Positions 1-64,000 of a stretch of DNA of 64,000 nt are shown one piece after another. The translations under genes and the position numbers were made by a program. Origin of the DNA: an uncultured Spirochaetaceae bacterium. Its GTDB lineage: Bacteria; Spirochaetota; Spirochaetia; Sphaerochaetales; Sphaerochaetaceae. Where the stretch lies: NCBI GenBank assembly GCA_944390015.1, contig CALXOL010000014.1, positions 1 through 64,000 of the forward strand. The letters are read 5' to 3'. The first letter of the stretch is position 1, and every line of letters starts with the position of its first letter. Below the pieces are notes generated by a model, which saw nothing but the letters and a program-made list of their open reading frames with translations, searched no databases and was not told the origin of the DNA.

Positions 1-302
1 TCCTTGCTGTTCACAGAAATCATGCTGAGCCTTATCACGGGATACTCTTTGAAATCATACTTGTCGTAGATATAGAGTCCTTTAAACAGCTCCTTGTTGC
101 CTTTGAATATCTGTTCAAGGGTATCAACTGTCAGGCTCTTTCCGAACCTTCGGGGGCGGGAGAGGAAGAATATGTTATCGACCGACTTTGATGAGATCAG
201 ATTGTAGATATACTTTGTCTTATCGACATAGAGATTTCCCTTCTCTATTATCTCTCTCAAATTCGGATTGCCTGTCGATATGGGCTTCAACTTTCTTTCC
301 AT
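1..302 (-). CDS. AAA-ATPase-like / PD-(D/E)XK family protein (5' part only)
   Basis: The first 100 codons of a protein that runs off the left edge of the window; ATG at 300-302. The N-terminus (start MERKLKPISTGNPNLREII, then YVDKTKYIYNLI) and the phosphate-loop-like stretch SRPRRFGKSLTVDTLEQ match the AAA-ATPase-like family (PF09820), which is normally followed by a PD-(D/E)XK_9 nuclease-like domain (DUF1703). These proteins are abundant and of unknown role in Bacteroidetes, Clostridia and spirochaetes. The family's typical C-terminal end is found as two loose fragments at 351-431 and 2120-2191, so related genes have been broken or rearranged here. Family assignment is firm; whether the gene is complete outside the window cannot be seen. 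Confidence 0.85.
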   Translation of the reverse strand, partial: MERKLKPISTGNPNLREIIEKGNLYVDKTKYIYNLISSKSVDNIFFLSRPRRFGKSLTVDTLEQIFKGNKELFKGLYIYDKYDFKEYPVIRLSMISVNSK

Positions 303-350
303 AACATTAATATAGCATATTATCTGGCTCTTTGAAAAACAAAGGAATCA

Positions 351-431
351 TCAGTGCCTGATTATCTCTTCCTTCCAATCTGTGATGTTCCTCTCCTTAA
401 ATAAAGCTCTAATCAAATAAGATGAATCACA
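351..431 (-). pseudogene. 3'-end remnant of a PD-(D/E)XK_9 (DUF1703) gene
   Basis: About 26 codons without a start, ending ERNITDWKEEIIRH then TGA. This is the type of C-terminus found on AAA-ATPase-like/DUF1703 proteins. About 48 bases (351-398) match 2120-2167 with only some five differences. The fragment directly abuts the early stop of the RloB-like gene at 447, so that truncation looks like a recombination junction. Confidence 0.6.
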
Positions 432-446
432 CTAACTACTCACACA

Positions 447-638
447 TCATCCTAATTCAATACATACCGATGCATTTATTCCAAGTTCTGCCCTAAACTT
501 ATCGATATTCCTGAAATAATCTACCTCCGTAATATTCCCTTCTACAGAAAGAAAAACAATTCGGCGTGGCTGTTCATTAATACCATCATCCAAGCGTAAG
601 AATAAATCAGAAGATCGAAGCCTATATGGATTACTCAT
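447..638 (-). pseudogene. RloB-like nuclease, truncated after about 63 codons
   Basis: The start ATG at 638 overlaps the stop of the upstream ATPase gene (ATGAGTAA), the usual coupling of an RloA/RloB (AbiL-type) pair. The predicted product carries RRIVFLSVEGNITEVDYF, which resembles the N-terminal Toprim-like start of RloB proteins (VxEGxxTExxYF). Members of that family are normally about 200 residues; this one stops after ASVCIELG. The bases after the stop give no RloB continuation in any frame but do encode the PD-(D/E)XK_9 remnant at 351-431. I read it as a broken gene; it is too short to hold a complete nuclease fold. Confidence 0.65.
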
Positions 639-1956
639 TGTCTTGCTCAAGCTGCCCAAGCATAGGTATGGAACCAAACCTACCCAGCAGATAATCCTTT
701 ATGACTTTTTTATCAAATCGAATCTGAAATTTATTGAGTGAATACATGTTTGAAGCACCCGTAACCTCATCTCTATAGATGAACCAGATCTCATCCTGCC
801 TTACAAGATCAAGGTCCATCACATTGACATCATGAAGAGTTGCAATCAACTGTATTTCTAGATTCTTCGTATTGGAAAAAAACAATTCGATGAATCTGAT
901 TATGAGTTTTGTATGGAAACTACGATCAATCTCATCAATCAATATCACTCCAGATCCTTGTATATTTGTGACAAATGGCAGAAGGTCGAACAATCGTCTT
1001 GTTCCATCTGATTCATCATCAAATGAAAACAACTCGGATGGATTACCATGATTCATCAATTGCTTAAACGCAACAAGTTCATTGTTCTTCATCTCAAACG
1101 AATAAATATCATCACCGATGATTACATTCGCTCCCTTTCTACCATCTCTTTTCAGCATTCCTTTCAAATTATTGAGAAAGTTTTCCCTCACTTCATCAGG
1201 AACATCACTCAATATCTTATTCAGAGACTGCTCTTCTATTGAAATTGATTTAATACCTGTATCAAGGGACTGAAGAAGATTATGGAATCTGTCATCTGAT
1301 GCCAGATCTCTCAATGCACTTGGCCCCAAATGCATATCAGGGAAAATAACAATCAAAGAGCCAAACCAATTCCAAACATCCTTAAAAGCTCTGAATTCCT
1401 GGGAATTGATGATTTCCTTTTCGGCTATCTCTTTTAGAAAAGTTTTCCCCCTATTTACATCTTCTCCGTAAATCTTAAAACGATATTGATTATCTTCATT
1501 GTACTTTGCATCAGTATTGATCTTAGTCCGTCCATCTTCCAATACACGTTCAAAAATACATAGCTCCGAATTTCCAGTTACCTTGTAAAGCCATTCTGAA
1601 ACAATCGTATTATCTACATACGAGAAGGCAAAGCCATAAGAATAGAAATTACCGTTTGAGTAGATATCAAAGTGAAAAGACCCCGGTTTTGATACACATG
1701 AAGAGTCCAGACGGAAATATTTTCTATCCAAACCGGAAAGCCCTGAATAAACTATTTTCTTTGCAAAACCAACTGCTTTAATAAAGTTTGACTTTCCCGA
1801 TGCATTTGCCCCGAAAAGAAAACTTCCTTTAAGAATGCGTTTACCCTCAACATCTGCTATATGCTCATAATGTCTGGTATGTTTTGCCGCTACCATTGAA
1901 AATATCTGTCTGTCTTTAAACGACAAAAAATTCTCTACCGCAAACCTAATAAGCAT
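631..1956 (-). CDS. RloA/AbiL-type AAA ATPase
   Basis: A 441-residue ABC/SMC-like ATPase of the AAA_15/AAA_21 type. The N-terminus (LIRFAVENFLSFKDRQIF) is typical of these proteins. Walker A is GANASGKSN near residue 50, and the Walker B/D-loop stretch GVILIDEIDRSFH lies near residue 345, followed by a conserved switch His in LIATLHDVNVMD. Such ATPases sit upstream of RloB-like nucleases in abortive-infection or anti-phage modules (AbiLi/AbiLii, RloAB). Here the partner downstream is truncated, so the module is probably inactive or is served by another effector. No promoter was clearly recognised in the 160 bases upstream. The role in defence is inferred from family and pairing. Confidence 0.8.
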   Translation of the reverse strand: MLIRFAVENFLSFKDRQIFSMVAAKHTRHYEHIADVEGKRILKGSFLFGANASGKSNFIKAVGFAKKIVYSGLSGLDRKYFRLDSSCVSKPGSFHFDIYSNGNFYSYGFAFSYVDNTIVSEWLYKVTGNSELCIFERVLEDGRTKINTDAKYNEDNQYRFKIYGEDVNRGKTFLKEIAEKEIINSQEFRAFKDVWNWFGSLIVIFPDMHLGPSALRDLASDDRFHNLLQSLDTGIKSISIEEQSLNKILSDVPDEVRENFLNNLKGMLKRDGRKGANVIIGDDIYSFEMKNNELVAFKQLMNHGNPSELFSFDDESDGTRRLFDLLPFVTNIQGSGVILIDEIDRSFHTKLIIRFIELFFSNTKNLEIQLIATLHDVNVMDLDLVRQDEIWFIYRDEVTGASNMYSLNKFQIRFDKKVIKDYLLGRFGSIPMLGQLEQDNE

Positions 1957-2119
1957 AGCTCACTCCCTACTATAATATGTGATATTTTCACAGATATATC
2001 AAGAAAAATCTAAAAACCGTCAATTAAATTTTAATAATTAAACTAGATAATCACAAAATAAAGGGCGCACATATCTTTATAATGAGCAATAATCTTATTA
2101 GAAAACAACAAAAGGAACT

Positions 2120-2191
2120 TCAGTGCCTTATTATCTCTTCCTTCCACTCTGATATGTTCCTCTCCTCAAATGAGAAGTTTATCAAAAACAT
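2120..2191 (-). pseudogene. Second 3'-end remnant of a PD-(D/E)XK_9 (DUF1703) gene
   Basis: The reverse strand reads FLINFSFEERNISEWKEEI then IRH and stop. This is a good match to the terminal strand/helix of DUF1703 proteins (INFxxExRNIxEWK). An in-frame TAA lies two codons upstream of the ATG, so only about 23 codons remain. It is nearly identical to the remnant at 351-398, and the pair flanks the RloA/RloB module. Confidence 0.6.
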
Positions 2192-2205
2192 ATATTATCC
2201 ATGTC

Positions 2206-2322
2206 CTAAAGATCCGTACTCTCTTGAATATGATGCAGCATTTCATCTATCGCATTACGCACCATGATGTTCGGGTAATCAACATTCCACTCTTTTATAT
2301 AATGCTTGCATTTTAGAGTATC
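2206..2322 (-). pseudogene. C-terminal fragment of an unrecognised gene
   Basis: A 38-codon reading frame on the minus strand with no start, ending in HHIQESTDL and TAG. It contains HYIKEWNVDYPNIMVRNAID, which looks like real protein sequence rather than chance. I do not recognise the family. It abuts the PD-(D/E)XK_9 remnant and is probably the tail of another eroded accessory gene. Confidence 0.35.
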
Positions 2323-2379
2323 TTATTAGATTGTATATTGGCAATTCAGTTTATCAACAAGCAGCATAGCTAATTATAT

Positions 2380-3018
2380 TCAACTATTCGATTCGAGTCG
2401 TAATATAATGTTTCCAGCATATACTCCTGAAGAAAAAGCTCTATCTGTGGAGTCCTCCAATTTTGGGGGCTTTAATGTCAATGTTACTTCTTTAGTTTTC
2501 ATTCCATTAGACTCATTATTTCTCGTAGCATCTTCAGTCTTACTTTCTATAGTGATTGTACGAGCGTCTAAGTCCAATGGCCGATTTATGTTTTCATCAG
2601 CAAAATTAATTGATTCATCACAGTCTTTCACTGCTACAGAATAATTTAGCCCTATCTCATTAGAAAGAACTGAATTTCCACTATCATCTATCTTTATGAG
2701 AGAGAGCATATATCCACCAGTACCTCCAGAGGCTGCAATTCCACTAGTGAAAACTAGTTTTAGGTTATAACTGGCATCATAAATATTGTATTTTACTCCA
2801 AGAGTTAATTCATACGACCCAAGTTTATCTTCTTCTGATGATGATGGTATAAAATAAAACTCTGATTCTTCCGCTCCTGTAGAATCACAAAAACCTAAGT
2901 AATTCTCACTTTTCTTTGTGAAATGAAAGTTATACTCTAAGTTTTCAGGATCTATATTTTCAGCATATATAACAGAAACGGATAAAATGCAAATTAACAA
3001 AATAAGAAACTTCTTCAT
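2380..3018 (-). CDS. Secreted subunit-like protein 13 (last gene of chaperone-usher-like operon)
   Basis: Predicted 212-residue exported protein. I start it at the ATG at 3018, which overlaps the stop of the gene before it (ATGA) and has GAGG about eight bases upstream; the longer frame lacks this. The signal peptide is MKKFLILLICILSVSVIYA followed by ENID. The mature part keeps the weak operon-wide pattern: a GF motif (YLGFCDST), a central beta region, and a C-terminal strand with alternating hydrophobic residues (YAGNIILRLESNS). It is more divergent than its neighbours. Subunit role is inferred from operon position and shared layout. Confidence 0.7.
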   Translation of the reverse strand: MKKFLILLICILSVSVIYAENIDPENLEYNFHFTKKSENYLGFCDSTGAEESEFYFIPSSSEEDKLGSYELTLGVKYNIYDASYNLKLVFTSGIAASGGTGGYMLSLIKIDDSGNSVLSNEIGLNYSVAVKDCDESINFADENINRPLDLDARTITIESKTEDATRNNESNGMKTKEVTLTLKPPKLEDSTDRAFSSGVYAGNIILRLESNS

Positions 3019-3587
3019 TGCACTGCCTCTATGCTTAATACCAGATGCCATCCATATTTAGTGGACCAATCCATATTCCCAAGTTTGCCCATATTTAAAT
3101 CTAAGACAATGGGGAAACTATCAACTCTAGGCTTATTACCCTCAACATTATCCTCATATACAGTAACACCAGCAGTGCTAGTTGAATTAAAGTTATTTAA
3201 TCCAGAACTAGTACTTTTTGCAACATTTTTCCACCATGGATCGTCTGAGTTATCGTCTGGAGTCTTAATATTATTATCGTTACTATAATTTTGCACAGCT
3301 AATTTCAATCTTACCTTATTAGGAGTAAATATCTGATAATACACATAGAACTGCTTAGTTCTTATCAGATTGTTTCCTATCGATTCAAAATATATTTCAT
3401 CAGACATTACATCTGGTTGTACAACGGTATCTACAGCTTCATCGGAAAAACCAAACACAGAGTGGGTTGTAGCGGTAAAGTATACGTTGGCGATTGCATA
3501 ATCAACGCCTTCCTCCGCCTGCTCTACTGCAAATAATGACAATGAAATAAGCATTATAAAGATAATTGAAATTATTCTTCTCATCAT
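3015..3587 (-). CDS. Secreted subunit-like protein 12
   Basis: Predicted 190-residue exported protein. The ATG at 3587 overlaps the previous gene's stop (TGATG). The signal peptide ends LISLSLFA before VEQA. It shows the shared motifs: HSVFGFSDEA (GFS motif), FYVYYQIFTPNKVRLKL (the YxI strand of the family), and a C-terminal strand HLVLSIEAVQ. An ATGA overlap with the next gene shows tight translational coupling. No enzymatic motif is visible. It is most simply a structural subunit secreted by the usher-like protein upstream; this is an inference. Confidence 0.72.
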   Translation of the reverse strand: MMRRIISIIFIMLISLSLFAVEQAEEGVDYAIANVYFTATTHSVFGFSDEAVDTVVQPDVMSDEIYFESIGNNLIRTKQFYVYYQIFTPNKVRLKLAVQNYSNDNNIKTPDDNSDDPWWKNVAKSTSSGLNNFNSTSTAGVTVYEDNVEGNKPRVDSFPIVLDLNMGKLGNMDWSTKYGWHLVLSIEAVQ

Positions 3588-4231
3588 CACTCCACATTTA
3601 CTGTTACTGTAATATTTCCTGTATAAGTTCCTATATAAACATCCGTTTTAGCTAAATCAATGCCAACAAAGGTTTCAGCATTATCACCACTTCCAACTTT
3701 AATCGTCTCATTACCCATGTAAATCGTAATGGATCTTGCACCTACATCACCTAGTTTTCCTGTAGGAAGTTTATATGATGCAAAATTCTCCAAGCTCGTA
3801 GTACCACCCGTTTTAAGTGTACTGGATGATCCTGCTCCTCTTTGCACAACAACTCGCCATGGAATTGTTTTTTCTCCATTCATCATAGAATTATCTATTT
3901 TTATATCAAAGCTTAAAGACTGGTTGCTTATGACTTTCCAATAGAAATAAATCGTCATGCTCCCTGATAGATACGAATCATTACGTAAAGTAACAGGCAA
4001 ACTAAAAGAAGAAGAAACAGTAGGATTTGAAGAAAAATCGATAACGTTAGTACTGGAGAAACCGATGTCATATGAAATCAACTTACTCATATCTAGAATA
4101 AGATCGGCCTGTGCCTTTTTATCATCAAGGAACACCTTACCATCTTCTCCTAACTTTATATGCTGATATGTCTGAGCAGACAGTGACAGCGATATGAATA
4201 GAATCAATATCATTGACATCAGTTTTCTCAT
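3587..4231 (-). CDS. Secreted subunit-like protein 11
   Basis: Predicted 214-residue exported protein. The start at 4231 (MRKLMSMILILFISLSLSA, cleavage before QTYQ) has GGAG ten bases upstream and gives a clean signal peptide; the frame extends five codons further without improving it. Shared features are DIGFSSTN, IYFYWKVISNQSLSF, a central Trp (IPWRVVV), and a C-terminal alternating strand YTGNITVTVNVE. No cysteine pairs or lipobox are present. It is a probable fimbrial-type subunit of an Ig-like fold. Confidence 0.72.
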   Translation of the reverse strand: MRKLMSMILILFISLSLSAQTYQHIKLGEDGKVFLDDKKAQADLILDMSKLISYDIGFSSTNVIDFSSNPTVSSSFSLPVTLRNDSYLSGSMTIYFYWKVISNQSLSFDIKIDNSMMNGEKTIPWRVVVQRGAGSSSTLKTGGTTSLENFASYKLPTGKLGDVGARSITIYMGNETIKVGSGDNAETFVGIDLAKTDVYIGTYTGNITVTVNVE

Positions 4232-4256
4232 ATTTTCATACTCCATACCAATTTAA

Positions 4257-4886
4257 TTAATCATTGGATACAGTTACATAAAGATACGCAGAATACACAT
4301 CTGCTGGTAATTTGGAATAATCTACTGTTGTTATGTTCAGTTTTTTATACCCCACCTTTCCCATAGGTTTACCTTCTCCAACTTCATGTGTATAAATTTT
4401 CCCTTCTCCTGCTTTTGACCCGCAAATAGGTGTTTCCCCTTCCGATACGGTCCAATCAAGACCCTGTGCTAGTTTTTCTCCCATAAGCTGTCCAGAAACC
4501 GACATTTTTATTTTTATCGGAAGTCCAGATTGCACACTCCAGAAAACATATAAGTCAGAGCATAAAGAAGCCGTTGCTGTATTTGAATCAGGAGTCAAAG
4601 ATGCGGCAGGTACAATATTGTCACCAGTTGGAACTTTTATCACAGAAAGATTTGATACATCATTTGAAAATCCGACTATTACCTTCTGCCCTGCGGCGCT
4701 AGGATTTCCTTCTTCATCCACACCCAAGCCAAGCTTTACTTCCAAATATGCCTGCTTGTCCTCTATTGATGACTCTGAAGTAAGTTCACCTGTTAATGTC
4801 GCACTACCAGAAGAACCTTCTGGTACAGCAAAAAGTGTAAAAGAGAATATAATCAAACAACTAAATAGTATTATTAACTTTTTCAT
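4257..4886 (-). CDS. Secreted subunit-like protein 10
   Basis: Predicted 209-residue exported protein with signal peptide MKKLIILFSCLIIFSFTLFA before VPEG. It has the fullest set of the operon's shared motifs: VIVGFSNDV, LYVFWSVQSGLPIKI, LDWTVSEGE, IYTHEVGEG and the terminal strand YLYVTVSND. The order is the same as in the paralogues at 4899, 5560 and 6326, so these arose by tandem duplication and divergence. AAGGGA upstream of the ATG is the ribosome binding site. Confidence 0.75.
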   Translation of the reverse strand: MKKLIILFSCLIIFSFTLFAVPEGSSGSATLTGELTSESSIEDKQAYLEVKLGLGVDEEGNPSAAGQKVIVGFSNDVSNLSVIKVPTGDNIVPAASLTPDSNTATASLCSDLYVFWSVQSGLPIKIKMSVSGQLMGEKLAQGLDWTVSEGETPICGSKAGEGKIYTHEVGEGKPMGKVGYKKLNITTVDYSKLPADVYSAYLYVTVSND

Positions 4887-4898
4887 TTTAAATTCCCT

Positions 4899-5546
4899 TT
4901 AAACAACATCTATAGTTGCAATAATACTTCCAGTATAATTACCTGGAGTTGAATCAACATAGGAATCCGTCTCTATGCTAAGCTCTTTTACTCCAACACT
5001 GGAGAAACCATCTGCATCAGGATCATGGACGGTCACTGTAATGTTTTCTTTATTACCATCACCTGCCACGCTGGGTGAGGACAAAGAATTTTTTCCCTCT
5101 TTGAGAGTCCAGCCAAGCTTATGGGTAGTATCGCCACCTGCAGTTCCTGTAACTTTATATTCCAAGTCACCGCCAAAAGAAAGAACGACATTAATCTGGT
5201 CGTCATACTGAATCTGATAGAATAAAGCGAGATACGTAGATTCAAAATTCTTACCATACTTTGCAGTGCCAGAAGTAGCATCGGGTTTTAGCGTGATGCT
5301 TTCAGCTGCAATCACAACTTCTCCTGCGTTTCCTGGTTTTTCATTTTCATCCTTAATGAATCCAATTGTAACACATTTGTTACTATCATCTTTCATATCA
5401 AATGTGGCATTTAAAGAAACCTGAAGCCCATCCGTATTATCAGAGTCAGAACCTATAGTAGCAGAAACCTTTCCTGGCATAGGATCTGCAAAAACACAAA
5501 TCATTACAAATAATAATGATAAAATCAAAAATAAAGTTTTTTTCAT
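4899..5546 (-). CDS. Secreted subunit-like protein 9
   Basis: Predicted 215-residue exported protein; signal peptide ends FVMICVFA before DPMP. Family motifs in order are VTIGFIKDE, LALFYQIQYDDQINV, LGWTLKEG, and the C-terminal strand YTGSIIATIDVV. It is closest in layout to the genes on either side of it. It lies in the same unbroken minus-strand gene run as the chaperone and usher. Subunit function is inferred. Confidence 0.75.
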   Translation of the reverse strand: MKKTLFLILSLLFVMICVFADPMPGKVSATIGSDSDNTDGLQVSLNATFDMKDDSNKCVTIGFIKDENEKPGNAGEVVIAAESITLKPDATSGTAKYGKNFESTYLALFYQIQYDDQINVVLSFGGDLEYKVTGTAGGDTTHKLGWTLKEGKNSLSSPSVAGDGNKENITVTVHDPDADGFSSVGVKELSIETDSYVDSTPGNYTGSIIATIDVV

Positions 5547-5559
5547 GTTTCCTCCTCTG

Positions 5560-6207
5560 TTAATTGCTTCCTACTGATTCAATCATGATATAAAGATCGC
5601 CTTTATATGTATCAACAGCCTTTCCAGCATAATCATATGTCTCAATTGAAATTGGCTTATAGCCTGCTTTATAGATGGTTGTACCCTTTCCGGTTGGACT
5701 ATGAGATAAAATAGGGCTAGCGGTCTTAGTCATTGTAGATGTCGTATCTGGAATATCTAACAATACATCTTCTCCTGATTTTATCTTCCACCCAAGCTTG
5801 TTTTGCTTGTCAGTTTCACCTGTTAGAGGAGTAGAAATACCTAAATAGACATTTAACGAATTAAATGAAGTAATCTGCCCATAAGCATTAATAGTCGAAA
5901 CATCCCCTTCAGCATTAGTGGCAATTCTATCGCCATTGGTATCTTTTAATGTTACCTCAGCACTGATAGGAGTTACCTTCGTTGTTACACTAAAACTTTC
6001 TTCATTTAAAGTATCAGATGTAAACCCAATCTCTACATTATCCTTTATGTTATCACTTTTGATTTCAAACGATGCTTTGATAGAAGCCTGTTGATCATTG
6101 CCTAAATTATCATCGATCTGATTACCATTATTCGTCCAAGAACCATCTGCAAGCAAAGGAAATGCTATCAGCAGACCCAAAACTAAAACTGAAATTACTT
6201 TTTTCAT
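5560..6207 (-). CDS. Secreted subunit-like protein 8
   Basis: Predicted 215-residue exported protein; signal peptide MKKVISVLVLGLLIAFPLLA before DGSW. Motifs are VEIGFTSDT, YGQITSFNSLNVYLGI, LGWKIKSGE, ILSHSPTGKG, and the terminal strand YKGDLYIMIESVG. It is preceded by the longest gap inside the operon (6208-6325), which carries an inverted repeat, so it may start a sub-operon of six genes. AGGGGGAAAAG upstream of the ATG gives a strong ribosome binding site. Confidence 0.75.
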   Translation of the reverse strand: MKKVISVLVLGLLIAFPLLADGSWTNNGNQIDDNLGNDQQASIKASFEIKSDNIKDNVEIGFTSDTLNEESFSVTTKVTPISAEVTLKDTNGDRIATNAEGDVSTINAYGQITSFNSLNVYLGISTPLTGETDKQNKLGWKIKSGEDVLLDIPDTTSTMTKTASPILSHSPTGKGTTIYKAGYKPISIETYDYAGKAVDTYKGDLYIMIESVGSN

Positions 6208-6325
6208 CTTTTCCCCCTACCTTTGTTAAAATTATTTAACAAATTCTTTTACTCGTTTTTTATATTCATCTACCCCAACCGAGTAGTTGTTTCCTAACTT
6301 TATTTCTCTCTTCTACATCTCTCAC
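6208..6325 (-). promoter_or_regulatory. Internal operon gap with inverted repeat
   Basis: This 118-base gap is the only long break in the subunit gene run. It carries the near-perfect palindrome TTTGTTAA-AATTA-TTTAACAAA around 6222-6243, about 15-35 bases before the start at 6207. The position fits an operator or an internal promoter element. A clear -35/-10 pair was not identified. Confidence 0.35.
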
Positions 6326-6994
6326 TTAAACTCCATCAGCGGCAATATTCACGTAAATATAGCCAATATATGTATCTACGGGTTTACCTCTGTAATCTTC
6401 GGTTTGAACAGTCAATTCTTTATAGTCCGCAACAGTACCTCCAGCATTAGCAGCCTGTTCATATATGGGAGAAACATGTGCCTCTTCTCCGACATTTTCC
6501 CTATATGAGACAGAACCAGTTAAGTATTGAGAATTATCGGTTGCATTCGGAGTTTTCCAGGAAACAGTCCAACCCAATTCATCACTAGTTCCTTCCAAGA
6601 GACCTGTCAGCCCCAACGACACAGTCAAAGCCATCTGAGACTTTATCTGGTAGAATACGTAGGCGCTGCCTTCATTATTATTGCCTTTGCCATCACCATC
6701 GAAATCATTAAGATCAAGAGTCGATATAATCGTTTCTACAGGAATCTCCGTATCAAATCCAAAACCTTCTGGAATACTTTTTGCAAACCCTATTGTCACC
6801 AAAGACGGGAGACTCGAAATTGTACAATTTACAGAAACTCCGATATTAACCTTATCTCCACTAATTAAAGTAACATTCTCAGGTTTTTTATATGATCCTT
6901 CATAGTAGTCATCCTCTCCTGGATATACAGTACTAGCAGAAACAGCAGTAATGAAGATGAATAGAATCATTGAAATAAGTACAAATCTTTTCAT
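6326..6994 (-). CDS. Secreted subunit-like protein 7
   Basis: Predicted 222-residue exported protein; signal peptide ends FITAVSA before STVY. Motifs are VTIGFAKSI, AYVFYQIKSQMALTV, LGWTVSW, IYEQAANAG and the terminal strand YIGYIYVNIA. It starts three bases after the stop of the upstream gene, so the two are translationally coupled. It is the largest of the closely related group of four (4257, 4899, 5560, 6326). Confidence 0.75.
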   Translation of the reverse strand: MKRFVLISMILFIFITAVSASTVYPGEDDYYEGSYKKPENVTLISGDKVNIGVSVNCTISSLPSLVTIGFAKSIPEGFGFDTEIPVETIISTLDLNDFDGDGKGNNNEGSAYVFYQIKSQMALTVSLGLTGLLEGTSDELGWTVSWKTPNATDNSQYLTGSVSYRENVGEEAHVSPIYEQAANAGGTVADYKELTVQTEDYRGKPVDTYIGYIYVNIAADGV

Positions 6995-6997
6995 AAG

Positions 6998-7543
6998 CTA
7001 CTCATCCTCCACCACAAGCGTCAGCTCTCCATGGTAAGTACCTGGAATCACAGTGCTAAGTGTTTCTGTTTCAATTCTCAAATCAGCCGTTCCTGAATGG
7101 GAAAGACTCAACTCAGGATGATGTGTATAAATCTCCTGTTTTGAGAAATCACCATCAAGCCCGATTGAAACCTCCTCATCCTTCTCATACGGAATCCACG
7201 TCACAGAGAAATCCAGCATATTACCAGAATCATCAGATAAAGGACTTCCCGTAAGAAGTACTTTGAAATTCCTAGGGCTACTGATATCCCAGAAAACTCT
7301 TATATCCTTTGATAGAATTCCATCCTTATCTATCAGCTCCTCTTCAAGACCAACCTTATCAAGTGAGTAAGAAGATAGATCCAAGGAGTACGGAACAGCA
7401 TCACTAGCTTCAATAAAGCCAAGTTCAACAGAATGCTCCATCTTATTCATGTTCAAATACATCGTAGTTGAGACACTATCTGTGGCAACAGAAACATAAA
7501 GGAAAAGGGTAAGTATAAGAATAAGGAGGATCAACTTCTTCAT
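6998..7543 (-). CDS. Secreted subunit-like protein 6
   Basis: Predicted 181-residue exported protein; signal peptide MKKLILLILILTLFLYVSVA before TDSV. Shared motifs are VELGFIEAS, IRVFWDISSPRNFKV, FSVTWIPYEKDEEVSIG, IYTHHPELS and terminal strand YHGELTLVVEDE. The start overlaps the previous stop (ATGA at 7540-7543). It is a compact version of the family, close to the minimum size for a single Ig-like pilin domain. Confidence 0.75.
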   Translation of the reverse strand: MKKLILLILILTLFLYVSVATDSVSTTMYLNMNKMEHSVELGFIEASDAVPYSLDLSSYSLDKVGLEEELIDKDGILSKDIRVFWDISSPRNFKVLLTGSPLSDDSGNMLDFSVTWIPYEKDEEVSIGLDGDFSKQEIYTHHPELSLSHSGTADLRIETETLSTVIPGTYHGELTLVVEDE

Positions 7544-8109
7544 ACATTCCCTCCTTCTACGCTGAGCGTAAGAATTATCTCCGTTGAATAACTCTTCACA
7601 GGAACATAAGTAAGATCTTCGGTACGTATTGTAATTGGTATGATTCCCTCACTTCCTATTGCAATTCCAGGATTATGCTCATAAATCAGCTTCGGAGCAT
7701 AATCATCGCCTCCGAAAACATCATGCTCAAACCCATCTATCTCATGGTCATGAATTAATGAACACCACTTTATCTCACCTTCTTCTTTTTCTAATGCTGA
7801 CAATGGTGCGCTCTCAAGAGTGATTTTAAAGCTCTTATCGCTCTGAATACGGTAATAGATATATAGATTTGTGCCAGCAATTATCCTATCGCTGTTTGTC
7901 TCAATGGTCTCAAGCGAAACATATGGGATACTATCTATCTCATCTTTGCCAAGTATATCCGGATCATCAGAAAAGCCGAATTCGACCTCATCCAATCCTG
8001 ATAAGGCAAGATTAATCTTCACCTCAGATTGAACCATTGGCTCTTCCGCATTTAAAGGAAGTATGAATAAGGATGTAAAGAGCAGAATAAATAACGCTGC
8101 TTTTCTCAT
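7540..8109 (-). CDS. Secreted subunit-like protein 5
   Basis: Predicted 189-residue exported protein; signal peptide ends FILPLNA before EEPM. Motifs are VEFGFSDDP, LYIYYRIQSDKSFKI, EIKWCSLIH, IYEHNPG and a C-terminal strand YSTEIILTLSVEG. The single Cys in the central Trp motif has no obvious partner. It is coupled to the genes on both sides (two-base gap before, ATGA overlap after). Confidence 0.74.
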   Translation of the reverse strand: MRKAALFILLFTSLFILPLNAEEPMVQSEVKINLALSGLDEVEFGFSDDPDILGKDEIDSIPYVSLETIETNSDRIIAGTNLYIYYRIQSDKSFKITLESAPLSALEKEEGEIKWCSLIHDHEIDGFEHDVFGGDDYAPKLIYEHNPGIAIGSEGIIPITIRTEDLTYVPVKSYSTEIILTLSVEGGNV

Positions 8110-8111
8110 CT

Positions 8112-8663
8112 CTAAAAACTCCTCAACTCCAAATCTATCGTTCCATAATACCTGCCTAAAGGCAGATCCTTCGGATTATCCCAACTGACAATGAAGGATA
8201 AAACCGGCTCCCCCTCGATAGCTCCCATCGGAGGAACAACAAGGTGCATCTCATCAGAACTGATGCTTGTTGTCTCAACTGCGCTGAGACATTTGTCAGA
8301 TCTGAGAATCTCAATCTCTATTGGAATAACAACATTGCTTTGCTCATTAACAAGGCCATCAGATTTAGCATTAATCACGACATCGTAATTAGATGCGAGA
8401 TTCCCATAATAAAGCAGTGAGAATGATGTGGATCCAGCACCCACGCTCAAATTTCCAAGAGAGAACTCTGGCTCTGAAAGAAGCTCATCCTCCCCTGATT
8501 CAAGTTCAATCTCGAATATCAAGCGGTCTATCGCCACGGCCTCAGGAACTACTACGCTGTAGTCCTCAGGAACAATCGCTTCCAGATATACTGTCTCACT
8601 CTCCACGGCAACGAGAGGAAGAGCTAGATATATAATCAACAACAAATAAAGTATTCTTCTCAT
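8112..8663 (-). CDS. Secreted subunit-like protein 4 (divergent)
   Basis: Predicted 183-residue exported protein; signal peptide MRRILYLLLIIYLALPLVA before VESE. It lacks the GFS motif of the other small subunits. It reads as a generic beta protein (YLEAIVPEDYSVVVPEAV early, then LSFIVSWDNPKDLPLGRYYG near the end) and ends in an alternating strand GTIDLELRSF. The divergent sequence next to the large 565-residue protein suggests a specialised subunit such as an adaptor; this is speculation from position only. Confidence 0.7.
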   Translation of the reverse strand: MRRILYLLLIIYLALPLVAVESETVYLEAIVPEDYSVVVPEAVAIDRLIFEIELESGEDELLSEPEFSLGNLSVGAGSTSFSLLYYGNLASNYDVVINAKSDGLVNEQSNVVIPIEIEILRSDKCLSAVETTSISSDEMHLVVPPMGAIEGEPVLSFIVSWDNPKDLPLGRYYGTIDLELRSF

Positions 8664-8674
8664 CTTCTTCCTCC

Positions 8675-10372
8675 CTATGGCGTTATCAGGTGTACATAGA
8701 TTGTTGACTCATACGCACCTGCCTGCATCAGATTTCCATCAGTATCATCAATTAAGATTGAAATAGTTCCATCATATGAGTGGTAATGAATTTGTCGAGG
8801 CCCGTTATCATAAACATGCCAGAATGGATTAGAATAATGGTGCTCACTATATAAGAACTTATCCTCGCCAACCATCTCATATGTTGTTCCATCTATGTAA
8901 TCAGTGCCATCAAAATCTTTAAAGCTACCACTGTCATCAGTTACGCGAACTGTATATTTTACAGCATTGACTCCCTCTACGATTCTTGTAGCACCCCTGT
9001 AAATAAACATGAAACCATTAGCATTCTGTTTTTTGGGGTCGCTGATTGCAGAAAGGAATATTCTTGGATTATAAGTAACATCCTTGCAAGTATTATCATT
9101 TATATCTGTCTGGAATCTGTCTCCAAACATATAAATCAGGTTTATATCCGCAATATCTATAAATGTTCTCGGATTATTACTTGAGCTCGGATTAAGACTT
9201 AAACTCGATATAATTGGATATGTACTAACATGGAAGGATGCTCTTGACTCCTCCATTCCACTATCATAAGGAGAGTAATAGCCAGAGAATGGAATCGTTA
9301 TTACTTCCCTATCATATAAACCTGTTGCTGTCCCCGTTTTTAAAGAACTAGTTGTAAGAGAACCATTAGGAGTATTATACCAACCATTCCAAGTTATATT
9401 ACGGCCCCCAATTCCACCAATGCCTTCTCTTCTTTGAACAGTTTTGTTTTCAAAAGTTATTTCATATAATTCGTATTCTAAATCGGCAAAACTAACAGAG
9501 AGATTTACAATGGATGAGTAATCTTCTGCTTCAATTAACTCATATTTTACATTATCTACCTGAACACCATTAGTTACATCAAAATTATCAAAGGGAAGAA
9601 CCAATATGACATCGAACCAGAATGATGCATACAACCCTAAACCAACATTATCAGGAAGCTTTATAGATGGGTTGTTATCCAACCCCAAACCGTTTCCTAG
9701 ATTCTTTACACCTAAAGCAATTCCTGTGGGATTATTATGATCTAAGTAATTAGCATAATTTGTTATTAAGTACTTAGGCTGGATTGCTAATTCAAAAGGT
9801 CTTCTATAAGTAGGATGGGACTGAGAGACAAACATGAAGTCAGATGAACTCTCGGCACTGAATTGCATTGCTGGCTTATCATTTGATAAAATCGCCAAGT
9901 ATATTGTTCCTGAGCGTGTAACATCTCTGTATTCTTCCCACTTATATTTATTATCCCAAACATCTACTTCCCCTATCCTTTCTTTGCCATATGAATTACC
10001 TTCAGTTACAGCTATTATTGTTGGTTCCTTAGTTTTATATATTACAGGAACATCGTAAAGGGCTCCTAAAGCAACCATGGAGTCATTAGTATAATAAAGT
10101 CCTGATGAAGCAGGTTTATCAGTTGTATATTTATCAACAAATTGTAATGGTTTATCTTGTTCTCTTCTAGGATACTCCTTACTTTGCATATTGATTCCAG
10201 AGGTAGAATCATAAGGGCCAATTGCAATAGAAGGAGGAACATATCCAACAGGTGCTTTATCAATTAGATAATTAAGCATCTCAACTGTTATTTCATTTAC
10301 ATTAATAACAGGCTCTGCAAACAATGAAGCAATGCAGAAGATGCCTAATATGATTAATAATGCTTTTCTCAT
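8675..10372 (-). CDS. Large secreted protein, candidate tip subunit or adhesin
   Basis: Predicted 565-residue exported protein with signal peptide MRKALLIILGIFCIASLFA before EPVI. It is two to three times longer than every other subunit gene in the operon, as tip adhesins are in classical chaperone-usher operons. The last residues (AGAYESTIYVHLITP) copy the C-terminal strand pattern of the small subunits, which suggests an N-terminal effector or adhesin part plus a C-terminal subunit domain. The body is rich in Tyr, Asn, Asp and Ser and matches no domain I can name. It overlaps its upstream neighbour (ATGA at 10369-10372). Confidence 0.7.
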   Translation of the reverse strand: MRKALLIILGIFCIASLFAEPVINVNEITVEMLNYLIDKAPVGYVPPSIAIGPYDSTSGINMQSKEYPRREQDKPLQFVDKYTTDKPASSGLYYTNDSMVALGALYDVPVIYKTKEPTIIAVTEGNSYGKERIGEVDVWDNKYKWEEYRDVTRSGTIYLAILSNDKPAMQFSAESSSDFMFVSQSHPTYRRPFELAIQPKYLITNYANYLDHNNPTGIALGVKNLGNGLGLDNNPSIKLPDNVGLGLYASFWFDVILVLPFDNFDVTNGVQVDNVKYELIEAEDYSSIVNLSVSFADLEYELYEITFENKTVQRREGIGGIGGRNITWNGWYNTPNGSLTTSSLKTGTATGLYDREVITIPFSGYYSPYDSGMEESRASFHVSTYPIISSLSLNPSSSNNPRTFIDIADINLIYMFGDRFQTDINDNTCKDVTYNPRIFLSAISDPKKQNANGFMFIYRGATRIVEGVNAVKYTVRVTDDSGSFKDFDGTDYIDGTTYEMVGEDKFLYSEHHYSNPFWHVYDNGPRQIHYHSYDGTISILIDDTDGNLMQAGAYESTIYVHLITP

Positions 10373-11007
10373 TGCCCCACCTCCTCTATTGTTATTGTCA
10401 CATTCGCCTTATAGCTTCCAAATGGATAATCCTTTCCATTGTCATCATCGGCTATTGCATCCGTACTTTCTTTTGTGAACATGAAGTAGACACCGCCATC
10501 AAGGGTACCAAGAAAACTCCCCTCCGCTGATGTTACACCCTCTGTAATATCTACATTATTAAACGTGGTCGTCGGTGATAAGGCAGAGCCCATATCCAAA
10601 GAGAACTTACCTTTTAAGTAATCGTTTCTATTAAGACCATAAGCAAGCTCATACTCAAATGTCAGAATATAAGGCAGAGTACTGTTAGAGTCATTTACTG
10701 AGGTCAATGGTTCAAGCTCGAAACTGAGTCTAAAAGGAGTATTTGCCAAGACTGACCAGTTGGCTATACGTCTTCCGTTTGCATCTTCTGATGCGTTATA
10801 TTCGACCTGTGGATCTTCGATATTGAAAGGCATACCTTGCAGATAAGTCTCGCTCTGGGAAGGAATTCTGGTAACATTTACAGATAAAACCTTGTCAAAA
10901 CCAGCCTGAAGCGCTATAGGCCTCGTAGTTATACTTATACTATTATCCTCTGCAAATAAGCAGGTAATGATGAATGTCATAAATATGAGAGTAAATAGCT
11001 TCTTCAT
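10369..11007 (-). CDS. Secreted subunit-like protein 2
   Basis: Predicted 212-residue exported protein. I choose the ATG at 11007 (MKKLFTLIFMTFIITCLFA before EDNS), which overlaps the upstream stop as TGA/ATG. The mature sequence has an N-terminal strand (SITTRPIALQAGFDKVLSVN), WSVLANTPFRLSFEL in the middle, and the C-terminal strand GSYKANVTITIEEVG. It belongs to a more distant branch than the 4257-7543 group. Confidence 0.7.
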   Translation of the reverse strand: MKKLFTLIFMTFIITCLFAEDNSISITTRPIALQAGFDKVLSVNVTRIPSQSETYLQGMPFNIEDPQVEYNASEDANGRRIANWSVLANTPFRLSFELEPLTSVNDSNSTLPYILTFEYELAYGLNRNDYLKGKFSLDMGSALSPTTTFNNVDITEGVTSAEGSFLGTLDGGVYFMFTKESTDAIADDDNGKDYPFGSYKANVTITIEEVGQ

Positions 11008-11717
11008 TCTATTGTCCCCCATTCAACAATTACTTTTGTCTGGTATGTCCCTATTGGTGCATTATTATATTCATTCTCATCTATCTGAAGCCTTACAGCT
11101 CCCCTACAGATCCAATAATCACTGGAGAAATCTATACCGTCATTCTGATTGTTATCTGCTATCGTCCATGTAACAACAGATGCATTGGACAGATCAGCTG
11201 CATCATAATCTACTGTATCCTTTGTATCCTTTTGAGTCTCATTGGAAGTCTTCTCGGTTATTTTAGCTGTGCCTGCCCCATCCATCTCTGTTGAATTGCT
11301 GTCATTAAAACGTAGATCCAGGTTATCAATCATGTAATGGCCACTTATTTGATTACCATCTGGAACTCTTTCTAATCCTTTTTCACTTTCCTGCATGAGA
11401 GCAAAATGGGATACAGCGAGTTTCACATAATATGAGCCAAGAGTTTGACCTTCTACACGGAAGCTTAAAAGGATGTTATTAGGATCACTTTCCGATAATT
11501 CTGTTCCGATATAATTGGAAAGAAGGCTGTCAATACTTCTGCTCTCTCCTGCTGTCATGTTTTCCAGAGAGTTATTCAATGCATCAACGACATAGAAGAA
11601 TGGCCCCTTCCCTTCTCCACCTACTCTGTAGGCAACAATTTCAAAAGATGTTTCCACTGCATTCAAATTTGTAAGCAGAAGTATAAAAGATAAAAGTATG
11701 CAAATAAGCTTTCTCAT
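11004..11717 (-). CDS. Secreted subunit-like protein 1 (next to usher)
   Basis: Predicted 237-residue exported protein; signal peptide MRKLICILLSFILLLTNLNA before VETS. It is the first gene after the usher-like protein and starts inside its stop codon (ATGA at 11714-11717). The C-terminus GTYQTKVIVEWGTIE follows the subunit pattern. No GFS motif is present. The position right behind the usher is where anchor or major subunits often lie, but nothing in the sequence fixes which. Confidence 0.7.
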   Translation of the reverse strand: MRKLICILLSFILLLTNLNAVETSFEIVAYRVGGEGKGPFFYVVDALNNSLENMTAGESRSIDSLLSNYIGTELSESDPNNILLSFRVEGQTLGSYYVKLAVSHFALMQESEKGLERVPDGNQISGHYMIDNLDLRFNDSNSTEMDGAGTAKITEKTSNETQKDTKDTVDYDAADLSNASVVTWTIADNNQNDGIDFSSDYWICRGAVRLQIDENEYNNAPIGTYQTKVIVEWGTIE

Positions 11718-14700
11718 AGAGCCACCTCCTCTACTGGATAAAGAAGGTTCCAGAACTCATCAAATGTCACATACTCACTTCCTCTATAGGAGTATGAGAG
11801 GACATATGGGGATGGAAGTTCATAACTGTTAAGGTATGCATCCTCAAGCAGGAGGACATTGTATCTCTCCTCCTCATCTTCTATGACTTCAAACATGTTA
11901 AGTTCCCATCCACTCTGGCTATCGACATCGAACGCATATAAGCCTGGGGTGAGGTCTGAGACTATGAACCTTCCATCCTGATCGGTGAAGAGATAGTATT
12001 CTGTCATCTCAAGAGAGATGGAGTTATCTTCGTTGAGAATCACTTTGTAAAGAGGACTTGATGCATTGATCCATAACTCTCCATTAGAACGGTATGCAAT
12101 ACCCGTTACGGAGTATCTGCTCTCACTCTCCATCTTGAGGATATATCCGCCAAGCCTTGATGCAGGTATCGTGATGTCCTGGCTTAAACCGCTTGAGAAC
12201 GAATCTGCAGGAGATGAATAGACGGTGAAGCTTGAACTCCTTCCCAGAGAAAGCCCTGTATAGAGTCCTGTATTGAAGAACATTGCAACATCATCAGGTC
12301 TAGAAGTTCCTATTGCTCCGATTGAAAGCTTATTCCCCTTTAACGCACCCCTTTGCTGAATAAGAATGAAGTTATTCGGAGCATAGGAAGAGAAAGCAAA
12401 CAGTCCATCTGCATAGACAGTTGCAAACGACGTGCTGAATGATAGCCTGTTCCTCTGGAACTTATCAGACGCACTGAGACCCATTGAGAAGCTGAATTTA
12501 TCTCCGGTATGAGAGTAGTTGGCACTCATATCATAGTTCTCGAATCTCGTAAGATCATTTGTATTTACCCTCACATCGAAGTAGTTTCCACTACCCGAAT
12601 ATGTATATGAGAGGCTGGAGTAATTATTGCTTGAATAAGAGGCATTTGCTCTAGAGCGGCCGAATCTTACCGTTCCTGAAATCCTTCCCGTGAAGGACGG
12701 GGTCTGCTCTCCTATTCCACTGAATGTAGCAGAACCTGAGATGTAGAAATTCCTACCGAGATTCATGCTGAGTGTTGCCGATGTATACCACGAACTGTTG
12801 ATGATATCAACAAGGTCAAGAGTTCCACTGAGGCCGAGAGACCAGCTTAAGAGATTGAATGAGCCTGAGAAATTAAGAGCTCCCGACAGCCTGCTTGAGC
12901 TGTAGTAGTCATCAGAGGCTGAACCGTTATATGTAAGACTTGCATTTATTCCGCTGAATTCCCTTATTCCCGTATAGGCCTGATGGCTTACCCTTGCATA
13001 AAGGGTTGGAAGAGTAAAACCATCATCCGCATTCTCTGTAAGGTTGAAATTATACCTTGTCGTACCGAGAATATTGGCGTGTGTAAGCTCAAGGGCATAA
13101 CGCATGCGTGGATTGAAATAATCATTATTCTCCACACTGTTCTTCAGCGCAAGCGATGTATTCATCGTCAAACTGGTTGTAAGGCCGGCACGGATATATC
13201 CAGAAGCGACTATGTTTCTCGCATCATACTCTAAGGCATAATCGCTTGAGAATGGTATTCTGAGTGCACCGAAAGTCTCCGATGAGGTACGGCTGACACG
13301 TTTCCTTCCTGTGAATAATCCTCCTCCGTAGTACATCTCGCCAGGAGCAAGGAGACTTGAAGAGTAGATGAGGTCAATCTCATCCCTGATGACCTCAGAG
13401 CCGTCAAGAGGTGTGATTATTATTTCAATTTTGTTCGCACCGCTATAGAGTACGAAATCCTCAAGCCTATAGTTTCCAGGTCCCAATGTCTTTCTATAAA
13501 TCTCCCTTCCTTCATTGAGAACCTGTACATCGGATTCTTTCTCTATCGTGATGTATCTCTCAATATGGCTGCGTCTCCTACTGCTGGAAGAACCATATGA
13601 AAGGGACTTGTCGAATCTGATACCGACACTCGTGCCATCTGGAGACAAAAGATCAGGAGATACATTTCCCCAGCTCAGTCTTATCATCTCATCCGTGAAA
13701 TCATGATAGAAGCTGTAGCTTCCAAATGCCAAAGAGAGATATGTCGGAGTTAAATTGAAGCTATAATTGAAATTGCCATATACGTCAAAAAGACGCATCG
13801 TGTTATAGCTTGATATATATAGCCTTGCATCATTCCACATATCCACTACTGGATAAAGCGATGTTGATGCCTGAATGCTATAGCGGCTTAAAAGAGTGAA
13901 TTTCGCAGGCTCAAGAACAAGAGAATTAGCAATAGGCCTTGATACCATCCTGACGTTATTACCTGATATGCTGATTATCTGTAGCGGCATATCCTTGGCA
14001 TTGAAAGTAAGATATACGTTGAAAGTGTTCAAATCGTAACTCGATTCAACACCTCGGCTCTCAAGGTCTTCAAGAGTTATATATTCAGACGTATCCATGA
14101 ATATATGGTTGAACGCCTCATCTGTAAGTGTAGATTCAACATATGTTTTGAGTTCTGTTGTCTTCAGAGAAAGAACATCGCCATCAAGATATGTCTCAAT
14201 GGAGCCATAAGGCTCACCATTGACATAAAGATTCATGTAGTAGATGCCGCTTTCATAAAGAAGATCATCCTCTCCTGCGATGTAGAAGGTAGCCCAGAAG
14301 TCCTCTTCGCTCTCATCTCCGTATATGGAAGGAATGGTAATTACCTCATCAATTCTCTGATTGACAACACTGACTGAGGGCATAGAAGGAGGAAGCACCT
14401 CATAAAGCTGAGATGTCGTGGCCTTGATTGTCGGAGTTGTCGGGATTCTGATTTCCACTTTCTCCTCTTCTTTTACAGCAATGACCTCTTCCATGCTTTC
14501 CTCTTCTTCTGGCACTTGAGGCTCTTCCTCCTCAATAACGACCGTTTCTACTTCCTCAACCCTTTCAGGTTCTTCTTCCTCTTCTATAAGAATCTGAGGG
14601 AGGATATCATCCTCTTCCACTTCAGGGGGGATGGAAAGGGTCCCATCCTCCCTCAGAGTTTCACCTTGTAAATCCACATCGGACTTTGATCCGAAATAGA

Positions 14701-14983
14701 TGATGCCAATGAGAATAAGCAGCAAGAACATCAATAGATAAATAAGGACGATCCCCCTGCTTAATCTCTCCTTACTCTCTCCTTCGAACTTCTCCCTGAG
14801 GAAAAGAACGAGCTCTGCGTCAGCGTATGTGAGGAATGCCAGAAGCACTACGAAGGAGACTCCTTCCCCTGCTACTTCATATCCTGCGCCCAAAAGTCTT
14901 CCTGCCTCCATAGCTGTAAGAGAGGCGAAAAATACCAGCAGAATAGAAAGCAGAATCAGTAATGCCAGCTTCCTCTTATCCAT
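11714..14983 (-). CDS. Usher-like outer-membrane protein with inner-membrane and acidic linker N-terminus
   Basis: A 1089-residue protein. Residues 6-22, about 42-62 and 78-97 are hydrophobic helices, with a basic loop (REKFEGESKERLSRG) between the last two. Residues 120-180 are a Glu/Pro-rich linker, then a Ser/Thr/Pro stretch. From about 215 it reads like an usher: periplasmic beta domain, long run of amphipathic Tyr/Ser/Asn strands (barrel), and a plug-like segment with VQVLNEGREIYRKTLGPGNY and DLIYSSSLLAPGEMYYGGG. A small C-terminal beta domain (DGRFIVSDLTPGLYAFDV) resembles the PapC C-domain. Classical ushers are 800-900 residues with a plain signal peptide; helices plus an acidic, TonB-like spacer are not part of that family. 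The PapD-like gene 35 bases upstream and 13 secreted genes downstream support the usher call. Confidence 0.75.
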   Translation of the reverse strand: MDKRKLALLILLSILLVFFASLTAMEAGRLLGAGYEVAGEGVSFVVLLAFLTYADAELVLFLREKFEGESKERLSRGIVLIYLLMFLLLILIGIIYFGSKSDVDLQGETLREDGTLSIPPEVEEDDILPQILIEEEEEPERVEEVETVVIEEEEPQVPEEEESMEEVIAVKEEEKVEIRIPTTPTIKATTSQLYEVLPPSMPSVSVVNQRIDEVITIPSIYGDESEEDFWATFYIAGEDDLLYESGIYYMNLYVNGEPYGSIETYLDGDVLSLKTTELKTYVESTLTDEAFNHIFMDTSEYITLEDLESRGVESSYDLNTFNVYLTFNAKDMPLQIISISGNNVRMVSRPIANSLVLEPAKFTLLSRYSIQASTSLYPVVDMWNDARLYISSYNTMRLFDVYGNFNYSFNLTPTYLSLAFGSYSFYHDFTDEMIRLSWGNVSPDLLSPDGTSVGIRFDKSLSYGSSSSRRRSHIERYITIEKESDVQVLNEGREIYRKTLGPGNYRLEDFVLYSGANKIEIIITPLDGSEVIRDEIDLIYSSSLLAPGEMYYGGGLFTGRKRVSRTSSETFGALRIPFSSDYALEYDARNIVASGYIRAGLTTSLTMNTSLALKNSVENNDYFNPRMRYALELTHANILGTTRYNFNLTENADDGFTLPTLYARVSHQAYTGIREFSGINASLTYNGSASDDYYSSSRLSGALNFSGSFNLLSWSLGLSGTLDLVDIINSSWYTSATLSMNLGRNFYISGSATFSGIGEQTPSFTGRISGTVRFGRSRANASYSSNNYSSLSYTYSGSGNYFDVRVNTNDLTRFENYDMSANYSHTGDKFSFSMGLSASDKFQRNRLSFSTSFATVYADGLFAFSSYAPNNFILIQQRGALKGNKLSIGAIGTSRPDDVAMFFNTGLYTGLSLGRSSSFTVYSSPADSFSSGLSQDITIPASRLGGYILKMESESRYSVTGIAYRSNGELWINASSPLYKVILNEDNSISLEMTEYYLFTDQDGRFIVSDLTPGLYAFDVDSQSGWELNMFEVIEDEEERYNVLLLEDAYLNSYELPSPYVLSYSYRGSEYVTFDEFWNLLYPVEEVAL

Positions 14984-15018
14984 ATCAAAAACCCCAGATG
15001 CCCAGGCAGTAAGCCTCT

Positions 15019-15750
15019 TTATGCTGAATATGAGTAGTCGTACTCTGCTACGGCAGTAAATTCAGTCGCTGCGGCCAACTCCTCTGGAATATCTAAAACG
15101 ATTCTGAGAACAGAGCCTGCTAGGAGGTTCTGTCCACTGATCGTACCCATTTCCTCTTCACTGAGGACATAAGAGCTTCCATCATTTCCATTAACAGTCA
15201 CACTGAGGCTGTTGAGCATCTGATGGACGCTTCCCGTGTTCTCTATGCGAACCTCAAGCTTTCCCTCATCGTTAATGCCTGCTGTGGTACTAACCCTCTC
15301 AACTACTCTCGTAGGGCGTACGTAGGCACTTGTTGAATAGACGAAGAGGAAAGAAATCATCTGCCCGGACTCCTGCTGGCTTGCACCGACAGAATACGGA
15401 ATCTGCTCGCTGATGATCCTATATGCCATCTCCCTTGTGACAGTCTGAGGTCCACGGTACTGGACGCGCACAAGCTGGGATGACTGAGGACGTATGATCA
15501 TACGTCTCGGCTGAATCTGGAAATACGCGGAGGCATCCTCCGTGTACTCATTTCCATCAATATCGATATTTCTTGAGAATGCGTTGATCTCTATTGCTAT
15601 CGGGCTGTCAGAATCATTTGTAATGGTATAAACCCTTGCAGATCCTGCCCCACTTGGATCGTATGTGGCGCTAAGCGGCGACAGCTGATAGGCAAACAGT
15701 GCTGCTGAGAAAAGCAGCATTAAAGTTATGACAAAAATACCCTTCTTCAT
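15019..15750 (-). CDS. PapD-like periplasmic pilus chaperone
   Basis: A 243-residue exported protein with signal peptide MKKGIFVITLMLLFSAALFA. It shows the layout of periplasmic pilus chaperones (COG3121/PapD): an N-terminal Ig domain with LSPLSATYDPSGAGSARVYT, IQPRRMIIRPQSSQLVRVQY (the F/IxPxxxxIxPxxxQxVR motif), and YRIISEQIPY at the end of the domain. A second Ig domain follows (VEVRIENTGSVHQMLNSLSV-like). In this family the chaperone completes the incomplete Ig fold of each subunit and delivers it to the usher. It is the first gene of the 15-gene run and so probably sets its expression. Confidence 0.82.
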   Translation of the reverse strand: MKKGIFVITLMLLFSAALFAYQLSPLSATYDPSGAGSARVYTITNDSDSPIAIEINAFSRNIDIDGNEYTEDASAYFQIQPRRMIIRPQSSQLVRVQYRGPQTVTREMAYRIISEQIPYSVGASQQESGQMISFLFVYSTSAYVRPTRVVERVSTTAGINDEGKLEVRIENTGSVHQMLNSLSVTVNGNDGSSYVLSEEEMGTISGQNLLAGSVLRIVLDIPEELAAATEFTAVAEYDYSYSA

Positions 15751-16088
15751 AAATCCCCCTGACTTATTATGATTAAGAGCTCAATAAAATTAGTTTATGT
15801 TTCTATAATCATTTTCCCTGAGAAAGAGGGTGATGTAAATAAAATGTAGGGGGTTTTTGCGTCCAGTACCCCCCCCTACCAATATGCAATTTTTACTATA
15901 ATTATTTAGATAACAATGAGTTATCTTAAAAATTAAGTAATTTGTATTTTTCTTTTAATTTTCTGTTAAAACAAACTAATAACAATAACTTATAACTATT
16001 AACAATTAAAAATTACGCTTATGTCATAAGTTTTTGGACTTAGAGTAAAATTTAAAACTTCTGCCGTCGCTTTGGAAGTACCAATTTC
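15751..16088 (-). promoter_or_regulatory. Upstream control region of the chaperone-usher-like operon
   Basis: This 338-base AT-rich spacer has no gene. Two structures stand out. GTAGGGGG (15847-15853 region) is complementary to a C8-containing CCCCCCTAC arm (C8 at 15869-15876), a hairpin with a slippable homopolymer about 120 bases before the chaperone start. The second is the perfect inverted repeat AGATAAC-AATGA-GTTATCT at 15908-15926. GGGGG stands at ribosome-binding distance from the chaperone ATG. I could not place a convincing -35/-10 pair. The part near 16089 may hold the terminator of the upstream pair; no strong one is visible. Confidence 0.45.
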
Positions 16089-17747
16089 TCAAATTTTGAC
16101 ACTGGCTCCCAGGGCAAGCTGGAAGTCATGAGCTCTCTCCTGATATATATAAGAGAGGTTTATAAAGCCCTCAAGATTGAAGATTGAGACTCTGTATGGG
16201 TATCTAAGATCGAGCGATAGCCTTACGCTGTGGCTTAAATCTCCTGTAAGCATTTCGTCAGTCTTTATGTTTGGGGCGCTGCTGTTATTCCCATCTGTTG
16301 AGTGAGGAGAGAGCATGCCTACCTCTCCATGTATCATATAAAGAAGATTAAGGGATGCGTTTATCCCACCTGGCTTTCTGTAGCGTGTTTCAAAATAGAC
16401 GGAAAGAGCATCCCCACCATAAGGAAAACCTAGGTATGTGAAAACAGGGAACTTACCATATGGTTTATTTATCGAGTAGCGGTTGAACACTATGAAATCC
16501 ACCGCCTGCCTCCTATATAGATACGGTGATGTGTATGCCCCCTCTGCGTAGAAGGAAAGGAGCGCATCACTAAGGCTCATCATGTATTCAGCAGAAAGTG
16601 ATATGCCGAAAGCAGCGGGCTGACTATCCCCCTCAGTCGGAGCGGTAGCCTGGTCAAGGACGAACTGAGTGTAAAACCTTAAGCCCTTTATCGGGACGTA
16701 CTCAAGCTCAAGGTGTGCTATCGCATTGAGGGTGTGGGAGTTGCTCAGGTTATGGAATATGTTGGCAGGATTGAAGAAATAGAGCTCTGGGACTGTGAAT
16801 GAGTACATCACATTCTCACTGATTGAGAAGAAGAGGTTATCTAAGATCCTGTATGAAAGCATATGAGCAAGCATCAGTCTGGTCTTTCCATCATAGTCAA
16901 AGTCATTCGTATTCGTATGATTGACCTCTGGAAGGTATAGCACGTAATCGAAGCTGAAGCGCTCATAGTAAAGCTTTAGATAGAGATAGTCCATCCTGCT
17001 AACATGATCGTCGAAGATGAAATTCCCGATTCTTGAGCGCCCCCATGAGAGGCGGTCACGCAGAAAGCCGAATGAGAGATTATCAAAAGAGAAAGAAAAG
17101 GATGTGCGCCGTGGCACGTCTATCTCGATTGCCGTCATCTTCGGGAAATTGAAGAGGAAGGTCGATGAATAGACCTTGGACACATCCTGTACCCTGATAG
17201 CACCTCCCTCTTCTTTTGAAACAACGGCACCAAGGCCAGGAAAATCACCACCGCTGAGTTCTTCTAAGGTTATGAACGTATCCTCATTCGTTACCATTCC
17301 ATGTCCGTATGAGAGCTCGGTATACGTATAGAACGGGCCAAGGGAAGCCTCTACTGATGCCTTAAGAAAAGGCTTACGCTCATTAAAACCGTATACCCAG
17401 TGCTCAGATCTCTTAAAGACCTTCCCGTTCGGATGGTAGTAGAGCTCGGGTGCAAGCTCAAGGGAGGGCTTGAAATAGTATTCATCACTTCTTAGCGATG
17501 ATGAGATCTTCTCATATAGATTCTTCGAGAACGGATCCATGCCATCATAATCAAGGCGGCGGAGCATGAGACGCACCTCACTCTCACTCCAAGGCCTGGA
17601 TGAGGAGACGCCGCTTACCCCGTTTATGAGGAAAAGTGCCTCAACATCGAGGTAGGTCTCATCATCAAGAGGAATAATCCTTCCCCCTATCGCAAAAAGA
17701 GGGAGAAGGATAAAAAGAAGCAGAAGAGTACTAATTGCTCTTCTCAT
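16089..17747 (-). CDS. Wzi-like outer-membrane beta-barrel protein, paralogue A
   Basis: Predicted 552-residue protein starting at the ATG at 17747, which overlaps the stop of the upstream paralogue (TGATG). The signal peptide is MRRAISTLLLLFILLPLFA. The N-terminal module IIPLDDETYLDVEALFLING, RPWSESEVRLMLRRLDYD and LYEKISS is shared with 17747-19555 and 59281-61053. The rest is amphipathic strands with an aromatic C-terminus, as in an outer-membrane barrel. The stretch LSWGRSRIGNFIFDDHVSRM corresponds to a conserved WGxGxxGNFxxxDH-like signature of the trio. The layout resembles Wzi-type capsule assembly proteins, which hold capsule at the surface. That function is inferred, not shown. Confidence 0.65.
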   Translation of the reverse strand: MRRAISTLLLLFILLPLFAIGGRIIPLDDETYLDVEALFLINGVSGVSSSRPWSESEVRLMLRRLDYDGMDPFSKNLYEKISSSLRSDEYYFKPSLELAPELYYHPNGKVFKRSEHWVYGFNERKPFLKASVEASLGPFYTYTELSYGHGMVTNEDTFITLEELSGGDFPGLGAVVSKEEGGAIRVQDVSKVYSSTFLFNFPKMTAIEIDVPRRTSFSFSFDNLSFGFLRDRLSWGRSRIGNFIFDDHVSRMDYLYLKLYYERFSFDYVLYLPEVNHTNTNDFDYDGKTRLMLAHMLSYRILDNLFFSISENVMYSFTVPELYFFNPANIFHNLSNSHTLNAIAHLELEYVPIKGLRFYTQFVLDQATAPTEGDSQPAAFGISLSAEYMMSLSDALLSFYAEGAYTSPYLYRRQAVDFIVFNRYSINKPYGKFPVFTYLGFPYGGDALSVYFETRYRKPGGINASLNLLYMIHGEVGMLSPHSTDGNNSSAPNIKTDEMLTGDLSHSVRLSLDLRYPYRVSIFNLEGFINLSYIYQERAHDFQLALGASVKI

Positions 17748-19555
17748 CAGAGGCTCCATGATACTCCAAGCATCCACTGGCAATCGAACTCAGGAGCATT
17801 GGCCTTGATGTTGCCCGGGTGTATTAGCGTCAAGAAATGTATGTTGCTGTAGATGCTGAAGCCATATGGAAGCTCAAGCCCTCCGTTAAGACCGATATCG
17901 ATAAGATGTCTTACGGCATCACGCTTATTAGCATTCTCATCCTTATTATTTGCTGTCTGATGTTCATCCGTTGGAGTTGTCACATTGTGATAATCTCCAT
18001 TCACCCTGGTCCACACCGTCCACTGGTCATGGGTTCCATGCGCCATGTAGAAGAAGGATCCTCCGAAGTAGTACTCTCCAGGCTTTCTGAAGGAAGCGGA
18101 AAACTCTGCAACGATTGCATCTCCACCATACTTATAACCAAGGAACTGCTCGTCATAGAACTGAGCGCCTCCGTTCCAAATCATCTCACGAGTTGGAACG
18201 ACATAGTTTATTCCCCAGTTTCCAGGGCTCTGTACTCTTCCACTCTCTCCTGCCTGCTGATCCCCATCCCTTAAGTAAAGGTAAGGATCCGTGTATGCTC
18301 CCTCGAGATTTAAAGATAGGATTCCGTCAAAGAGAGGCATTACATATGTCGCTCCGAGCATGTAGCCCATCGCAGTAGGTTCTGCAGGGTCTGCCCCTTC
18401 TTTTCCAGGAATCGGCTCACCTGGGAGTATCATCTCATCGACTACTATCTGGGCATAGAGATTTAGGCCGTTTATAGGAGTGTAGTCGAACTCAAATGCA
18501 AGGATTGAGTTCGTAAGGCTCCTTGTATATGAGTTATGGAAGAGATGAGCAGGACTTAAAGCGATGAGATCTATCCTGTTATCCTTGCTCATGTACATTA
18601 CACCCTCTGTAAGAGCGAAGCCGAACTTATTGTCAAAGAATCTCCACTCCAGGCGGTGTGCGATGAATGCGCTGATGCCGTTTAGATATGCGCTCTGACC
18701 GGCTGTACTTCCAGTCTGGTTAAGCTCTCTGCTTGTAGCAATTCCAGAATCATCATTAGGAGAAGAACCTTGGAAATAATAGTTTTGTGGATGTACGAAA
18801 CTTAGAACCAGGAAGGTATATTTGAAATTATCATCAAAAGCTGTGATACGTGCCGAGTTATGGTATTTAATATGGTCTCCTAGAACGAAATTACCCGTCT
18901 GTCCAGGTCCCCATGAATAGCGCTCACGCCCGACCTGTAGACTCCAGTGCCCTCCCCCAGCGGCTACAAACGCCCTATATGGGAAGTTGAAATCGAGGTT
19001 TTCCATGATGTCTATAGGAATATTCGTCTCTGCGATACTATCGCCGAATGCACTTTCTGGATATGGAAATTTCGTCTTCGTTGTCCCTACCGAGAAATCG
19101 AAGAAACCGTAGAAAGAAGAGCCTATGTGCTGCTCTGCAACGAGGCTAAGCAAAGGCTCCGTATCCGCCCAGTCCTCGCTCCAGTTATCCCAGCTCTGGA
19201 AGTACTCACTCTTATTTGAATGCATGTAGAGCTCAGGAGAGACAGTGACATCACCGGTGAACACGGCGGATTCCGCATCACTTGTCAATATCATATCTAT
19301 CCTGTCATATAGTCTTTTCCCAGCCTCTGAGAGAGCATCGTAATCGAGACGGGAGAGTGCCATCTTCATCTCACTTCCACTATATGGGCCCGTTGTTGAA
19401 GGAAGGGAATATCCGCTGAGGATGTAGAGATCCTTCATGTCACTGACAATCTCATCATCGATTGCATAGATCTTCTCATAATTCAATTCATCTGCAGAGA
19501 ATGCGGAAAAAGATGCCAAAATCATAACAAAACACAGTATTAAAGCTTTTTTCAT
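17747..19555 (-). CDS. Wzi-like outer-membrane beta-barrel protein, paralogue B
   Basis: A 602-residue protein with signal peptide MKKALILCFVMILASFSAFS. It has the same plan as its neighbour: an N-terminal helical module (DLYILSGYSLPSTTGPYSGS, LYDRIDMI) followed by an outer-membrane barrel. The signature reads RYSWGPGQTGNFVLGDHIKY, and many strands end in aromatic residues (final MLGVSWSL). It is the first gene of the pair, with an overlapping second gene. It is a likely surface glycan-binding or capsule-assembly protein (Wzi-like); an alternative is a general spirochaete porin-like antigen. Confidence 0.65.
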   Translation of the reverse strand: MKKALILCFVMILASFSAFSADELNYEKIYAIDDEIVSDMKDLYILSGYSLPSTTGPYSGSEMKMALSRLDYDALSEAGKRLYDRIDMILTSDAESAVFTGDVTVSPELYMHSNKSEYFQSWDNWSEDWADTEPLLSLVAEQHIGSSFYGFFDFSVGTTKTKFPYPESAFGDSIAETNIPIDIMENLDFNFPYRAFVAAGGGHWSLQVGRERYSWGPGQTGNFVLGDHIKYHNSARITAFDDNFKYTFLVLSFVHPQNYYFQGSSPNDDSGIATSRELNQTGSTAGQSAYLNGISAFIAHRLEWRFFDNKFGFALTEGVMYMSKDNRIDLIALSPAHLFHNSYTRSLTNSILAFEFDYTPINGLNLYAQIVVDEMILPGEPIPGKEGADPAEPTAMGYMLGATYVMPLFDGILSLNLEGAYTDPYLYLRDGDQQAGESGRVQSPGNWGINYVVPTREMIWNGGAQFYDEQFLGYKYGGDAIVAEFSASFRKPGEYYFGGSFFYMAHGTHDQWTVWTRVNGDYHNVTTPTDEHQTANNKDENANKRDAVRHLIDIGLNGGLELPYGFSIYSNIHFLTLIHPGNIKANAPEFDCQWMLGVSWSL

Positions 19556-19601
19556 CTACTCACCTTATGAAAATGGTAAGATGATTCCTCTCATGTGGCA
19601 A

Positions 19602-19634
19602 GAAAAAAAGGCCCGCCCTATCTCTAGAGCAGGC
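19602..19634 (-). terminator. Rho-independent terminator of the feo operon
   Basis: A ten-pair stem (19611-19620 with 19625-19634, two G-U pairs) with a four-base loop, followed on the minus strand by a run of seven T. It lies 24 bases after the last feo-cluster gene. Confidence 0.85.
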
Positions 19635-19657
19635 AGAGAGACCATATAATGAAATTC

Positions 19658-20011
19658 CTATCTTATGCTAACTACTTTGTAGCCGGCTTTAGATACTGCT
19701 TTTCTAATCTCATCATCACTTACCAAGTGTGTAATCTTTATATGGGCGGTTTTGCTATTAAGATCTACTTCGGCTTTAAGCCCTTCGATGCTGTTAAGCG
19801 CATTTTCCACCCTCGCTTTGCAGTTATTACATCTCATGCCCTCGATGATGACATCCTTATCTGCAAGAACCGGGCCGTCAAGCTTCTTTTCTTTTACCTT
19901 AACGCTCGATCCTCCACAGCACGGGCCCTCCCCTTTAAAATGCTTAAGAGAGCCCTTTACTGCAAAGATGATGAGAACAATTACAATTAAAATTATAATC
20001 GCATCAACCAT
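19658..20011 (-). CDS. FeoB-associated Cys-rich membrane protein fused to a heavy-metal-associated domain
   Basis: A 117-residue protein from the ATG at 20011. It starts with one transmembrane helix (VDAIIILIVIVLIIFAVKGS) and a short Cys motif (GPCCGGSS), as in FeoB-associated Cys-rich proteins. Residues 50-117 form an HMA domain with the metal site GMRCNNCKARVENAL. HMA domains bind soft metals through the CxxC pair and usually occur in copper chaperones and P-type ATPases. The fusion at the end of a feo operon suggests a membrane-tethered metal chaperone for iron uptake; this is inference. It is the last gene before a strong terminator. Confidence 0.75.
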   Translation of the reverse strand: MVDAIIILIVIVLIIFAVKGSLKHFKGEGPCCGGSSVKVKEKKLDGPVLADKDVIIEGMRCNNCKARVENALNSIEGLKAEVDLNSKTAHIKITHLVSDDEIRKAVSKAGYKVVSIR

Positions 20012-20013
20012 AT

Positions 20014-20148
20014 TCACATCCTTTCGTCCTTATGCCGCCTCATCCTCTTTTTCACCATCTGCACGATTGAGTATATCCCTACCCCAACAAGATAGATCAG
20101 AAGGAATGAAGCGAAGGCATAGAACATGCTGGATTTAGCGTCCCCCAT
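20014..20148 (-). CDS. Small membrane protein in feo operon
   Basis: A 44-codon gene. The ATG at 20148 has GGAGAGGA seven bases upstream, inside the end of the previous gene, and the stop lies two bases before the next start. It encodes MGDAKSSMFYAFASFLLIYL, then VGVGIYSIVQMVKKRMRR and a short charged tail: a single membrane helix with a basic cytoplasmic end. It sits between two FeoB-associated genes with perfect operon spacing, so it is probably a real accessory subunit. I know no named family for it. Confidence 0.65.
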   Translation of the reverse strand: MGDAKSSMFYAFASFLLIYLVGVGIYSIVQMVKKRMRRHKDERM

Positions 20149-20149
20149 A

Positions 20150-20335
20150 TCAAGTCCTCTCCTTGGCATTCCTTATCAGGCTGTCGATATATGCGCTATC
20201 GCATCCTTTACACCCTTTGCATGAATGAGAAGTGCAACCTGTGCATACCCCGCTTTTCTTGTCTCTGATGAGCTTTTTAATTACAAGAATCGAATAAGCT
20301 GCCACTAAAAAGATGATCATGATATCGGCAAACAT
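20150..20335 (-). CDS. FeoB-associated Cys-rich membrane protein
   Basis: A 61-residue protein: one N-terminal transmembrane helix (FADIMIIFLVAAYSILVIKK) followed by a Cys-rich tail CTGCTSHSCKGCKGC. This matches the FeoB-associated Cys-rich family (PF12669), found directly behind feoB. The cysteines may bind iron near the FeoB exit; the role is not established. It follows feoB by 11 bases. Confidence 0.85.
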   Translation of the reverse strand: MFADIMIIFLVAAYSILVIKKLIRDKKSGVCTGCTSHSCKGCKGCDSAYIDSLIRNAKERT

Positions 20336-20346
20336 TTCCTTCCTCC

Positions 20347-22527
20347 TTAAGCAGCTTCAACCGATCTTCTTGAATAGACCTTGTTCTTCTTATACGGATC
20401 CGGACGGAAGAGTAAGAAAAGCATCAATGCAAGAACTACCAGGGCAACGGCTGTTGCAAATGTGAACGTGCCAAATGCAATCAGAACTCCAATCTGGTAT
20501 GTGCAGAGGCAGACTGCGTATGCAAATAGATTCTGAAAGAGTATTGCAAACCAGAACCATTTCCTGCTCTGCATCTGCTGGGCCATTGTCGCAATCGCTG
20601 CAAGGCATGGGGAGTCAAGCAGATTGAAAAGGAGGAATGAGAATGCTGCAATAGTAGATGGGAACCATGTTGCGACTCCTGCTGCTACGTTAACCGCATC
20701 CTCCACATCCCCTGCGACATTTGCCAGCACTCCCATCGTGGAGACAATAGCCTCTTTTGCGGTAAAGCCTGAGAGGGAGGCTGCAACAGGCTGCCATGAG
20801 CCAAAGCCAAGTGGGGCAAAAAGCGGTGCAAGTACTCCTCCGATTGCGGCAAGAAGGCTTTCCGAGCTGTCCTCTACAAGGCCGAAACCTTCAGATGAGA
20901 ATCCGAATCCTGCGAGGAACCACATTACGACGCATGCAAGGAAGAGTATCGTTCCCGCCTTGATTATAAAGCCCTTCAAGCGTTCCCATACGTGAAGGAG
21001 AACTGTTCTCGCACTCGGTATGTGATAAGGAGGAAGCTCCATTACGAACGGTGCAGGCTTTCCAGAGAACGGTTTTGTTTTCTTAAGCATGATCGCAGAG
21101 ACGAGAACGGCTACGATTCCGATGAAGTACATGAGCGGCGCTATGAATCCACCGGCCTCATAAGAGCCTGTCATATAGGATGCCATAACTCCTCCCATGA
21201 GCGCTATTACAGGAAGCTTCGCTCCACATGGGATGAATGTTGCAGTCATGATCGTAAGCTTTCTGTCGTTCTCCTGCTCGATTGTGCGGCTTGCCATGAT
21301 TCCAGGGATTCCACAGCCAGAGGAGATTAAAAGAGGTATGAAGCTCTTTCCAGAAAGTCCGAAATGCCTGAACACCCTGTCCATTACGAATGCGATACGA
21401 ACCATGTAACCAGAATCCTCAAGAATGGAGAGGAATAGGAATAGAATGGCCATCTGCGGAACAAAGCCGAGAACGGCTCCTACTCCTCCTATGATTCCAT
21501 CCACGACCAGGCTTATTACGAGGCTTCCCGCGCCTATCGCCTCAAGGCCAGATGATACCCAGCCCTGGATAGCTCCCACGAAAGTATCATTCGTCCAGTC
21601 GGTTACCCATGTTCCGATTGTTGTGACGCTTATGTAATAGACGACGAACATCACTGCGATGAAGATAGGAATTCCTAAAATCCTGTTGGTCACGATCCTA
21701 TCTATTTTATCTGAGACCGATAGCTCCTCTTTTCCCTTCTTAACGCATGTGGATACTATCTTCTGTATGTACTTATAACGTTCATCGGTTATGATTGACT
21801 CGATGTCATCATCCCTATCTTTCTCGAGTATTACCCTTGCATCCCTAGCCTTTTCAAGAGCCTCTGCTGAGAGCTTTGCATCCGAAATTGCCTTCTCATC
21901 TTTCTCAATTGCCTTTATGGCATACCATCTTGATTTATCAGCAGTGACGGTATCGAGAGCTGCTTTCACATCATCGATAAGGGTCTCAAGCTTCTGGCTG
22001 AATATCGGACCAGGAAGAGTTCTCTCCTTCTTCTTTGCACACCTTACAGCTTCGTCTATCAAGGATGTGAGTCCGGTCTTCTTAAGAGCGGATGTCTCAA
22101 CAACAGGACAGCCAAGAACCATCGAAAGCCTCTTAATATCTATCTTAAGACCTTTCTTCTCTACAAGATCCGCCATGTTGAGAGCTATAACAACAGGAAG
22201 CCCTGTCTCTATGAGCTGAGTCGTAAGGTAGAGATTCCTCTCTATGTTCGTCGCATCAACAAGATCGATTATAACATCGGGATTATCCTTCAAAAGATAG
22301 TCCCGGCTAACAACTTCCTCCAAAGTATAAGGACTCAGGGAGTAGATACCGGGAAGATCGGTCAGCGTGATCTCATCCGCTCTTGATTTGTCCCTGAGCT
22401 TTCCCTCCTTCTTCTCAACCGTTACACCCGGCCAGTTTCCCACATATTGGTTCGCACCTGTCAGCGCATTGAACATCGTGGTCTTTCCGCAGTTTGGATT
22501 TCCTGCGAGCGCTATTCTTATTCTCAT
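20347..22527 (-). CDS. feoB: Ferrous iron transporter FeoB
   Basis: A 726-residue inner-membrane Fe(II) transporter with an N-terminal GTPase domain. G1 is GNPNCGKTTMFNALTG (residues 8-23), followed by switch I (NWPGVTVEKKEG), G3 (LTDLPGIYSLSPYTLEE) and G4 (ALNMADL). A helical insertion follows, then two Gate domains with about ten membrane helices (residues 280-715). The length is normal for the family. It is the third gene of a run of two feoA genes, feoB and three small membrane proteins, transcribed away from a DtxR-type regulator. The operators in the shared promoter region imply induction by iron limitation. Confidence 0.97.
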   Translation of the reverse strand: MRIRIALAGNPNCGKTTMFNALTGANQYVGNWPGVTVEKKEGKLRDKSRADEITLTDLPGIYSLSPYTLEEVVSRDYLLKDNPDVIIDLVDATNIERNLYLTTQLIETGLPVVIALNMADLVEKKGLKIDIKRLSMVLGCPVVETSALKKTGLTSLIDEAVRCAKKKERTLPGPIFSQKLETLIDDVKAALDTVTADKSRWYAIKAIEKDEKAISDAKLSAEALEKARDARVILEKDRDDDIESIITDERYKYIQKIVSTCVKKGKEELSVSDKIDRIVTNRILGIPIFIAVMFVVYYISVTTIGTWVTDWTNDTFVGAIQGWVSSGLEAIGAGSLVISLVVDGIIGGVGAVLGFVPQMAILFLFLSILEDSGYMVRIAFVMDRVFRHFGLSGKSFIPLLISSGCGIPGIMASRTIEQENDRKLTIMTATFIPCGAKLPVIALMGGVMASYMTGSYEAGGFIAPLMYFIGIVAVLVSAIMLKKTKPFSGKPAPFVMELPPYHIPSARTVLLHVWERLKGFIIKAGTILFLACVVMWFLAGFGFSSEGFGLVEDSSESLLAAIGGVLAPLFAPLGFGSWQPVAASLSGFTAKEAIVSTMGVLANVAGDVEDAVNVAAGVATWFPSTIAAFSFLLFNLLDSPCLAAIATMAQQMQSRKWFWFAILFQNLFAYAVCLCTYQIGVLIAFGTFTFATAVALVVLALMLFLLFRPDPYKKNKVYSRRSVEAA

Positions 22528-22548
22528 GTTTTCCGCCTCCTCTTCTTA

Positions 22549-22767
22549 TCATCCGACAATGACGCACTCTGCGTCGTTCTTTCTGACGGATAACTCATAT
22601 CCCCTTACCGTGATCTCAACAGGATCACCGAGCGGAGCCACTTTCCTGATATAGAGCTCCGTGCCCTTAGTGATTCCCATATCCATGATGCGTCTTTTAT
22701 ACGCACCATCACCCTCAATCTTCTCAACACGTACCGTTGAGCCGACTTTCGCTTCTCCAAGTGTCAT
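22549..22767 (-). CDS. feoA: FeoA-family protein (second copy)
   Basis: A 72-residue SH3-like protein of the FeoA family (MTLGEAKVGSTVRVEKIEGD, later RRIMDMGITKGTELYIRKVA and the PVEITVRGYELSVRK signature). FeoA proteins act in the cytoplasm with FeoB. It lies 21 bases before feoB. The two FeoA copies are diverged and may have different partners. Confidence 0.93.
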   Translation of the reverse strand: MTLGEAKVGSTVRVEKIEGDGAYKRRIMDMGITKGTELYIRKVAPLGDPVEITVRGYELSVRKNDAECVIVG

Positions 22768-22797
22768 ATTTCCTCACTCCTATAAAAACATGCTCTG

Positions 22798-23010
22798 TCA
22801 AATGAATATGTGCCTGGCCATATCGGCATTAAGCGCAACTCTGGAGTCCTTGATCTTAACAATCATGGATCCTCCGAGGAGGTTGAGAACCTCCACATCA
22901 CTTCCTGCGATGAAACCAAGATTTGCAAGAAACCTTCTTACATCGTCACTGCCCCCGATTCTCCTGATCTTGGCCTTTGCGCCCGGATTAATCATTGTAA
23001 GCGGCATCAT
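22798..23010 (-). CDS. feoA: FeoA-family protein (first gene of feo operon)
   Basis: A 70-residue FeoA-family SH3-like protein (PLTMINPGAKAKIRRIGGSD, then FLANLGFIAGSDVEVLN and MIVKIKDSRVALNADMARHI). It is the first gene of the iron-uptake operon. GGAGAG precedes the ATG at 23010. Its promoter (-35 at 23077-23082, -10 at 23054-23059) is covered by an operator for the divergent regulator. Confidence 0.93.
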   Translation of the reverse strand: MMPLTMINPGAKAKIRRIGGSDDVRRFLANLGFIAGSDVEVLNLLGGSMIVKIKDSRVALNADMARHIFI

Positions 23011-23025
23011 CTACTCTCCTTAAAA

Positions 23026-23082
23026 GTTAGAATGCTCTAATCTTTTCGTGGTTAGTTTACTCTAACCGAAATTAGTAGTCAA
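23026..23082 (-). promoter_or_regulatory. feo promoter with two TTAG-N6-CTAA iron-box operators
   Basis: On the minus strand TTGACT (23077-23082), a 17-base spacer and TAAACT (23054-23059) form a good promoter reading into feoA. The perfect inverted repeat GGTTAG-TTTACT-CTAACC (23050-23067) covers the -10. A second box, TTAG-AATGCT-CTAA (23027-23040), lies 25 bases downstream, near the transcription start. The half-sites resemble the GTTAG/CTAAC halves of known DtxR/IdeR boxes. Repression when iron is plentiful is inferred. Confidence 0.75.
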
Positions 23083-23146
23083 TAACTCTTCCTCTTTTTC
23101 GTTCTAAAATCGCTAAATTGTGCTAATATAGGAGACTGAGGTGTAT

Positions 23147-23536
23147 ATGGACGCTAAAGAATCTTCAGAAGACTATCTGGAAGCGATATTAATCATAGGA
23201 AAGGAAAAAAGATTCGTCAGGAACATAGATATCGCAAAACATCTTGATTTTTCCAAGCCGAGCGTGACCATCGCCCTTAAGAAGCTCAAGGACAGGATGC
23301 TCATAGACATAGATGGAGATAACCTCATAACGCTCACACCAGAGGGAAGGAAAATCGCAGAAAACACGTATAAAAGGCACAGGGGAATAACCGAGGTGCT
23401 CATCGCACTCGGCGTGGATAAGAGGACTGCGGAAAAGGATGCATGCCGTATTGAGCATGTGATAAGCGATGAAACTTTCCGTGCAATCAGCGAACATGCT
23501 CAAAAGATGTTGACTAAAGTCAAAAAAGAAGGATAA
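23147..23536 (+). CDS. DtxR-family iron-dependent regulator
   Basis: About 129 residues (131 if the GTG at 23141, better spaced from GGAG, is used). An N-terminal winged helix-turn-helix (SSEDYLEAI, then NIDIAKHLDFSKPSVTIALK) is followed by the DtxR dimer/metal domain. The metal ligands read DACRIEHVISDE: a Cys in the position that is Cys102 in DtxR and an acidic residue in Mn-sensing MntR, next to the conserved Glu-His. This favours Fe(II) sensing. There is no SH3 domain, so it is the short form. It is divergent from feo and the first gene of a pair with a MATE exporter. The TTAG-N6-CTAA boxes here and at 40 kb are its likely sites. Confidence 0.88.
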   Translation: MDAKESSEDYLEAILIIGKEKRFVRNIDIAKHLDFSKPSVTIALKKLKDRMLIDIDGDNLITLTPEGRKIAENTYKRHRGITEVLIALGVDKRTAEKDACRIEHVISDETFRAISEHAQKMLTKVKKEG

Positions 23537-23548
23537 TCCCCTCTTAGG

Positions 23549-24904
23549 ATGAGAACAGAGACCAGAGTAAACGGAATTACGGAGGGAAGGATTTCCCAGC
23601 AGCTTCTGCTATTCTTCTTCCCTATTCTATTCGGAACTTTCTTCCAACAGCTTTACAATACTGTTGATGCCATCGTCGTAGGCCAGTACCTCGGAACAGA
23701 GGCTCTTGCAGCCGTCGGAGGGGGAACGGGAACCGCTATAAACCTACTAATCGGCTTTTTCACGGGACTCAGCAGCGGTGCGACCGTAATCATAAGCCAG
23801 TTCTACGGGGCAAAGGACTATAAGGATACGAATAAGGCAATACACACCGCAATGCTCATCGCAATACTCGGCGGCATCATTATCCTGGCTGTCGGCATAC
23901 TCTTTACACGCCCGATTCTAGAGCTAATAGGAACTCCTGAGGATGTAATAGGCCTGGCGGAAGAGTACATGAGGATATATTTCCTCGGAAGTGTTTTCAA
24001 TACCGTTTATAATATGGGTGCCGGTATTTTCAGAGCTCTCGGGGATAGCAAGAAACCACTTTATTTCCTTATTGTGAGCTGCGTTGTAAACATAATCCTG
24101 GATGTTCTCTTCGTAGGCTTTACCGACATGGGTGTCGCAGGTGCGGCATGGGCGACGATCATAAGCCAGGCAGCCTCTGCAATCCTTGTAATCATATACC
24201 TGAGAAAGCTCGATAGCGATATCAAGCTCAGCTTAAGGCATCTTAAGATAGATTCCTCAATCCTTAGAAACACGCTGAGAATCGGACTTCCTACCGGCAT
24301 ACAGTCGATACTCTATACGATTTCAAACCTACTGATACAGGCTAACGTGAATGCATTCGGAACCGCTACAGCGGCAGCCTGGGCGGCCTACGGAAAGCTC
24401 GATGCCGTCTACTGGATGGCGATAAACGCATTCGGTATCGCAGCTACGACTTTTGTCGGACAGAACTATGGAGCAAAGCTCTATGACAGGGTTAGAAGCG
24501 GTGTGAGGATATCGCTTGCGATGGGAGCTGTCATAACGCTTTTTCTAACCGGTGCGTTCCTTCTGTTGCAGGATAAGGGTCTCATGCTCTTCACTTCGGA
24601 TAGCGAGGTTCTATCTATCGGAGTTGAAATCCTTTTGATTCTCGTTCCCACATGGATCACGTACATGCCGATTGAGATACTCTCCGGAGTCATGAGAGGG
24701 TGTGGAAAGACACTAATTCCAACAATCATCACGATAGTGGGAATCTGCGGACTAAGAGCGCTCTGGCTTGAAATTGTCCCAGCAATCAGACCTACGCTTT
24801 TATCCGTATTCCTATGCTACCCAATCTCATGGATTATCACATCTGCAGCAATCATCATCTACTACTATTGGGGAGATGTCCTTCCAAAGAGGAAGAAGGT
24901 TTAG
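23549..24904 (+). CDS. MATE-family efflux protein
   Basis: A 451-residue inner-membrane protein of the MATE family (DinF/NorM-like, COG0534) with twelve predicted helices. The start RISQQLLLFFFPILFGTFFQ, QLYNTVDAIVVGQYLG, and the second-half repeat GLPTGIQSILYTISNLLIQA are typical. Members exchange Na+ or H+ for organic cations or other solutes; the substrate cannot be told. It starts 12 bases after the DtxR-type gene and is probably co-transcribed, so it may be iron-linked. Confidence 0.92.
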   Translation: MRTETRVNGITEGRISQQLLLFFFPILFGTFFQQLYNTVDAIVVGQYLGTEALAAVGGGTGTAINLLIGFFTGLSSGATVIISQFYGAKDYKDTNKAIHTAMLIAILGGIIILAVGILFTRPILELIGTPEDVIGLAEEYMRIYFLGSVFNTVYNMGAGIFRALGDSKKPLYFLIVSCVVNIILDVLFVGFTDMGVAGAAWATIISQAASAILVIIYLRKLDSDIKLSLRHLKIDSSILRNTLRIGLPTGIQSILYTISNLLIQANVNAFGTATAAAWAAYGKLDAVYWMAINAFGIAATTFVGQNYGAKLYDRVRSGVRISLAMGAVITLFLTGAFLLLQDKGLMLFTSDSEVLSIGVEILLILVPTWITYMPIEILSGVMRGCGKTLIPTIITIVGICGLRALWLEIVPAIRPTLLSVFLCYPISWIITSAAIIIYYYWGDVLPKRKKV

Positions 24905-24909
24905 CTTTC

Positions 24910-25591
24910 CTAGGCCTCTTTCATTCTTTGAAAGAAAGTATTGAGATTTGAGTGCCTTTTCAGGGAATTAAGTTCTTTCTCAATGAAATTCCAAGACTCT
25001 AAATAGTTCTTGGAGACTGAAATCTCTTCTGATTCGATGAAATGCAAAAACTCACTGTTCCTATTTTCGTAGCGAAGAGAGAAATCATCATCTTCTCGGC
25101 ATCTGTACAATTCTGCTTTCCTGCCAGCACATGCTCAAGATTTGATGACATGTAATACACATGATACGGAACATCCCTTATTTTTTGCAACTGATTAATC
25201 GATATAGATTGGCTCTTTTTATATTATTTCTTCTTATTAAGGATTCTCTGTCACGTGCGTAGATTCCATCATCTTTGTACATCACCTTTTCTAAAGACTC
25301 ATCAGAAAATATGAAGGAATCCGGGATGAATGCACCATCAGTATCCACGATATGCACGATTTCTGCCATGTCACTTTTTCTTAATCTATAGTTACGCATC
25401 ACATCGGAGACGAGATCCCCTACCCGTATAAGGATATTATTGGGATTGGATCCTCTATGAGAAGTAATGTCCCCATGTACGACCTTAAACCGGATACGCA
25501 TAAAAGTGAGAAATTCAGTCAAACAGTTTTCCAAAGCGACCTGTTCTGACACACCTTCCACTATCACTATTAATACTTTCTTGCGTGTCAC
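24910..25591 (-). pseudogene. Toprim-like nuclease partner of ATPase, two frameshifts
   Basis: The first frame (25591-25178) gives KKVLIVIVEGVSEQVALENC and VHIVDTDGAFIPDS, a conserved Glu followed by a DxD, as in Toprim nucleases. It ends after NLYRLISCKK at an A6 run. The next frame continues QKIRDVPYHVYYMSSNLEHV to about 25095. The third frame completes it with REDDDFSLRYENRNSEFLHF and ends TFFQRMKEA. Rejoined, it is about 225 residues. The start overlaps the ATPase stop (ATGA). ATPase plus Toprim pairs are the layout of PARIS-like and other OLD-related anti-phage systems. Two separate shifts argue for a real pseudogene. Confidence 0.75.
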
Positions 25592-26991
25592 AAGATTTCT
25601 CCTGCTTTTCTGAATGCCATTGCTATCTTTGCATTATCGGTATAATCATATAGCTCTTCATCCTGAGTACCGACAGAGATATCCCTATAGTAAAAATCCC
25701 TTAGATTATTATTCGCCATCACATGTTTCATTCTGACATAGCGATTTAGCGGGTTTGTTGTCGTAAAAACGATGAACCTTTTATCTATCGTTTCAAGCGG
25801 ACGAAGATTGTGGGATGTGAAAATCAACTGCCCCCTCCCTTGCTCCGATATGATTTTTAAGATTTCTCCCAGAAGATACTCAAATACTCCAGAATCAAGT
25901 TCATCTATTGCTACCGTAATTGATTGCGTGTTGTAAGCTATGATCAGAAGATCAAGTATTGATATGATTTTCTTTATTCCATCTGATTCGTATTTCAACG
26001 GTATTATTTTTGAATTCCTTTTGGACATAAGTTCAATTCGGGTAGCCAGATGTCCATCCTTGAGAGTCTCATCCCCGTAATCTCTTACTTCAATCGTCAT
26101 GCCAGGTATTATCTTTTCAAGGACAATATTCATCCCCTCTATTACCTTGCTTATTATGTTCAAACGCTCTTTTAAAACAGGTGTAGGATGATCCATATCA
26201 AGAAGGATACTTGCAGCAATTCCCTGCTCAGGAAAGTCATATTTAAACATCATGGGAAGATAATTGAGATTTACGTAACCTGAAGAGACTGAATTGAGAA
26301 TGAACAGTTCCATTCTTCCATAAAAAACAATCCGTTCAATCAGACGGATGTATTTCTTCACATCTTCTTTCTTTTCTTCCACGTTATTCTCCAGCTTCTT
26401 TATAAAATCAGCAGAGAAAATAAAGGATCTCCCTTCCTGCGACGCAAGTTTCTTCAGTACAAGATAATCAGTAAACGTATTATCAGAGTCACCACAGATA
26501 TCTCTGAATTTTGATTCAGGAGCAAACACTTTGTTACTATCCGTGTTAATAACATCCATCATGCGTTTTTTCTCTCCTGGCAGTGCAATCTTCAATCGCT
26601 CGTTGTACACGGATACTCTTTTTTCTTCTTCCCAGTTATTTTTTGAAGCATCAAATACCTTATTGTTATAAAGCTGCATGAAGTCAAACTCATAGGACAT
26701 ATCATATTGCCCGTCGTCAAATTCCACAGAAAAGAAAAACTTAAGATGTGAAGTAGAACAATCAATCGTAGTATAGTCGGCAAAATATGAAGGAACCTTC
26801 GCTCCTATAATCAAATACCTTAATAAGCTGATTGCATCGATAAGAGCTGATTTCCCAGAGCCATTCTGTCCATAAACACCTAGAATGGATGCATTATACG
26901 GTCCTTTTGAATTAAGTGATATTACACCTTTTTCGACATTTTTAAAGTTTGTCAGTTCAATACCTGTTAATCTAACCACAGAGGAATCCAT
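25588..26991 (-). CDS. AAA/ABC-type ATPase of an OLD/PARIS-like module
   Basis: A 467-residue ATPase of the AAA_15/AAA_21 class. The N-terminus VRLTGIELTNFKNVEKG and Walker A YGQNGSGKSALIDAIS (about residues 39-54) are clear, with Walker B SITVAIDELDSGVFEYLL (about 350) and the H-loop QLIFTSHNLRPLE. These are features of SMC-like ATPases that act with a nuclease partner. The next gene, translationally coupled, is a Toprim-like nuclease broken by two frameshifts. It is not closely similar to the RloA-type ATPase at 631-1956. Defence function is inferred. Confidence 0.78.
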   Translation of the reverse strand: MDSSVVRLTGIELTNFKNVEKGVISLNSKGPYNASILGVYGQNGSGKSALIDAISLLRYLIIGAKVPSYFADYTTIDCSTSHLKFFFSVEFDDGQYDMSYEFDFMQLYNNKVFDASKNNWEEEKRVSVYNERLKIALPGEKKRMMDVINTDSNKVFAPESKFRDICGDSDNTFTDYLVLKKLASQEGRSFIFSADFIKKLENNVEEKKEDVKKYIRLIERIVFYGRMELFILNSVSSGYVNLNYLPMMFKYDFPEQGIAASILLDMDHPTPVLKERLNIISKVIEGMNIVLEKIIPGMTIEVRDYGDETLKDGHLATRIELMSKRNSKIIPLKYESDGIKKIISILDLLIIAYNTQSITVAIDELDSGVFEYLLGEILKIISEQGRGQLIFTSHNLRPLETIDKRFIVFTTTNPLNRYVRMKHVMANNNLRDFYYRDISVGTQDEELYDYTDNAKIAMAFRKAGEIL

Positions 26992-27169
26992 CTCATTCTT
27001 TCTCCCAATTTTATCTTTAAGATAATTTCATTTTCAGTTTTTTCAATAAAAATATGAAAAATACATACAAAATGTATAGAATTTGGGATTAATAGCTCAA
27101 AAAAAATAGTAATTATTACATACTACGCTATTCAAAGAAAAAAAAGGTTAAAATTATTTAGGGAAAAAG

Positions 27170-27197
27170 AAAACGGGATGAGGTTTGTCATCCCGCT
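27170..27197 (-). terminator. Rho-independent terminator of the thr operon
   Basis: CGGGATGA (27174-27181) pairs with TCATCCCG (27188-27195), with a six-base loop and a T-rich tail on the minus strand. It lies directly after thrC. Confidence 0.8.
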
Positions 27198-27206
27198 TCA
27201 TGTTTC

Positions 27207-28469
27207 TTAAAAGAGGTCCTTATAATCCGCTTCTATCTGGGTATAAGAACAATCCCTGGTTATCATATCATAAAGAGTCTCAGGTACGGCTATTCTCTTC
27301 CCGATTATTGGCTCTACTATGCTGTCGAACTTCGCAGGATGCGCAGTCGATACTACAAGTGTCGGCACTCCCTGATAGAAGTTTCTCCTTACATACTCCG
27401 CACATGCGGTATGAGGACAGATTATGTATCCGCTCTCCTCATAGACCTCTTTAATCGTACTCCTGATCTTGAAGTCATCTACGCTGTGGCTTGTAACATT
27501 TGCCTTGAACTCATCATAGCTCTTGAAGAGACTGAACAGCCTCTCCATATTACTCGGAGCTCCAACATCCATGGCGTTGGCCAGCGTATGACAGCTCTTT
27601 CTCGGTCTGTACTCACCTTTTTCCAGATAATCAGGGATCGTCCTGTTTGCATTCACGGCAAGCTCGATATGCTCAATCGGAGCTCCCATGGCCTTTGCCC
27701 AGAAAGCACCCGTGGAGTTTCCCACATTTCCACTCGGCACGATTATAGTGGCCTTCTTGTGGTATCTTGCCTCATAGATGAACGATGCCCAGACATAGTA
27801 GACGACCTGAGGAAGAAGACGACCAAGGCTTATGCTGTTCGCACTGGTAAGACCGCTTAAATCCGGATCCATGAAAGCATCCTTCACCATCTTCTGACAG
27901 TCATCGAAAGTACCGTTGACCTCGAAGGATTCAACATTGCCGTCAAAGCATGTCAGCTGCCTCATCTGGCGCTCAGATACCCCACCCTTTGGAAAGAGTA
28001 CCTTTACCTTAAGGTGTTCCCTCTCATGGAAGGCCGCTGCCACCGCACCGCCCGTATCACCACTCGTTGCGACAAGTACGGTCAGATCCTCCTTTGTCTT
28101 TCTAAGTCTGTTTTCCATGAAGAAAGCGAGAAAACGCGCACCAAAGTCCTTGAATGCTGATGTCGGACCGTAATAAAGCTCAAGAGTGTCCGAGCCTTCC
28201 TTACCCTGATGGATGCTCACAGGGAACGAGAACGCCTTCTGGCAGATATCATAAAGGTCGTCATAGGATTCGTCCCCTTCAAAATAAGGCTTGAGCACCT
28301 CGTATGCGGCATACGCATACCCATTCTCCATGGTAAAGCTCTCACTCAAAGATGGAATGCTCTCAGGAACGAAAAGCCCTCCGTCTGGAGCAAGCCCCTT
28401 CATTATCGCCTCAGTTGCCTTGAATTTCTTTCCATTCTCATCACGTGTTGATACGAAATACATTGCCAA
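27207..28469 (-). CDS. thrC: Threonine synthase
   Basis: A 420-residue PLP enzyme that converts O-phosphohomoserine to threonine. The PLP-lysine motif GPTSAFKDFGARFLAFFM (near residue 105) and the phosphate-binding loop SGNVGNSTGAFWAKAMG are present, as are VATSGDTGGAVAAAFHE and the N-terminal helical domain of the long (E. coli-type) form. It follows the ThrA-like gene by nine bases; no thrB lies next to them, so homoserine kinase must be elsewhere. Confidence 0.96.
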   Translation of the reverse strand: MAMYFVSTRDENGKKFKATEAIMKGLAPDGGLFVPESIPSLSESFTMENGYAYAAYEVLKPYFEGDESYDDLYDICQKAFSFPVSIHQGKEGSDTLELYYGPTSAFKDFGARFLAFFMENRLRKTKEDLTVLVATSGDTGGAVAAAFHEREHLKVKVLFPKGGVSERQMRQLTCFDGNVESFEVNGTFDDCQKMVKDAFMDPDLSGLTSANSISLGRLLPQVVYYVWASFIYEARYHKKATIIVPSGNVGNSTGAFWAKAMGAPIEHIELAVNANRTIPDYLEKGEYRPRKSCHTLANAMDVGAPSNMERLFSLFKSYDEFKANVTSHSVDDFKIRSTIKEVYEESGYIICPHTACAEYVRRNFYQGVPTLVVSTAHPAKFDSIVEPIIGKRIAVPETLYDMITRDCSYTQIEADYKDLF

Positions 28470-28478
28470 AATCTCCTT

Positions 28479-30896
28479 TTATATCCTGCTTCCCAGATAT
28501 GCACCAAGACGTAGCATATCCGCAAATACTCCGGCAGCCGTAACCTCCGGTCCCGCTCCCGGTCCTTTGATTACAAGTGGCTGCTCATAATAGCGCCTTG
28601 TAGTGAATGCGATCACGTTATCCGTTCCATTTGCCTGACTGAACGGGTGGTCATCATCATACAGCTCAAGCCCTACGGAGCATACTCCGTCGCTGTCAAC
28701 CTTTCCGACATAGCGGAGATTCTTATTCTCCCCCTTCGCTTTCAGATAAAGGGAGTGCATCTCTTCATCCATCTCGCTTAGGCGGGATAGAAACTCCTCT
28801 TTCGAGGCATCCTTGAGGTAATCAGGGACAAGGGAACGGATCTTAATATCATCCACCTCAGTTCTATAACCCAATTCACGGGCCAGAATTACAGTTTTTC
28901 TCGCAACATCCATTCCAGAAAGGTCATCACGTGGATCAGGCTCGGTAAAACCCATCTCCTTGGCTTTGAGCACAAGGGCGCTAAACGGCATGCTCCCATC
29001 ATATGAGCTGAAGAGCCAAGCGAGAGTTCCTGATACCATTCCCTCTACTTTGATGATCTTATCACCCGTCTCCCTTAAATCCTTAAGTGTCGTTATGATT
29101 GGAAGGCCTGCGCCGACAGTGGTCTCATAATAGTAGCGGCTCCCTGTCTTCCTAGAAGTATCTATAAGGCCTTTGTAATAATCATAGGAGGAGCTGTTCG
29201 CCTTCTTATTTGGCGTTATTATATGGAAACCGGCTTCAAGAAGACTCTTATATGTTAATGCCCTCTCCTGGCTTGAAGTGCAGTCGATAATCACCTTATG
29301 GGGATAATATGTAGCCGCAATATGCTCCATGAAGATCTGCTCGTTATATGCGACTGCATACTTACTGAAAGAATCCCTCCATGAAGAGAGGTCTATACCC
29401 TCATCTGAGAGCAGCATCTTCTTACTGCTTGCTATTCCCCTTATCCTGATATCCAGATCAAACTCCGCCCTGAGCCGCTCCGATTCGCGCGCTATCTGGT
29501 CTAGCAGGGTCCCCCCGATATTCCCTGGCCCGAAAAGTCCGACAGAGAGGGTCTGCGCGGACATGAAGAAGACCGAATGGAGGCTTCTTAAAGCTTTTGC
29601 GGAGTCTGCCATCTTTATAACGGCGGAGATGTTCCTCTCGCTGGAGCCCTGTGCGATAGCCCTGATGTTTATGTTGCTCTTCGCAAGGGATGAGAAGAAC
29701 TTACCGGCAACACCGATGGCACCGGGCATCTCCTCACCTACTGCGGCAAGAATCGCACAGTCATTCTCAACCTCTATGCTGTTTATAGCCTTCTTACCGA
29801 GCTCCTCACTGAACTCCTTTCTTATCGTCTTAAGCGCTCCCTGGCTGTCGGATTTTGGAACGGCGAAACAGATTGAGTACTCACTGGATGCCTGGCTGAT
29901 GAAGATGACGCTGATCTTTTCATTTCTCAGTGCGGTAAATAGCCTTGATGATACTCCAGGAACTCCCGACATGCCGCTTCCCTCGACGTTTATCAGAGAG
30001 ACGTTGCGAACTACGGAAAATGCCTTTACCGCCCTGTCCTTGTCCTTAGTCACCTCACTAGATACTAGTGTGCCTTCATCATCCGCATCCCCCCAGTAGC
30101 GGAGGCTGATGGGAAGACCTTTCGCCTGAGCAGGGATGAACGAGTGTGGATGGACGATCGGAGCACCGAAGAAAGAAAGCTCTGTCGCCTCAGCGTAACT
30201 TAGGTTCTTTATTACCTTCGCACTCGGAACATCCTTGATGCTTGCAGTCCTTAAAAGAGACCTATGATTCCAGAACGTCAGAGGGGAATCAAGGTTTGAT
30301 GCTATTATTGAGGAGGTGTACTCACTCTCCCCTTCCCTGCGTATGCGCCCAAGGGCATCACGACGCTCGGTATCGGGAATGAGGAGCTTTCCGTAAATAA
30401 AGGAAGCACCCTCTGGGAAAGAGGATTTCCTTACCGCCTCATCTACCGAGAACATGCTCGCCTCAAGCCCGTTTATCTCAAAAAGGGCTGAGAGAATAGA
30501 AGCGACGAAGAAGCTTGTCATGCTCTCAAGATATATCCTGCTCTGCTCACTGCTTTTTTCTAAAAGCCATACGGCCTTGAGGATATCCTCGACTTTTGCA
30601 AAAGATGCGTTTATAGCCTCGGTTACGAAGCTCGTTACATCACGCTCAAGGCTGTTCTCACTAAGCTCAAGCCAGCTGTTGCGGCTGCGTTCGATGACTG
30701 CCCAGAGACGCTCATCCTTGCTCTCCGCCTTATCAAGGAGGCCAAGCAGGCTCAGCTCATTATCATTGACAGGGGAGATTACGAATATCTGATGCTTCTC
30801 TCCACCTTTCTTATACAGATCTAAAAGCTTTAATATGCCGTTTCTAGTGGAGACCATCACTCCCTCAACGGCATGGACCCTATAATCATCTTTCAT
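28479..30896 (-). CDS. thrA: ThrA-like protein: intact homoserine dehydrogenase, degenerate aspartokinase half
   Basis: 805 residues from the ATG at 30896 (GAGGGGG upstream). The layout is that of ThrA: aspartokinase-like domain (1-270), two ACT domains (about 290-440), homoserine dehydrogenase (450-805). The dehydrogenase keeps GPGNIGG, the NKKAN lysine, GAGLPIITTLKDL and FTEPDPRDDLSGMDVARK. In the kinase half the fold can be followed (LSYAEATELSFFGAPIVHPH is well kept), but active-site motifs are lost: KFGGTS is replaced by HAVEGVMVS, GRxGSD by REGESE and TDVDG by NHRSL. I expect no aspartokinase activity; another enzyme must make aspartyl phosphate. The ACT domains may still let threonine regulate the dehydrogenase. 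Confidence 0.85.
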   Translation of the reverse strand: MKDDYRVHAVEGVMVSTRNGILKLLDLYKKGGEKHQIFVISPVNDNELSLLGLLDKAESKDERLWAVIERSRNSWLELSENSLERDVTSFVTEAINASFAKVEDILKAVWLLEKSSEQSRIYLESMTSFFVASILSALFEINGLEASMFSVDEAVRKSSFPEGASFIYGKLLIPDTERRDALGRIRREGESEYTSSIIASNLDSPLTFWNHRSLLRTASIKDVPSAKVIKNLSYAEATELSFFGAPIVHPHSFIPAQAKGLPISLRYWGDADDEGTLVSSEVTKDKDRAVKAFSVVRNVSLINVEGSGMSGVPGVSSRLFTALRNEKISVIFISQASSEYSICFAVPKSDSQGALKTIRKEFSEELGKKAINSIEVENDCAILAAVGEEMPGAIGVAGKFFSSLAKSNINIRAIAQGSSERNISAVIKMADSAKALRSLHSVFFMSAQTLSVGLFGPGNIGGTLLDQIARESERLRAEFDLDIRIRGIASSKKMLLSDEGIDLSSWRDSFSKYAVAYNEQIFMEHIAATYYPHKVIIDCTSSQERALTYKSLLEAGFHIITPNKKANSSSYDYYKGLIDTSRKTGSRYYYETTVGAGLPIITTLKDLRETGDKIIKVEGMVSGTLAWLFSSYDGSMPFSALVLKAKEMGFTEPDPRDDLSGMDVARKTVILARELGYRTEVDDIKIRSLVPDYLKDASKEEFLSRLSEMDEEMHSLYLKAKGENKNLRYVGKVDSDGVCSVGLELYDDDHPFSQANGTDNVIAFTTRRYYEQPLVIKGPGAGPEVTAAGVFADMLRLGAYLGSRI

Positions 30897-30952
30897 ACAT
30901 AGCCCCCTCAACTGAAATAATTATGCAAAAATAAGAGGAATCGCTCAAGAGA

Positions 30953-30987
30953 GAAAAAAAAGAACAGGGCCTCTCAGCTCTGTTCTT
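30953..30987 (-). terminator. Rho-independent terminator of rpmB
   Basis: AGAACAG (30961-30967) pairs with CTGTTCT (30980-30986), and an eight-base A run (T on the minus strand) at 30953-30960 follows the stem in the direction of rpmB. Confidence 0.8.
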
Positions 30988-31010
30988 CCATCAAGCTTAA
31001 AAATAAAAGC

Positions 31011-31241
31011 TTACACAACCTTCTGGACTCTTCCGCTCCTTAGGCAGCGTGTGCATACATTGATTGTTCTTGGTGTTCCGTCGATTAAAGCCTTAACAGA
31101 AACGATATTTGGTCTGAAAACACGCTTCTTAGTGACTCCAATATGCTGTCCAACACCACCCTTCTTCTTAGCCTGACCTTTGCGAGGAACAATGGATCCT
31201 GAAATTGTTCCCTTTCCACAAATATCACATCTTCTAGCCAT
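31011..31241 (-). CDS. rpmB: 50S ribosomal protein L28
   Basis: A 76-residue ribosomal protein with the L28 signature: MARRCDICGKGTISGSIV at the start, KRVFRPNIVSVKALIDGTPR in the middle, and CTRCLRSGRVQKVV at the end. The two CxxC pairs make it the zinc-binding form. It stands alone with its own promoter and terminator. Confidence 0.97.
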   Translation of the reverse strand: MARRCDICGKGTISGSIVPRKGQAKKKGGVGQHIGVTKKRVFRPNIVSVKALIDGTPRTINVCTRCLRSGRVQKVV

Positions 31242-31306
31242 GTTTATATTCCACCTTACTTAAGTAAATGCTTTTTTCTTCCCCATAATATGGAGGCAAC
31301 AAATTG

Positions 31307-31336
31307 ACTATAGCAAAAAGAATAACAATTTGTAAA
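31307..31336 (-). promoter_or_regulatory. Promoter of rpmB
   Basis: On the minus strand TTTACA (31331-31336), 18 bases and TATAGT (31307-31312), about 65 bases before the rpmB start. It is one of the clearest sigma70-type promoters in the window. Confidence 0.65.
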
Positions 31337-31372
31337 TACCAAAGAGGAAATTAGTAGAGAGAAAAAGATGAG

Positions 31373-33496
31373 CTACTCTATCACCTCAAGTTCCGTTATA
31401 TTGAGCTGCAGACGGCTGATACCCTTGTAGGTGTTCAACTCAGGGGTGAATATGAATTCCACGATACCATCCTTCTTAACCTCTCCACGGCTCTTATCGT
31501 AAGCCCAGAACACTGCAGGCCATATCTCATTGTTATAACGTATGTTACACCTGAGGTATGTTCCTCCGTTGCGGTTTGCAATCACATCATCGACCTTGGC
31601 TCTTCTGATATGGAACTTCAGCACCTCGTTCTCCTGCCCATACGGCTCAAATAGATCCCTTATCCTCCAGAGCTCGGAGCTCATATAACTCTCTGGAAGC
31701 TCCGCATCGACCTGCTCAGGCTCCTCTGAGGTGGATAAATCCTCATCAAGGGAGAAGACAGCATCGTCAAGCCTGCTCTTAAAAAGATCTAGGTTTTCCT
31801 TAGCCATGGAGAAGCCTGAGGCACAGCTATGACCTCCGAAATCCTGAAAAAGGGATGCAAAGTTCTCAAGAAACGCACGGGCATTGAAGTTCTTTTTCGT
31901 CCTCATGCTCGCACTGACCCTTCCATCGTCCATGGAGAGCGCAAGAACCAGGGTAGGCACCCCATACTGATTGAGTAACTTACTGGCAACGGCACCGGTA
32001 AGGCCCCGCGGAACATCACCTTGAATCAGGATGAAACGGTTCATATAGAATTTCAGGGAAGCTTCAGCCTCCTCCTTGACGCTCTCAAGAACACTCTCGG
32101 TATTGCTCTTTCTCTCCTTGTTCATCCTGATAAGCTCATCGGAAAGACGCTCTATCTCATCAACCTTCTCTGAAAGGAACAGTGATAGCGCGATGCCCGG
32201 CCGACCAAGACGGCCTGACGAATTTATAAGAGGGGCCAGATAGAATGATATGTCCCTGCTTGAAATCTTCTTTCCAAGCATGTCAAACGATGAGAGTATC
32301 CTCCTCAGATAAAGCGGCGGATTCTTCTCCAAGAGCCTCAAGCCGAGCCTCACAAAGAGCCTGTTCTCCCCTCTCATCGGCATCAAGTCCGCAACCGTAC
32401 CTATCGCAGATAGGATCAACAGCTCGTCAAAGCCTGAAGAGAGGCTTTTGTTCTTATATATCATCGCAGATCTGAAGAGGGAGATCAGAGCCGAGAGCTC
32501 CATATCCTCACGCTCTGTGTACCTTACAGCCCTTGAGATATTTGAAAGTGAAAAGAGGCTTTTACCCTTTACGGAGGCTATAACAGCCTCTATATCACGC
32601 CTTACATCATTTAGAGCTATGTCAATGCTGTCGCTGAAAGCCTTATTCAGCAGCACAAGCTCCTGATCCTTGTCCATTACAATAATAGGCAACCCCTGAT
32701 CGAGAAAGCGTACCATACGGCTCTCATAGGATGGGACCATATTGATGCTGAGCTCCTCACTGATCTCATCCTCGGGGATGAAATTCACCATCTTCACAGC
32801 ACTCATCTTAACCGTATCCTTTCCAGGGCTAGCGTGGAAGAATATGCATTCGCTCTGATAAAGAGGAGTACGGGAGAAAAGTAATGCGTATATGAGTTTG
32901 AATGCGACCATGCACCCTGCAAGACCGTCAAACGGATAGCCAGAACCTGGAATCTTCGGATCTATTATTGCAAGCGCAGGTGGAAAGACATCCCCTGCGA
33001 TGTGATGATCGAGTATGATCGTGTCAATCCCCTCATCCCTTAGTACTTTTATCTCCTCAACCGCGCTTATGCCGTTATCCACTGTAAGAAGCAGGCTTGC
33101 TCCTGAATCGATTATCTCACTTACCGTATCGGATGTAAGCCCGTACGGCTCATCGTTCTCTGGAAGTCTTACAATAAGATTATCAGCACCTAAGGCAGTA
33201 AGTCCCTTATAAAGGATAGTTGCGCCAGTTATCCCGTCAACATCCCTATCTCCGAAGATATAAATCTTCTCTTTTTCCTCTATGGCATCGTTTATACGCT
33301 CCACCGCACTATCCATATCATCAAAAAGAAAAGGTGAATGCTGATAGACCAGATCGGTCTCGAAAAGAAATTTCAGGCTCTCCTTGTCACTCATGCCGCG
33401 CCTGCTTAAAATCGTCGCAGTAAGCATGTTCAGATTATAGTCCTTAGCTATTTTCCTGACTTTTTCCGCATCAATACTGTTTATCCTGTAATCCAT
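31373..33496 (-). CDS. recJ: Single-stranded-DNA-specific exonuclease RecJ
   Basis: A 707-residue DHH-family 5'-3' exonuclease; I use the ATG at 33496 because the longer frame starts inside recO. Catalytic motifs: GDRDVDGITGATILY (motif I), LTVDNGISAVEEI, LDHHIAGD (DHH) and IIDPKIPGSGYPFDGLAGC. The DHHA1 domain contains GGHSCASGFSM. About 120 residues lie as an insertion between the DHH motif region and the helical core, so it is longer than E. coli RecJ (577). RecJ works with RecO/RecFOR in gap and break repair, in line with recO directly upstream. Confidence 0.94.
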   Translation of the reverse strand: MDYRINSIDAEKVRKIAKDYNLNMLTATILSRRGMSDKESLKFLFETDLVYQHSPFLFDDMDSAVERINDAIEEKEKIYIFGDRDVDGITGATILYKGLTALGADNLIVRLPENDEPYGLTSDTVSEIIDSGASLLLTVDNGISAVEEIKVLRDEGIDTIILDHHIAGDVFPPALAIIDPKIPGSGYPFDGLAGCMVAFKLIYALLFSRTPLYQSECIFFHASPGKDTVKMSAVKMVNFIPEDEISEELSINMVPSYESRMVRFLDQGLPIIVMDKDQELVLLNKAFSDSIDIALNDVRRDIEAVIASVKGKSLFSLSNISRAVRYTEREDMELSALISLFRSAMIYKNKSLSSGFDELLILSAIGTVADLMPMRGENRLFVRLGLRLLEKNPPLYLRRILSSFDMLGKKISSRDISFYLAPLINSSGRLGRPGIALSLFLSEKVDEIERLSDELIRMNKERKSNTESVLESVKEEAEASLKFYMNRFILIQGDVPRGLTGAVASKLLNQYGVPTLVLALSMDDGRVSASMRTKKNFNARAFLENFASLFQDFGGHSCASGFSMAKENLDLFKSRLDDAVFSLDEDLSTSEEPEQVDAELPESYMSSELWRIRDLFEPYGQENEVLKFHIRRAKVDDVIANRNGGTYLRCNIRYNNEIWPAVFWAYDKSRGEVKKDGIVEFIFTPELNTYKGISRLQLNITELEVIE

Positions 33497-33507
33497 TTCA
33501 ATCAATC

Positions 33508-34257
33508 CTAGATAAGGCGCCAAATGCCGGATGAGAGGGTTTTTATCTCAAAAAGAGAAGTGGCCTTTAAAAGGCGCAGGAGGAAACGGAATATTCTGTC
33601 CTCCTGGACTTCACTGATCTTGAAAGAGAAAACAGCGGTATTATCGGCCTTAATCGCCTCTCTGATGAATGCCCTTGCATTCGGAGGGAGAAGCAGGTTC
33701 CCCTCCCCTTGGGAGCAGTTCTGGCAGCATGATGCCCCGATTTGACTATTATAGCCCAGAACTTCATCATTTGAATACACCTTCTGACAGATGGGACAGC
33801 GCTCATAATCTCCGAATGCTCCCATATGGGACAAGTACTTTATTATGAATGCGATCACCACCCTCTTATATGAGATATCCAAGCATAGTGCATCGAGGTT
33901 TTTCGCAGCTATTGCATAAAGCTGCTCATCATATGCTTTCGCATTCATGCAAAGCTCAGCTATAAGGGAAGCAGATACCGTCTTATCCATATCGGTGGAT
34001 ATCTCATCCCTGAGGTTTATTATGTCAACATCCTTTAGTGAGATGTTGTTCCTCGTATCCTTATAAAGGGAGAACACGCCCTCTGAGAAGAGCGGGGCTT
34101 TAATGCTTTTCGCACTCTTCTGAGCCCCATACACCCTTGCTTTTATCAGGCCAAGGGACGGAGAGAGGAGAAAAAGCATCCTGTCCCTCTCCCCCTGACG
34201 GCCGGTAGAGAGTACTGTGCATAGCTCTTTTTCATCCCTTTCCATAGTGAAAAACAT
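33508..34257 (-). CDS. recO: DNA repair protein RecO
   Basis: A 249-residue RecO: an N-terminal OB fold (VLSTGRQGERDRMLFLLSPS, then GLIKARVYGAQ), a helical middle, and a zinc finger CPICQKVY plus CCQNCS. RecO loads RecA on SSB-coated single strands. It is followed by recJ after 11 bases, which suggests a small recombination operon. The second ATG at 34245 is also possible; no strong ribosome binding site distinguishes them. Confidence 0.9.
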   Translation of the reverse strand: MFFTMERDEKELCTVLSTGRQGERDRMLFLLSPSLGLIKARVYGAQKSAKSIKAPLFSEGVFSLYKDTRNNISLKDVDIINLRDEISTDMDKTVSASLIAELCMNAKAYDEQLYAIAAKNLDALCLDISYKRVVIAFIIKYLSHMGAFGDYERCPICQKVYSNDEVLGYNSQIGASCCQNCSQGEGNLLLPPNARAFIREAIKADNTAVFSFKISEVQEDRIFRFLLRLLKATSLFEIKTLSSGIWRLI

Positions 34258-34304
34258 TGCATCAAGGGATGAAAAAAGTCAATCTAAGGTTTAAACTTTG
34301 ACAG

Positions 34305-35546
34305 ATGAAAAGATTTATAGCTCTTATCATGGTGATATTTATGCTCAGCCTCCTCTTCGCTGCATCGATAAAAAAAGAGGGGCTTGAGAACCCGTTTCCA
34401 TCGCTTGAGAACCTTGATGAATTTAATTTCGAGCGACAGGGCGAGGTATACCCCGATATGAAGATAAATCTTATCACGACGGAGACAGGAGACGAGATCT
34501 ACTCTTATTTCGGGCACACGAGCCTTGAAATAATCCTTCCATCCCTTCCTCCCCTCTTCTATGACTACGGTTATTTCTCATTCTCCAACGGCTTTTACAT
34601 CAATTTCATATTCGGCCGCCTGCTTTATAACGTATATGCAACCGATGGTGCCATGCGCCTTGACCTTTTTGAAATGGAGGACAGAACAGTCCATAGGACC
34701 GAGCTTAAGCTATCAAACCAGATGAAGAACGCAATCTTCTCATTCCTTCGTTTCAATACGAGGGAGGAGAACAACACATATCTTTATGACTATTACCTCG
34801 ACAACTGCGCAACCAGGGTGAGAGACATCTACAATGAGGCAACGGGCGGAGATTTCAAAAGATGGGCAGAGGAGATTTATAACGGCACGAGCCTGAGAAG
34901 ATGCGCCAATCTCTATCTTGATAAGAACCCCATCGTCTCTTTTACGCTGAACTACCTTGAAGGGCCTTCAATAGATAAGCCAATATCATTATATGAGGAG
35001 TGCTTTCTGCCCCTTCATCTGATGAAGGCGATTGAAGAGTATGAGATGATAGAGAGTGACGTTATCATCACATCAGAGGGCAGAAACCAGTACAGAACGC
35101 TAAGTCTGAACACATGGACGCTAATCTTCTCATTATCCCTATATCTCGTCACTTTCATCCTTTACAGCTCAAAGAGGAGGTGGATCAAAAGGATTGCCGA
35201 TATGCTGATGGGCATACTCTACCTCTATCTTTTCGTTTTAAGCGCAGTACTCCTTTTCATGATAAGTGCGACTAACCATACGGTCACATACTTCAATGCG
35301 AACCTTCTTTACATCAACCCCTTGATAATCATAATGGCAGCAGAGGCCATAAGGGGCAGGAAAATCAATAAGAGATACTGGTATTCAATGATATCCTTAG
35401 CACTCCTTGCTCTCGCATTCATCTTCAAGGCACTCTTTCCCGATGTGTTCATCCAGGATAACCTGAGCGTTTTAATGCTCTCAGGCTCAATCTACCTTAT
35501 AAACATCACACGCTTTTTCATCGAGAGAGAAAAGCAATCCGCCTAA
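34305..35546 (+). CDS. Lnb/DUF4105-type membrane protein
   Basis: A 413-residue protein. After a signal peptide (MKRFIALIMVIFMLSLLFAA), residues 45-210 form the DUF4105/Lnb N-terminal periplasmic domain (PF13387): YFGHTSLEIILPSLPP, FYDYGYFSFSNGFY, and the catalytic-looking LDNCATRVRDIYNEATGG. About five membrane helices follow from residue 255. Lnb proteins of this type have been linked to lipoprotein N-acylation in Bacteroidetes, where the His and Cys are needed; both are present here. It is read alone, divergent from recO. The function in this organism is inferred from the domain. Confidence 0.78.
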   Translation: MKRFIALIMVIFMLSLLFAASIKKEGLENPFPSLENLDEFNFERQGEVYPDMKINLITTETGDEIYSYFGHTSLEIILPSLPPLFYDYGYFSFSNGFYINFIFGRLLYNVYATDGAMRLDLFEMEDRTVHRTELKLSNQMKNAIFSFLRFNTREENNTYLYDYYLDNCATRVRDIYNEATGGDFKRWAEEIYNGTSLRRCANLYLDKNPIVSFTLNYLEGPSIDKPISLYEECFLPLHLMKAIEEYEMIESDVIITSEGRNQYRTLSLNTWTLIFSLSLYLVTFILYSSKRRWIKRIADMLMGILYLYLFVLSAVLLFMISATNHTVTYFNANLLYINPLIIIMAAEAIRGRKINKRYWYSMISLALLALAFIFKALFPDVFIQDNLSVLMLSGSIYLINITRFFIEREKQSA

Positions 35547-35554
35547 TAATGAAA

Positions 35555-36499
35555 TCACATCACGATCTTCGTTCCGGCATCTGAGTACAGTGCGTCATAT
35601 ATATGCTCGGGATCGGTTATCATTCCGATTCCACCGGTGGATTTAACGTAATCGGTCATCGCCTTTATCTTCGGAAGCATAGAGCCAGGCGCGAAATGCC
35701 CCTCTTTCATATATTCCTCAGCCTCTTTGACGCTTATTGTATCAAGTTTCTTCTCATCCGGCTTGTTATAGTTCAGGCAGACCTTCTCAACCGCAGTTGA
35801 AATCACGAAGACATCAGCGCCGATGTCTTTTGCCAAAAGAGCCGCAGCAAGATCCTTATCGACAACGGCTTCCCTTCCATAGAGAAGGCCGTCGCTCTCC
35901 CTAACCACAGGAATTCCACCACCTCCGGCTGCTATGACAATGACACCGGAATCTATGAGCTTACGGATCGTTCCAAGCTCAATGATCTCTTTGGGAAGCG
36001 GGGATGCGACTACCCTTCTCCAGCCTCGCCCCGCATCCTCGACTACGTTCCATCCGTCATTATCCCTATGGTACTCAGCCTCATCCTTCTCCATGAAGGA
36101 GCCGATTGGCTTGGTAGGATTGGAAAAAGAGGGATCTGAATCATCGACAAGCACCTGAGTGACAACCGTCGTCACATCCATATCCAGGCCGATAAGCCTT
36201 AGCTCGTTTCCAAGTGCTTTCTGCAGCTGATAACCAATCGCACCCTGGGTATCTGCCACGCAGCTGTCCAGAGGCACGTTATGGAGAATCTTACGCGCAT
36301 ACTCTGCTCTCAGGAGAATATAACCGACCTGAGGCCCGTTGCCATGCACGATTACCACCTTATGACCCTCTTTCAAAAGTCTTGCGATATGATGAGCTGT
36401 CTTACTTGCCGCCTTATACTGGGCGCTTACAGTGACATGCTTGCTGTCCTCAATCAAGGAATTACCACCGATAGCAATGACAATGAGTTTCTTATCCAT
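35555..36499 (-). CDS. arcC: Carbamate kinase
   Basis: A 314-residue amino-acid-kinase-fold enzyme that makes ATP from carbamoyl phosphate. Typical motifs are IAIGGNSLI, VHGNGPQVGYILLRAEYA, QGAIGYQLQ, VVASPLPKEIIE, IAAGGGGIPVV, and DKDLAAALLAKDIGAD, with SMLPKIKAMTDYV near the end. No arginine deiminase or ornithine carbamoyltransferase gene is near, so the source of carbamoyl phosphate (arginine, agmatine, purine breakdown) is not shown. Confidence 0.95.
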   Translation of the reverse strand: MDKKLIVIAIGGNSLIEDSKHVTVSAQYKAASKTAHHIARLLKEGHKVVIVHGNGPQVGYILLRAEYARKILHNVPLDSCVADTQGAIGYQLQKALGNELRLIGLDMDVTTVVTQVLVDDSDPSFSNPTKPIGSFMEKDEAEYHRDNDGWNVVEDAGRGWRRVVASPLPKEIIELGTIRKLIDSGVIVIAAGGGGIPVVRESDGLLYGREAVVDKDLAAALLAKDIGADVFVISTAVEKVCLNYNKPDEKKLDTISVKEAEEYMKEGHFAPGSMLPKIKAMTDYVKSTGGIGMITDPEHIYDALYSDAGTKIVM

Positions 36500-36596
36500 C
36501 TTTTACTCCTAGCCTCAGCATATCATAGATGCAACAGAACGCAACAAAATTCTTGATGTTTTAGAGAATTCTTTTTTTTTGCAAGATGAGAGGCTA

Positions 36597-38324
36597 TCAA
36601 ATCTTCCACTTGCTGCTTTCCTTCTGCAAAACGACCATATGAGAAAAAATCCCATTCCGTTTCATAAGCTCTTTGGGACTTCCTTCCTCTCTAACACGAC
36701 CGCCTGATAGAACGACAATCCTGTCAGCATTCTCGATTGTCCGCATTCTGTGGGCAATTACAAGAACTGTTTTATTCCTAATCAGTTTCGAGAGCGCGTT
36801 CTGAATCTCCGTCTCGTTTTCGGCGTCCAGAGAGGCCGTAGCCTCATCAAGCAGGATTATAGGAGAGTCCTTTAAAAATGCACGTGCAATTGATATGCGC
36901 TGTCTCTCTCCACCTGAAAGCTCACCTCCGTTCTCGCCGATCATCGTGTTCCATCCGTCAGGAAGTTTCTCGACAAACGGGAGGCACTGTGCCATCTTCC
37001 CGGCTTCAATCACTTCCTCATCCGTCGCATCACGCCGTCCAATCCTGATGTTCTCCATGATAGTGTTATCAAAAAGAGTCACATCCTGAAATACGATTGA
37101 ATAAAGTGATAACAATGACTCCGGATCCGTCTTGGTGACATCCATGCCTCCAACTGTGATCTTGCCTGAATCAGGATCCCAGAAACGGGCTGCAAGCCTA
37201 GAGACCGTCGTCTTACCACCGCCCGATGGTCCGACAAGGGCTGTCACCTCTCCCTGCTTTGCCGTGAACGTTACATCCGATAAGACTTCTTCTCCGCTAC
37301 CATAACCGAAGCGTACATTCTCAAAGGAGATATCATAGCCATTGTTCGTAAGCTCATTCTTTCCTTCCTGTAGGGAATGAAAGAGTATCTCATCCATTCT
37401 TTCGACATTCGTCCTGAGTGAAATGACTGCCGCGAGATTCTGCAGGGAGCTCTGTAGAGGATCGTAAAGGCGTGAGGCGATGAGAAGGTACATGAAGAGC
37501 GTGAGCACATCGATCTCACCGGAAGTAAGAAGGATGGATCCTGTCAGAGCAACAGTTCCGATTCCTATCTTAAGGATGAAGGAAGCGGATACGACAAATA
37601 CAGCCGTACCGACTTCCGAGATGATCGCTCTCTTCTCCACCTTGTCTATCTTCCTGAAGAGGCCGCCAAGATACCGCTTCTCGGCATTGCAGCTCTTGAG
37701 ATCCCTCATTGTCTCTATGCATTCCTGAATGCCATCGGCTACTTCCATCTTCGCATCCATCGAACGCTTTGAGAGTCCGTACTGCACGTTTCTTGAGAGG
37801 ATGACTATCAGGATGGCGATAGGAATCGGCCAAAGGGCAGCAAGTCCCATTCTCCAGTCGAAGAACATGATTGAAAGTGCTGCAATCGTTGTCGAGATAA
37901 CCGCTCCTATAAGCTCGGGAACCCAGTGCGAGAGTCCCGTCTCAAGCGTTGCGGCATCAGCCATTATAGTGCTTGTTATATCCGCAAGATCCTTCTTGCC
38001 GAAGTATGAAAGTGGTATCTTCCTAAGCTTCTCAGCAAGGCTTACCCTCCTCACTCCACTTTCGACATAGGTCGAGAAATAGGTTGCCTTGTAAACACAG
38101 CAGTATGAAATCATGATGAGGGCAACTGAAATGAGGCATAGTGCAGCGTAGAATATTCCACGTCCTCTCAGTGTGTTCATCATCATGTCGGATGCGAGAA
38201 GATAGAGAATACCGACAGGCACGAAGAGCGTCAGATTATGTACTGCGCAGGCTATAAAGCCCTTAACCAGATCCTTTGCACCCTTTTCAGATAGTGCGAA
38301 TGTCCTTTCAAGTCTCTTTATCAT
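36597..38324 (-). CDS. Half-size ABC transporter (exporter fold), second of pair
   Basis: 575 residues from the ATG at 38324, which overlaps the partner's stop (TAATG) and has GGAGG upstream. An N-terminal six-helix ABC membrane domain is followed by a nucleotide-binding domain: Walker A GPSGGGKTTVSRLAAR, signature LSGGERQRISIARAF, Walker B SPIILLDEATASLD, H-loop VLVIAHRM. The two proteins should form a heterodimer. The pairing and a promoter with an iron-box operator resemble the YbtPQ/IrtAB type of siderophore importers built on an exporter fold. The substrate is inferred from this context only; drug or peptide export is the alternative. Confidence 0.82.
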   Translation of the reverse strand: MIKRLERTFALSEKGAKDLVKGFIACAVHNLTLFVPVGILYLLASDMMMNTLRGRGIFYAALCLISVALIMISYCCVYKATYFSTYVESGVRRVSLAEKLRKIPLSYFGKKDLADITSTIMADAATLETGLSHWVPELIGAVISTTIAALSIMFFDWRMGLAALWPIPIAILIVILSRNVQYGLSKRSMDAKMEVADGIQECIETMRDLKSCNAEKRYLGGLFRKIDKVEKRAIISEVGTAVFVVSASFILKIGIGTVALTGSILLTSGEIDVLTLFMYLLIASRLYDPLQSSLQNLAAVISLRTNVERMDEILFHSLQEGKNELTNNGYDISFENVRFGYGSGEEVLSDVTFTAKQGEVTALVGPSGGGKTTVSRLAARFWDPDSGKITVGGMDVTKTDPESLLSLYSIVFQDVTLFDNTIMENIRIGRRDATDEEVIEAGKMAQCLPFVEKLPDGWNTMIGENGGELSGGERQRISIARAFLKDSPIILLDEATASLDAENETEIQNALSKLIRNKTVLVIAHRMRTIENADRIVVLSGGRVREEGSPKELMKRNGIFSHMVVLQKESSKWKI

Positions 38325-40081
38325 TACATTGCCTCCTTGCCAACTTTCCACTCTACCGAGCTCTGGTAATCATTCCACATCTCTCTAAAGAGCCCGTTCT
38401 TCCTCTCAAGCTCATCAAATGTTCCATCTTCTCTGATCTCGCCGTCAGACAGAACATATATCCTGTCGGCGTCCGTGATAGATGAGAGACGATGAGCTAT
38501 CATGATGACAGTCCTGCCATCAAGCATAGATGAGAATGCCTTCTGAACCTTTACCTCGTTATCGGGATCTGCGAAGGCCGTAGCCTCATCAAGTATGATG
38601 GCAGGAGAGTTCTTCAGGATTGTACGTGCAATCGCTATACGTTGAGTCTCTCCGCCTGAGAGATATATTCCCCCGCTTCCAAGTACTGTGTTTATGCCAT
38701 CAGGAAGTTTTTCGATGATATCCATGCATTCTGCCTTCCTGAGAGCTTCAAGTACTTCATCATCGCTTGCATCCGGCCTAGCAAGCTTCACATTGTCCTT
38801 TATCGTTCCCTTTATAAGATGGCTGTCCTGGAAGACGAAGGATACATACTGCATGAGACGCTTTTTCGGGATATCCCTGATATCAAGACCTCCAATCCTG
38901 ATTATTCCTTCCTGCGGATCAAAGAAACGGGCGATGAGGGATGCAAGCGTCGTCTTTCCTCCTCCTGATGGGCCTACGAAGGCAACGAGGGAACCGGACG
39001 GGATATCAAGCGAGACATCGTGGACGGCATTCTTTTTGCCGTCATAGCTAAACGTAACATGTTCCAGCCTCACAGAACTGTCAGAAGGAGTTAGTCCATT
39101 GCGGGCATCGCCCTGTGGCTTCTCGTTCATTATGGTATCCACTCTCATAATCGCATCATGGACTATCATCGCCTCCTCGCTTTTAAACATTATTTTTGTC
39201 AGAGTTATCGAAATGACAGGAGTTATAATCACATAGAAAAGCACATTTAGGATTATTTCCGGTGTGATTCCACCTATGGCGAGTATGAATGAGCCAGCTG
39301 TTATGAATGCGAACGAGCTGTTTATCGCTCCCGTGTATATAATCATCGGCTTCATCAGTTCCTTCGTATATTCAATCACCCATTTCTCGTAGCGGTCGAT
39401 TGAATCCTTGAAAAGACGGAATGAGTAAATGCTCTGCCCGAACGTCTTTACGACAGGGATTCCCCTGACATACTCAACAGCTTGGTTGGACATATCCGCA
39501 AGCGCATCCTGGTACTGTTTCATCCTCTCCTGCATCCTCTCTCCAGTCATCCTCATCATGATGAGAAATCCCAGTACGACAGGAAGAAGGGAAAGAATGC
39601 CGAGTCTCCAGTCAAATAATAGGAGCATTGCGATGAGTCCTATCGGAGTAGCAATCGCGGCTGCCCTGTCCGGCAGCTGATGCGCAAGATATGTCTCTGT
39701 TGCCGCACTTGAGTCGTTGATGATTTTCCTCATCTTCCCGCTTCCAAAGCTCTCTTCCACACCTAAGGGTAGGCTGATTACATGAGAAAGCATATCCTTC
39801 CTCATGTTCGCAGCCACACGGAATGCAGCAATGTGCGAACACATCAGGGCTGCGATGTAGACAAGCATAGAGATGATTGCCAGGGCCACGGCATAAGCGC
39901 CATAGCGTGCTATCATATCATATTCCGATGCAAGCACATCCCGGATTATCAGCCAGATGCAGATGAACGGAAGAAGAGCCAATATTGCTGAGATTGCTGA
40001 GAGTACCCACGAAAGATACGTCAGAGCCCTATATCGTCCTGCATAGCAGAGCAGACGTTCAAGATCTTTGTTCTGTTTCAT
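38324..40081 (-). CDS. Half-size ABC transporter (exporter fold), first of pair
   Basis: 585 residues: an ABC membrane domain (six helices, residues 15-310) with the intracellular stretch AVEYVRGIPVVKTFGQSIYS, as often seen in YbtQ/IrtB-like proteins, then the ATPase domain. Walker A is GPSGGGKTTLASLIAR, the signature LSGGETQRIAIART, and Walker B PAIILDEATAFADPDN. GGAGG lies before the ATG. The promoter holds TATAAT (40114-40119) with an iron-box palindrome right behind it. Iron-siderophore or heme transport is the best guess; the TetR gene upstream would suit drug export too. Confidence 0.82.
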   Translation of the reverse strand: MKQNKDLERLLCYAGRYRALTYLSWVLSAISAILALLPFICIWLIIRDVLASEYDMIARYGAYAVALAIISMLVYIAALMCSHIAAFRVAANMRKDMLSHVISLPLGVEESFGSGKMRKIINDSSAATETYLAHQLPDRAAAIATPIGLIAMLLLFDWRLGILSLLPVVLGFLIMMRMTGERMQERMKQYQDALADMSNQAVEYVRGIPVVKTFGQSIYSFRLFKDSIDRYEKWVIEYTKELMKPMIIYTGAINSSFAFITAGSFILAIGGITPEIILNVLFYVIITPVISITLTKIMFKSEEAMIVHDAIMRVDTIMNEKPQGDARNGLTPSDSSVRLEHVTFSYDGKKNAVHDVSLDIPSGSLVAFVGPSGGGKTTLASLIARFFDPQEGIIRIGGLDIRDIPKKRLMQYVSFVFQDSHLIKGTIKDNVKLARPDASDDEVLEALRKAECMDIIEKLPDGINTVLGSGGIYLSGGETQRIAIARTILKNSPAIILDEATAFADPDNEVKVQKAFSSMLDGRTVIMIAHRLSSITDADRIYVLSDGEIREDGTFDELERKNGLFREMWNDYQSSVEWKVGKEAM

Positions 40082-40095
40082 AAAACCTCCATACT

Positions 40096-40119
40096 AGTTA
40101 GTTATAGCTAACTATTATA
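40096..40119 (-). promoter_or_regulatory. Iron-box operator and -10 of the ABC transporter pair
   Basis: AGTTAG-TTATAG-CTAACT (40096-40113) is a perfect inverted repeat with the same TTAG-N6-CTAA core as the feo boxes. On the minus strand TATAAT (40114-40119) lies directly before it, so the operator covers the transcription start. A good -35 is not seen. Confidence 0.7.
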
Positions 40120-40136
40120 TTCAAAAAAAAGAGACA

Positions 40137-40748
40137 TCACTGCCTCATGCCGAAAAGACTCTCCCATCCAGCCTTGTAAAAGGCCTGGAGGTTCTGGATA
40201 TAAATCCTGGCATCCTCACGGGGGACAGAATGTCTCACCACCTCGAAGAAGGATGTGAAGTAACCAGATGTAACCATATGCTCAAGAAGCGGATCAATTT
40301 CTGGTATCTCCATTCCGTTCTTTCTCATAAGTGCTATGAATTCCTCCGTTGATTCCTCCTCCGTTTTCATCATCTCATCGACCATGTTTGCATAGCGTGT
40401 GCCATCGGAGCACATGAGAATCAGACGGAACTCATCCAGATGATCATAGATATACTCCAGACACCACTCGACACAGCATGCTGTTATATCACCCATCCCA
40501 GATACCTGAGTATCGTATGGCAAGGCGGCAAATTCCTCATGCGCCTGCTTGTATGCATCCATTACAGTCTCATATGCCTCTTTCACAAGCGAGTCGAATA
40601 TATCTTCTTTTGAGGCAAAATAACCATAGAGGGCTCCTGTGGTAACGCCAGATAATGCCGCGATGCGCCTCATAGATGATCCTTGGAAACCTCTTTTCAG
40701 AAATTCATTTTTAGCCGTTTCTAGTATTCTTTTTTCCGTCTCATTCAT
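40137..40748 (-). CDS. TetR/AcrR-family regulator
   Basis: About 203 residues. The N-terminal helix-turn-helix is typical (RILETAKNEFLKRGFQGSSM, then RRIAALSGVTTGALYGYFAS and KEDIFDSLV). The C-terminal ligand domain is helical. The ATG at 40748 has no ribosome binding site, only the palindrome just upstream, so the mRNA may be leaderless. The gene lies 55 bases before the ABC pair, which has its own promoter; read-through is possible. It may control itself and the transporters. Confidence 0.88.
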   Translation of the reverse strand: MNETEKRILETAKNEFLKRGFQGSSMRRIAALSGVTTGALYGYFASKEDIFDSLVKEAYETVMDAYKQAHEEFAALPYDTQVSGMGDITACCVEWCLEYIYDHLDEFRLILMCSDGTRYANMVDEMMKTEEESTEEFIALMRKNGMEIPEIDPLLEHMVTSGYFTSFFEVVRHSVPREDARIYIQNLQAFYKAGWESLFGMRQ

Positions 40749-40751
40749 GGA

Positions 40752-40775
40752 TAACACTGTTATATAACATTGTTA
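40752..40775 (-). promoter_or_regulatory. TetR-type operator at its own start
   Basis: A 24-base near-perfect palindrome: TAACACTGT, TATATA core, ACATTGTTA, with only one mismatched pair. It begins four bases before the TetR start codon, and the TATATAA core could serve as a -10. Autorepression is inferred. Confidence 0.65.
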
Positions 40776-40862
40776 CAAAAGAGTCAATAACCAGATTTTT
40801 CTTTGTATTCCCCTGCCCTTTTCTCTAAGAGGAAAGAAAAAAGTGAAAATTTTTAAAATATA

Positions 40863-40893
40863 GTTAGCAATAACTAACTTATTGTGCTATGAT
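40863..40893 (+). promoter_or_regulatory. Distal promoter with iron-box operator
   Basis: GTTAG-CAATAA-CTAAC (40863-40878) is another TTAG-N6-CTAA palindrome. TATGAT (40888-40893) could be a -10 whose -35 lies inside the box. Downstream is a ten-codon open frame at 40900-40932 (MDLKTEDFCT) starting about where transcription would begin. It may be an extra start for the DUF3793-flavodoxin operon. Confidence 0.5.
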
Positions 40894-40943
40894 ATCCCCA
40901 TGGATCTTAAAACAGAGGACTTCTGTACTTAGTCCCGACTGTT

Positions 40944-40988
40944 TTGAGAGTCCAAATTTTTTAAAGTAATAAGTTAGAGTAATCTAAC
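40944..40988 (+). promoter_or_regulatory. Promoter with iron-box operator of DUF3793-flavodoxin operon
   Basis: TTGAGA (40944-40949), 17 bases and TAATAA (40967-40972) form a good promoter. GTTAG-AGTAAT-CTAAC (40973-40988) follows at the transcription start. The arrangement is the same as at the ABC pair and matches the feo boxes, so the same DtxR-type regulator probably acts here. Confidence 0.72.
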
Positions 40989-41004
40989 AAAAAAGGAGAA
41001 TGCA

Positions 41005-41538
41005 ATCATTCGATTTGAAGAGCTTCTTATAATGCATGCATCCCCGACATTAGCAAATCTGAAACCAGCATCACTAATCTTTATGAGAGATTCAGAACAT
41101 GAAAAAGAGTGCCTGGAAAATCTTGAAAAGCGAGGCCTGATGTTCTTTCCTCTCATAAACAATAAAGGACAGAACCTTCTTCTTGTATATAGAAATGATA
41201 AGTTGAAGCGAGCTTTATCCAATCCTCTCGCATCAAAAATCATGGAACACTTGGGATATCCTGAAGGTCTTGAAGAAAAACTTGGATTTCTGAGAAAGAG
41301 ATTTCAGGCTACCTCATGCCCTCATGAGGTTGGATTCTTTCTTGGATATCCACCAGAGGATGTGAAGGGGTTCATTGAAAACAATGACAAAGATGCCATC
41401 TATTCAGGGTTATGGAAAGTCTACTCAAACAAAGAGAATGCGGAGAAAATTCTGCAGAGATGGGTAAAATGCCGTAGGAAATACATCGAGTGTTTCCTCA
41501 GCGGAACAGATATAACAAGGCTGTGCGTAACAGCCTGA
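41005..41538 (+). CDS. DUF3793 family protein
   Basis: About 177 residues of DUF3793 (PF12672): HASPTLANLKPASLIF near the start, EVGFFLGYPPEDVKGFIEN, then GLWKVYSNKENAEKILQRW and KCRRKY. The family is found beside feo genes and flavodoxins in anaerobes; function unknown. The start is odd. The first in-frame ATG (41032) cuts off FEELLIM, a normal part of the N-terminus. The ATG at 41000 is in another frame and only one base from GGAG. In-frame ATC (41005) and ATT (41008) lie six and nine bases after GGAG (40995-40998), so a rare non-AUG start or an early frameshift is likely. Flavodoxin follows ten bases after the stop. Confidence 0.75.
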   Translation: MIRFEELLIMHASPTLANLKPASLIFMRDSEHEKECLENLEKRGLMFFPLINNKGQNLLLVYRNDKLKRALSNPLASKIMEHLGYPEGLEEKLGFLRKRFQATSCPHEVGFFLGYPPEDVKGFIENNDKDAIYSGLWKVYSNKENAEKILQRWVKCRRKYIECFLSGTDITRLCVTA

Positions 41539-41548
41539 GGAGGAATCA

Positions 41549-41968
41549 ATGAAGATTGCACTTGTTTACTATTCGGGAACAGGCAACACAGAGTCAATGG
41601 CAAAGGTCATTGAAGAAGAGCTTAATGGGAAAGCTGATGTGGAAATCATCGATCCAGCAGCTTTCGGACCTGGCAACATCGAAGCATATGATGCATTTGC
41701 ATTCGGTTGCCCCGCAATGGGCGCGGAAGTCCTGGAAGAAGATGTATTCGAGCCTATGTTTTCTTCAATCGAAGGTCTTATCTCAGGGAAGAAAATCATA
41801 CTTTTCGGCTCCTATGGATGGGGTGACGGTGAATGGATGAGAAACTGGAAGGAACGATGCATCACAGATGGTGCCATCCTCTCATACGATCCTGTAATCG
41901 CAAATGAAGCACCAGATGATGAGGCTATTGATTCTTTGAGGAAAGCAGCTGAATCGTTAATTGCATAA
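41549..41968 (+). CDS. Flavodoxin
   Basis: A 139-residue short-chain flavodoxin. The FMN phosphate loop is YYSGTGNTESMAKVI (residues 8-22), followed by the 50s loop FGCPAMGAEVLEEDVFEP and the 90s loop FGSYGWGDGEWMRNW. It replaces ferredoxin as electron carrier when iron is short. That fits the iron-box operator in front of the operon and the DUF3793 partner. A strong terminator follows. Confidence 0.95.
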   Translation: MKIALVYYSGTGNTESMAKVIEEELNGKADVEIIDPAAFGPGNIEAYDAFAFGCPAMGAEVLEEDVFEPMFSSIEGLISGKKIILFGSYGWGDGEWMRNWKERCITDGAILSYDPVIANEAPDDEAIDSLRKAAESLIA

Positions 41969-41988
41969 AGCATTCTTCTCTTCTGATT

Positions 41989-42032
41989 GAGGACCGGTCC
42001 AAATACGTGTTTTTTTGAACTGGTCCTCTTTT
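41989..42032 (+). terminator. Rho-independent terminator after flavodoxin
   Basis: GAGGACCGGT (41989-41998) pairs with ACTGGTCCTC (42019-42028, one G-U pair); a T-rich tail follows to 42032. Confidence 0.8.
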
Positions 42033-42044
42033 ATTCAGTCTAAT

Positions 42045-43349
42045 CTAAGGACCTAACAGACTTATAGGAGTAACGACTACGCCATCCTCTCTTCTATATG
42101 CATAGGATCCTATTCCCGTAAGTACCATCATAAAGGACGGAGATCCCATCTTATCCTCATCGATTCTTGATGCCAGTTTTAACAAAGAGTTTGCACCTTT
42201 GTCTATGTTTTCCTGGCCTCCTAACTTTATCTCAACAAGGCCATACTTCCCATTAGCAAGATGGACAACGGCATCACACTCAAGATTGGTCTTATCCCGA
42301 TAATGAAAGACTTTACCATCAATAACTTCTGCGTAAACGCGCAAATCACGAATGCACAGGTTTTCAAAGATAAACCCAAATGTTTTTAAATCATTGATCA
42401 AATCACCAGGCCCCAAGCCTAGAGAAGCAGAAGCAATCGAAGGGTCACTGAAATACCTGGTCGGAGATGTCCTTATTGCCGTTTTTAATCGTAAATTGAC
42501 ATTCCATGCAGGCATCTCCTCAATGGCAAAAATATTGGTTAATGTCTTATGGTATGAATATGCTGTTTTTTCAGAAAAAGAGAATGCATTATAGGAAGTC
42601 AAATCTCCAAGCATCCCTGGAATAGACTGCTGTGAACCAATAGTACGAGCATAAGAGCGAAGGAAAATCGACATTCTTTCCCTGTCATATGCCACATCCT
42701 CATCTTCAAACTCGTTGGAACAAATTGCATTAACATACGATCTAGCAACCATCAATGATGCCCTTTCACTCAACTCAGAAGCGATGCATACTTCTGGCCA
42801 ACCACCTCTACAGCATAAAAATGCAAGACGACTTATATCCATGTTTTTCGAGGCCCAATTATCTTCACTCTGATTTGAAAACAGATTTCTGAGACTTACT
42901 GTTCCATTAGAGTCTCCTGATTCGAAAAGTGTGAAAGGACGCATAGTATATCGGGAAATACGTCCTGTTCCCGTATGTCGCTTCTTTTTTTCCTCTTCCT
43001 TCGTTAACGGTGTGGCAGATCCAGTAAGAATGAAATGTCCAAATCCTCCCTTTCTATCTACAATTGTACGTACAGAATCCCACAGTTTAGGTAATCTCTG
43101 CCACTCATCAATGAGTCGAGGCTCTGGACCTTCCAATAATCTAGAGGGAGCTATGCTGGCAAGCGCAAAATATTCATCTTCCTTATCAGGATCACCTAAT
43201 TCTATATAGCTATTTGCAAATTGTTTAGCTGATGTTGTCTTTCCACACCATTTGGGCCCTTCAATTAAGACAGCACCGCTACTTTCCAAATGTAGTTTCA
43301 GAATTTCATCCCCGACTCTAGGGATATACTTTCTTCCTTTTTGATTCAT
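42045..43349 (-). CDS. AAA_14/DUF4143 ATPase
   Basis: About 434 residues from the ATG at 43349; a longer frame uses TTG at 43385. Walker A is LIEGPKWCGKTTSAKQFANS, followed by the family's LIDEWQRLPKLWDSVR (Walker B) and FILTGSATP (sensor). These are the marks of the AAA_14 domain (PF13173), followed by DUF4143 (PF13635) with a nuclease-like core (YRDKTNLECDAVVHLANGKYG, LVEIKLGG). The genes are common, mobile and of unknown role, perhaps toxin or defence related. It stands alone, preceded by the 24-base repeat array. Confidence 0.88.
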   Translation of the reverse strand: MNQKGRKYIPRVGDEILKLHLESSGAVLIEGPKWCGKTTSAKQFANSYIELGDPDKEDEYFALASIAPSRLLEGPEPRLIDEWQRLPKLWDSVRTIVDRKGGFGHFILTGSATPLTKEEEKKKRHTGTGRISRYTMRPFTLFESGDSNGTVSLRNLFSNQSEDNWASKNMDISRLAFLCCRGGWPEVCIASELSERASLMVARSYVNAICSNEFEDEDVAYDRERMSIFLRSYARTIGSQQSIPGMLGDLTSYNAFSFSEKTAYSYHKTLTNIFAIEEMPAWNVNLRLKTAIRTSPTRYFSDPSIASASLGLGPGDLINDLKTFGFIFENLCIRDLRVYAEVIDGKVFHYRDKTNLECDAVVHLANGKYGLVEIKLGGQENIDKGANSLLKLASRIDEDKMGSPSFMMVLTGIGSYAYRREDGVVVTPISLLGP

Positions 43350-43399
43350 ACCTATTAAGTTATTGCATAATAATATTTTTTTCAAGTAAAACTATTGAA

Positions 43400-43543
43400 C
43401 ACTTCCATAGTTGGCTATGTTTTCACTTCCATAGTTGGCTATGTTTTCACTTCCATAGTTGGCTATGTTTTCACTTCCATAGTTGGCTATGTTTCCACTT
43501 CCATAGTTGGCCATGTTTCCACTTCCATAGTTGGACAGTTTTA
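43400..43543. repeat. Six tandem 24-base repeats
   Basis: The unit CACTTCCATAGTTGGCTATG plus TTTT/TTTC occurs six times without spacers (43400, 43424, 43448, 43472, 43496, 43520). The first three copies are identical, the fourth differs by one base, and the last two are diverged. Each intact unit contains a small hairpin CATAG-TTGG-CTATG. On the minus strand the array is open and would encode NYGSENIA repeats. It lies between the sugar operon's terminator and the DUF4143 gene. Copy number is likely variable. Confidence 0.9.
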
Positions 43544-43549
43544 CACTCG

Positions 43550-43578
43550 AAAAAAAGAGGTGGCTTTTAAACCACCTC
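43550..43578 (-). terminator. Rho-independent terminator of the sugar ABC operon
   Basis: GAGGTGG (43557-43563) pairs with CCACCTC (43572-43578); a seven-base A run (T on the minus strand) lies at 43550-43556, eleven bases after the last permease gene. Confidence 0.88.
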
Positions 43579-43588
43579 CGATATATGC

Positions 43589-44425
43589 TCAACCCTTAAG
43601 CCCGCTTGACGCGACCCCTTCAACAAAGTATTTCTGGAGCGCAAGGAATACTGCGATGACAGGTATCATGGTAACCACACTACCCGCCATGATCAGACCG
43701 TATTCAGATGAATACTGCCCGATGAAGCTCCTCAGACCCAGCTGAATCGTCTTCTTCGCATCCCTGGTAAGATAGATGTAAGGACCAAGGAAGTCGTTCC
43801 AAGTGTTTACGAACGTGAAAATCGTAAGCGTGGAGAGAGACGGCTTAGCCAGAGGAAGCATGATCTTCGCATAGATTCCATACTCCGTCATTCCATCGAT
43901 TCTGGCAGCCTCACAGAGTTCGGTCGGAATTCCTTCGTAGAACTGTTTCATCATGAACACTCCGAAAGCACTGAACGCCTGAAGTATTATGATTGCAAGG
44001 TGGGTGTTATTAAGCCCCATGCTGCGAAGCATGATGAACTGAGGAACCATGTATGCCTGCCATGGTACGGCGATGGTTGCGACATAGCCTAAAAAGAGCG
44101 CATTCCTTCCCTTGAACCTTAGCTTTGCAAACGCATAAGCTGCAAAGGATGAGGTAAAGAGCTGTAAAAGCGTTACGATAACCGTAAGCTTAACTGTATT
44201 CAGGATGTATGTAAGAAGTGGAATCTGAGTCCATATCTTACTGTAGTTAGCCCATTCAGGCTCTTCTGGAATCCACTGGATAGGGAATGTGAAGACATCC
44301 CTGTCCTGCTTAAGAGAAGCTGAGATCATCCATAAGAACGGCAGAATCATGATTGCTGCCATTATGATAAGAAACACATATAACAGGACTTTCAGAATCT
44401 TCTGTCCGCTTGATTCAATCATCAT
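43589..44425 (-). CDS. Sugar ABC transporter permease (MalG/UgpE type)
   Basis: A 278-residue inner-membrane protein with six helices. The permease-ATPase contact motif EAARIDGMTEYGIYAKIMLP (EAA loop) is clear, as is the typical start ILPFLWMISASLKQDRDVFT and end NTWNDFLGPYIYL. It pairs with the permease 12 bases upstream and the binding protein. No ATPase gene is in the cluster, which is usual for CUT1 systems sharing an MsmX/UgpC-type ATPase encoded elsewhere. Confidence 0.93.
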   Translation of the reverse strand: MMIESSGQKILKVLLYVFLIIMAAIMILPFLWMISASLKQDRDVFTFPIQWIPEEPEWANYSKIWTQIPLLTYILNTVKLTVIVTLLQLFTSSFAAYAFAKLRFKGRNALFLGYVATIAVPWQAYMVPQFIMLRSMGLNNTHLAIIILQAFSAFGVFMMKQFYEGIPTELCEAARIDGMTEYGIYAKIMLPLAKPSLSTLTIFTFVNTWNDFLGPYIYLTRDAKKTIQLGLRSFIGQYSSEYGLIMAGSVVTMIPVIAVFLALQKYFVEGVASSGLKG

Positions 44426-44437
44426 AGTGCCACCCCC

Positions 44438-45403
44438 TCAATCCTTATCCAGCTTGAACTGGACGATAGTAACAACGAGTACGATTGCAAAGAGGACGAG
44501 AGCTTCCGCAGAAGCGACTCCGAGCCTCCAGTAGCGGAACGCACTGTTGTAGATCTCATATACGAGAACCGTCGTAGCCTCACTGAGAGCACCGGATCCG
44601 GCACCTGCGAGCATGTAGACGATATCGTATACCTTGAAGCACTGGATGGTAAGCATGATGAGAATGAAGAACGTGGTATTCTTAAGCTGTGGAAGCGTAA
44701 CATACCAGAACTTCTGCCATGTGTTTACACCATCAATGGATGCAGCCTCGTAAAGCTCGGTGTTGATTCCCTGCAGTCCTGCAAGATAAATGACCATGTA
44801 ATAACCCATGTACTTCCATACGGAGAAAAGTACGATCGTGAACATTGCCCAGTCATTGTCTGCGATCCAGCGTGGAGGATTCTCGACACCAAGGCGCATT
44901 AAAATCTCATTAATCGGTCCCATGGATGGATTAAAAAGCATGTTCCATACCGCCGTGATAGCTACGAGGGATCCGACATACGGGAAGAATGAAACGGTCC
45001 TGAAGAAGTTCTTACCCTTGATTTTCTGATTCAATACGATAGCAAGGAAGAGTGATACGACGAGCGTAAGAGGCACTGTTCCGATCGTATAGAGGAATGT
45101 GTTCTTCAAAGATGCAAGGAACATCTCATTCTTGAATATATATGCGAAGTTATCAAAACCCGCCCAGGTCATCTCCGTATTTCCATTCCAGTTCAGAAAC
45201 GCAAGTGCGAATGCGAAAACTATAGGAATGAGTGTGAAGATGGCAAAACCTATGAAGTTAGGTGCGATGAAGGAGTAAGCAACAAGGTTGCTCTTGAGCT
45301 CAGCCTTTCGTGCCGCTTCGGATTTTACGATCTTGATACTTCTATCGATTGGAAGCCCGTTTGCTGTGAAAGCAGGAGCTTCACTAGCCTTCTTTTTCAA
45401 CAT
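44438..45403 (-). CDS. Sugar ABC transporter permease (MalF/UgpA type)
   Basis: A 321-residue permease with an N-terminal cytoplasmic extension, then six helices. The EAA loop is LYEAASIDGVNTWQKFWYVT, and SFIAPNFIGFAIFTLIPIVF marks the first helix. It is the second gene of the operon, separated from the binding protein gene by a hairpin. It takes up an oligosaccharide, probably one released from a uronate-containing polymer given the heparinase-like enzyme nearby; this is inference. Confidence 0.93.
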   Translation of the reverse strand: MLKKKASEAPAFTANGLPIDRSIKIVKSEAARKAELKSNLVAYSFIAPNFIGFAIFTLIPIVFAFALAFLNWNGNTEMTWAGFDNFAYIFKNEMFLASLKNTFLYTIGTVPLTLVVSLFLAIVLNQKIKGKNFFRTVSFFPYVGSLVAITAVWNMLFNPSMGPINEILMRLGVENPPRWIADNDWAMFTIVLFSVWKYMGYYMVIYLAGLQGINTELYEAASIDGVNTWQKFWYVTLPQLKNTTFFILIMLTIQCFKVYDIVYMLAGAGSGALSEATTVLVYEIYNSAFRYWRLGVASAEALVLFAIVLVVTIVQFKLDKD

Positions 45404-45423
45404 AGCAAACCCTATAAAACAGA

Positions 45424-45453
45424 TTCAGCCGCACTTCGATTAAGGCGGCTGAA
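45424..45453 (-). terminator. Hairpin between binding protein and permease genes
   Basis: A nine-pair stem (45424-45432 with 45445-45453) without a long T run. Such hairpins protect the 3' end of binding-protein mRNA or partly stop transcription, giving more binding protein than permease, as in malE-malF. Confidence 0.65.
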
Positions 45454-45470
45454 CCATAAATCAGATTCGA

Positions 45471-46751
45471 TTAGTTAGCGAGTACTTCGTCAACTCTCCT
45501 ACCCATCTCAGCAAGTCCGTCATCAATTGACATGTTGCCAGTCATGATCTGGTCATGGAACTCGTTGAGAACAACCTCAATCTCAGCACTCTTGTCATGC
45601 AGAGGCATCTCAAGATAAAGCTGTGCTACATTGAGAGCTTCCTTTGAATTCTCATCGGTCGGGAATCCAGGTGTGGAAGCGATGATATTGTTGATCTCAT
45701 CGTTTGTAAGAGCTGGGAAGCTTCCTGTTCCTGCGAGAACCTCAGCACCCTCTGCGCCGCATACGAACTTAACGAAATCCCAAGCCTCCTCCTGCTTGTC
45801 CGTTCCTGTAGGAATAGCAAGAGCTGTGATTGTTCCGAGTGTTGTTCCCGGCTCTACGCCCTCAGCATGTGGATACTTAACGATTCCCCAGTTCTCAGCA
45901 TCGCTTGTTCCGTCGTTGTTAGCTGCAATCAGTGTTGCGATGTACCATGAACCCATGTTCATCATAGCTACTGACTCATTGTAGAAAACGCCTGAGTAGT
46001 GGATGTTGCTTGTCTTGAGGGTTGCATAATCCTGTACTACGCCGTCATTCTGCTGATTGATCGCCATCTCATAATATGGCTTGAGGTAGCTGTAGTCGCC
46101 ACCGTCCGTGATCTGGTGCTTGCCATCGAGGATACCGAAGAGCTGGATAGCACTTCTCCATGTGTGGTAATGAGCTCCATATACCTTTGAAGCGCCACTT
46201 CCACTTGTAAGAGCGCGTGCAAGAGCATCATACTCCTCGAATGTCATGTCGTTTGTAGGATAGTCAACACCAGCTGCGTCAAAGAGATCCTTGTTGTAGA
46301 ATACTACCCAGAAATCACTTCTGAAAGGAAGCTCATAGAAGCCACCGTCAACAGTTACCTGCTCAACGATTCCACCATAAGCCGATGTGTCGATTCCATC
46401 ACGCTCTGCAAGAGGTGCGAGATTGGCAAGAAGTCCTGCCTTTACGAGGTTGTTGTAACCAGGAATATCCTTAACAGCTACTACATCGAACTCTGATCCG
46501 CCACCAGAGAGCTGGATCTGAAGAGCTGTCTGATAATCAGCTGATCCAAGGTCGATTACCTCGACGTTAACGCCAGGGTGTGATGCCTCATATGCATTGA
46601 TAAGAGCATCATAATATGGTGTTGTTGCGTAATCCCATACTGCCCATGTAAGCGTTGTTGTTCCATCATCTGCTCCATCTGAGTTTCCACCAGCAAAAAC
46701 ACCTGTCATTGCGATAAGTGCAACCAGAAGAGCTACTAATACTTTTTTCAT
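45471..46751 (-). CDS. Sugar ABC transporter substrate-binding protein
   Basis: A 426-residue extracytoplasmic solute-binding protein of family 1. The signal peptide MKKVLVALLVALIAMTGVFA is followed by GGNSDG, with no lipobox Cys, so it is periplasmic rather than a lipoprotein. The domain runs from TLTWAVWDYATTPYYDALIN through FDVVAVKDIPGYNNLVKAGL to AWDFVKFVCGAEG. It is the first gene of the transporter operon, divergent from the YesM/YesN pair that probably senses the same sugar. Confidence 0.93.
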   Translation of the reverse strand: MKKVLVALLVALIAMTGVFAGGNSDGADDGTTTLTWAVWDYATTPYYDALINAYEASHPGVNVEVIDLGSADYQTALQIQLSGGGSEFDVVAVKDIPGYNNLVKAGLLANLAPLAERDGIDTSAYGGIVEQVTVDGGFYELPFRSDFWVVFYNKDLFDAAGVDYPTNDMTFEEYDALARALTSGSGASKVYGAHYHTWRSAIQLFGILDGKHQITDGGDYSYLKPYYEMAINQQNDGVVQDYATLKTSNIHYSGVFYNESVAMMNMGSWYIATLIAANNDGTSDAENWGIVKYPHAEGVEPGTTLGTITALAIPTGTDKQEEAWDFVKFVCGAEGAEVLAGTGSFPALTNDEINNIIASTPGFPTDENSKEALNVAQLYLEMPLHDKSAEIEVVLNEFHDQIMTGNMSIDDGLAEMGRRVDEVLAN

Positions 46752-46943
46752 ATCTACCTCCTTCCGTGTTAGACAAATTGGTATATGTTAACCCTATCCC
46801 CGTTTTTTCAACTCCGACATGCAAAAAAAGTGGAAGAACATCGATTTTTTTCCAAATCAATGATGCTATCATGTAAAATTTTATTGCAACATGTAATATT
46901 TTCAGCATTGTATTCCACTTCAAACTACGAGATAATTCCTAAT
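46752..46943. promoter_or_regulatory. Divergent control region with direct repeats
   Basis: This 192-base AT-rich region lies between the binding protein and the sensor kinase. CATGTAAAATTTT (46870-46882) and CATGTAATATTTT (46890-46902) are direct repeats exactly 20 bases apart, the spacing of tandem AraC-type sites on one DNA face. They are candidate sites for the YesN-type regulator encoded downstream. AGGAGG stands before the binding-protein ATG. Confidence 0.5.
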
Positions 46944-48680
46944 ATGAAGGTGTTCCATTCCGTAAGAGCAAGAATCATACTCATCAGTACGTTGCTGCTT
47001 GTTTTCTTCCTAATCGTGTACACAGTGACCGTATGGACGATAGCCAACAGCTATGCACTGGTAAATACCAGCCAGAACAACTCCTTCTCCCTATCGCTTT
47101 TAACAAATGAGATATCGAACAATCTTGATGATGTCAGAGCACTTGCCACCAGGGTATCGATAGACAATGAGCTGAAGTATTACCTTGGTTATTCGAGTGC
47201 GAATCTTACCTCGTACTATGACAGCTTTGAGAACATGATACAGTCCAATCCCGCTTATAGCGTGATAGACAGATTCATCGTAGCCGACAGCAGTTATTCG
47301 CATTTCCTACAGACTGGAGGTACGACACTCTCCTACGGACAGCCTTTGAGAAGTGATTATTTTTTACAGGAGATAGCCCACATCGAGGAGGAATCGAGTT
47401 ATAGCGGCATATTCTTTTCTGATCTGGCATACCGAAGCTACCAGGTAATCGGGTACATGATGCCAATCATAGACTTCAACAATGGCCTGACGATCGGCTA
47501 TGTGTATGCCTCTGTGAACATCGATGCCCTTTTAAAGAACCTATATTCATACCAGGAATTAAACAATGCGGATCTTTTCATCCGTTTCTCAGGGACAAAC
47601 TATGAAATAAAAGATGGAGCCCTTTATGCCACATCTTCACAGCCGAAACTTGAGATTGAGCCCATACTGAGAAATGAGACGAGCAAGGTCTTCAAAAGCA
47701 ATACCGGCAGATATATCCTCTCAATAGAGAATGAGAAGAACAACTTCGCGGTCACACTCGTCTTCGATTCCCCAAGCCTTATAGGATCTTCAAGCACAGC
47801 CCCTCTTTTATTTCTTGCCATACTGATTGGATCGGCAATCATACTCATAACCGTAATCCTCTCCATCTATCTCGACAAAGCCATATATATTCCGGTAAAG
47901 AAGCTTTCAAAAAGAATTGAGAAGATACAGGAGAGTGATTTCTCCCTGGATGACACGATAAACACGAATGACGAGTTCGGCATTATCGGGCGGGGAATCA
48001 ATAAGCTATCAAGCGAAGTAACGGATCTGATGGAGCGAAGGCTTGAGGATGAGAGGAAGAAACTCGAGCTCGAATACAGGATGCTCTCAAGCCAGATAAA
48101 CCCGCACTTCCTTTATAACACTTTCAATTCCATAAAATGGATGGCCAAGATCCAGAAAGCAGATGGAATAAGTGAGATGATCACATCGCTATCGCGCATA
48201 ATGAAGAACATCTCAAAACGGGATGCCACTCAGGTAACGCTGAAAGAGGAGCTTAGTTTTCTGGACGACTATTTCATAATCATGAAATACAGGTACGGCA
48301 ATACGATAAGCTATTACAGCCATATAGATGAAAGCTGTGAGGGCATCATGCTTCCACGTTTCTGCCTGCAGCCGCTTGTTGAGAACGCCATATTCCACGG
48401 TATTGAACCGAAGGGCACCGGATCGGTGGCGATTATTGCAGGAGAATTTGCCAGCCATTATACTATAATGGTTGCAGATAATGGAGTTGGTTTTAATACG
48501 GCAAAAACATCTCAGTCGGGGGATGGGATGTTCAAGAACATAGGACTTGAGAATATCAGGCAGCGCCTGAGGCACACATATGGGGTTGATGCCAGTTTTG
48601 AGATATCAAGCACGGAAGGCATAGGCACCGTCTGCTTGATTCGAATAAGGAAAAACAGAGGAGGCGAAAGTGAGGCATAG
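46944..48680 (+). CDS. YesM-type sensor histidine kinase
   Basis: About 578 residues from the ATG at 46944, which gives the first helix VRARIILISTLLLVFFLIVY at the right place; the frame is open upstream but that part looks non-coding. An extracytoplasmic sensor (about 45-280), a second membrane helix, HAMP, and a His_kinase domain follow. The phospho-accepting His is in SQINPHFLYNTFNSIKWMA, and the ATP-binding lid is seen in LQPLVENAIFHGIEPKG and GVGF. It should signal to the response regulator encoded next, whose gene overlaps by eleven bases. Confidence 0.92.
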   Translation: MKVFHSVRARIILISTLLLVFFLIVYTVTVWTIANSYALVNTSQNNSFSLSLLTNEISNNLDDVRALATRVSIDNELKYYLGYSSANLTSYYDSFENMIQSNPAYSVIDRFIVADSSYSHFLQTGGTTLSYGQPLRSDYFLQEIAHIEEESSYSGIFFSDLAYRSYQVIGYMMPIIDFNNGLTIGYVYASVNIDALLKNLYSYQELNNADLFIRFSGTNYEIKDGALYATSSQPKLEIEPILRNETSKVFKSNTGRYILSIENEKNNFAVTLVFDSPSLIGSSSTAPLLFLAILIGSAIILITVILSIYLDKAIYIPVKKLSKRIEKIQESDFSLDDTINTNDEFGIIGRGINKLSSEVTDLMERRLEDERKKLELEYRMLSSQINPHFLYNTFNSIKWMAKIQKADGISEMITSLSRIMKNISKRDATQVTLKEELSFLDDYFIIMKYRYGNTISYYSHIDESCEGIMLPRFCLQPLVENAIFHGIEPKGTGSVAIIAGEFASHYTIMVADNGVGFNTAKTSQSGDGMFKNIGLENIRQRLRHTYGVDASFEISSTEGIGTVCLIRIRKNRGGESEA

Positions 48681-50274
48681 GGTAATAATCGCAGATGATG
48701 AGCCTCTGGTTCTTATCGGCTTGGAGGATCTGATCGACTGGGGAAGCGAGGGCTTTGAAATCATAAGCAAGGCGAGAAACGGTAAAGAGCTGAGCGAGCA
48801 GATAGCAAAAAGCCAGCCGGATCTGGTCATCACCGATATTAAAATGCCGATTAAGAGCGGAATCGAGGTCATGGAGGATGAGCGGAAGAAAGGCTCTCCC
48901 CTTCCCCTTTTCATATTACTGACAAGTTTTGAGGAATTTGAACTCATCAAGAAAGCGATGTCTCTTGAGGCCGTTGACTATATAATCAAGCTTGAGCTGG
49001 AGAAAGAGCAGCTGATTAGCGCACTGAGAAAAGCAAAGGCGAAAATCGAGGAGATAAAAGGTAAAAGCGAGAGCCAAAACGAGGTGGATGAGCGCCAGAT
49101 GCTCCAGGAGAGATATCTCATGAGATGCCTGTTCTCGTTGGATGCCCATGAGGCGGAAGCCGAGGATGTGGGCATAAATCTTGATTACCCGTATTTCGTA
49201 GTCTCGTACATCACACTGCCAGAAATCCTTAGAGAAGAGGACAAGAGTAAATCGGTAAGTCTTTTTTACAGTGCGACAAGACTTTTGAAGGAGACTGTGA
49301 ACCGTTATACGGCATGTTATGTGATTCAGCTGGATCTAGGGCATATCGCAGCCATCTTCCCTTTTACGGAGAAGACAAGAAGCGGTTACAGAAGCTACAT
49401 ATTCTCAGCTTTCAAGACCTCAAAGGAGAGTCTTGAAGATTATTTTTCCCTCAATGCGACATTTGCCGTCGGTCCGATTGTGAACCACTTTACTCTCCTT
49501 TCAGATTCTTTCTACAAGGCAAGACTCCTTGCAGCGAGAAAAGAGGAGAGCAACGAGGAGATATTCTTCTTCGACCACAGTCAGAACCAGGAGATGCGGA
49601 TGAAGGGTATAGACCTTGATGGAAAGATGCTCTCAAAAGCTTTCAGCGAAATGAATGCGGATCTCCTTTCTGAAGCGTTTGAAAGGCTTATTTCCTCCAT
49701 AAGGGAAGCAGGAGTAACGAAGGTGCATGCCATAGACGCATCTGGAAGCGTGCTTTACATGGCTATGAACTCGATTAATGACTTTCAGGAGATTCTCGAA
49801 CAGATATTCCCAAGCAGTGAGAACATCTTCTCATACCGTGTCATATACCAGGCAAGAAACATCGATGATGTCATTGCATGGCTTGAGAGACTCAAAAACG
49901 GACTGGAGAAGGTATTCAGGGAGCAAAAACTCGATTACAGGCTAAAGACCGTGCAAAGCGTGCAGGCCTATATAAACAACAACATAACGGGTAATCTGGA
50001 CCTGGGCTCGGTCGCATCAATCTTCGGATACAGCAAGAACTACCTCTCATCGCTTTTTACGAAATATGCGAAGGTAAGCTTCATAGACTATGTGAACAAT
50101 GCGAAGATAGAAAGAGCGAAGATGATGCTCTCAGATCCCAATGCGATGGTATATGAGGTAGCGACCGCACTCGGCTTTGATTCCCCTTTCTATTTCTCAA
50201 AAGTTTTCAAGAAGATAACAGGGACAAGTCCCACCGCATATCAGAATTCAATTAAAGCAGGAAGAAAGCCATGA
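48670..50274 (+). CDS. YesN-type response regulator with AraC DNA-binding domain
   Basis: A 534-residue protein with GTG start, GAGGCGAAA before it. The receiver domain (1-125) has the acidic pair (IADDEP) and phosphorylation Asp (LVITDIKMP). The usual Lys of the last loop is in DYIIKLEL rather than the common DYLLKP. A long middle region follows, then a C-terminal AraC-type pair of helix-turn-helix units (SVASIFGYSKNYLSSLFTKY, EVATALGFDSPFYFSKVFKK). With its kinase it probably switches on the sugar transporter and heparinase genes. Confidence 0.92.
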   Translation: MRHRVIIADDEPLVLIGLEDLIDWGSEGFEIISKARNGKELSEQIAKSQPDLVITDIKMPIKSGIEVMEDERKKGSPLPLFILLTSFEEFELIKKAMSLEAVDYIIKLELEKEQLISALRKAKAKIEEIKGKSESQNEVDERQMLQERYLMRCLFSLDAHEAEAEDVGINLDYPYFVVSYITLPEILREEDKSKSVSLFYSATRLLKETVNRYTACYVIQLDLGHIAAIFPFTEKTRSGYRSYIFSAFKTSKESLEDYFSLNATFAVGPIVNHFTLLSDSFYKARLLAARKEESNEEIFFFDHSQNQEMRMKGIDLDGKMLSKAFSEMNADLLSEAFERLISSIREAGVTKVHAIDASGSVLYMAMNSINDFQEILEQIFPSSENIFSYRVIYQARNIDDVIAWLERLKNGLEKVFREQKLDYRLKTVQSVQAYINNNITGNLDLGSVASIFGYSKNYLSSLFTKYAKVSFIDYVNNAKIERAKMMLSDPNAMVYEVATALGFDSPFYFSKVFKKITGTSPTAYQNSIKAGRKP

Positions 50275-52067
50275 GCGACAGCAAAATCATAGAAAAGGAA
50301 ATCCTTGGGCTTAAAGAGGTGAGAAATCTCGATTTCTCCGCATTCAGCATAAACAACAGAAAGCTCTGGGATAACATCCCTGATGATATCAAATCCAGAA
50401 TAATCGGCAGGGCGGAAAGCATTGAATTCAGCAAGGATGACTATATCAGCCTATCACTATTCAGGGACTTCAAAAGAAGCGGGAACAGGAAGAACTTTGA
50501 AAATGTTTATTTTGAAAAGAGGAAAAAACTCTCTGCCCTCGTAATTGCGGAATGCATAGGCAATGAAGGAAGATTCATCTCTAAAATCGAGGAAGGAATC
50601 TGGGCCCTGCTCTCAGAACCGGACTGGGTACTTCCTCCTCATAACTCATACATAAGGGACACCGAGCAGGAGGATACGCCTCTCCTATCACGCCCGGTAC
50701 TCGATCTTTTTGCATGTGAGACTGCGGAGATTCTCGCCCTTGCGCGATGCACTCTGAAGCACCGGCTAAACCCCATCATCGTAAAAGATGTGGAATGGGC
50801 GCTATATAACAGAATCGTCATACCATACACCACTGACAGCTTCTGGTGGATGGGTGGACAGGGCCCTTTAAACAACTGGAGCACCTGGTGCACGCAGAAC
50901 TGCCTTATAGCAGCGCTTTCGATTCCTCTTGATGAGAAGACGCGCTTTCATATAGTGAGAAAAGCAAGTGCCACGCTTGATGCCTTCATAGATGATTACG
51001 AGAGCGATGGCGCATGTCCCGAGGGGGCCGCCTATTACCATGCAGCAGCTCTGACACTCTTCTCGGCGGTCCTTCTGCTTGAGAGGGCAACAGATAGATT
51101 TTTTCAAAAATTTTTTAAGAATGAGAAGATCAGGGCGATGGCATCGTACATCGAGGATGTTCATGTGGCAAAAGACATATACCTTAACTATGCTGACTCA
51201 TCCCCTAAGGCAGGACATCTCGGGGCAAGGGAGTATCTGTTTGCAAAGGCGATAGGAAACGATGCTATGATGCATCATGCCGCAACGGACTACATGCAAT
51301 TCGGCTTTGAGGAGGAGGATAACGACTATAACCTCTATTACAAACTTCTGGCCCTCGCCTCCTATCAGGAAATAAAGAAGGAAGCCGAAAGCAGAAGAGA
51401 GGGCATAAAACCACACTTCAAGGCATTTCCATCAAGCGAGCTTGCAATCTATAGAGAGGGCGAGATAACTTTCGCCGTAAAAGGGGGCAATAACGGAGAG
51501 AGCCATAACCATAATGATGTAGGCTCAATAATCCTATATAGAGGCTCTGATCCCCTTTTAATAGACATAGGAGTAGAGACCTATACGAAGACCACGTTCT
51601 CAAGAGAGCGTTACACTCTAAAACCGATGCAGAGCGCATACCATAATCTTGTGAATTTCGGCAGCCTCATGCAGAAAGATGGGAAAGAGTACAGAGCGGA
51701 GAATGTATTTTTCGATGAAACGGATGCCACTCTGGATCTCAGGAAGGCATATCCTGAAAATGAAGAGCTCAAAAGCTATGTCAGAAAGATACACTTCGAT
51801 AGAAAGAACCTGCTCATACATATAAATGAGATATTCGCCTCATCCCTTCCTGCATGCCTCTCTCTTATCAGCCAGGAGAGGCCAAAAGAAGATGAAGAAA
51901 GACTCTCCTACTCTTCATTCTCGATAGCATTTCCTGAAAAACTCGAATGCGTCATAGAAGAGATTCCGATTACGGATCAAAGGCTCAGAAGAGCATGGCC
52001 AGCTATGCTTTACTGCACAAAAGTAATGCTGAAAAATAGTACGGAGTGGGTAATCAGCTTCAGCTGA
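50271..52067 (+). CDS. Heparinase II/III-like polysaccharide lyase
   Basis: A 598-residue protein without signal peptide, so cytoplasmic. The N-terminal alpha/alpha toroid has NNWSTWCTQNCLIAALS and CPEGAAYYHAAALTLFSAV. The C-terminal beta-sandwich has the family signature ESHNHNDVGSIILYRGSDPL (PF07940), with catalytic-type Tyr and His. It overlaps the regulator gene by four bases. Being cytoplasmic, it probably acts on small uronate-containing oligosaccharides brought in by the ABC transporter. The exact substrate is not visible. Confidence 0.85.
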   Translation: MSDSKIIEKEILGLKEVRNLDFSAFSINNRKLWDNIPDDIKSRIIGRAESIEFSKDDYISLSLFRDFKRSGNRKNFENVYFEKRKKLSALVIAECIGNEGRFISKIEEGIWALLSEPDWVLPPHNSYIRDTEQEDTPLLSRPVLDLFACETAEILALARCTLKHRLNPIIVKDVEWALYNRIVIPYTTDSFWWMGGQGPLNNWSTWCTQNCLIAALSIPLDEKTRFHIVRKASATLDAFIDDYESDGACPEGAAYYHAAALTLFSAVLLLERATDRFFQKFFKNEKIRAMASYIEDVHVAKDIYLNYADSSPKAGHLGAREYLFAKAIGNDAMMHHAATDYMQFGFEEEDNDYNLYYKLLALASYQEIKKEAESRREGIKPHFKAFPSSELAIYREGEITFAVKGGNNGESHNHNDVGSIILYRGSDPLLIDIGVETYTKTTFSRERYTLKPMQSAYHNLVNFGSLMQKDGKEYRAENVFFDETDATLDLRKAYPENEELKSYVRKIHFDRKNLLIHINEIFASSLPACLSLISQERPKEDEERLSYSSFSIAFPEKLECVIEEIPITDQRLRRAWPAMLYCTKVMLKNSTEWVISFS

Positions 52068-52120
52068 GAAAATTCCCAAATTCCTTTTTTCCTGTATTAC
52101 AATGAATTAAGGAGATTAAG

Positions 52121-52363
52121 ATGGCAGATGACATAATGGATGCATTCCTTCTCTATGTGGACTCTGAAGATAGTGTAAGAGAGGAGCTGGATAAGAGGAT
52201 AAGGGACTATAAGGGGGAGAGGAAACTCATAACGAGGGACGTTCTCATTCCACTGGCAAAAGAACATGGATTCTCAATCACTGAAGAAGATGTCGAGTAT
52301 TACATCGGCCATGAGGTAGATGGGAGCGAGGTTCCCTCTTTCCTTTTTGAAAATGATGAGTGA
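52121..52363 (+). CDS. Small protein resembling Nif11-like leader domain
   Basis: 80 residues, acidic, with AGGAG before the ATG. The sequence (DIMDAFLLYVDSEDSVREEL, then VLIPLAKEHGFSITEEDVEY) follows the Nif11 pattern: a helix, a short link, and ALAKExGFxxTEEDxE. Nif11-like domains serve as leader peptides of modified natural products and also occur as plain small proteins. There is no Gly-Gly cleavage site or Cys/Ser-rich core and no modification enzyme nearby. I therefore take it as a free-standing Nif11-like protein of unknown role. Confidence 0.6.
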   Translation: MADDIMDAFLLYVDSEDSVREELDKRIRDYKGERKLITRDVLIPLAKEHGFSITEEDVEYYIGHEVDGSEVPSFLFENDE

Positions 52364-52427
52364 AACTCTTTTTTAGACTTATTGACACTTATATTGTTTT
52401 GATTTTTAGAATTGCTTGGAGAGATAT

Positions 52428-53531
52428 ATGAAAAGCAAAGTCTATTACACTGATTTAAGGACAGGGTTCAACAATTCACTGCTGGATAAGCTTACGAGAC
52501 TTATGAAGAAGGCTGGAATTGAGACTATCGATTTTAAAAACCACTATGCTGCGATAAAGATGCATTTCGGAGAACCGGGGAATCTTGCGTTCCTACGTCC
52601 GAACTGGGCTAAGTGTGTCGCAGATGAGATTAAGGCGCTCGGAGGAAAACCTTTTTTAACAGATTGCAACACCCTTTATGTGGGAGGCAGAAAGAATGCT
52701 CTCGATCACCTGGAGAGTGCTAACCTGAACGGATTCAATCCACTCTCGACAGGGTGCCAGATCATAATTGCTGACGGCCTTAAGGGAACGGATGATGTGG
52801 ATGTTCCAGTTAATGGAAACTACGTAAAGATGGCACACATAGGAAGGGCCATAATGGATGCGGATGTGTTCATCTCGCTCAGTCATTTCAAGGGGCATGA
52901 GGCGACAGGATTCGGAGGTGCGCTGAAGAACATCGGAATGGGTTGCGGCTCCAGGGCGGGAAAGATGGATATGCACAGCCAGGGCAAACCCATTGTAAAC
53001 GAGGATAAGTGCATCTCTTGCCATCGCTGCGAGAAGATTTGCGCACATGGCGCACCTACATTCTCAGATGCAAAATGCCACATCGACCTAGATAAATGCG
53101 TCGGTTGCGGACGCTGCATCGGCGTCTGTCCTGTCGATGCGATAAGCGAAGGGGTGAGCAACAGCAATGAGATTCTAAACTGCAGAATGATGGAATATGC
53201 AAAAGCAGTCCTCAAGGACCGTCCGGCTTTCCATATCTCTATTGCAATCGATATCTCACCTAACTGCGACTGTCATGCTGAGAATGATGCGCCCATTACT
53301 CCTAATGTAGGACTCTTCGCATCCTTTGATCCGGTTGCGCTCGATCAGGCGTGTGCGGATGCTGTTAATGCGATGCCGGAGAACTCCAAGAGCATGCTAG
53401 CAGAAGCAAAAGAGCATACGGGAGACCACTTCCACGACATCCATCCAGATACATCGTGGAAACAGGGGCTTGAATATGCCCAGTCGATAGGACTGGGAAC
53501 GAGGAGTTACGAGCTCATCAAGGTCAACTGA
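52428..53531 (+). CDS. DUF362 4Fe-4S protein
   Basis: 367 residues from the ATG at 52428 (GGAG seven bases upstream; the TTG at 52416 is unlikely). DUF362 covers most of the protein (IKMHFGEPGNLAFLRPNWAK, SHFKGHEATGFGGALKNIGM). Two 4Fe-4S motifs are inserted near 190-245: CISCHRCEKICAHGAP and CVGCGRCIGVCPVDAI. Such proteins occur in anaerobes, often near corrinoid or metal enzymes; the reaction is unknown. A terminator follows directly. Confidence 0.9.
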   Translation: MKSKVYYTDLRTGFNNSLLDKLTRLMKKAGIETIDFKNHYAAIKMHFGEPGNLAFLRPNWAKCVADEIKALGGKPFLTDCNTLYVGGRKNALDHLESANLNGFNPLSTGCQIIIADGLKGTDDVDVPVNGNYVKMAHIGRAIMDADVFISLSHFKGHEATGFGGALKNIGMGCGSRAGKMDMHSQGKPIVNEDKCISCHRCEKICAHGAPTFSDAKCHIDLDKCVGCGRCIGVCPVDAISEGVSNSNEILNCRMMEYAKAVLKDRPAFHISIAIDISPNCDCHAENDAPITPNVGLFASFDPVALDQACADAVNAMPENSKSMLAEAKEHTGDHFHDIHPDTSWKQGLEYAQSIGLGTRSYELIKVN

Positions 53532-53536
53532 AAGGG

Positions 53537-53557
53537 GGCATGCTATGCATGCCTTTT
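53537..53557 (+). terminator. Rho-independent terminator after DUF362 gene
   Basis: GGCATGC-TAT-GCATGCC (53537-53553) with TTTT behind. It also contains the upstream in-frame ATG (53545) of the lon reading frame, which is a reason not to start Lon there. Confidence 0.6.
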
Positions 53558-53625
53558 CTATTTTGAGCCACAATTTTCATCCTTACTTATTGCCTAAGCT
53601 CCCCTATTATTTTAACTTATACTTA

Positions 53626-56109
53626 ATGTTAGAAATTAATCCAGCTAAAATAAACCTACTTACGGTAAACGAACGTCCGTTATTCCCAGGAGGGGTAACG
53701 ACTTTAGTGATATCAAGGGATGAGGAGATTCATCTGATTGAGCAGAGCGCCAAGAGCAACACTCCATTTGGCGTTGTCTTGACTAATGCGGAGAAGGAAG
53801 GAGGAATCAGGATTGAAGGCCTTCCTGCAATCTACAGCGTGGGAACGCTCTGCCGTGTAAACAGGTACGTACGTCTCCCAAACGGAACGCTACATGTATT
53901 TGTCAGCACCATCTCCTCTTTCTTCATCGAAAGAGTTGAAAAGAACGGAGAGATTCTCGATGCGATAATAAGGGAAAAGCATGATATCGAGATAAATCCC
54001 CGCTTCGTCGCACCATACATGAGACTGCTTAAGAAGACACTCTCAGAGCTTCTCCCGCAAAGCCCGATTTTCGCTTTCGCAACAGATGTGAATCTTGCCA
54101 ACATCAGGGAGCCTGAAGCTCTCGTAAACTACGTCTCATCCGCAATAAAAGCACCTAAGGAGATGCTTGAGCGCATACTCGAGGCTGAGAGCATCAAGGA
54201 AAAGTATGAGATGCTTCTTGCATATCTTGAGAATGAGAAGAGCATCATCATAATGCAGAACCAGATACGCAATGAGCTTTATGACAACGCCAAGAAAAGA
54301 AATCAGGAGGCTGTGCTAAGACAGCAGATTGCCGCACTGCAGCAGGAGCTGGACCAGCTTACTTCCGATAAGACTGACATGGCGAGACCTGGAATGACGT
54401 ATGCCAGGGGGGTATCAAAAGACAGTGACGTAAAAGAGCTCCAAGAAAGGTATGAGAAGATCAAGAACATAATACCGAAGGAGTATTATGAGACGATAGA
54501 GAAAGAGCTTAACAAGCTCATGATGAGCGAACAGACCAGCCCTGACTACATGATAGGAAGAACCTATGTCGATACGATCCTATCCCTCCCCTACCCGAAA
54601 AAGAACCATAAGCCGAAATACAATGTGGAGAGGGTCAGGGAAGTCCTAGACAGGGACCACTATGGGATGAAGGATGTGAAGGATAGGATTCTCGAGTTTC
54701 TTGCATCCAGATCTCTTGCAGGGGATACCAAGGGTGCCATCATCTGCCTGGTCGGCCCTCCTGGGGTTGGAAAGACCAGTGTCGGAAGGAGTATCGCAGA
54801 GGCTCTGGGAAGGAAGTATTACCGTTTCAGCGTCGGAGGAATGAGGGATGAGGCCGAGATAAAAGGGCACCGGAGGACGTACATCGGAGCCCTCCCGGGG
54901 AAAATCATCCACGGAATGCTTGAGACAAAAGAAGTCGATCCTCTTTTCCTCATCGATGAGATAGATAAGATAGGCTCGAACTACAAAGGCGATCCGGCAA
55001 GCGCGCTTCTCGAAGTTCTGGATCCCGAGCAGAACAGCAGGTTCACTGATCTCTATCTTGACCTGCCCTATGACCTTTCAAAGATACTCTTCATAGTCAC
55101 TGCGAACACTCTGGATACGATTCCAATGCCGCTCCTAGATAGGATGGAGATCATCGAAGTACCGGGCTATACGCCTCAGGAGAAGCTTAACATTGCAAAG
55201 AAATACCTCTTTCCACGCCTTGTGAAGAAGAACGGGCTCGAAAAGTATGATATCAAGATGAGCGATGACGCGCTTTTATCCATTGCGGAGGAGTACTCCA
55301 GGGAAGCTGGTGTCAGAAACTATGAGAAAGATCTTGACAAGGTGCTTCGTAAGCTCAGTCTCAAGGTGATTGAAAAGACTGCAGATGAAGGGACATTCAA
55401 CATCGAGAAGAAAGATCTTGAGAAATATCTTGGACAGCCAAGATTCGACCTAGAGAGCAAGGTGGTGGCGGATGTTCCGGGTACTGCAATTGGGCTTGCT
55501 TGGACGAGTCTCGGGGGTGATGTCCTCTTAATTGAGGCCGAAGCAGTTCCAGGGCATGAGGATTTCAAGCTCACAGGACAGCTTGGGGATGTCATGAAGG
55601 AGTCCTGCAACATCGCACTCTCAAGCGTGAAACATGAATGCTATCTCAGAGGACTGGATCCATCATGGTTTAAAAAGAACAGCATACACCTTCATATTCC
55701 AGAAGGAGCGACCCCGAAGGACGGGCCTAGCGCAGGTATAACTATGACATGCGCCCTTTGGTCCATGATAACAGGAGAGGTCATAAAAGAAGATCTTGCA
55801 ATGACCGGAGAACTCACGCTTACTGGAAAGGTAATGCCCATTGGCGGACTGAGGGAGAAGATACTCGCAGCCAGAAGGAACCATGTGAAGGAGATAATAA
55901 TCCCTGATAAGAACCTTAGGGATCTTGAACTGCTTGATAAGGAAGTCAAAGGAGACGTGGTCTTCCACCCCGTGAAATCCCTTGAGCAAGTACTTAAAAT
56001 CGCATTCCCTTCAGATAACACGAGACGCTTAAGCCCAGAGGAGGCGGAGGCAAAGCTCAACGAATACATTGAGAAGGAAAGAAAGATGGAGGCGAGAAAA
56101 GATGCTTGA
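53626..56109 (+). CDS. lon: ATP-dependent protease Lon
   Basis: About 827 residues from the ATG at 53626, where homology begins (NERPLFPGGVTTLVISRDEE); 27 more codons are open upstream but start in a terminator hairpin. The order is N-terminal substrate domain, coiled coil (about 200-260), AAA+ domain with GPPGVGKTSVGRSIAEALG and PLFLIDEIDKIG, and a protease domain with the catalytic Ser in DGPSAGITMTCAL and Lys in TLTGKVMPIGGLREKILAAR. It degrades misfolded and regulatory proteins in the cytoplasm. The chosen start has no ribosome binding site, and TTACTT-N16-TATTAT lies just upstream, so a very short leader is possible. Confidence 0.95.
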   Translation: MLEINPAKINLLTVNERPLFPGGVTTLVISRDEEIHLIEQSAKSNTPFGVVLTNAEKEGGIRIEGLPAIYSVGTLCRVNRYVRLPNGTLHVFVSTISSFFIERVEKNGEILDAIIREKHDIEINPRFVAPYMRLLKKTLSELLPQSPIFAFATDVNLANIREPEALVNYVSSAIKAPKEMLERILEAESIKEKYEMLLAYLENEKSIIIMQNQIRNELYDNAKKRNQEAVLRQQIAALQQELDQLTSDKTDMARPGMTYARGVSKDSDVKELQERYEKIKNIIPKEYYETIEKELNKLMMSEQTSPDYMIGRTYVDTILSLPYPKKNHKPKYNVERVREVLDRDHYGMKDVKDRILEFLASRSLAGDTKGAIICLVGPPGVGKTSVGRSIAEALGRKYYRFSVGGMRDEAEIKGHRRTYIGALPGKIIHGMLETKEVDPLFLIDEIDKIGSNYKGDPASALLEVLDPEQNSRFTDLYLDLPYDLSKILFIVTANTLDTIPMPLLDRMEIIEVPGYTPQEKLNIAKKYLFPRLVKKNGLEKYDIKMSDDALLSIAEEYSREAGVRNYEKDLDKVLRKLSLKVIEKTADEGTFNIEKKDLEKYLGQPRFDLESKVVADVPGTAIGLAWTSLGGDVLLIEAEAVPGHEDFKLTGQLGDVMKESCNIALSSVKHECYLRGLDPSWFKKNSIHLHIPEGATPKDGPSAGITMTCALWSMITGEVIKEDLAMTGELTLTGKVMPIGGLREKILAARRNHVKEIIIPDKNLRDLELLDKEVKGDVVFHPVKSLEQVLKIAFPSDNTRRLSPEEAEAKLNEYIEKERKMEARKDA

Positions 56110-57328
56110 GCTGCTCAGCCCCGCAGGAAACATTGAGAAACTTAGAACTGCTATAAATTACGGTGCCGATGCCTGCTATATGGGTCTAAAGGATTTTTCC
56201 CTGAGAGCCAATGCCGGGAACTTCAGCGATAGCGAGATGGAGGAAGTAAGAAAGATCAAGAGCGAGAGTGGAAAGAAGCTCTACTGTGCGATGAACATCC
56301 TCTTTAAGGAAGACCAGATAGAAAAGCTCTATACGATGAGAAATGAGATCGCATCATGGCCATTTGATGCTTTCATCATCTCTGATATCGGGCTTGTAGA
56401 CTTTTTCCAGAAATATCTTCCAGATCGCGACCTCCATCTATCGACACAGGCTTCATGCATCAACAGCAACAGTGTAAAAGCATATAAGAGCATGGGCTTT
56501 AAAAGGATAATCCTCGGCCGAGAGGCCAGTCTTGATACCATAAAGAGGATAAAGGACAAGGTTCCTGAGATTGAGCTCGAATGCTTCGTGCATGGTGCGA
56601 TGTGCATGGCCTACTCTGGACGGTGCATACTATCGGCCTATCTTACGGGGCGAAGTGCTAATCAGGGAGACTGCGCACATACATGCCGTTGGAACTACAA
56701 GATGTATGCCATAGAAGAGGAGGAGAGAAAAGGCCAGTACATGCCAATCGAGGGTGGAGACGATTATACTGCCATCCTCTCATCAAAGGACCTCTGCATG
56801 ATAGACCACATCAACGAGCTCAGGGATGCTGGAATCGACAGCCTTAAGATTGAAGGCAGGATGAAGAGCGTCTATTATGTCGCTGTCGTAACAAGGGCAT
56901 ATAGAAAGGCAATCGACTCTGATAAGGATATGGATAAATACAAGAGGGATCTCTTTGATGTCTCGCACAGGCAGTATACGACCGGTTTCTTCTTCTCTTC
57001 AAATGCGGCTGACGATAAGAATGATGTCTCACGCCCTACCGAATACGGTTATGAGAGGGCATACATGTTCCTTGGCACTGTAAAAGAGGCAAAACGAAAC
57101 AACAGGTATGTGCTTGATGTTAAGAACCAGATTCGAAAAGGAGATGATCTTGAATTCATAGGACCGGATGTCCCCCTACTCTCCGACAAGGAATTTAAAA
57201 TGTTCAATGAGCATGAAGAAGAGGTTGAGAAAATAGACCATGGACATTACGTTGAAATCGAAACCAAGTGTCCTTTGAAAGAGGGGTATATTCTCAGAAA
57301 AGAAAGTGATGTTAAAATAATTAATTAA
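56102..57328 (+). CDS. Peptidase U32 family protein
   Basis: 408 residues from the ATG at 56102, which overlaps the end of lon by eight bases. The start MLELLSPAGNIEKLRTAINY and the U32 signature ELECFVHGAMCMAYSGRCIL with GDCAHTCRWNYK are clear. The last part is the U32 C-terminal domain. Members include collagenase-like proteases and enzymes of tRNA (TrhP) and ubiquinone hydroxylation; TrhP-like tRNA modification is the most likely role for a single copy of this size. Cys residues in the signature bind an iron-sulfur cluster in several members. Confidence 0.9.
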   Translation: MLELLSPAGNIEKLRTAINYGADACYMGLKDFSLRANAGNFSDSEMEEVRKIKSESGKKLYCAMNILFKEDQIEKLYTMRNEIASWPFDAFIISDIGLVDFFQKYLPDRDLHLSTQASCINSNSVKAYKSMGFKRIILGREASLDTIKRIKDKVPEIELECFVHGAMCMAYSGRCILSAYLTGRSANQGDCAHTCRWNYKMYAIEEEERKGQYMPIEGGDDYTAILSSKDLCMIDHINELRDAGIDSLKIEGRMKSVYYVAVVTRAYRKAIDSDKDMDKYKRDLFDVSHRQYTTGFFFSSNAADDKNDVSRPTEYGYERAYMFLGTVKEAKRNNRYVLDVKNQIRKGDDLEFIGPDVPLLSDKEFKMFNEHEEEVEKIDHGHYVEIETKCPLKEGYILRKESDVKIIN

Positions 57329-57361
57329 CAATTATGTTGTATCAATACCATTGGAGAGACA

Positions 57362-58084
57362 ATGAAGCGTATTATAATTTACTTGATCTGCTTAATCATC
57401 CCCATTTTCCCGATACTTGCATATACCGATTCTTTTAATGTAATGAATAGTGATGAGGATTTTCTCGCACTTTTGGATGTCATAAAAAACGGCGGGGATA
57501 AAACAGAAGCAGAAGAGGCATATGCTAAATACATCAATAAGGATGTAAGCAATGTAGAAAAATCCCGTGCGGAATATCATATGGTGAGATATTATACAGA
57601 TATGGGAAATAAAAGAGATGCCCAAATCCACCTCGATAGGGAAAAAGAATATTATGATGCTATACCCGATAGCGCATCAGAACTTGAAAAGAGAGTTGCT
57701 CAGGCTGATTTTGTCGGAGCTGAGTATTATCTGACGGGGAAACTCGGTCTTGGAATGGAGAACAGCAAACTCACTAAAAACCTATACAAGGATTTTCCTA
57801 ATGAGTTCTATCCGGCACTGCAAGAGGCATTCCGACTCCTATACACTCCCCCAATAGCCGGAGGATCGACAAAAAAGGCCTTAAAAATAATAAATGATAT
57901 GGAGTCCTCATTGTCTGGCATATCGAGACTGGACTATTATTCTTTCCTGGTTGCTAAAGCAATGGCACTATCAAAATCTGATAAATGGGATGAAAGTGAT
58001 GCCTGTTTGGATGAAGCTGAGAAAATTTATTCTTTTGACATAGCCGTCGATGACATTAGAAAAGACAATAAAAGAGGGAGGTGA
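57362..58084 (+). CDS. Exported TPR-like protein
   Basis: 240 residues with signal peptide MKRIIIYLICLIIPIFPILA. The remainder is helical with repeats of the TPR kind (EEAYAKYINKDVSNVEKSRA, WDESDACLDEAEKIY), probably a periplasmic scaffold. I do not recognise a named family. GGAGAG stands at the right distance. It is the first of three closely spaced genes (glycosyltransferase, Wzi-like protein) and may be an assembly factor for the same surface glycan. Confidence 0.65.
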   Translation: MKRIIIYLICLIIPIFPILAYTDSFNVMNSDEDFLALLDVIKNGGDKTEAEEAYAKYINKDVSNVEKSRAEYHMVRYYTDMGNKRDAQIHLDREKEYYDAIPDSASELEKRVAQADFVGAEYYLTGKLGLGMENSKLTKNLYKDFPNEFYPALQEAFRLLYTPPIAGGSTKKALKIINDMESSLSGISRLDYYSFLVAKAMALSKSDKWDESDACLDEAEKIYSFDIAVDDIRKDNKRGR

Positions 58085-58087
58085 TGA

Positions 58088-59239
58088 ATGAATATTTATC
58101 TGCATATTCTTGTTATCATGATGGTTGTTCTTGGTATTTATTCATTAGTCACGACAATCCTGAATTTACGTCATTTCAAACGCCTAGGAACGGTTAAGGA
58201 TCAAAATGACGGCCCTCTTATTTCGATTGTCGTTCCAGCCAGAAATGAGGAGGAGAATCTTGGCAGGTTACTTGGATCCTTAATCAAGCAGTCATATGAG
58301 AACATAGAGATACTTGTAATTAACGATCAAAGCACCGATAAAACAGAGGAAATCATTGAAGAATTTGCAAGAAAAGATCCGAGAATCAGGCATTATGTTA
58401 CAGATCCGGAAAAAAAGCTGAATAATAACGGTAAGGTAAATGCCCTTCTTCAGGTACTACCGCACGTAAAAGGAGAGTACATTCTCGCAACAGATGCCGA
58501 TACAGCCCATGCAGAAGGCTGTGTGGCACATGCATACTCCATAATGAAGAAAAACAACCTCGATATAATTTCAGGTTTTCCAACAGAAATCTGTCCTTCC
58601 TTCATGGGAACTGTGAATATTTCAGCGATGATGCTTACATCAATCTTTATTCCCCATTTCCTCGTATATAGATTTCCCGTACCATCCGCATGTTTTGCAA
58701 TAGGACAATTCATAATGATGCGCAGTAATGCATATAAGGAATCAGGGGGCTATGAGAGTATAAAAGGGAATATCTGCGATGATGTCGGTATAGTAAGACA
58801 GTTTGTAAGGAAAAAGAAAAAATATGCTTTCATCTCCATATCGGATTATGTCAGCTGCTATATGTATGGCTCCGCACATGCCGCATTCAAGGGAATAGAG
58901 CGTTCCATTGCTGGTGTTCTTCCCCCAAACATAGTAACATTCTTCCCTCTTTTACTGGTCGCAATAACATTACTTCATTTATCGCTTTGCCCACTTATAG
59001 CGCTCATATTCCTTTTTACAATGGGAGGCTCATGGCAGCTGGCGCTTTTATTTTCAGGCTGGCTACTTTTCTATCTCGCATGGTATATCGGGTGTAGAGC
59101 GACAAACTGGAGGAAAAGGATATCACTTGCTTGTCCACTAACATTATTTCAAACGACGCTCATGTATCTTCATAGCTTATATATGGGACTTGCGGGAAAA
59201 CAGTTTGAGTGGAAGGGAAGATTGCTCTCAAGTAAATAA
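58088..59239 (+). CDS. Family 2 glycosyltransferase, membrane bound
   Basis: 383 residues: an N-terminal membrane helix, a GT2 catalytic domain (ISIVVPARNEEENLGRLLGS, EYILATDADTAHAEG with the DxD, and the acceptor-side ICDDVGIVRQFVRKKKKYA in place of a QxxRW motif), and three or four C-terminal helices. It resembles processive or lipid-linked sugar transferases such as HpnI or carotenoid glycosyltransferases. The acceptor is unknown. It starts three bases after the TPR-like gene and precedes a Wzi-like gene, which suggests a role in surface glycan formation. Confidence 0.85.
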   Translation: MNIYLHILVIMMVVLGIYSLVTTILNLRHFKRLGTVKDQNDGPLISIVVPARNEEENLGRLLGSLIKQSYENIEILVINDQSTDKTEEIIEEFARKDPRIRHYVTDPEKKLNNNGKVNALLQVLPHVKGEYILATDADTAHAEGCVAHAYSIMKKNNLDIISGFPTEICPSFMGTVNISAMMLTSIFIPHFLVYRFPVPSACFAIGQFIMMRSNAYKESGGYESIKGNICDDVGIVRQFVRKKKKYAFISISDYVSCYMYGSAHAAFKGIERSIAGVLPPNIVTFFPLLLVAITLLHLSLCPLIALIFLFTMGGSWQLALLFSGWLLFYLAWYIGCRATNWRKRISLACPLTLFQTTLMYLHSLYMGLAGKQFEWKGRLLSSK

Positions 59240-59280
59240 AAATTTAATGTTTTTCTGCTATATAGCCCAACAGGTATAAT

Positions 59281-61053
59281 ATGAAATTTGATTTAAAAAG
59301 AATTAAGATTTGTTTTGTTTTTCTCTCTATTATTCTATTTGCATTATCAGGCGTATATGCTTCTGCATTTGGAAACAGCAGCAGCGTTATTCCCCTTGAT
59401 TCTGATTTCTATCAGGATTTCGATTCTCTGATGAATGCCTTAGGTAAGCAGTCTGATAAAACAAGACCTTATACGATATATGAAGCTGAAAAATACTTAA
59501 ATCAAATTGAAGAGGAAAGCTTGTCGGCAGTAGAGAAGAAGGTTTTCTTAGTTCTTAAAGATATGATTGATGATGAGGGCATAGATAGTGAAAACTATTC
59601 TTTCGATTTTGATTTAAAATTGCAGCCTCAACTTTACATCCATACTAATACGGATTTTAAAGACCGTGTCGATTTTCTTAATGATGGCTCTGAAAATGTT
59701 GAATATGGTTATGATAATTCTGATAAATTCATGACCTGGGACAGGGAGAAACCTCATTTCATCGATATGGATTTCTATCTGTCTTTTAACGAAAGGGTAT
59801 CGCTCCTATTCCGTCTTCCAATTACAAACACCATTCATACTGGCAGTCCTTCCGGCTCAAGGTATTTCATGACAAATTATCCTTTTCTTGCAGATTTTAC
59901 CAACATGAACAGCAAAAATGTCCAGGATTTCTGTATGAACTTCCCTTACAGAGCGAATATCAGCATAGCAGATGACTGGTACAGCCTGCTCCTGGGAAGG
60001 GAGAGATTCGAATTCGGAGCGGGAGAGAGTGGCAATTTCCTTATCGATGGAAGCCTACCCTATCATAATGCATTATCTGCATCCTTGTTCATTCAAAACT
60101 TCAAATACAATTTCTTTGTTTCATTTTTCCCTCATCCCTCGCAGTATATCAAGGCAGATGATGAGGGTATTATTTCCACGTCCTTGGATGGAAGTGAATA
60201 TATCTCAGATCTGATATTCGATCAAAACGATGATGCGTTCACAGGACTTAAAATGTTCATGTCTCACCGTTTTGACGTGGTTAGCTCGAATAGGAAAACA
60301 CGATTTGCGGTAACAGAGGCAATAATGTATCAGAGTGATAGGGGCGTATTGGATCTGCAGATTCTTAATCCAATGATGTTTTTCCACAACCTTTATATCG
60401 CGGGAAATTCAAATTCAATGCTCCAATTTGAATTTGACACATTCCTGGCAAGAGGTGTTAATCTTCACCTAGCACTGGCAATTGATGACTTTAATATACC
60501 TTTCGAAGGTGAAGATGGAAGCGAACAAAGACCTAATGCCGTAGCCTTGCAACTCGGGGTGAGGACATCCCATTTTGTTGGAAAAGGTATAATAGAAGCA
60601 AATGCCGAGATAACATACATGAGTCCATATTTCTATCTTAGAGATGGAAAAAGCGAGACTTCATTTCCTCTCGATTTCGTAGTGGCAATCAGAAACCAAA
60701 GATCTGGTGCAGGCATATACGATCTTTATACAATCGGATATCCGAACGGGGGAGACCAGGGTATTGCACTGATGAATATTTCCTACCGCGTACCATACGG
60801 CTATAAAGCTGAACTGGGCTTTGAATACCGTCTTTTCGGGCGGAACAACCTTATGACGGTATACATGCATGGTGATACCGTTCGTCCACTTGCCCATCAA
60901 TTCAAGATATCGGCAGGAGGTGAGTATTATTTCAATGAATCCATGAAATTCGCAGTAGAAATCTATGACTCGTTTTTCCTGAATTATAATAATGAGAAGA
61001 ATCGGAATGAAAACGATTTCTTCATCACATTTGCATTCAGTTACGAGATTTAA
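59281..61053 (+). CDS. Wzi-like outer-membrane beta-barrel protein, paralogue C
   Basis: A 590-residue protein with signal peptide ICFVFLSIILFALSGVYA. It shares the plan of the two proteins at 16089-19555: VIPLDSDFYQDFDSLMNALG, TRPYTIYEAEKYL, then a barrel with the signature RFEFGAGESGNFLIDGSLPY and an aromatic end FITFAFSYEI. The gene lies 41 bases after a glycosyltransferase. This supports a role in holding or assembling a surface glycan, as for Wzi; the molecular function remains an inference. Confidence 0.65.
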   Translation: MKFDLKRIKICFVFLSIILFALSGVYASAFGNSSSVIPLDSDFYQDFDSLMNALGKQSDKTRPYTIYEAEKYLNQIEEESLSAVEKKVFLVLKDMIDDEGIDSENYSFDFDLKLQPQLYIHTNTDFKDRVDFLNDGSENVEYGYDNSDKFMTWDREKPHFIDMDFYLSFNERVSLLFRLPITNTIHTGSPSGSRYFMTNYPFLADFTNMNSKNVQDFCMNFPYRANISIADDWYSLLLGRERFEFGAGESGNFLIDGSLPYHNALSASLFIQNFKYNFFVSFFPHPSQYIKADDEGIISTSLDGSEYISDLIFDQNDDAFTGLKMFMSHRFDVVSSNRKTRFAVTEAIMYQSDRGVLDLQILNPMMFFHNLYIAGNSNSMLQFEFDTFLARGVNLHLALAIDDFNIPFEGEDGSEQRPNAVALQLGVRTSHFVGKGIIEANAEITYMSPYFYLRDGKSETSFPLDFVVAIRNQRSGAGIYDLYTIGYPNGGDQGIALMNISYRVPYGYKAELGFEYRLFGRNNLMTVYMHGDTVRPLAHQFKISAGGEYYFNESMKFAVEIYDSFFLNYNNEKNRNENDFFITFAFSYEI

Positions 61054-61062
61054 ATATTTTTC

Positions 61063-61091
61063 TTGCAATAATTATTTTACCACCTTAAACT
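61063..61091 (+). promoter_or_regulatory. Promoter of the Hc1-like gene
   Basis: TTGCAA (61063-61068), 17 bases and TAAACT (61086-61091), about 28 bases before the ATG, with GGTGG as ribosome binding site. Confidence 0.6.
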
Positions 61092-61118
61092 AAGATAAAA
61101 TTACAAGGATGGTGGTGT

Positions 61119-61304
61119 ATGACAGTTCACGAACAACTAATTCAGAATTGGGAGTCCTATTTAAAGGAAAACGCACGTTACGAGGAGAAAGGCGTTAAAG
61201 CCTCCAAGGTACGTGCAAGAAAAGCTCTGATGGAACTTTCAAAACTCGCTAAGGAGAGAAGGAAGGAACTCAGGGACGCAGATACTCCAGATGAAGAAGC
61301 ATAA
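61119..61304 (+). CDS. Histone H1-like (Hc1) protein
   Basis: 61 residues, helical and rich in Lys, Arg and Glu: SYLKENARYEEKGVKASKVR then ARKALMELSKLAKERRKELR. The pattern matches the N-terminal domain of Hc1 (PF07432) from chlamydiae and its short relatives in spirochaetes and Bacteroidetes. It is probably a nucleoid DNA-binding protein. It lacks the long Lys/Pro/Ala tail of chlamydial Hc1. It has its own promoter and a terminator shared with valS. Confidence 0.72.
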   Translation: MTVHEQLIQNWESYLKENARYEEKGVKASKVRARKALMELSKLAKERRKELRDADTPDEEA

Positions 61305-61308
61305 AGAA

Positions 61309-61335
61309 AGGCCACGCGAAGTGGCCTCTTCTTTT
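61309..61335. terminator. Bidirectional terminator
   Basis: AGGCCAC-GCGAA-GTGGCCT (61309-61327), with a T-rich tail on the plus strand and TTTCTTTAT on the minus strand. It serves both the Hc1-like gene and valS. Confidence 0.8.
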
Positions 61336-61336
61336 C

Positions 61337-63988
61337 TCAGATGCTTTTGAGCAGCTCGATATGAGCCTTGCTCTTCTCTATTATCTCCTCTGCTTCGGCT
61401 TTCTTCTTCCTCTCTTTCTCGACAGCCTCTGCTTTCGCATTATTCACGAACTGAGGATTTGAGAGTTTCTTCTCAGCAGATTCAAGAAGCTTTTCAGCCT
61501 TCTCTATCTCAAGCGCAAGTTTCTTAAGCTCCGCATCAACATCGATTGCATCCTTTACGAACAGGAAGCACTCATAACCGGCACCGGATGTAGGAACACT
61601 TCCACTTGTATTCTCAGATGCATCCTCATCAATGATGAAATCCGATGCTCCAACGATGGAGGAGACGAAAGTAATCTCGCTCTTGATGAGAGGAAGAGCA
61701 TCAAAGCCTTCTTTCGCCCTAAGTACTACTTTCAGCTTCTTCTCTGGTGGAATCTGAAGATTGCTTCTCTGGCTTCTTACGCTCTTGACGATGTCTTTAA
61801 GAGCCTCTACCTGTCTAACATCAGCATCAAAGGTAAGAGCCTCGTCAAACTCAGGATAGCTCTGGACTATTACATCCCCTTCATGGTTAGGAAGCTTCTG
61901 ATAAATCTCCTCGGTAATGAATGAGAGGAAAGGATGCATCAGACGCATGCTCTTCTCAAGGATATCCATAAGAATTGAGATCTGAAGATTCTTCTCGCAA
62001 TCAGAACCATGCAGGAGCTTCTGCTTTGAAGCTTCTATATACCAGTCACAGAGATCATTCCAGAAGAATGAATAGATTGCTGATGCGGCATCATTGAACC
62101 TATAGCTCTCCATCGCCTTCTTTATCTCACCGGCAGCACTGTTCAGCTGACTGTAAATCCACTTGTCCATGGTAGTAAGGCTTGCAATATCGAATTCGAC
62201 AAGCTCTCTTCCCTCAAGATTCATCAGAAGGAACCTGGTAGCATTCCAGATCTTATTTGCAAAACGTGAGCCCATCTTGAAGGAGTCATTATCGATGAGA
62301 ACATCCTGCCCCTGGGCAGCCATATAACAGAGTGTGAACTTCATCGCATCTGCACCATACATGTCGATGATCTCAATCGGGTCTACTCCGTTTCCAAGGC
62401 TCTTACTCATCTTCCGCCCCTGCTTATCGCGTACGAGGCCGGTTATTACGATATCCTTGAATGGGGCGACCTTGAGGAACTCCTCACTGCTCATAATCAT
62501 CCTGGAAATCCAGAAGAATATGATGTCATACGCACTCACAAGACAGCTTGTAGGGAAGAACTTCTTCAAATCCTCGGTATCATCAGGCCAGCCTAGAGTA
62601 GAGAACGGCCAGAGCCATGAGGAGAACCATGTGTCCAGAACATCGTTATCCTGTTTCAAGTTATGACTATGGCATTTAGGACACTCAGTCACATCCTCCC
62701 TTGAAACAATCTCGGCTCCGCAATCCTGACAGTACCAGACTGGAATCCTATGTCCCCACCAGAGCTGTCGGGAGATGCACCAATCACGAATGCTCTCAAG
62801 CCAGCGGGAATACGTGTTCTCCCATCTCCTGGGATAGAATACGATATCGCTTTTCTTAAGTGCATCCATTGCCTTATCGGCAAGGCTTCTCATCCTTACG
62901 AACCACTGATCTGAGAGATATGGCTCGACAATCGTATGACAGCGATAGCAGTGCCCTACCTCATGGTCATGCGACTCGATTTTCTCTATATAACCACCCT
63001 TCTCAAGGTCAGAGACGACAAGAGGACGAGCTTCCACGGCCTGGAGGTTTCTGTATTTTTCAGGACAATTGTCGTTAAGAGTACCATCGGGATTGAGGAT
63101 GTTTATCGCCTCAAGATTGTTACGCTTTCCGCATTCGAAGTCATTAGGATCATGAGCCGGCGTAATCTTCACCATACCGGTACCGAACTCACGGGAGACG
63201 AATGCATCTGCGATTATCTTTATCTTCCTGTTAGTAAGAGGCAGATCAAGGCTCTTTCCCACGATATCCTTATAACGCTCATCCTCCGGGTGTACAGCGA
63301 CTGCGGAATCTCCGAACATCGTCTCTGGGCGTGTCGTGGCAACGATGATGTATCCAGATCCATCACTATATGGATAGCGAACATGATAAAGCTTGCCCGG
63401 TTCCGCCTCATGCTCAACCTCGTCATCAGAGAGTGCCGTTCCACACTTTGGACAGTAGTTTACAAGGTACTTACCCTTATAGATGAGTCCCCTCTCGTAT
63501 AATGAAACGAAGGCCTCCCTAACCGCACGGCTAAGTCCTTCATCCATCGTAAAGCGCTCATGATCCCAATCGCATGAGCAGCCCATCTTCTCAAGCTGGC
63601 TCTTAATTATGTCATGGTGCTTCTCTTTAACCTGCCAGGTACGTTCAAGGAACTTCTCCCTTCCTAAATCCTGTCTTCTGAGTCCTTCCTTCTTAAGCTG
63701 ACGCTCAACCACGTTCTGCGTAGCTATTCCGGCATGATCCGTTCCAGGTACCCAGAGGGTCGGACGACCCGTCATCCTGTGATATCTTATGATTATATCC
63801 TGCAGGCTGTTGTTTAAGGCGTGCCCCATGTGAAGGATTCCGGTTACGTTTGGTGGCGGCATCACGATTGAGAAATGCTCACCCTTCCCTTCTCTCGGTT
63901 TAAACTCACCCTTTTCCTTCCATGAAGCGTATATCCGCTCTTCAAAGTCTTTCGGGTTATATGATTTTGCTAATTCAACTGCTTTCAT
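61337..63988 (-). CDS. valS: Valyl-tRNA synthetase
   Basis: A complete 883-residue class I synthetase that charges tRNA-Val. The HIGH-type motif is in PPPNVTGILHMGHALNN (residues 47-63) and KMSKS in DKQGRKMSKSLGNGVDP. The CP1 editing domain is present (TTRPETMFGDSAVAVHPEDE), with zinc-type Cys pairs (NYCPKCGTALSDDE and YCQDCGAEIVSREDVTECPK). A coiled-coil tail ends the protein. GGAGG precedes the ATG at 63988. Length is normal for bacteria. Confidence 0.97.
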   Translation of the reverse strand: MKAVELAKSYNPKDFEERIYASWKEKGEFKPREGKGEHFSIVMPPPNVTGILHMGHALNNSLQDIIIRYHRMTGRPTLWVPGTDHAGIATQNVVERQLKKEGLRRQDLGREKFLERTWQVKEKHHDIIKSQLEKMGCSCDWDHERFTMDEGLSRAVREAFVSLYERGLIYKGKYLVNYCPKCGTALSDDEVEHEAEPGKLYHVRYPYSDGSGYIIVATTRPETMFGDSAVAVHPEDERYKDIVGKSLDLPLTNRKIKIIADAFVSREFGTGMVKITPAHDPNDFECGKRNNLEAINILNPDGTLNDNCPEKYRNLQAVEARPLVVSDLEKGGYIEKIESHDHEVGHCYRCHTIVEPYLSDQWFVRMRSLADKAMDALKKSDIVFYPRRWENTYSRWLESIRDWCISRQLWWGHRIPVWYCQDCGAEIVSREDVTECPKCHSHNLKQDNDVLDTWFSSWLWPFSTLGWPDDTEDLKKFFPTSCLVSAYDIIFFWISRMIMSSEEFLKVAPFKDIVITGLVRDKQGRKMSKSLGNGVDPIEIIDMYGADAMKFTLCYMAAQGQDVLIDNDSFKMGSRFANKIWNATRFLLMNLEGRELVEFDIASLTTMDKWIYSQLNSAAGEIKKAMESYRFNDAASAIYSFFWNDLCDWYIEASKQKLLHGSDCEKNLQISILMDILEKSMRLMHPFLSFITEEIYQKLPNHEGDVIVQSYPEFDEALTFDADVRQVEALKDIVKSVRSQRSNLQIPPEKKLKVVLRAKEGFDALPLIKSEITFVSSIVGASDFIIDEDASENTSGSVPTSGAGYECFLFVKDAIDVDAELKKLALEIEKAEKLLESAEKKLSNPQFVNNAKAEAVEKERKKKAEAEEIIEKSKAHIELLKSI

Positions 63989-64000
63989 GTTTCCTCCGTC

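Follow-up and report, generated by a model that had tools for sequence, protein, structure and literature searches.

Gene content of the locus

The window, by which we mean the whole stretch of 64,000 nt that was analysed, holds on its minus strand a thrA-like gene (28479-30896) encoding an 805-aa protein with a predicted pseudo-aspartokinase half and a homoserine dehydrogenase (HSD) half. The open reading frame is uninterrupted and in frame from an ATG at 30896 to a stop ending at 28479, and a ribosome-binding-like GAGGGGG lies 6 nt 5' of the ATG. By eye, the gap upstream of the gene was seen to contain an ORF for an L28-like ribosomal protein and also a hairpin resembling a terminator, and an Rfam scan of the window gave no match to a known RNA. 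Directly downstream on the same strand lies thrC, encoding threonine synthase (27207-28469), and the order thrA to thrC on one strand was found in 30 of the 30 loci read from the window's genus. The nearest named relative, with 89% identity, is Candidatus Ornithospirochaeta stercorigallinarum, and the window very probably stems from a spirochaete belonging to this genus. A sequencing or frameshift artefact was ruled out by the unbroken ORF and by full-length homologues, 84-89% identical, in five other genomes.

The protein is the sole homoserine dehydrogenase found in the window's genome. We did not find a thrB-type homoserine kinase (TIGR00191) in this genome despite the presence of thrA and thrC, and a homoserine kinase of another type may be used. 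Copy number of the ThrA-like gene varied in a few assemblies: in G040, which belongs to the window's genus and is 94% complete, the only ThrA match was a LysC-like one, and two assemblies (G025 and G053) had two full-length copies each on separate contigs, from either duplication or contamination.

Beside thrC, at 25178-26991 on the minus strand, we observed a two-gene unit in which an AAA ATPase gene overlaps a 137-aa ORF. The ATPase matched AAA_21 and, in PADLOC, AbiLi (E 2e-27) and AriA (E 1e-15), while the 137-aa ORF had no Pfam or PADLOC match and looks by eye like an RloB-like partner; the unit is a candidate anti-phage system. Further, ten minus-strand ORFs of 181-223 aa lie in a row at 2380-8663, with no Pfam match for the five that were scanned, and no Pfam match was found for a 1089-aa ORF at 11714-14983.

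ACT domains and homoserine dehydrogenase

The dehydrogenase half (aa 446-805; 28482-29561, minus strand) had been described as intact in the first-pass annotation, and this was borne out by Pfam matches to Homoserine_dh (1e-47) and NAD_binding_3, by the unaltered motifs NKKA and EPDPRDDLSGMDVARK, and by the match of this part of our structural model to yeast HSD 1ebf (Z 39.2). The same holds for the two ACT domains (aa 286-445; 29562-30041, minus strand), which had been reported as retained: Pfam recovered two ACT stretches, the predicted threonine-site motifs ISQASSEYS and AIAQGSSERNIS are intact and nearly invariant among the family homologues (n=55), and the model matched the regulatory domain of E. 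coli ThrA (6mx1) with Z 22.5 and 1.5 A.

Loss of the aspartokinase residues

By every sequence measure the protein belongs to the ThrA lineage. It scored 809 bits with the NCBIfam model NF006959 (AK/HSD I), which has a cut-off of 726, where it should be noted that the best stretch begins at aa 184 and spans model positions 201-815 only; Pfam AA_kinase likewise gave a tail match only (aa 188-263). The N-lobe (aa 1-183; 30348-30896, minus strand) appears to have an aspartokinase fold and has lost KFGGTS and the Glu127 position, while the C-lobe (aa 184-285; 30042-30347, minus strand) has lost GRNGSD and TDVDG and kept the SYAEATELSFFGAP-VHP helix. The first-pass annotation had reported KFGGTS, GRxGSD and TDVDG as lost, and we find AVEGVM, REGESE and NHRSL in their places.

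Residue by residue, from E. coli ThrA to the window protein, the N-lobe changes are K5 to A9, G7 to E11, S10 to M14 and E127 to S128, the last placed from the alignment numbering. In the C-lobe R204 is replaced by E188, D208 by E192, T227 by N210, D228 by H211, D230 by S213, G231 by L214 and R238 by K221. The roles of these residues we take to be those of the family in general, as in E. coli LysC and the aspartokinase structures of Methanocaldococcus jannaschii. The protein thus lacks the catalytic and substrate residues of ThrA and those of the ATP and aspartate sites of an aspartate kinase (EC 2.7.2.4). PMC6321352 deals with Arg241 of the M. jannaschii aspartokinase, to which K221 corresponds in the alignment. 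As the defining feature of an aspartokinase is missing, the window protein should not be called bifunctional. The NF006959 cut-off was nevertheless passed in 103 of the 139 family genomes, and proteins scoring above it despite a dead kinase would receive the name bifunctional aspartate kinase and enter metabolic models as such.

Fold of the kinase half

Homology of the kinase half to ThrA from end to end, as first proposed, was supported by both profiles and structure. A profile of 55 family N-lobes aligned with intact ThrA N-lobes over 177 columns with 98.1% probability (E 7e-13), against about 1% for an HSD decoy in the same comparison; a LysC profile, which is shallow with only few related sequences, lent no support (2%). 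An AlphaFold2 model of aa 1-286 reached pLDDT 79.5 and pTM 0.79. The structure-based comparison that the first-pass annotation had suggested placed aspartokinases as the best match of this model over aa 5-280 (3c1m, Z 21.1, 244 residues, 3.5 A), with UMP kinase, the next amino-acid-kinase family, well below at Z 13.9. The full-length model had a pLDDT of 73.9, with aa 211-250 under 50, and aa 5-445 of it aligned with 3c1n at Z 25.1 over 392 residues with 32% identity and an rmsd of 6.9 A, which probably reflects uncertain domain placement. Both models were built from alignments of 8 sequences only. A mis-alignment hiding the motifs was ruled out by the profile-profile and structure comparisons.

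The claim that the C-terminal part of the kinase half remains needs one refinement. The block SYAEATELSFFGAP-VHP is conserved, but the C-lobe around it is weakened as well: it is 27.5% identical to its E. coli counterpart, and the ACT and HSD parts are about 41% identical to theirs.

Separate aspartokinase

A search for another lysC-type gene, also put forward in the first-pass annotation, found one in the window's genome (G000:C4), encoding a 451-aa LysC with KFGGSS, RGGSD and TDVSG. In a search of 47 carrier genomes, a separate aspartokinase was present at full length in 42 and as fragments in four, and none was found in the remaining one, which is 85% complete. LysC is also present in most sampled genomes with an intact ThrA, hence a second kinase permits the loss but is insufficient alone to explain it.

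Spread and origin of the dead state

None of the 55 full-length homologues in the window's family, from 13 genera, has kept K5, G7, E127, R204, D208, T227 or G231, and D228 is kept in one. Genomes of five other families of the class (coded f3, f4, f17, f22 and f25) likewise lack D208 and E127, with traces of the motifs in f22, which retains K5 (KFD) and SADP and in some members DG, and in one f25 member with GRDG and VDGVMSADP. The motifs are intact or near-intact in f24, f42, f36, f45 and f5. The dead state is a clade trait across six families of one class, an old and shared loss that the first-pass annotation had not remarked on.

In a tree built from the ACT and HSD columns only, so that the kinase trait itself was left out, all kinase-dead rows form one clade (SH-aLRT 89), with the intact f5 as its sister (99, starred). 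Kinase loss probably arose once, though this is not proven: the tree was made by a quick method with uneven support, and a few long branches, those of the shrunken forms, are insecurely placed.

Selection and shortened forms

The pseudokinase domain is under purifying selection. For L021/L022, the only close pair with unsaturated synonymous change (other pairs being near or beyond saturation), omega was 0.045 for the N-lobe, 0.040 for the C-lobe, 0.010 for ACT and 0.017 for HSD. A pseudogene was ruled out by the low omega and the conserved HSD. Mean pairwise identity in the window's family is 30% for the N-lobe, 47% for the C-lobe and 62-64% for ACT and HSD; in the intact ThrA of f24 the C-lobe is the most conserved part (81%) and the N-lobe is at 63%.

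Against a reference set of 43 invariant positions from 34 intact ThrA, most substrate-site invariants are gone in the dead proteins (D208, E127, F190 and G7 0%; K5, R204 and D228 14%). Structural invariants persist (A254 100%, E253 and G261 96%), among them G292-T293 and those of the SY-EA-ELS-FGA--HP helix. This is the pattern of a scaffold retained after catalysis was dropped, and with fold kept, catalytic residues lost and purifying selection, the domain is of the pseudokinase type. All 13 genera in which it was sampled retain the domain at full length.

Naturally shortened ThrA-like proteins of 653-749 aa with a reduced N-lobe were found at L065-L067 (genomes G138, G136 and G137), L068 (G075) and L069/L070 (G072, G070). 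In genera g22 and g7 the N-lobe is shortened and the ACT threonine motifs are lost, with AIAQGSSE becoming LTTASPLD in a g22 member; g22 retains the HSD catalytic motifs and g7 shows changes in HSD too. Drawn from three lineages only, this weakly suggests a link between the dead kinase and threonine control, one that would not be strict since g10 has a shortened N-lobe and retains its ACT motifs.

Proposed role of the protein

We suggest, with a probability of roughly 0.7, that the protein is a monofunctional, threonine-feedback-inhibited HSD carrying an N-terminal pseudokinase in which the fold is kept and substrate binding and catalysis are lost. In such a scheme LysC would phosphorylate aspartate, and threonine would bind the ACT pair, as judged from motif conservation, and inhibit the HSD. 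The dead kinase domain would hold the oligomer together and may relay the ACT signal to the HSD. This agrees with the first-pass proposal that the kinase fold survives in a regulatory or structural capacity, to which purifying selection, the aspartokinase fold of the model and the intact ACT motifs lend indirect support. From species to species the pseudokinase changes more quickly than do ACT and HSD, which we count against this explanation and which is expected under partly relaxed constraint.

The lower lobe identities relative to f24 and the N-lobe shortening in three lineages would also fit a mere passenger, a folding appendage that is hard to delete and has no regulatory job. Such a domain would hardly show the low omega seen here or stay full-length in every genus sampled with it, and of the three lineages with a shrunken N-lobe two have decayed ACT motifs as well, which speaks against it; we hold this reading to be unlikely. 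Somewhat more doubtful still is that the pseudokinase has become a partner or sensor domain for a new ligand or partner, such as a metabolite in the old pocket, or that it joins LysC in mixed oligomers, by which threonine would control the true kinase too. Several former catalytic positions carry clade-specific residues that are near-invariant in the family (H8 100%, A9 93%, E192 100%, N210 98%), where W65, W75 and W110 also stand at 96-98%, and nearly every carrier genome has a separate LysC, but the near-invariant residues may just have a structural role. In its more specific form, with a remodelled site (H8, A9, W110, E192, N210) at which the domain would bind either LysC or a new metabolite, we regard the idea as speculative and improbable. 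If true, in six spirochaete families the first and third steps of the aspartate pathway would be under one threonine sensor.

That the kinase remains active through substitute residues elsewhere in the chain is highly improbable. The aspartokinase fold is retained and positions 23, 63, 107 and 266 are each K or R in no fewer than 89% of family members; yet position 266 aligns with E. coli K283, the other three match no lost residue, and the model places 23 and 107 within helices. In the family alignment we found no conserved lysine or arginine that would be a plausible substitute, and K5, E127, R204 and D208 are jointly lost in every family member read. Together with the loss of all key residues here and across the clade, and with a separate LysC of intact motifs, this supports the first-pass designation of the aspartokinase as catalytically dead, as far as sequence can tell.

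The finding matters for its ordered series of intact, partly decayed, dead and shrunken forms, in which a fused enzyme kept a head after losing its catalysis. With this series the part of a dead head in the allostery of the other head becomes testable by comparison.

Comparison with known systems

The window protein resembles E. coli ThrA (AK I-HSD I, NF006959) in domain order, ACT pair and HSD, and in having thrC near on the same strand; it differs in lacking all key aspartokinase residues, and its genome has no thrB between thrA and thrC. In the literature searched, which takes in few subscription journals, we came across no account of a ThrA whose aspartokinase domain is dead. The threonine-sensitive aspartokinase of M. 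jannaschii (2hmf, 3c1m, 3c1n) aligns with the chain over aa 5-445 and has similar ACT motifs, but it is an active kinase without HSD. The molybdenum storage protein (6ris, 2ogx) represents another use of the amino-acid-kinase fold outside metabolic kinases; it is a weak fold match to our model, with unrelated function and no ACT or HSD. A parallel in use may be N-acetylglutamate synthase (NAGS, ArgA), in which the amino-acid-kinase domain bears the arginine regulator site for the fused enzyme (PMC5146650); among the works cited in that paper is a study restoring ancestral kinase activity in P. aeruginosa ArgA. By analogy, an amino-acid-kinase domain would in both cases serve end-product regulation of a fused enzyme. 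They differ in that the kinase-like domain of NAGS itself binds arginine, whereas in the window protein the ACT domains are the expected site of threonine and the kinase-like domain is fused to a dehydrogenase.
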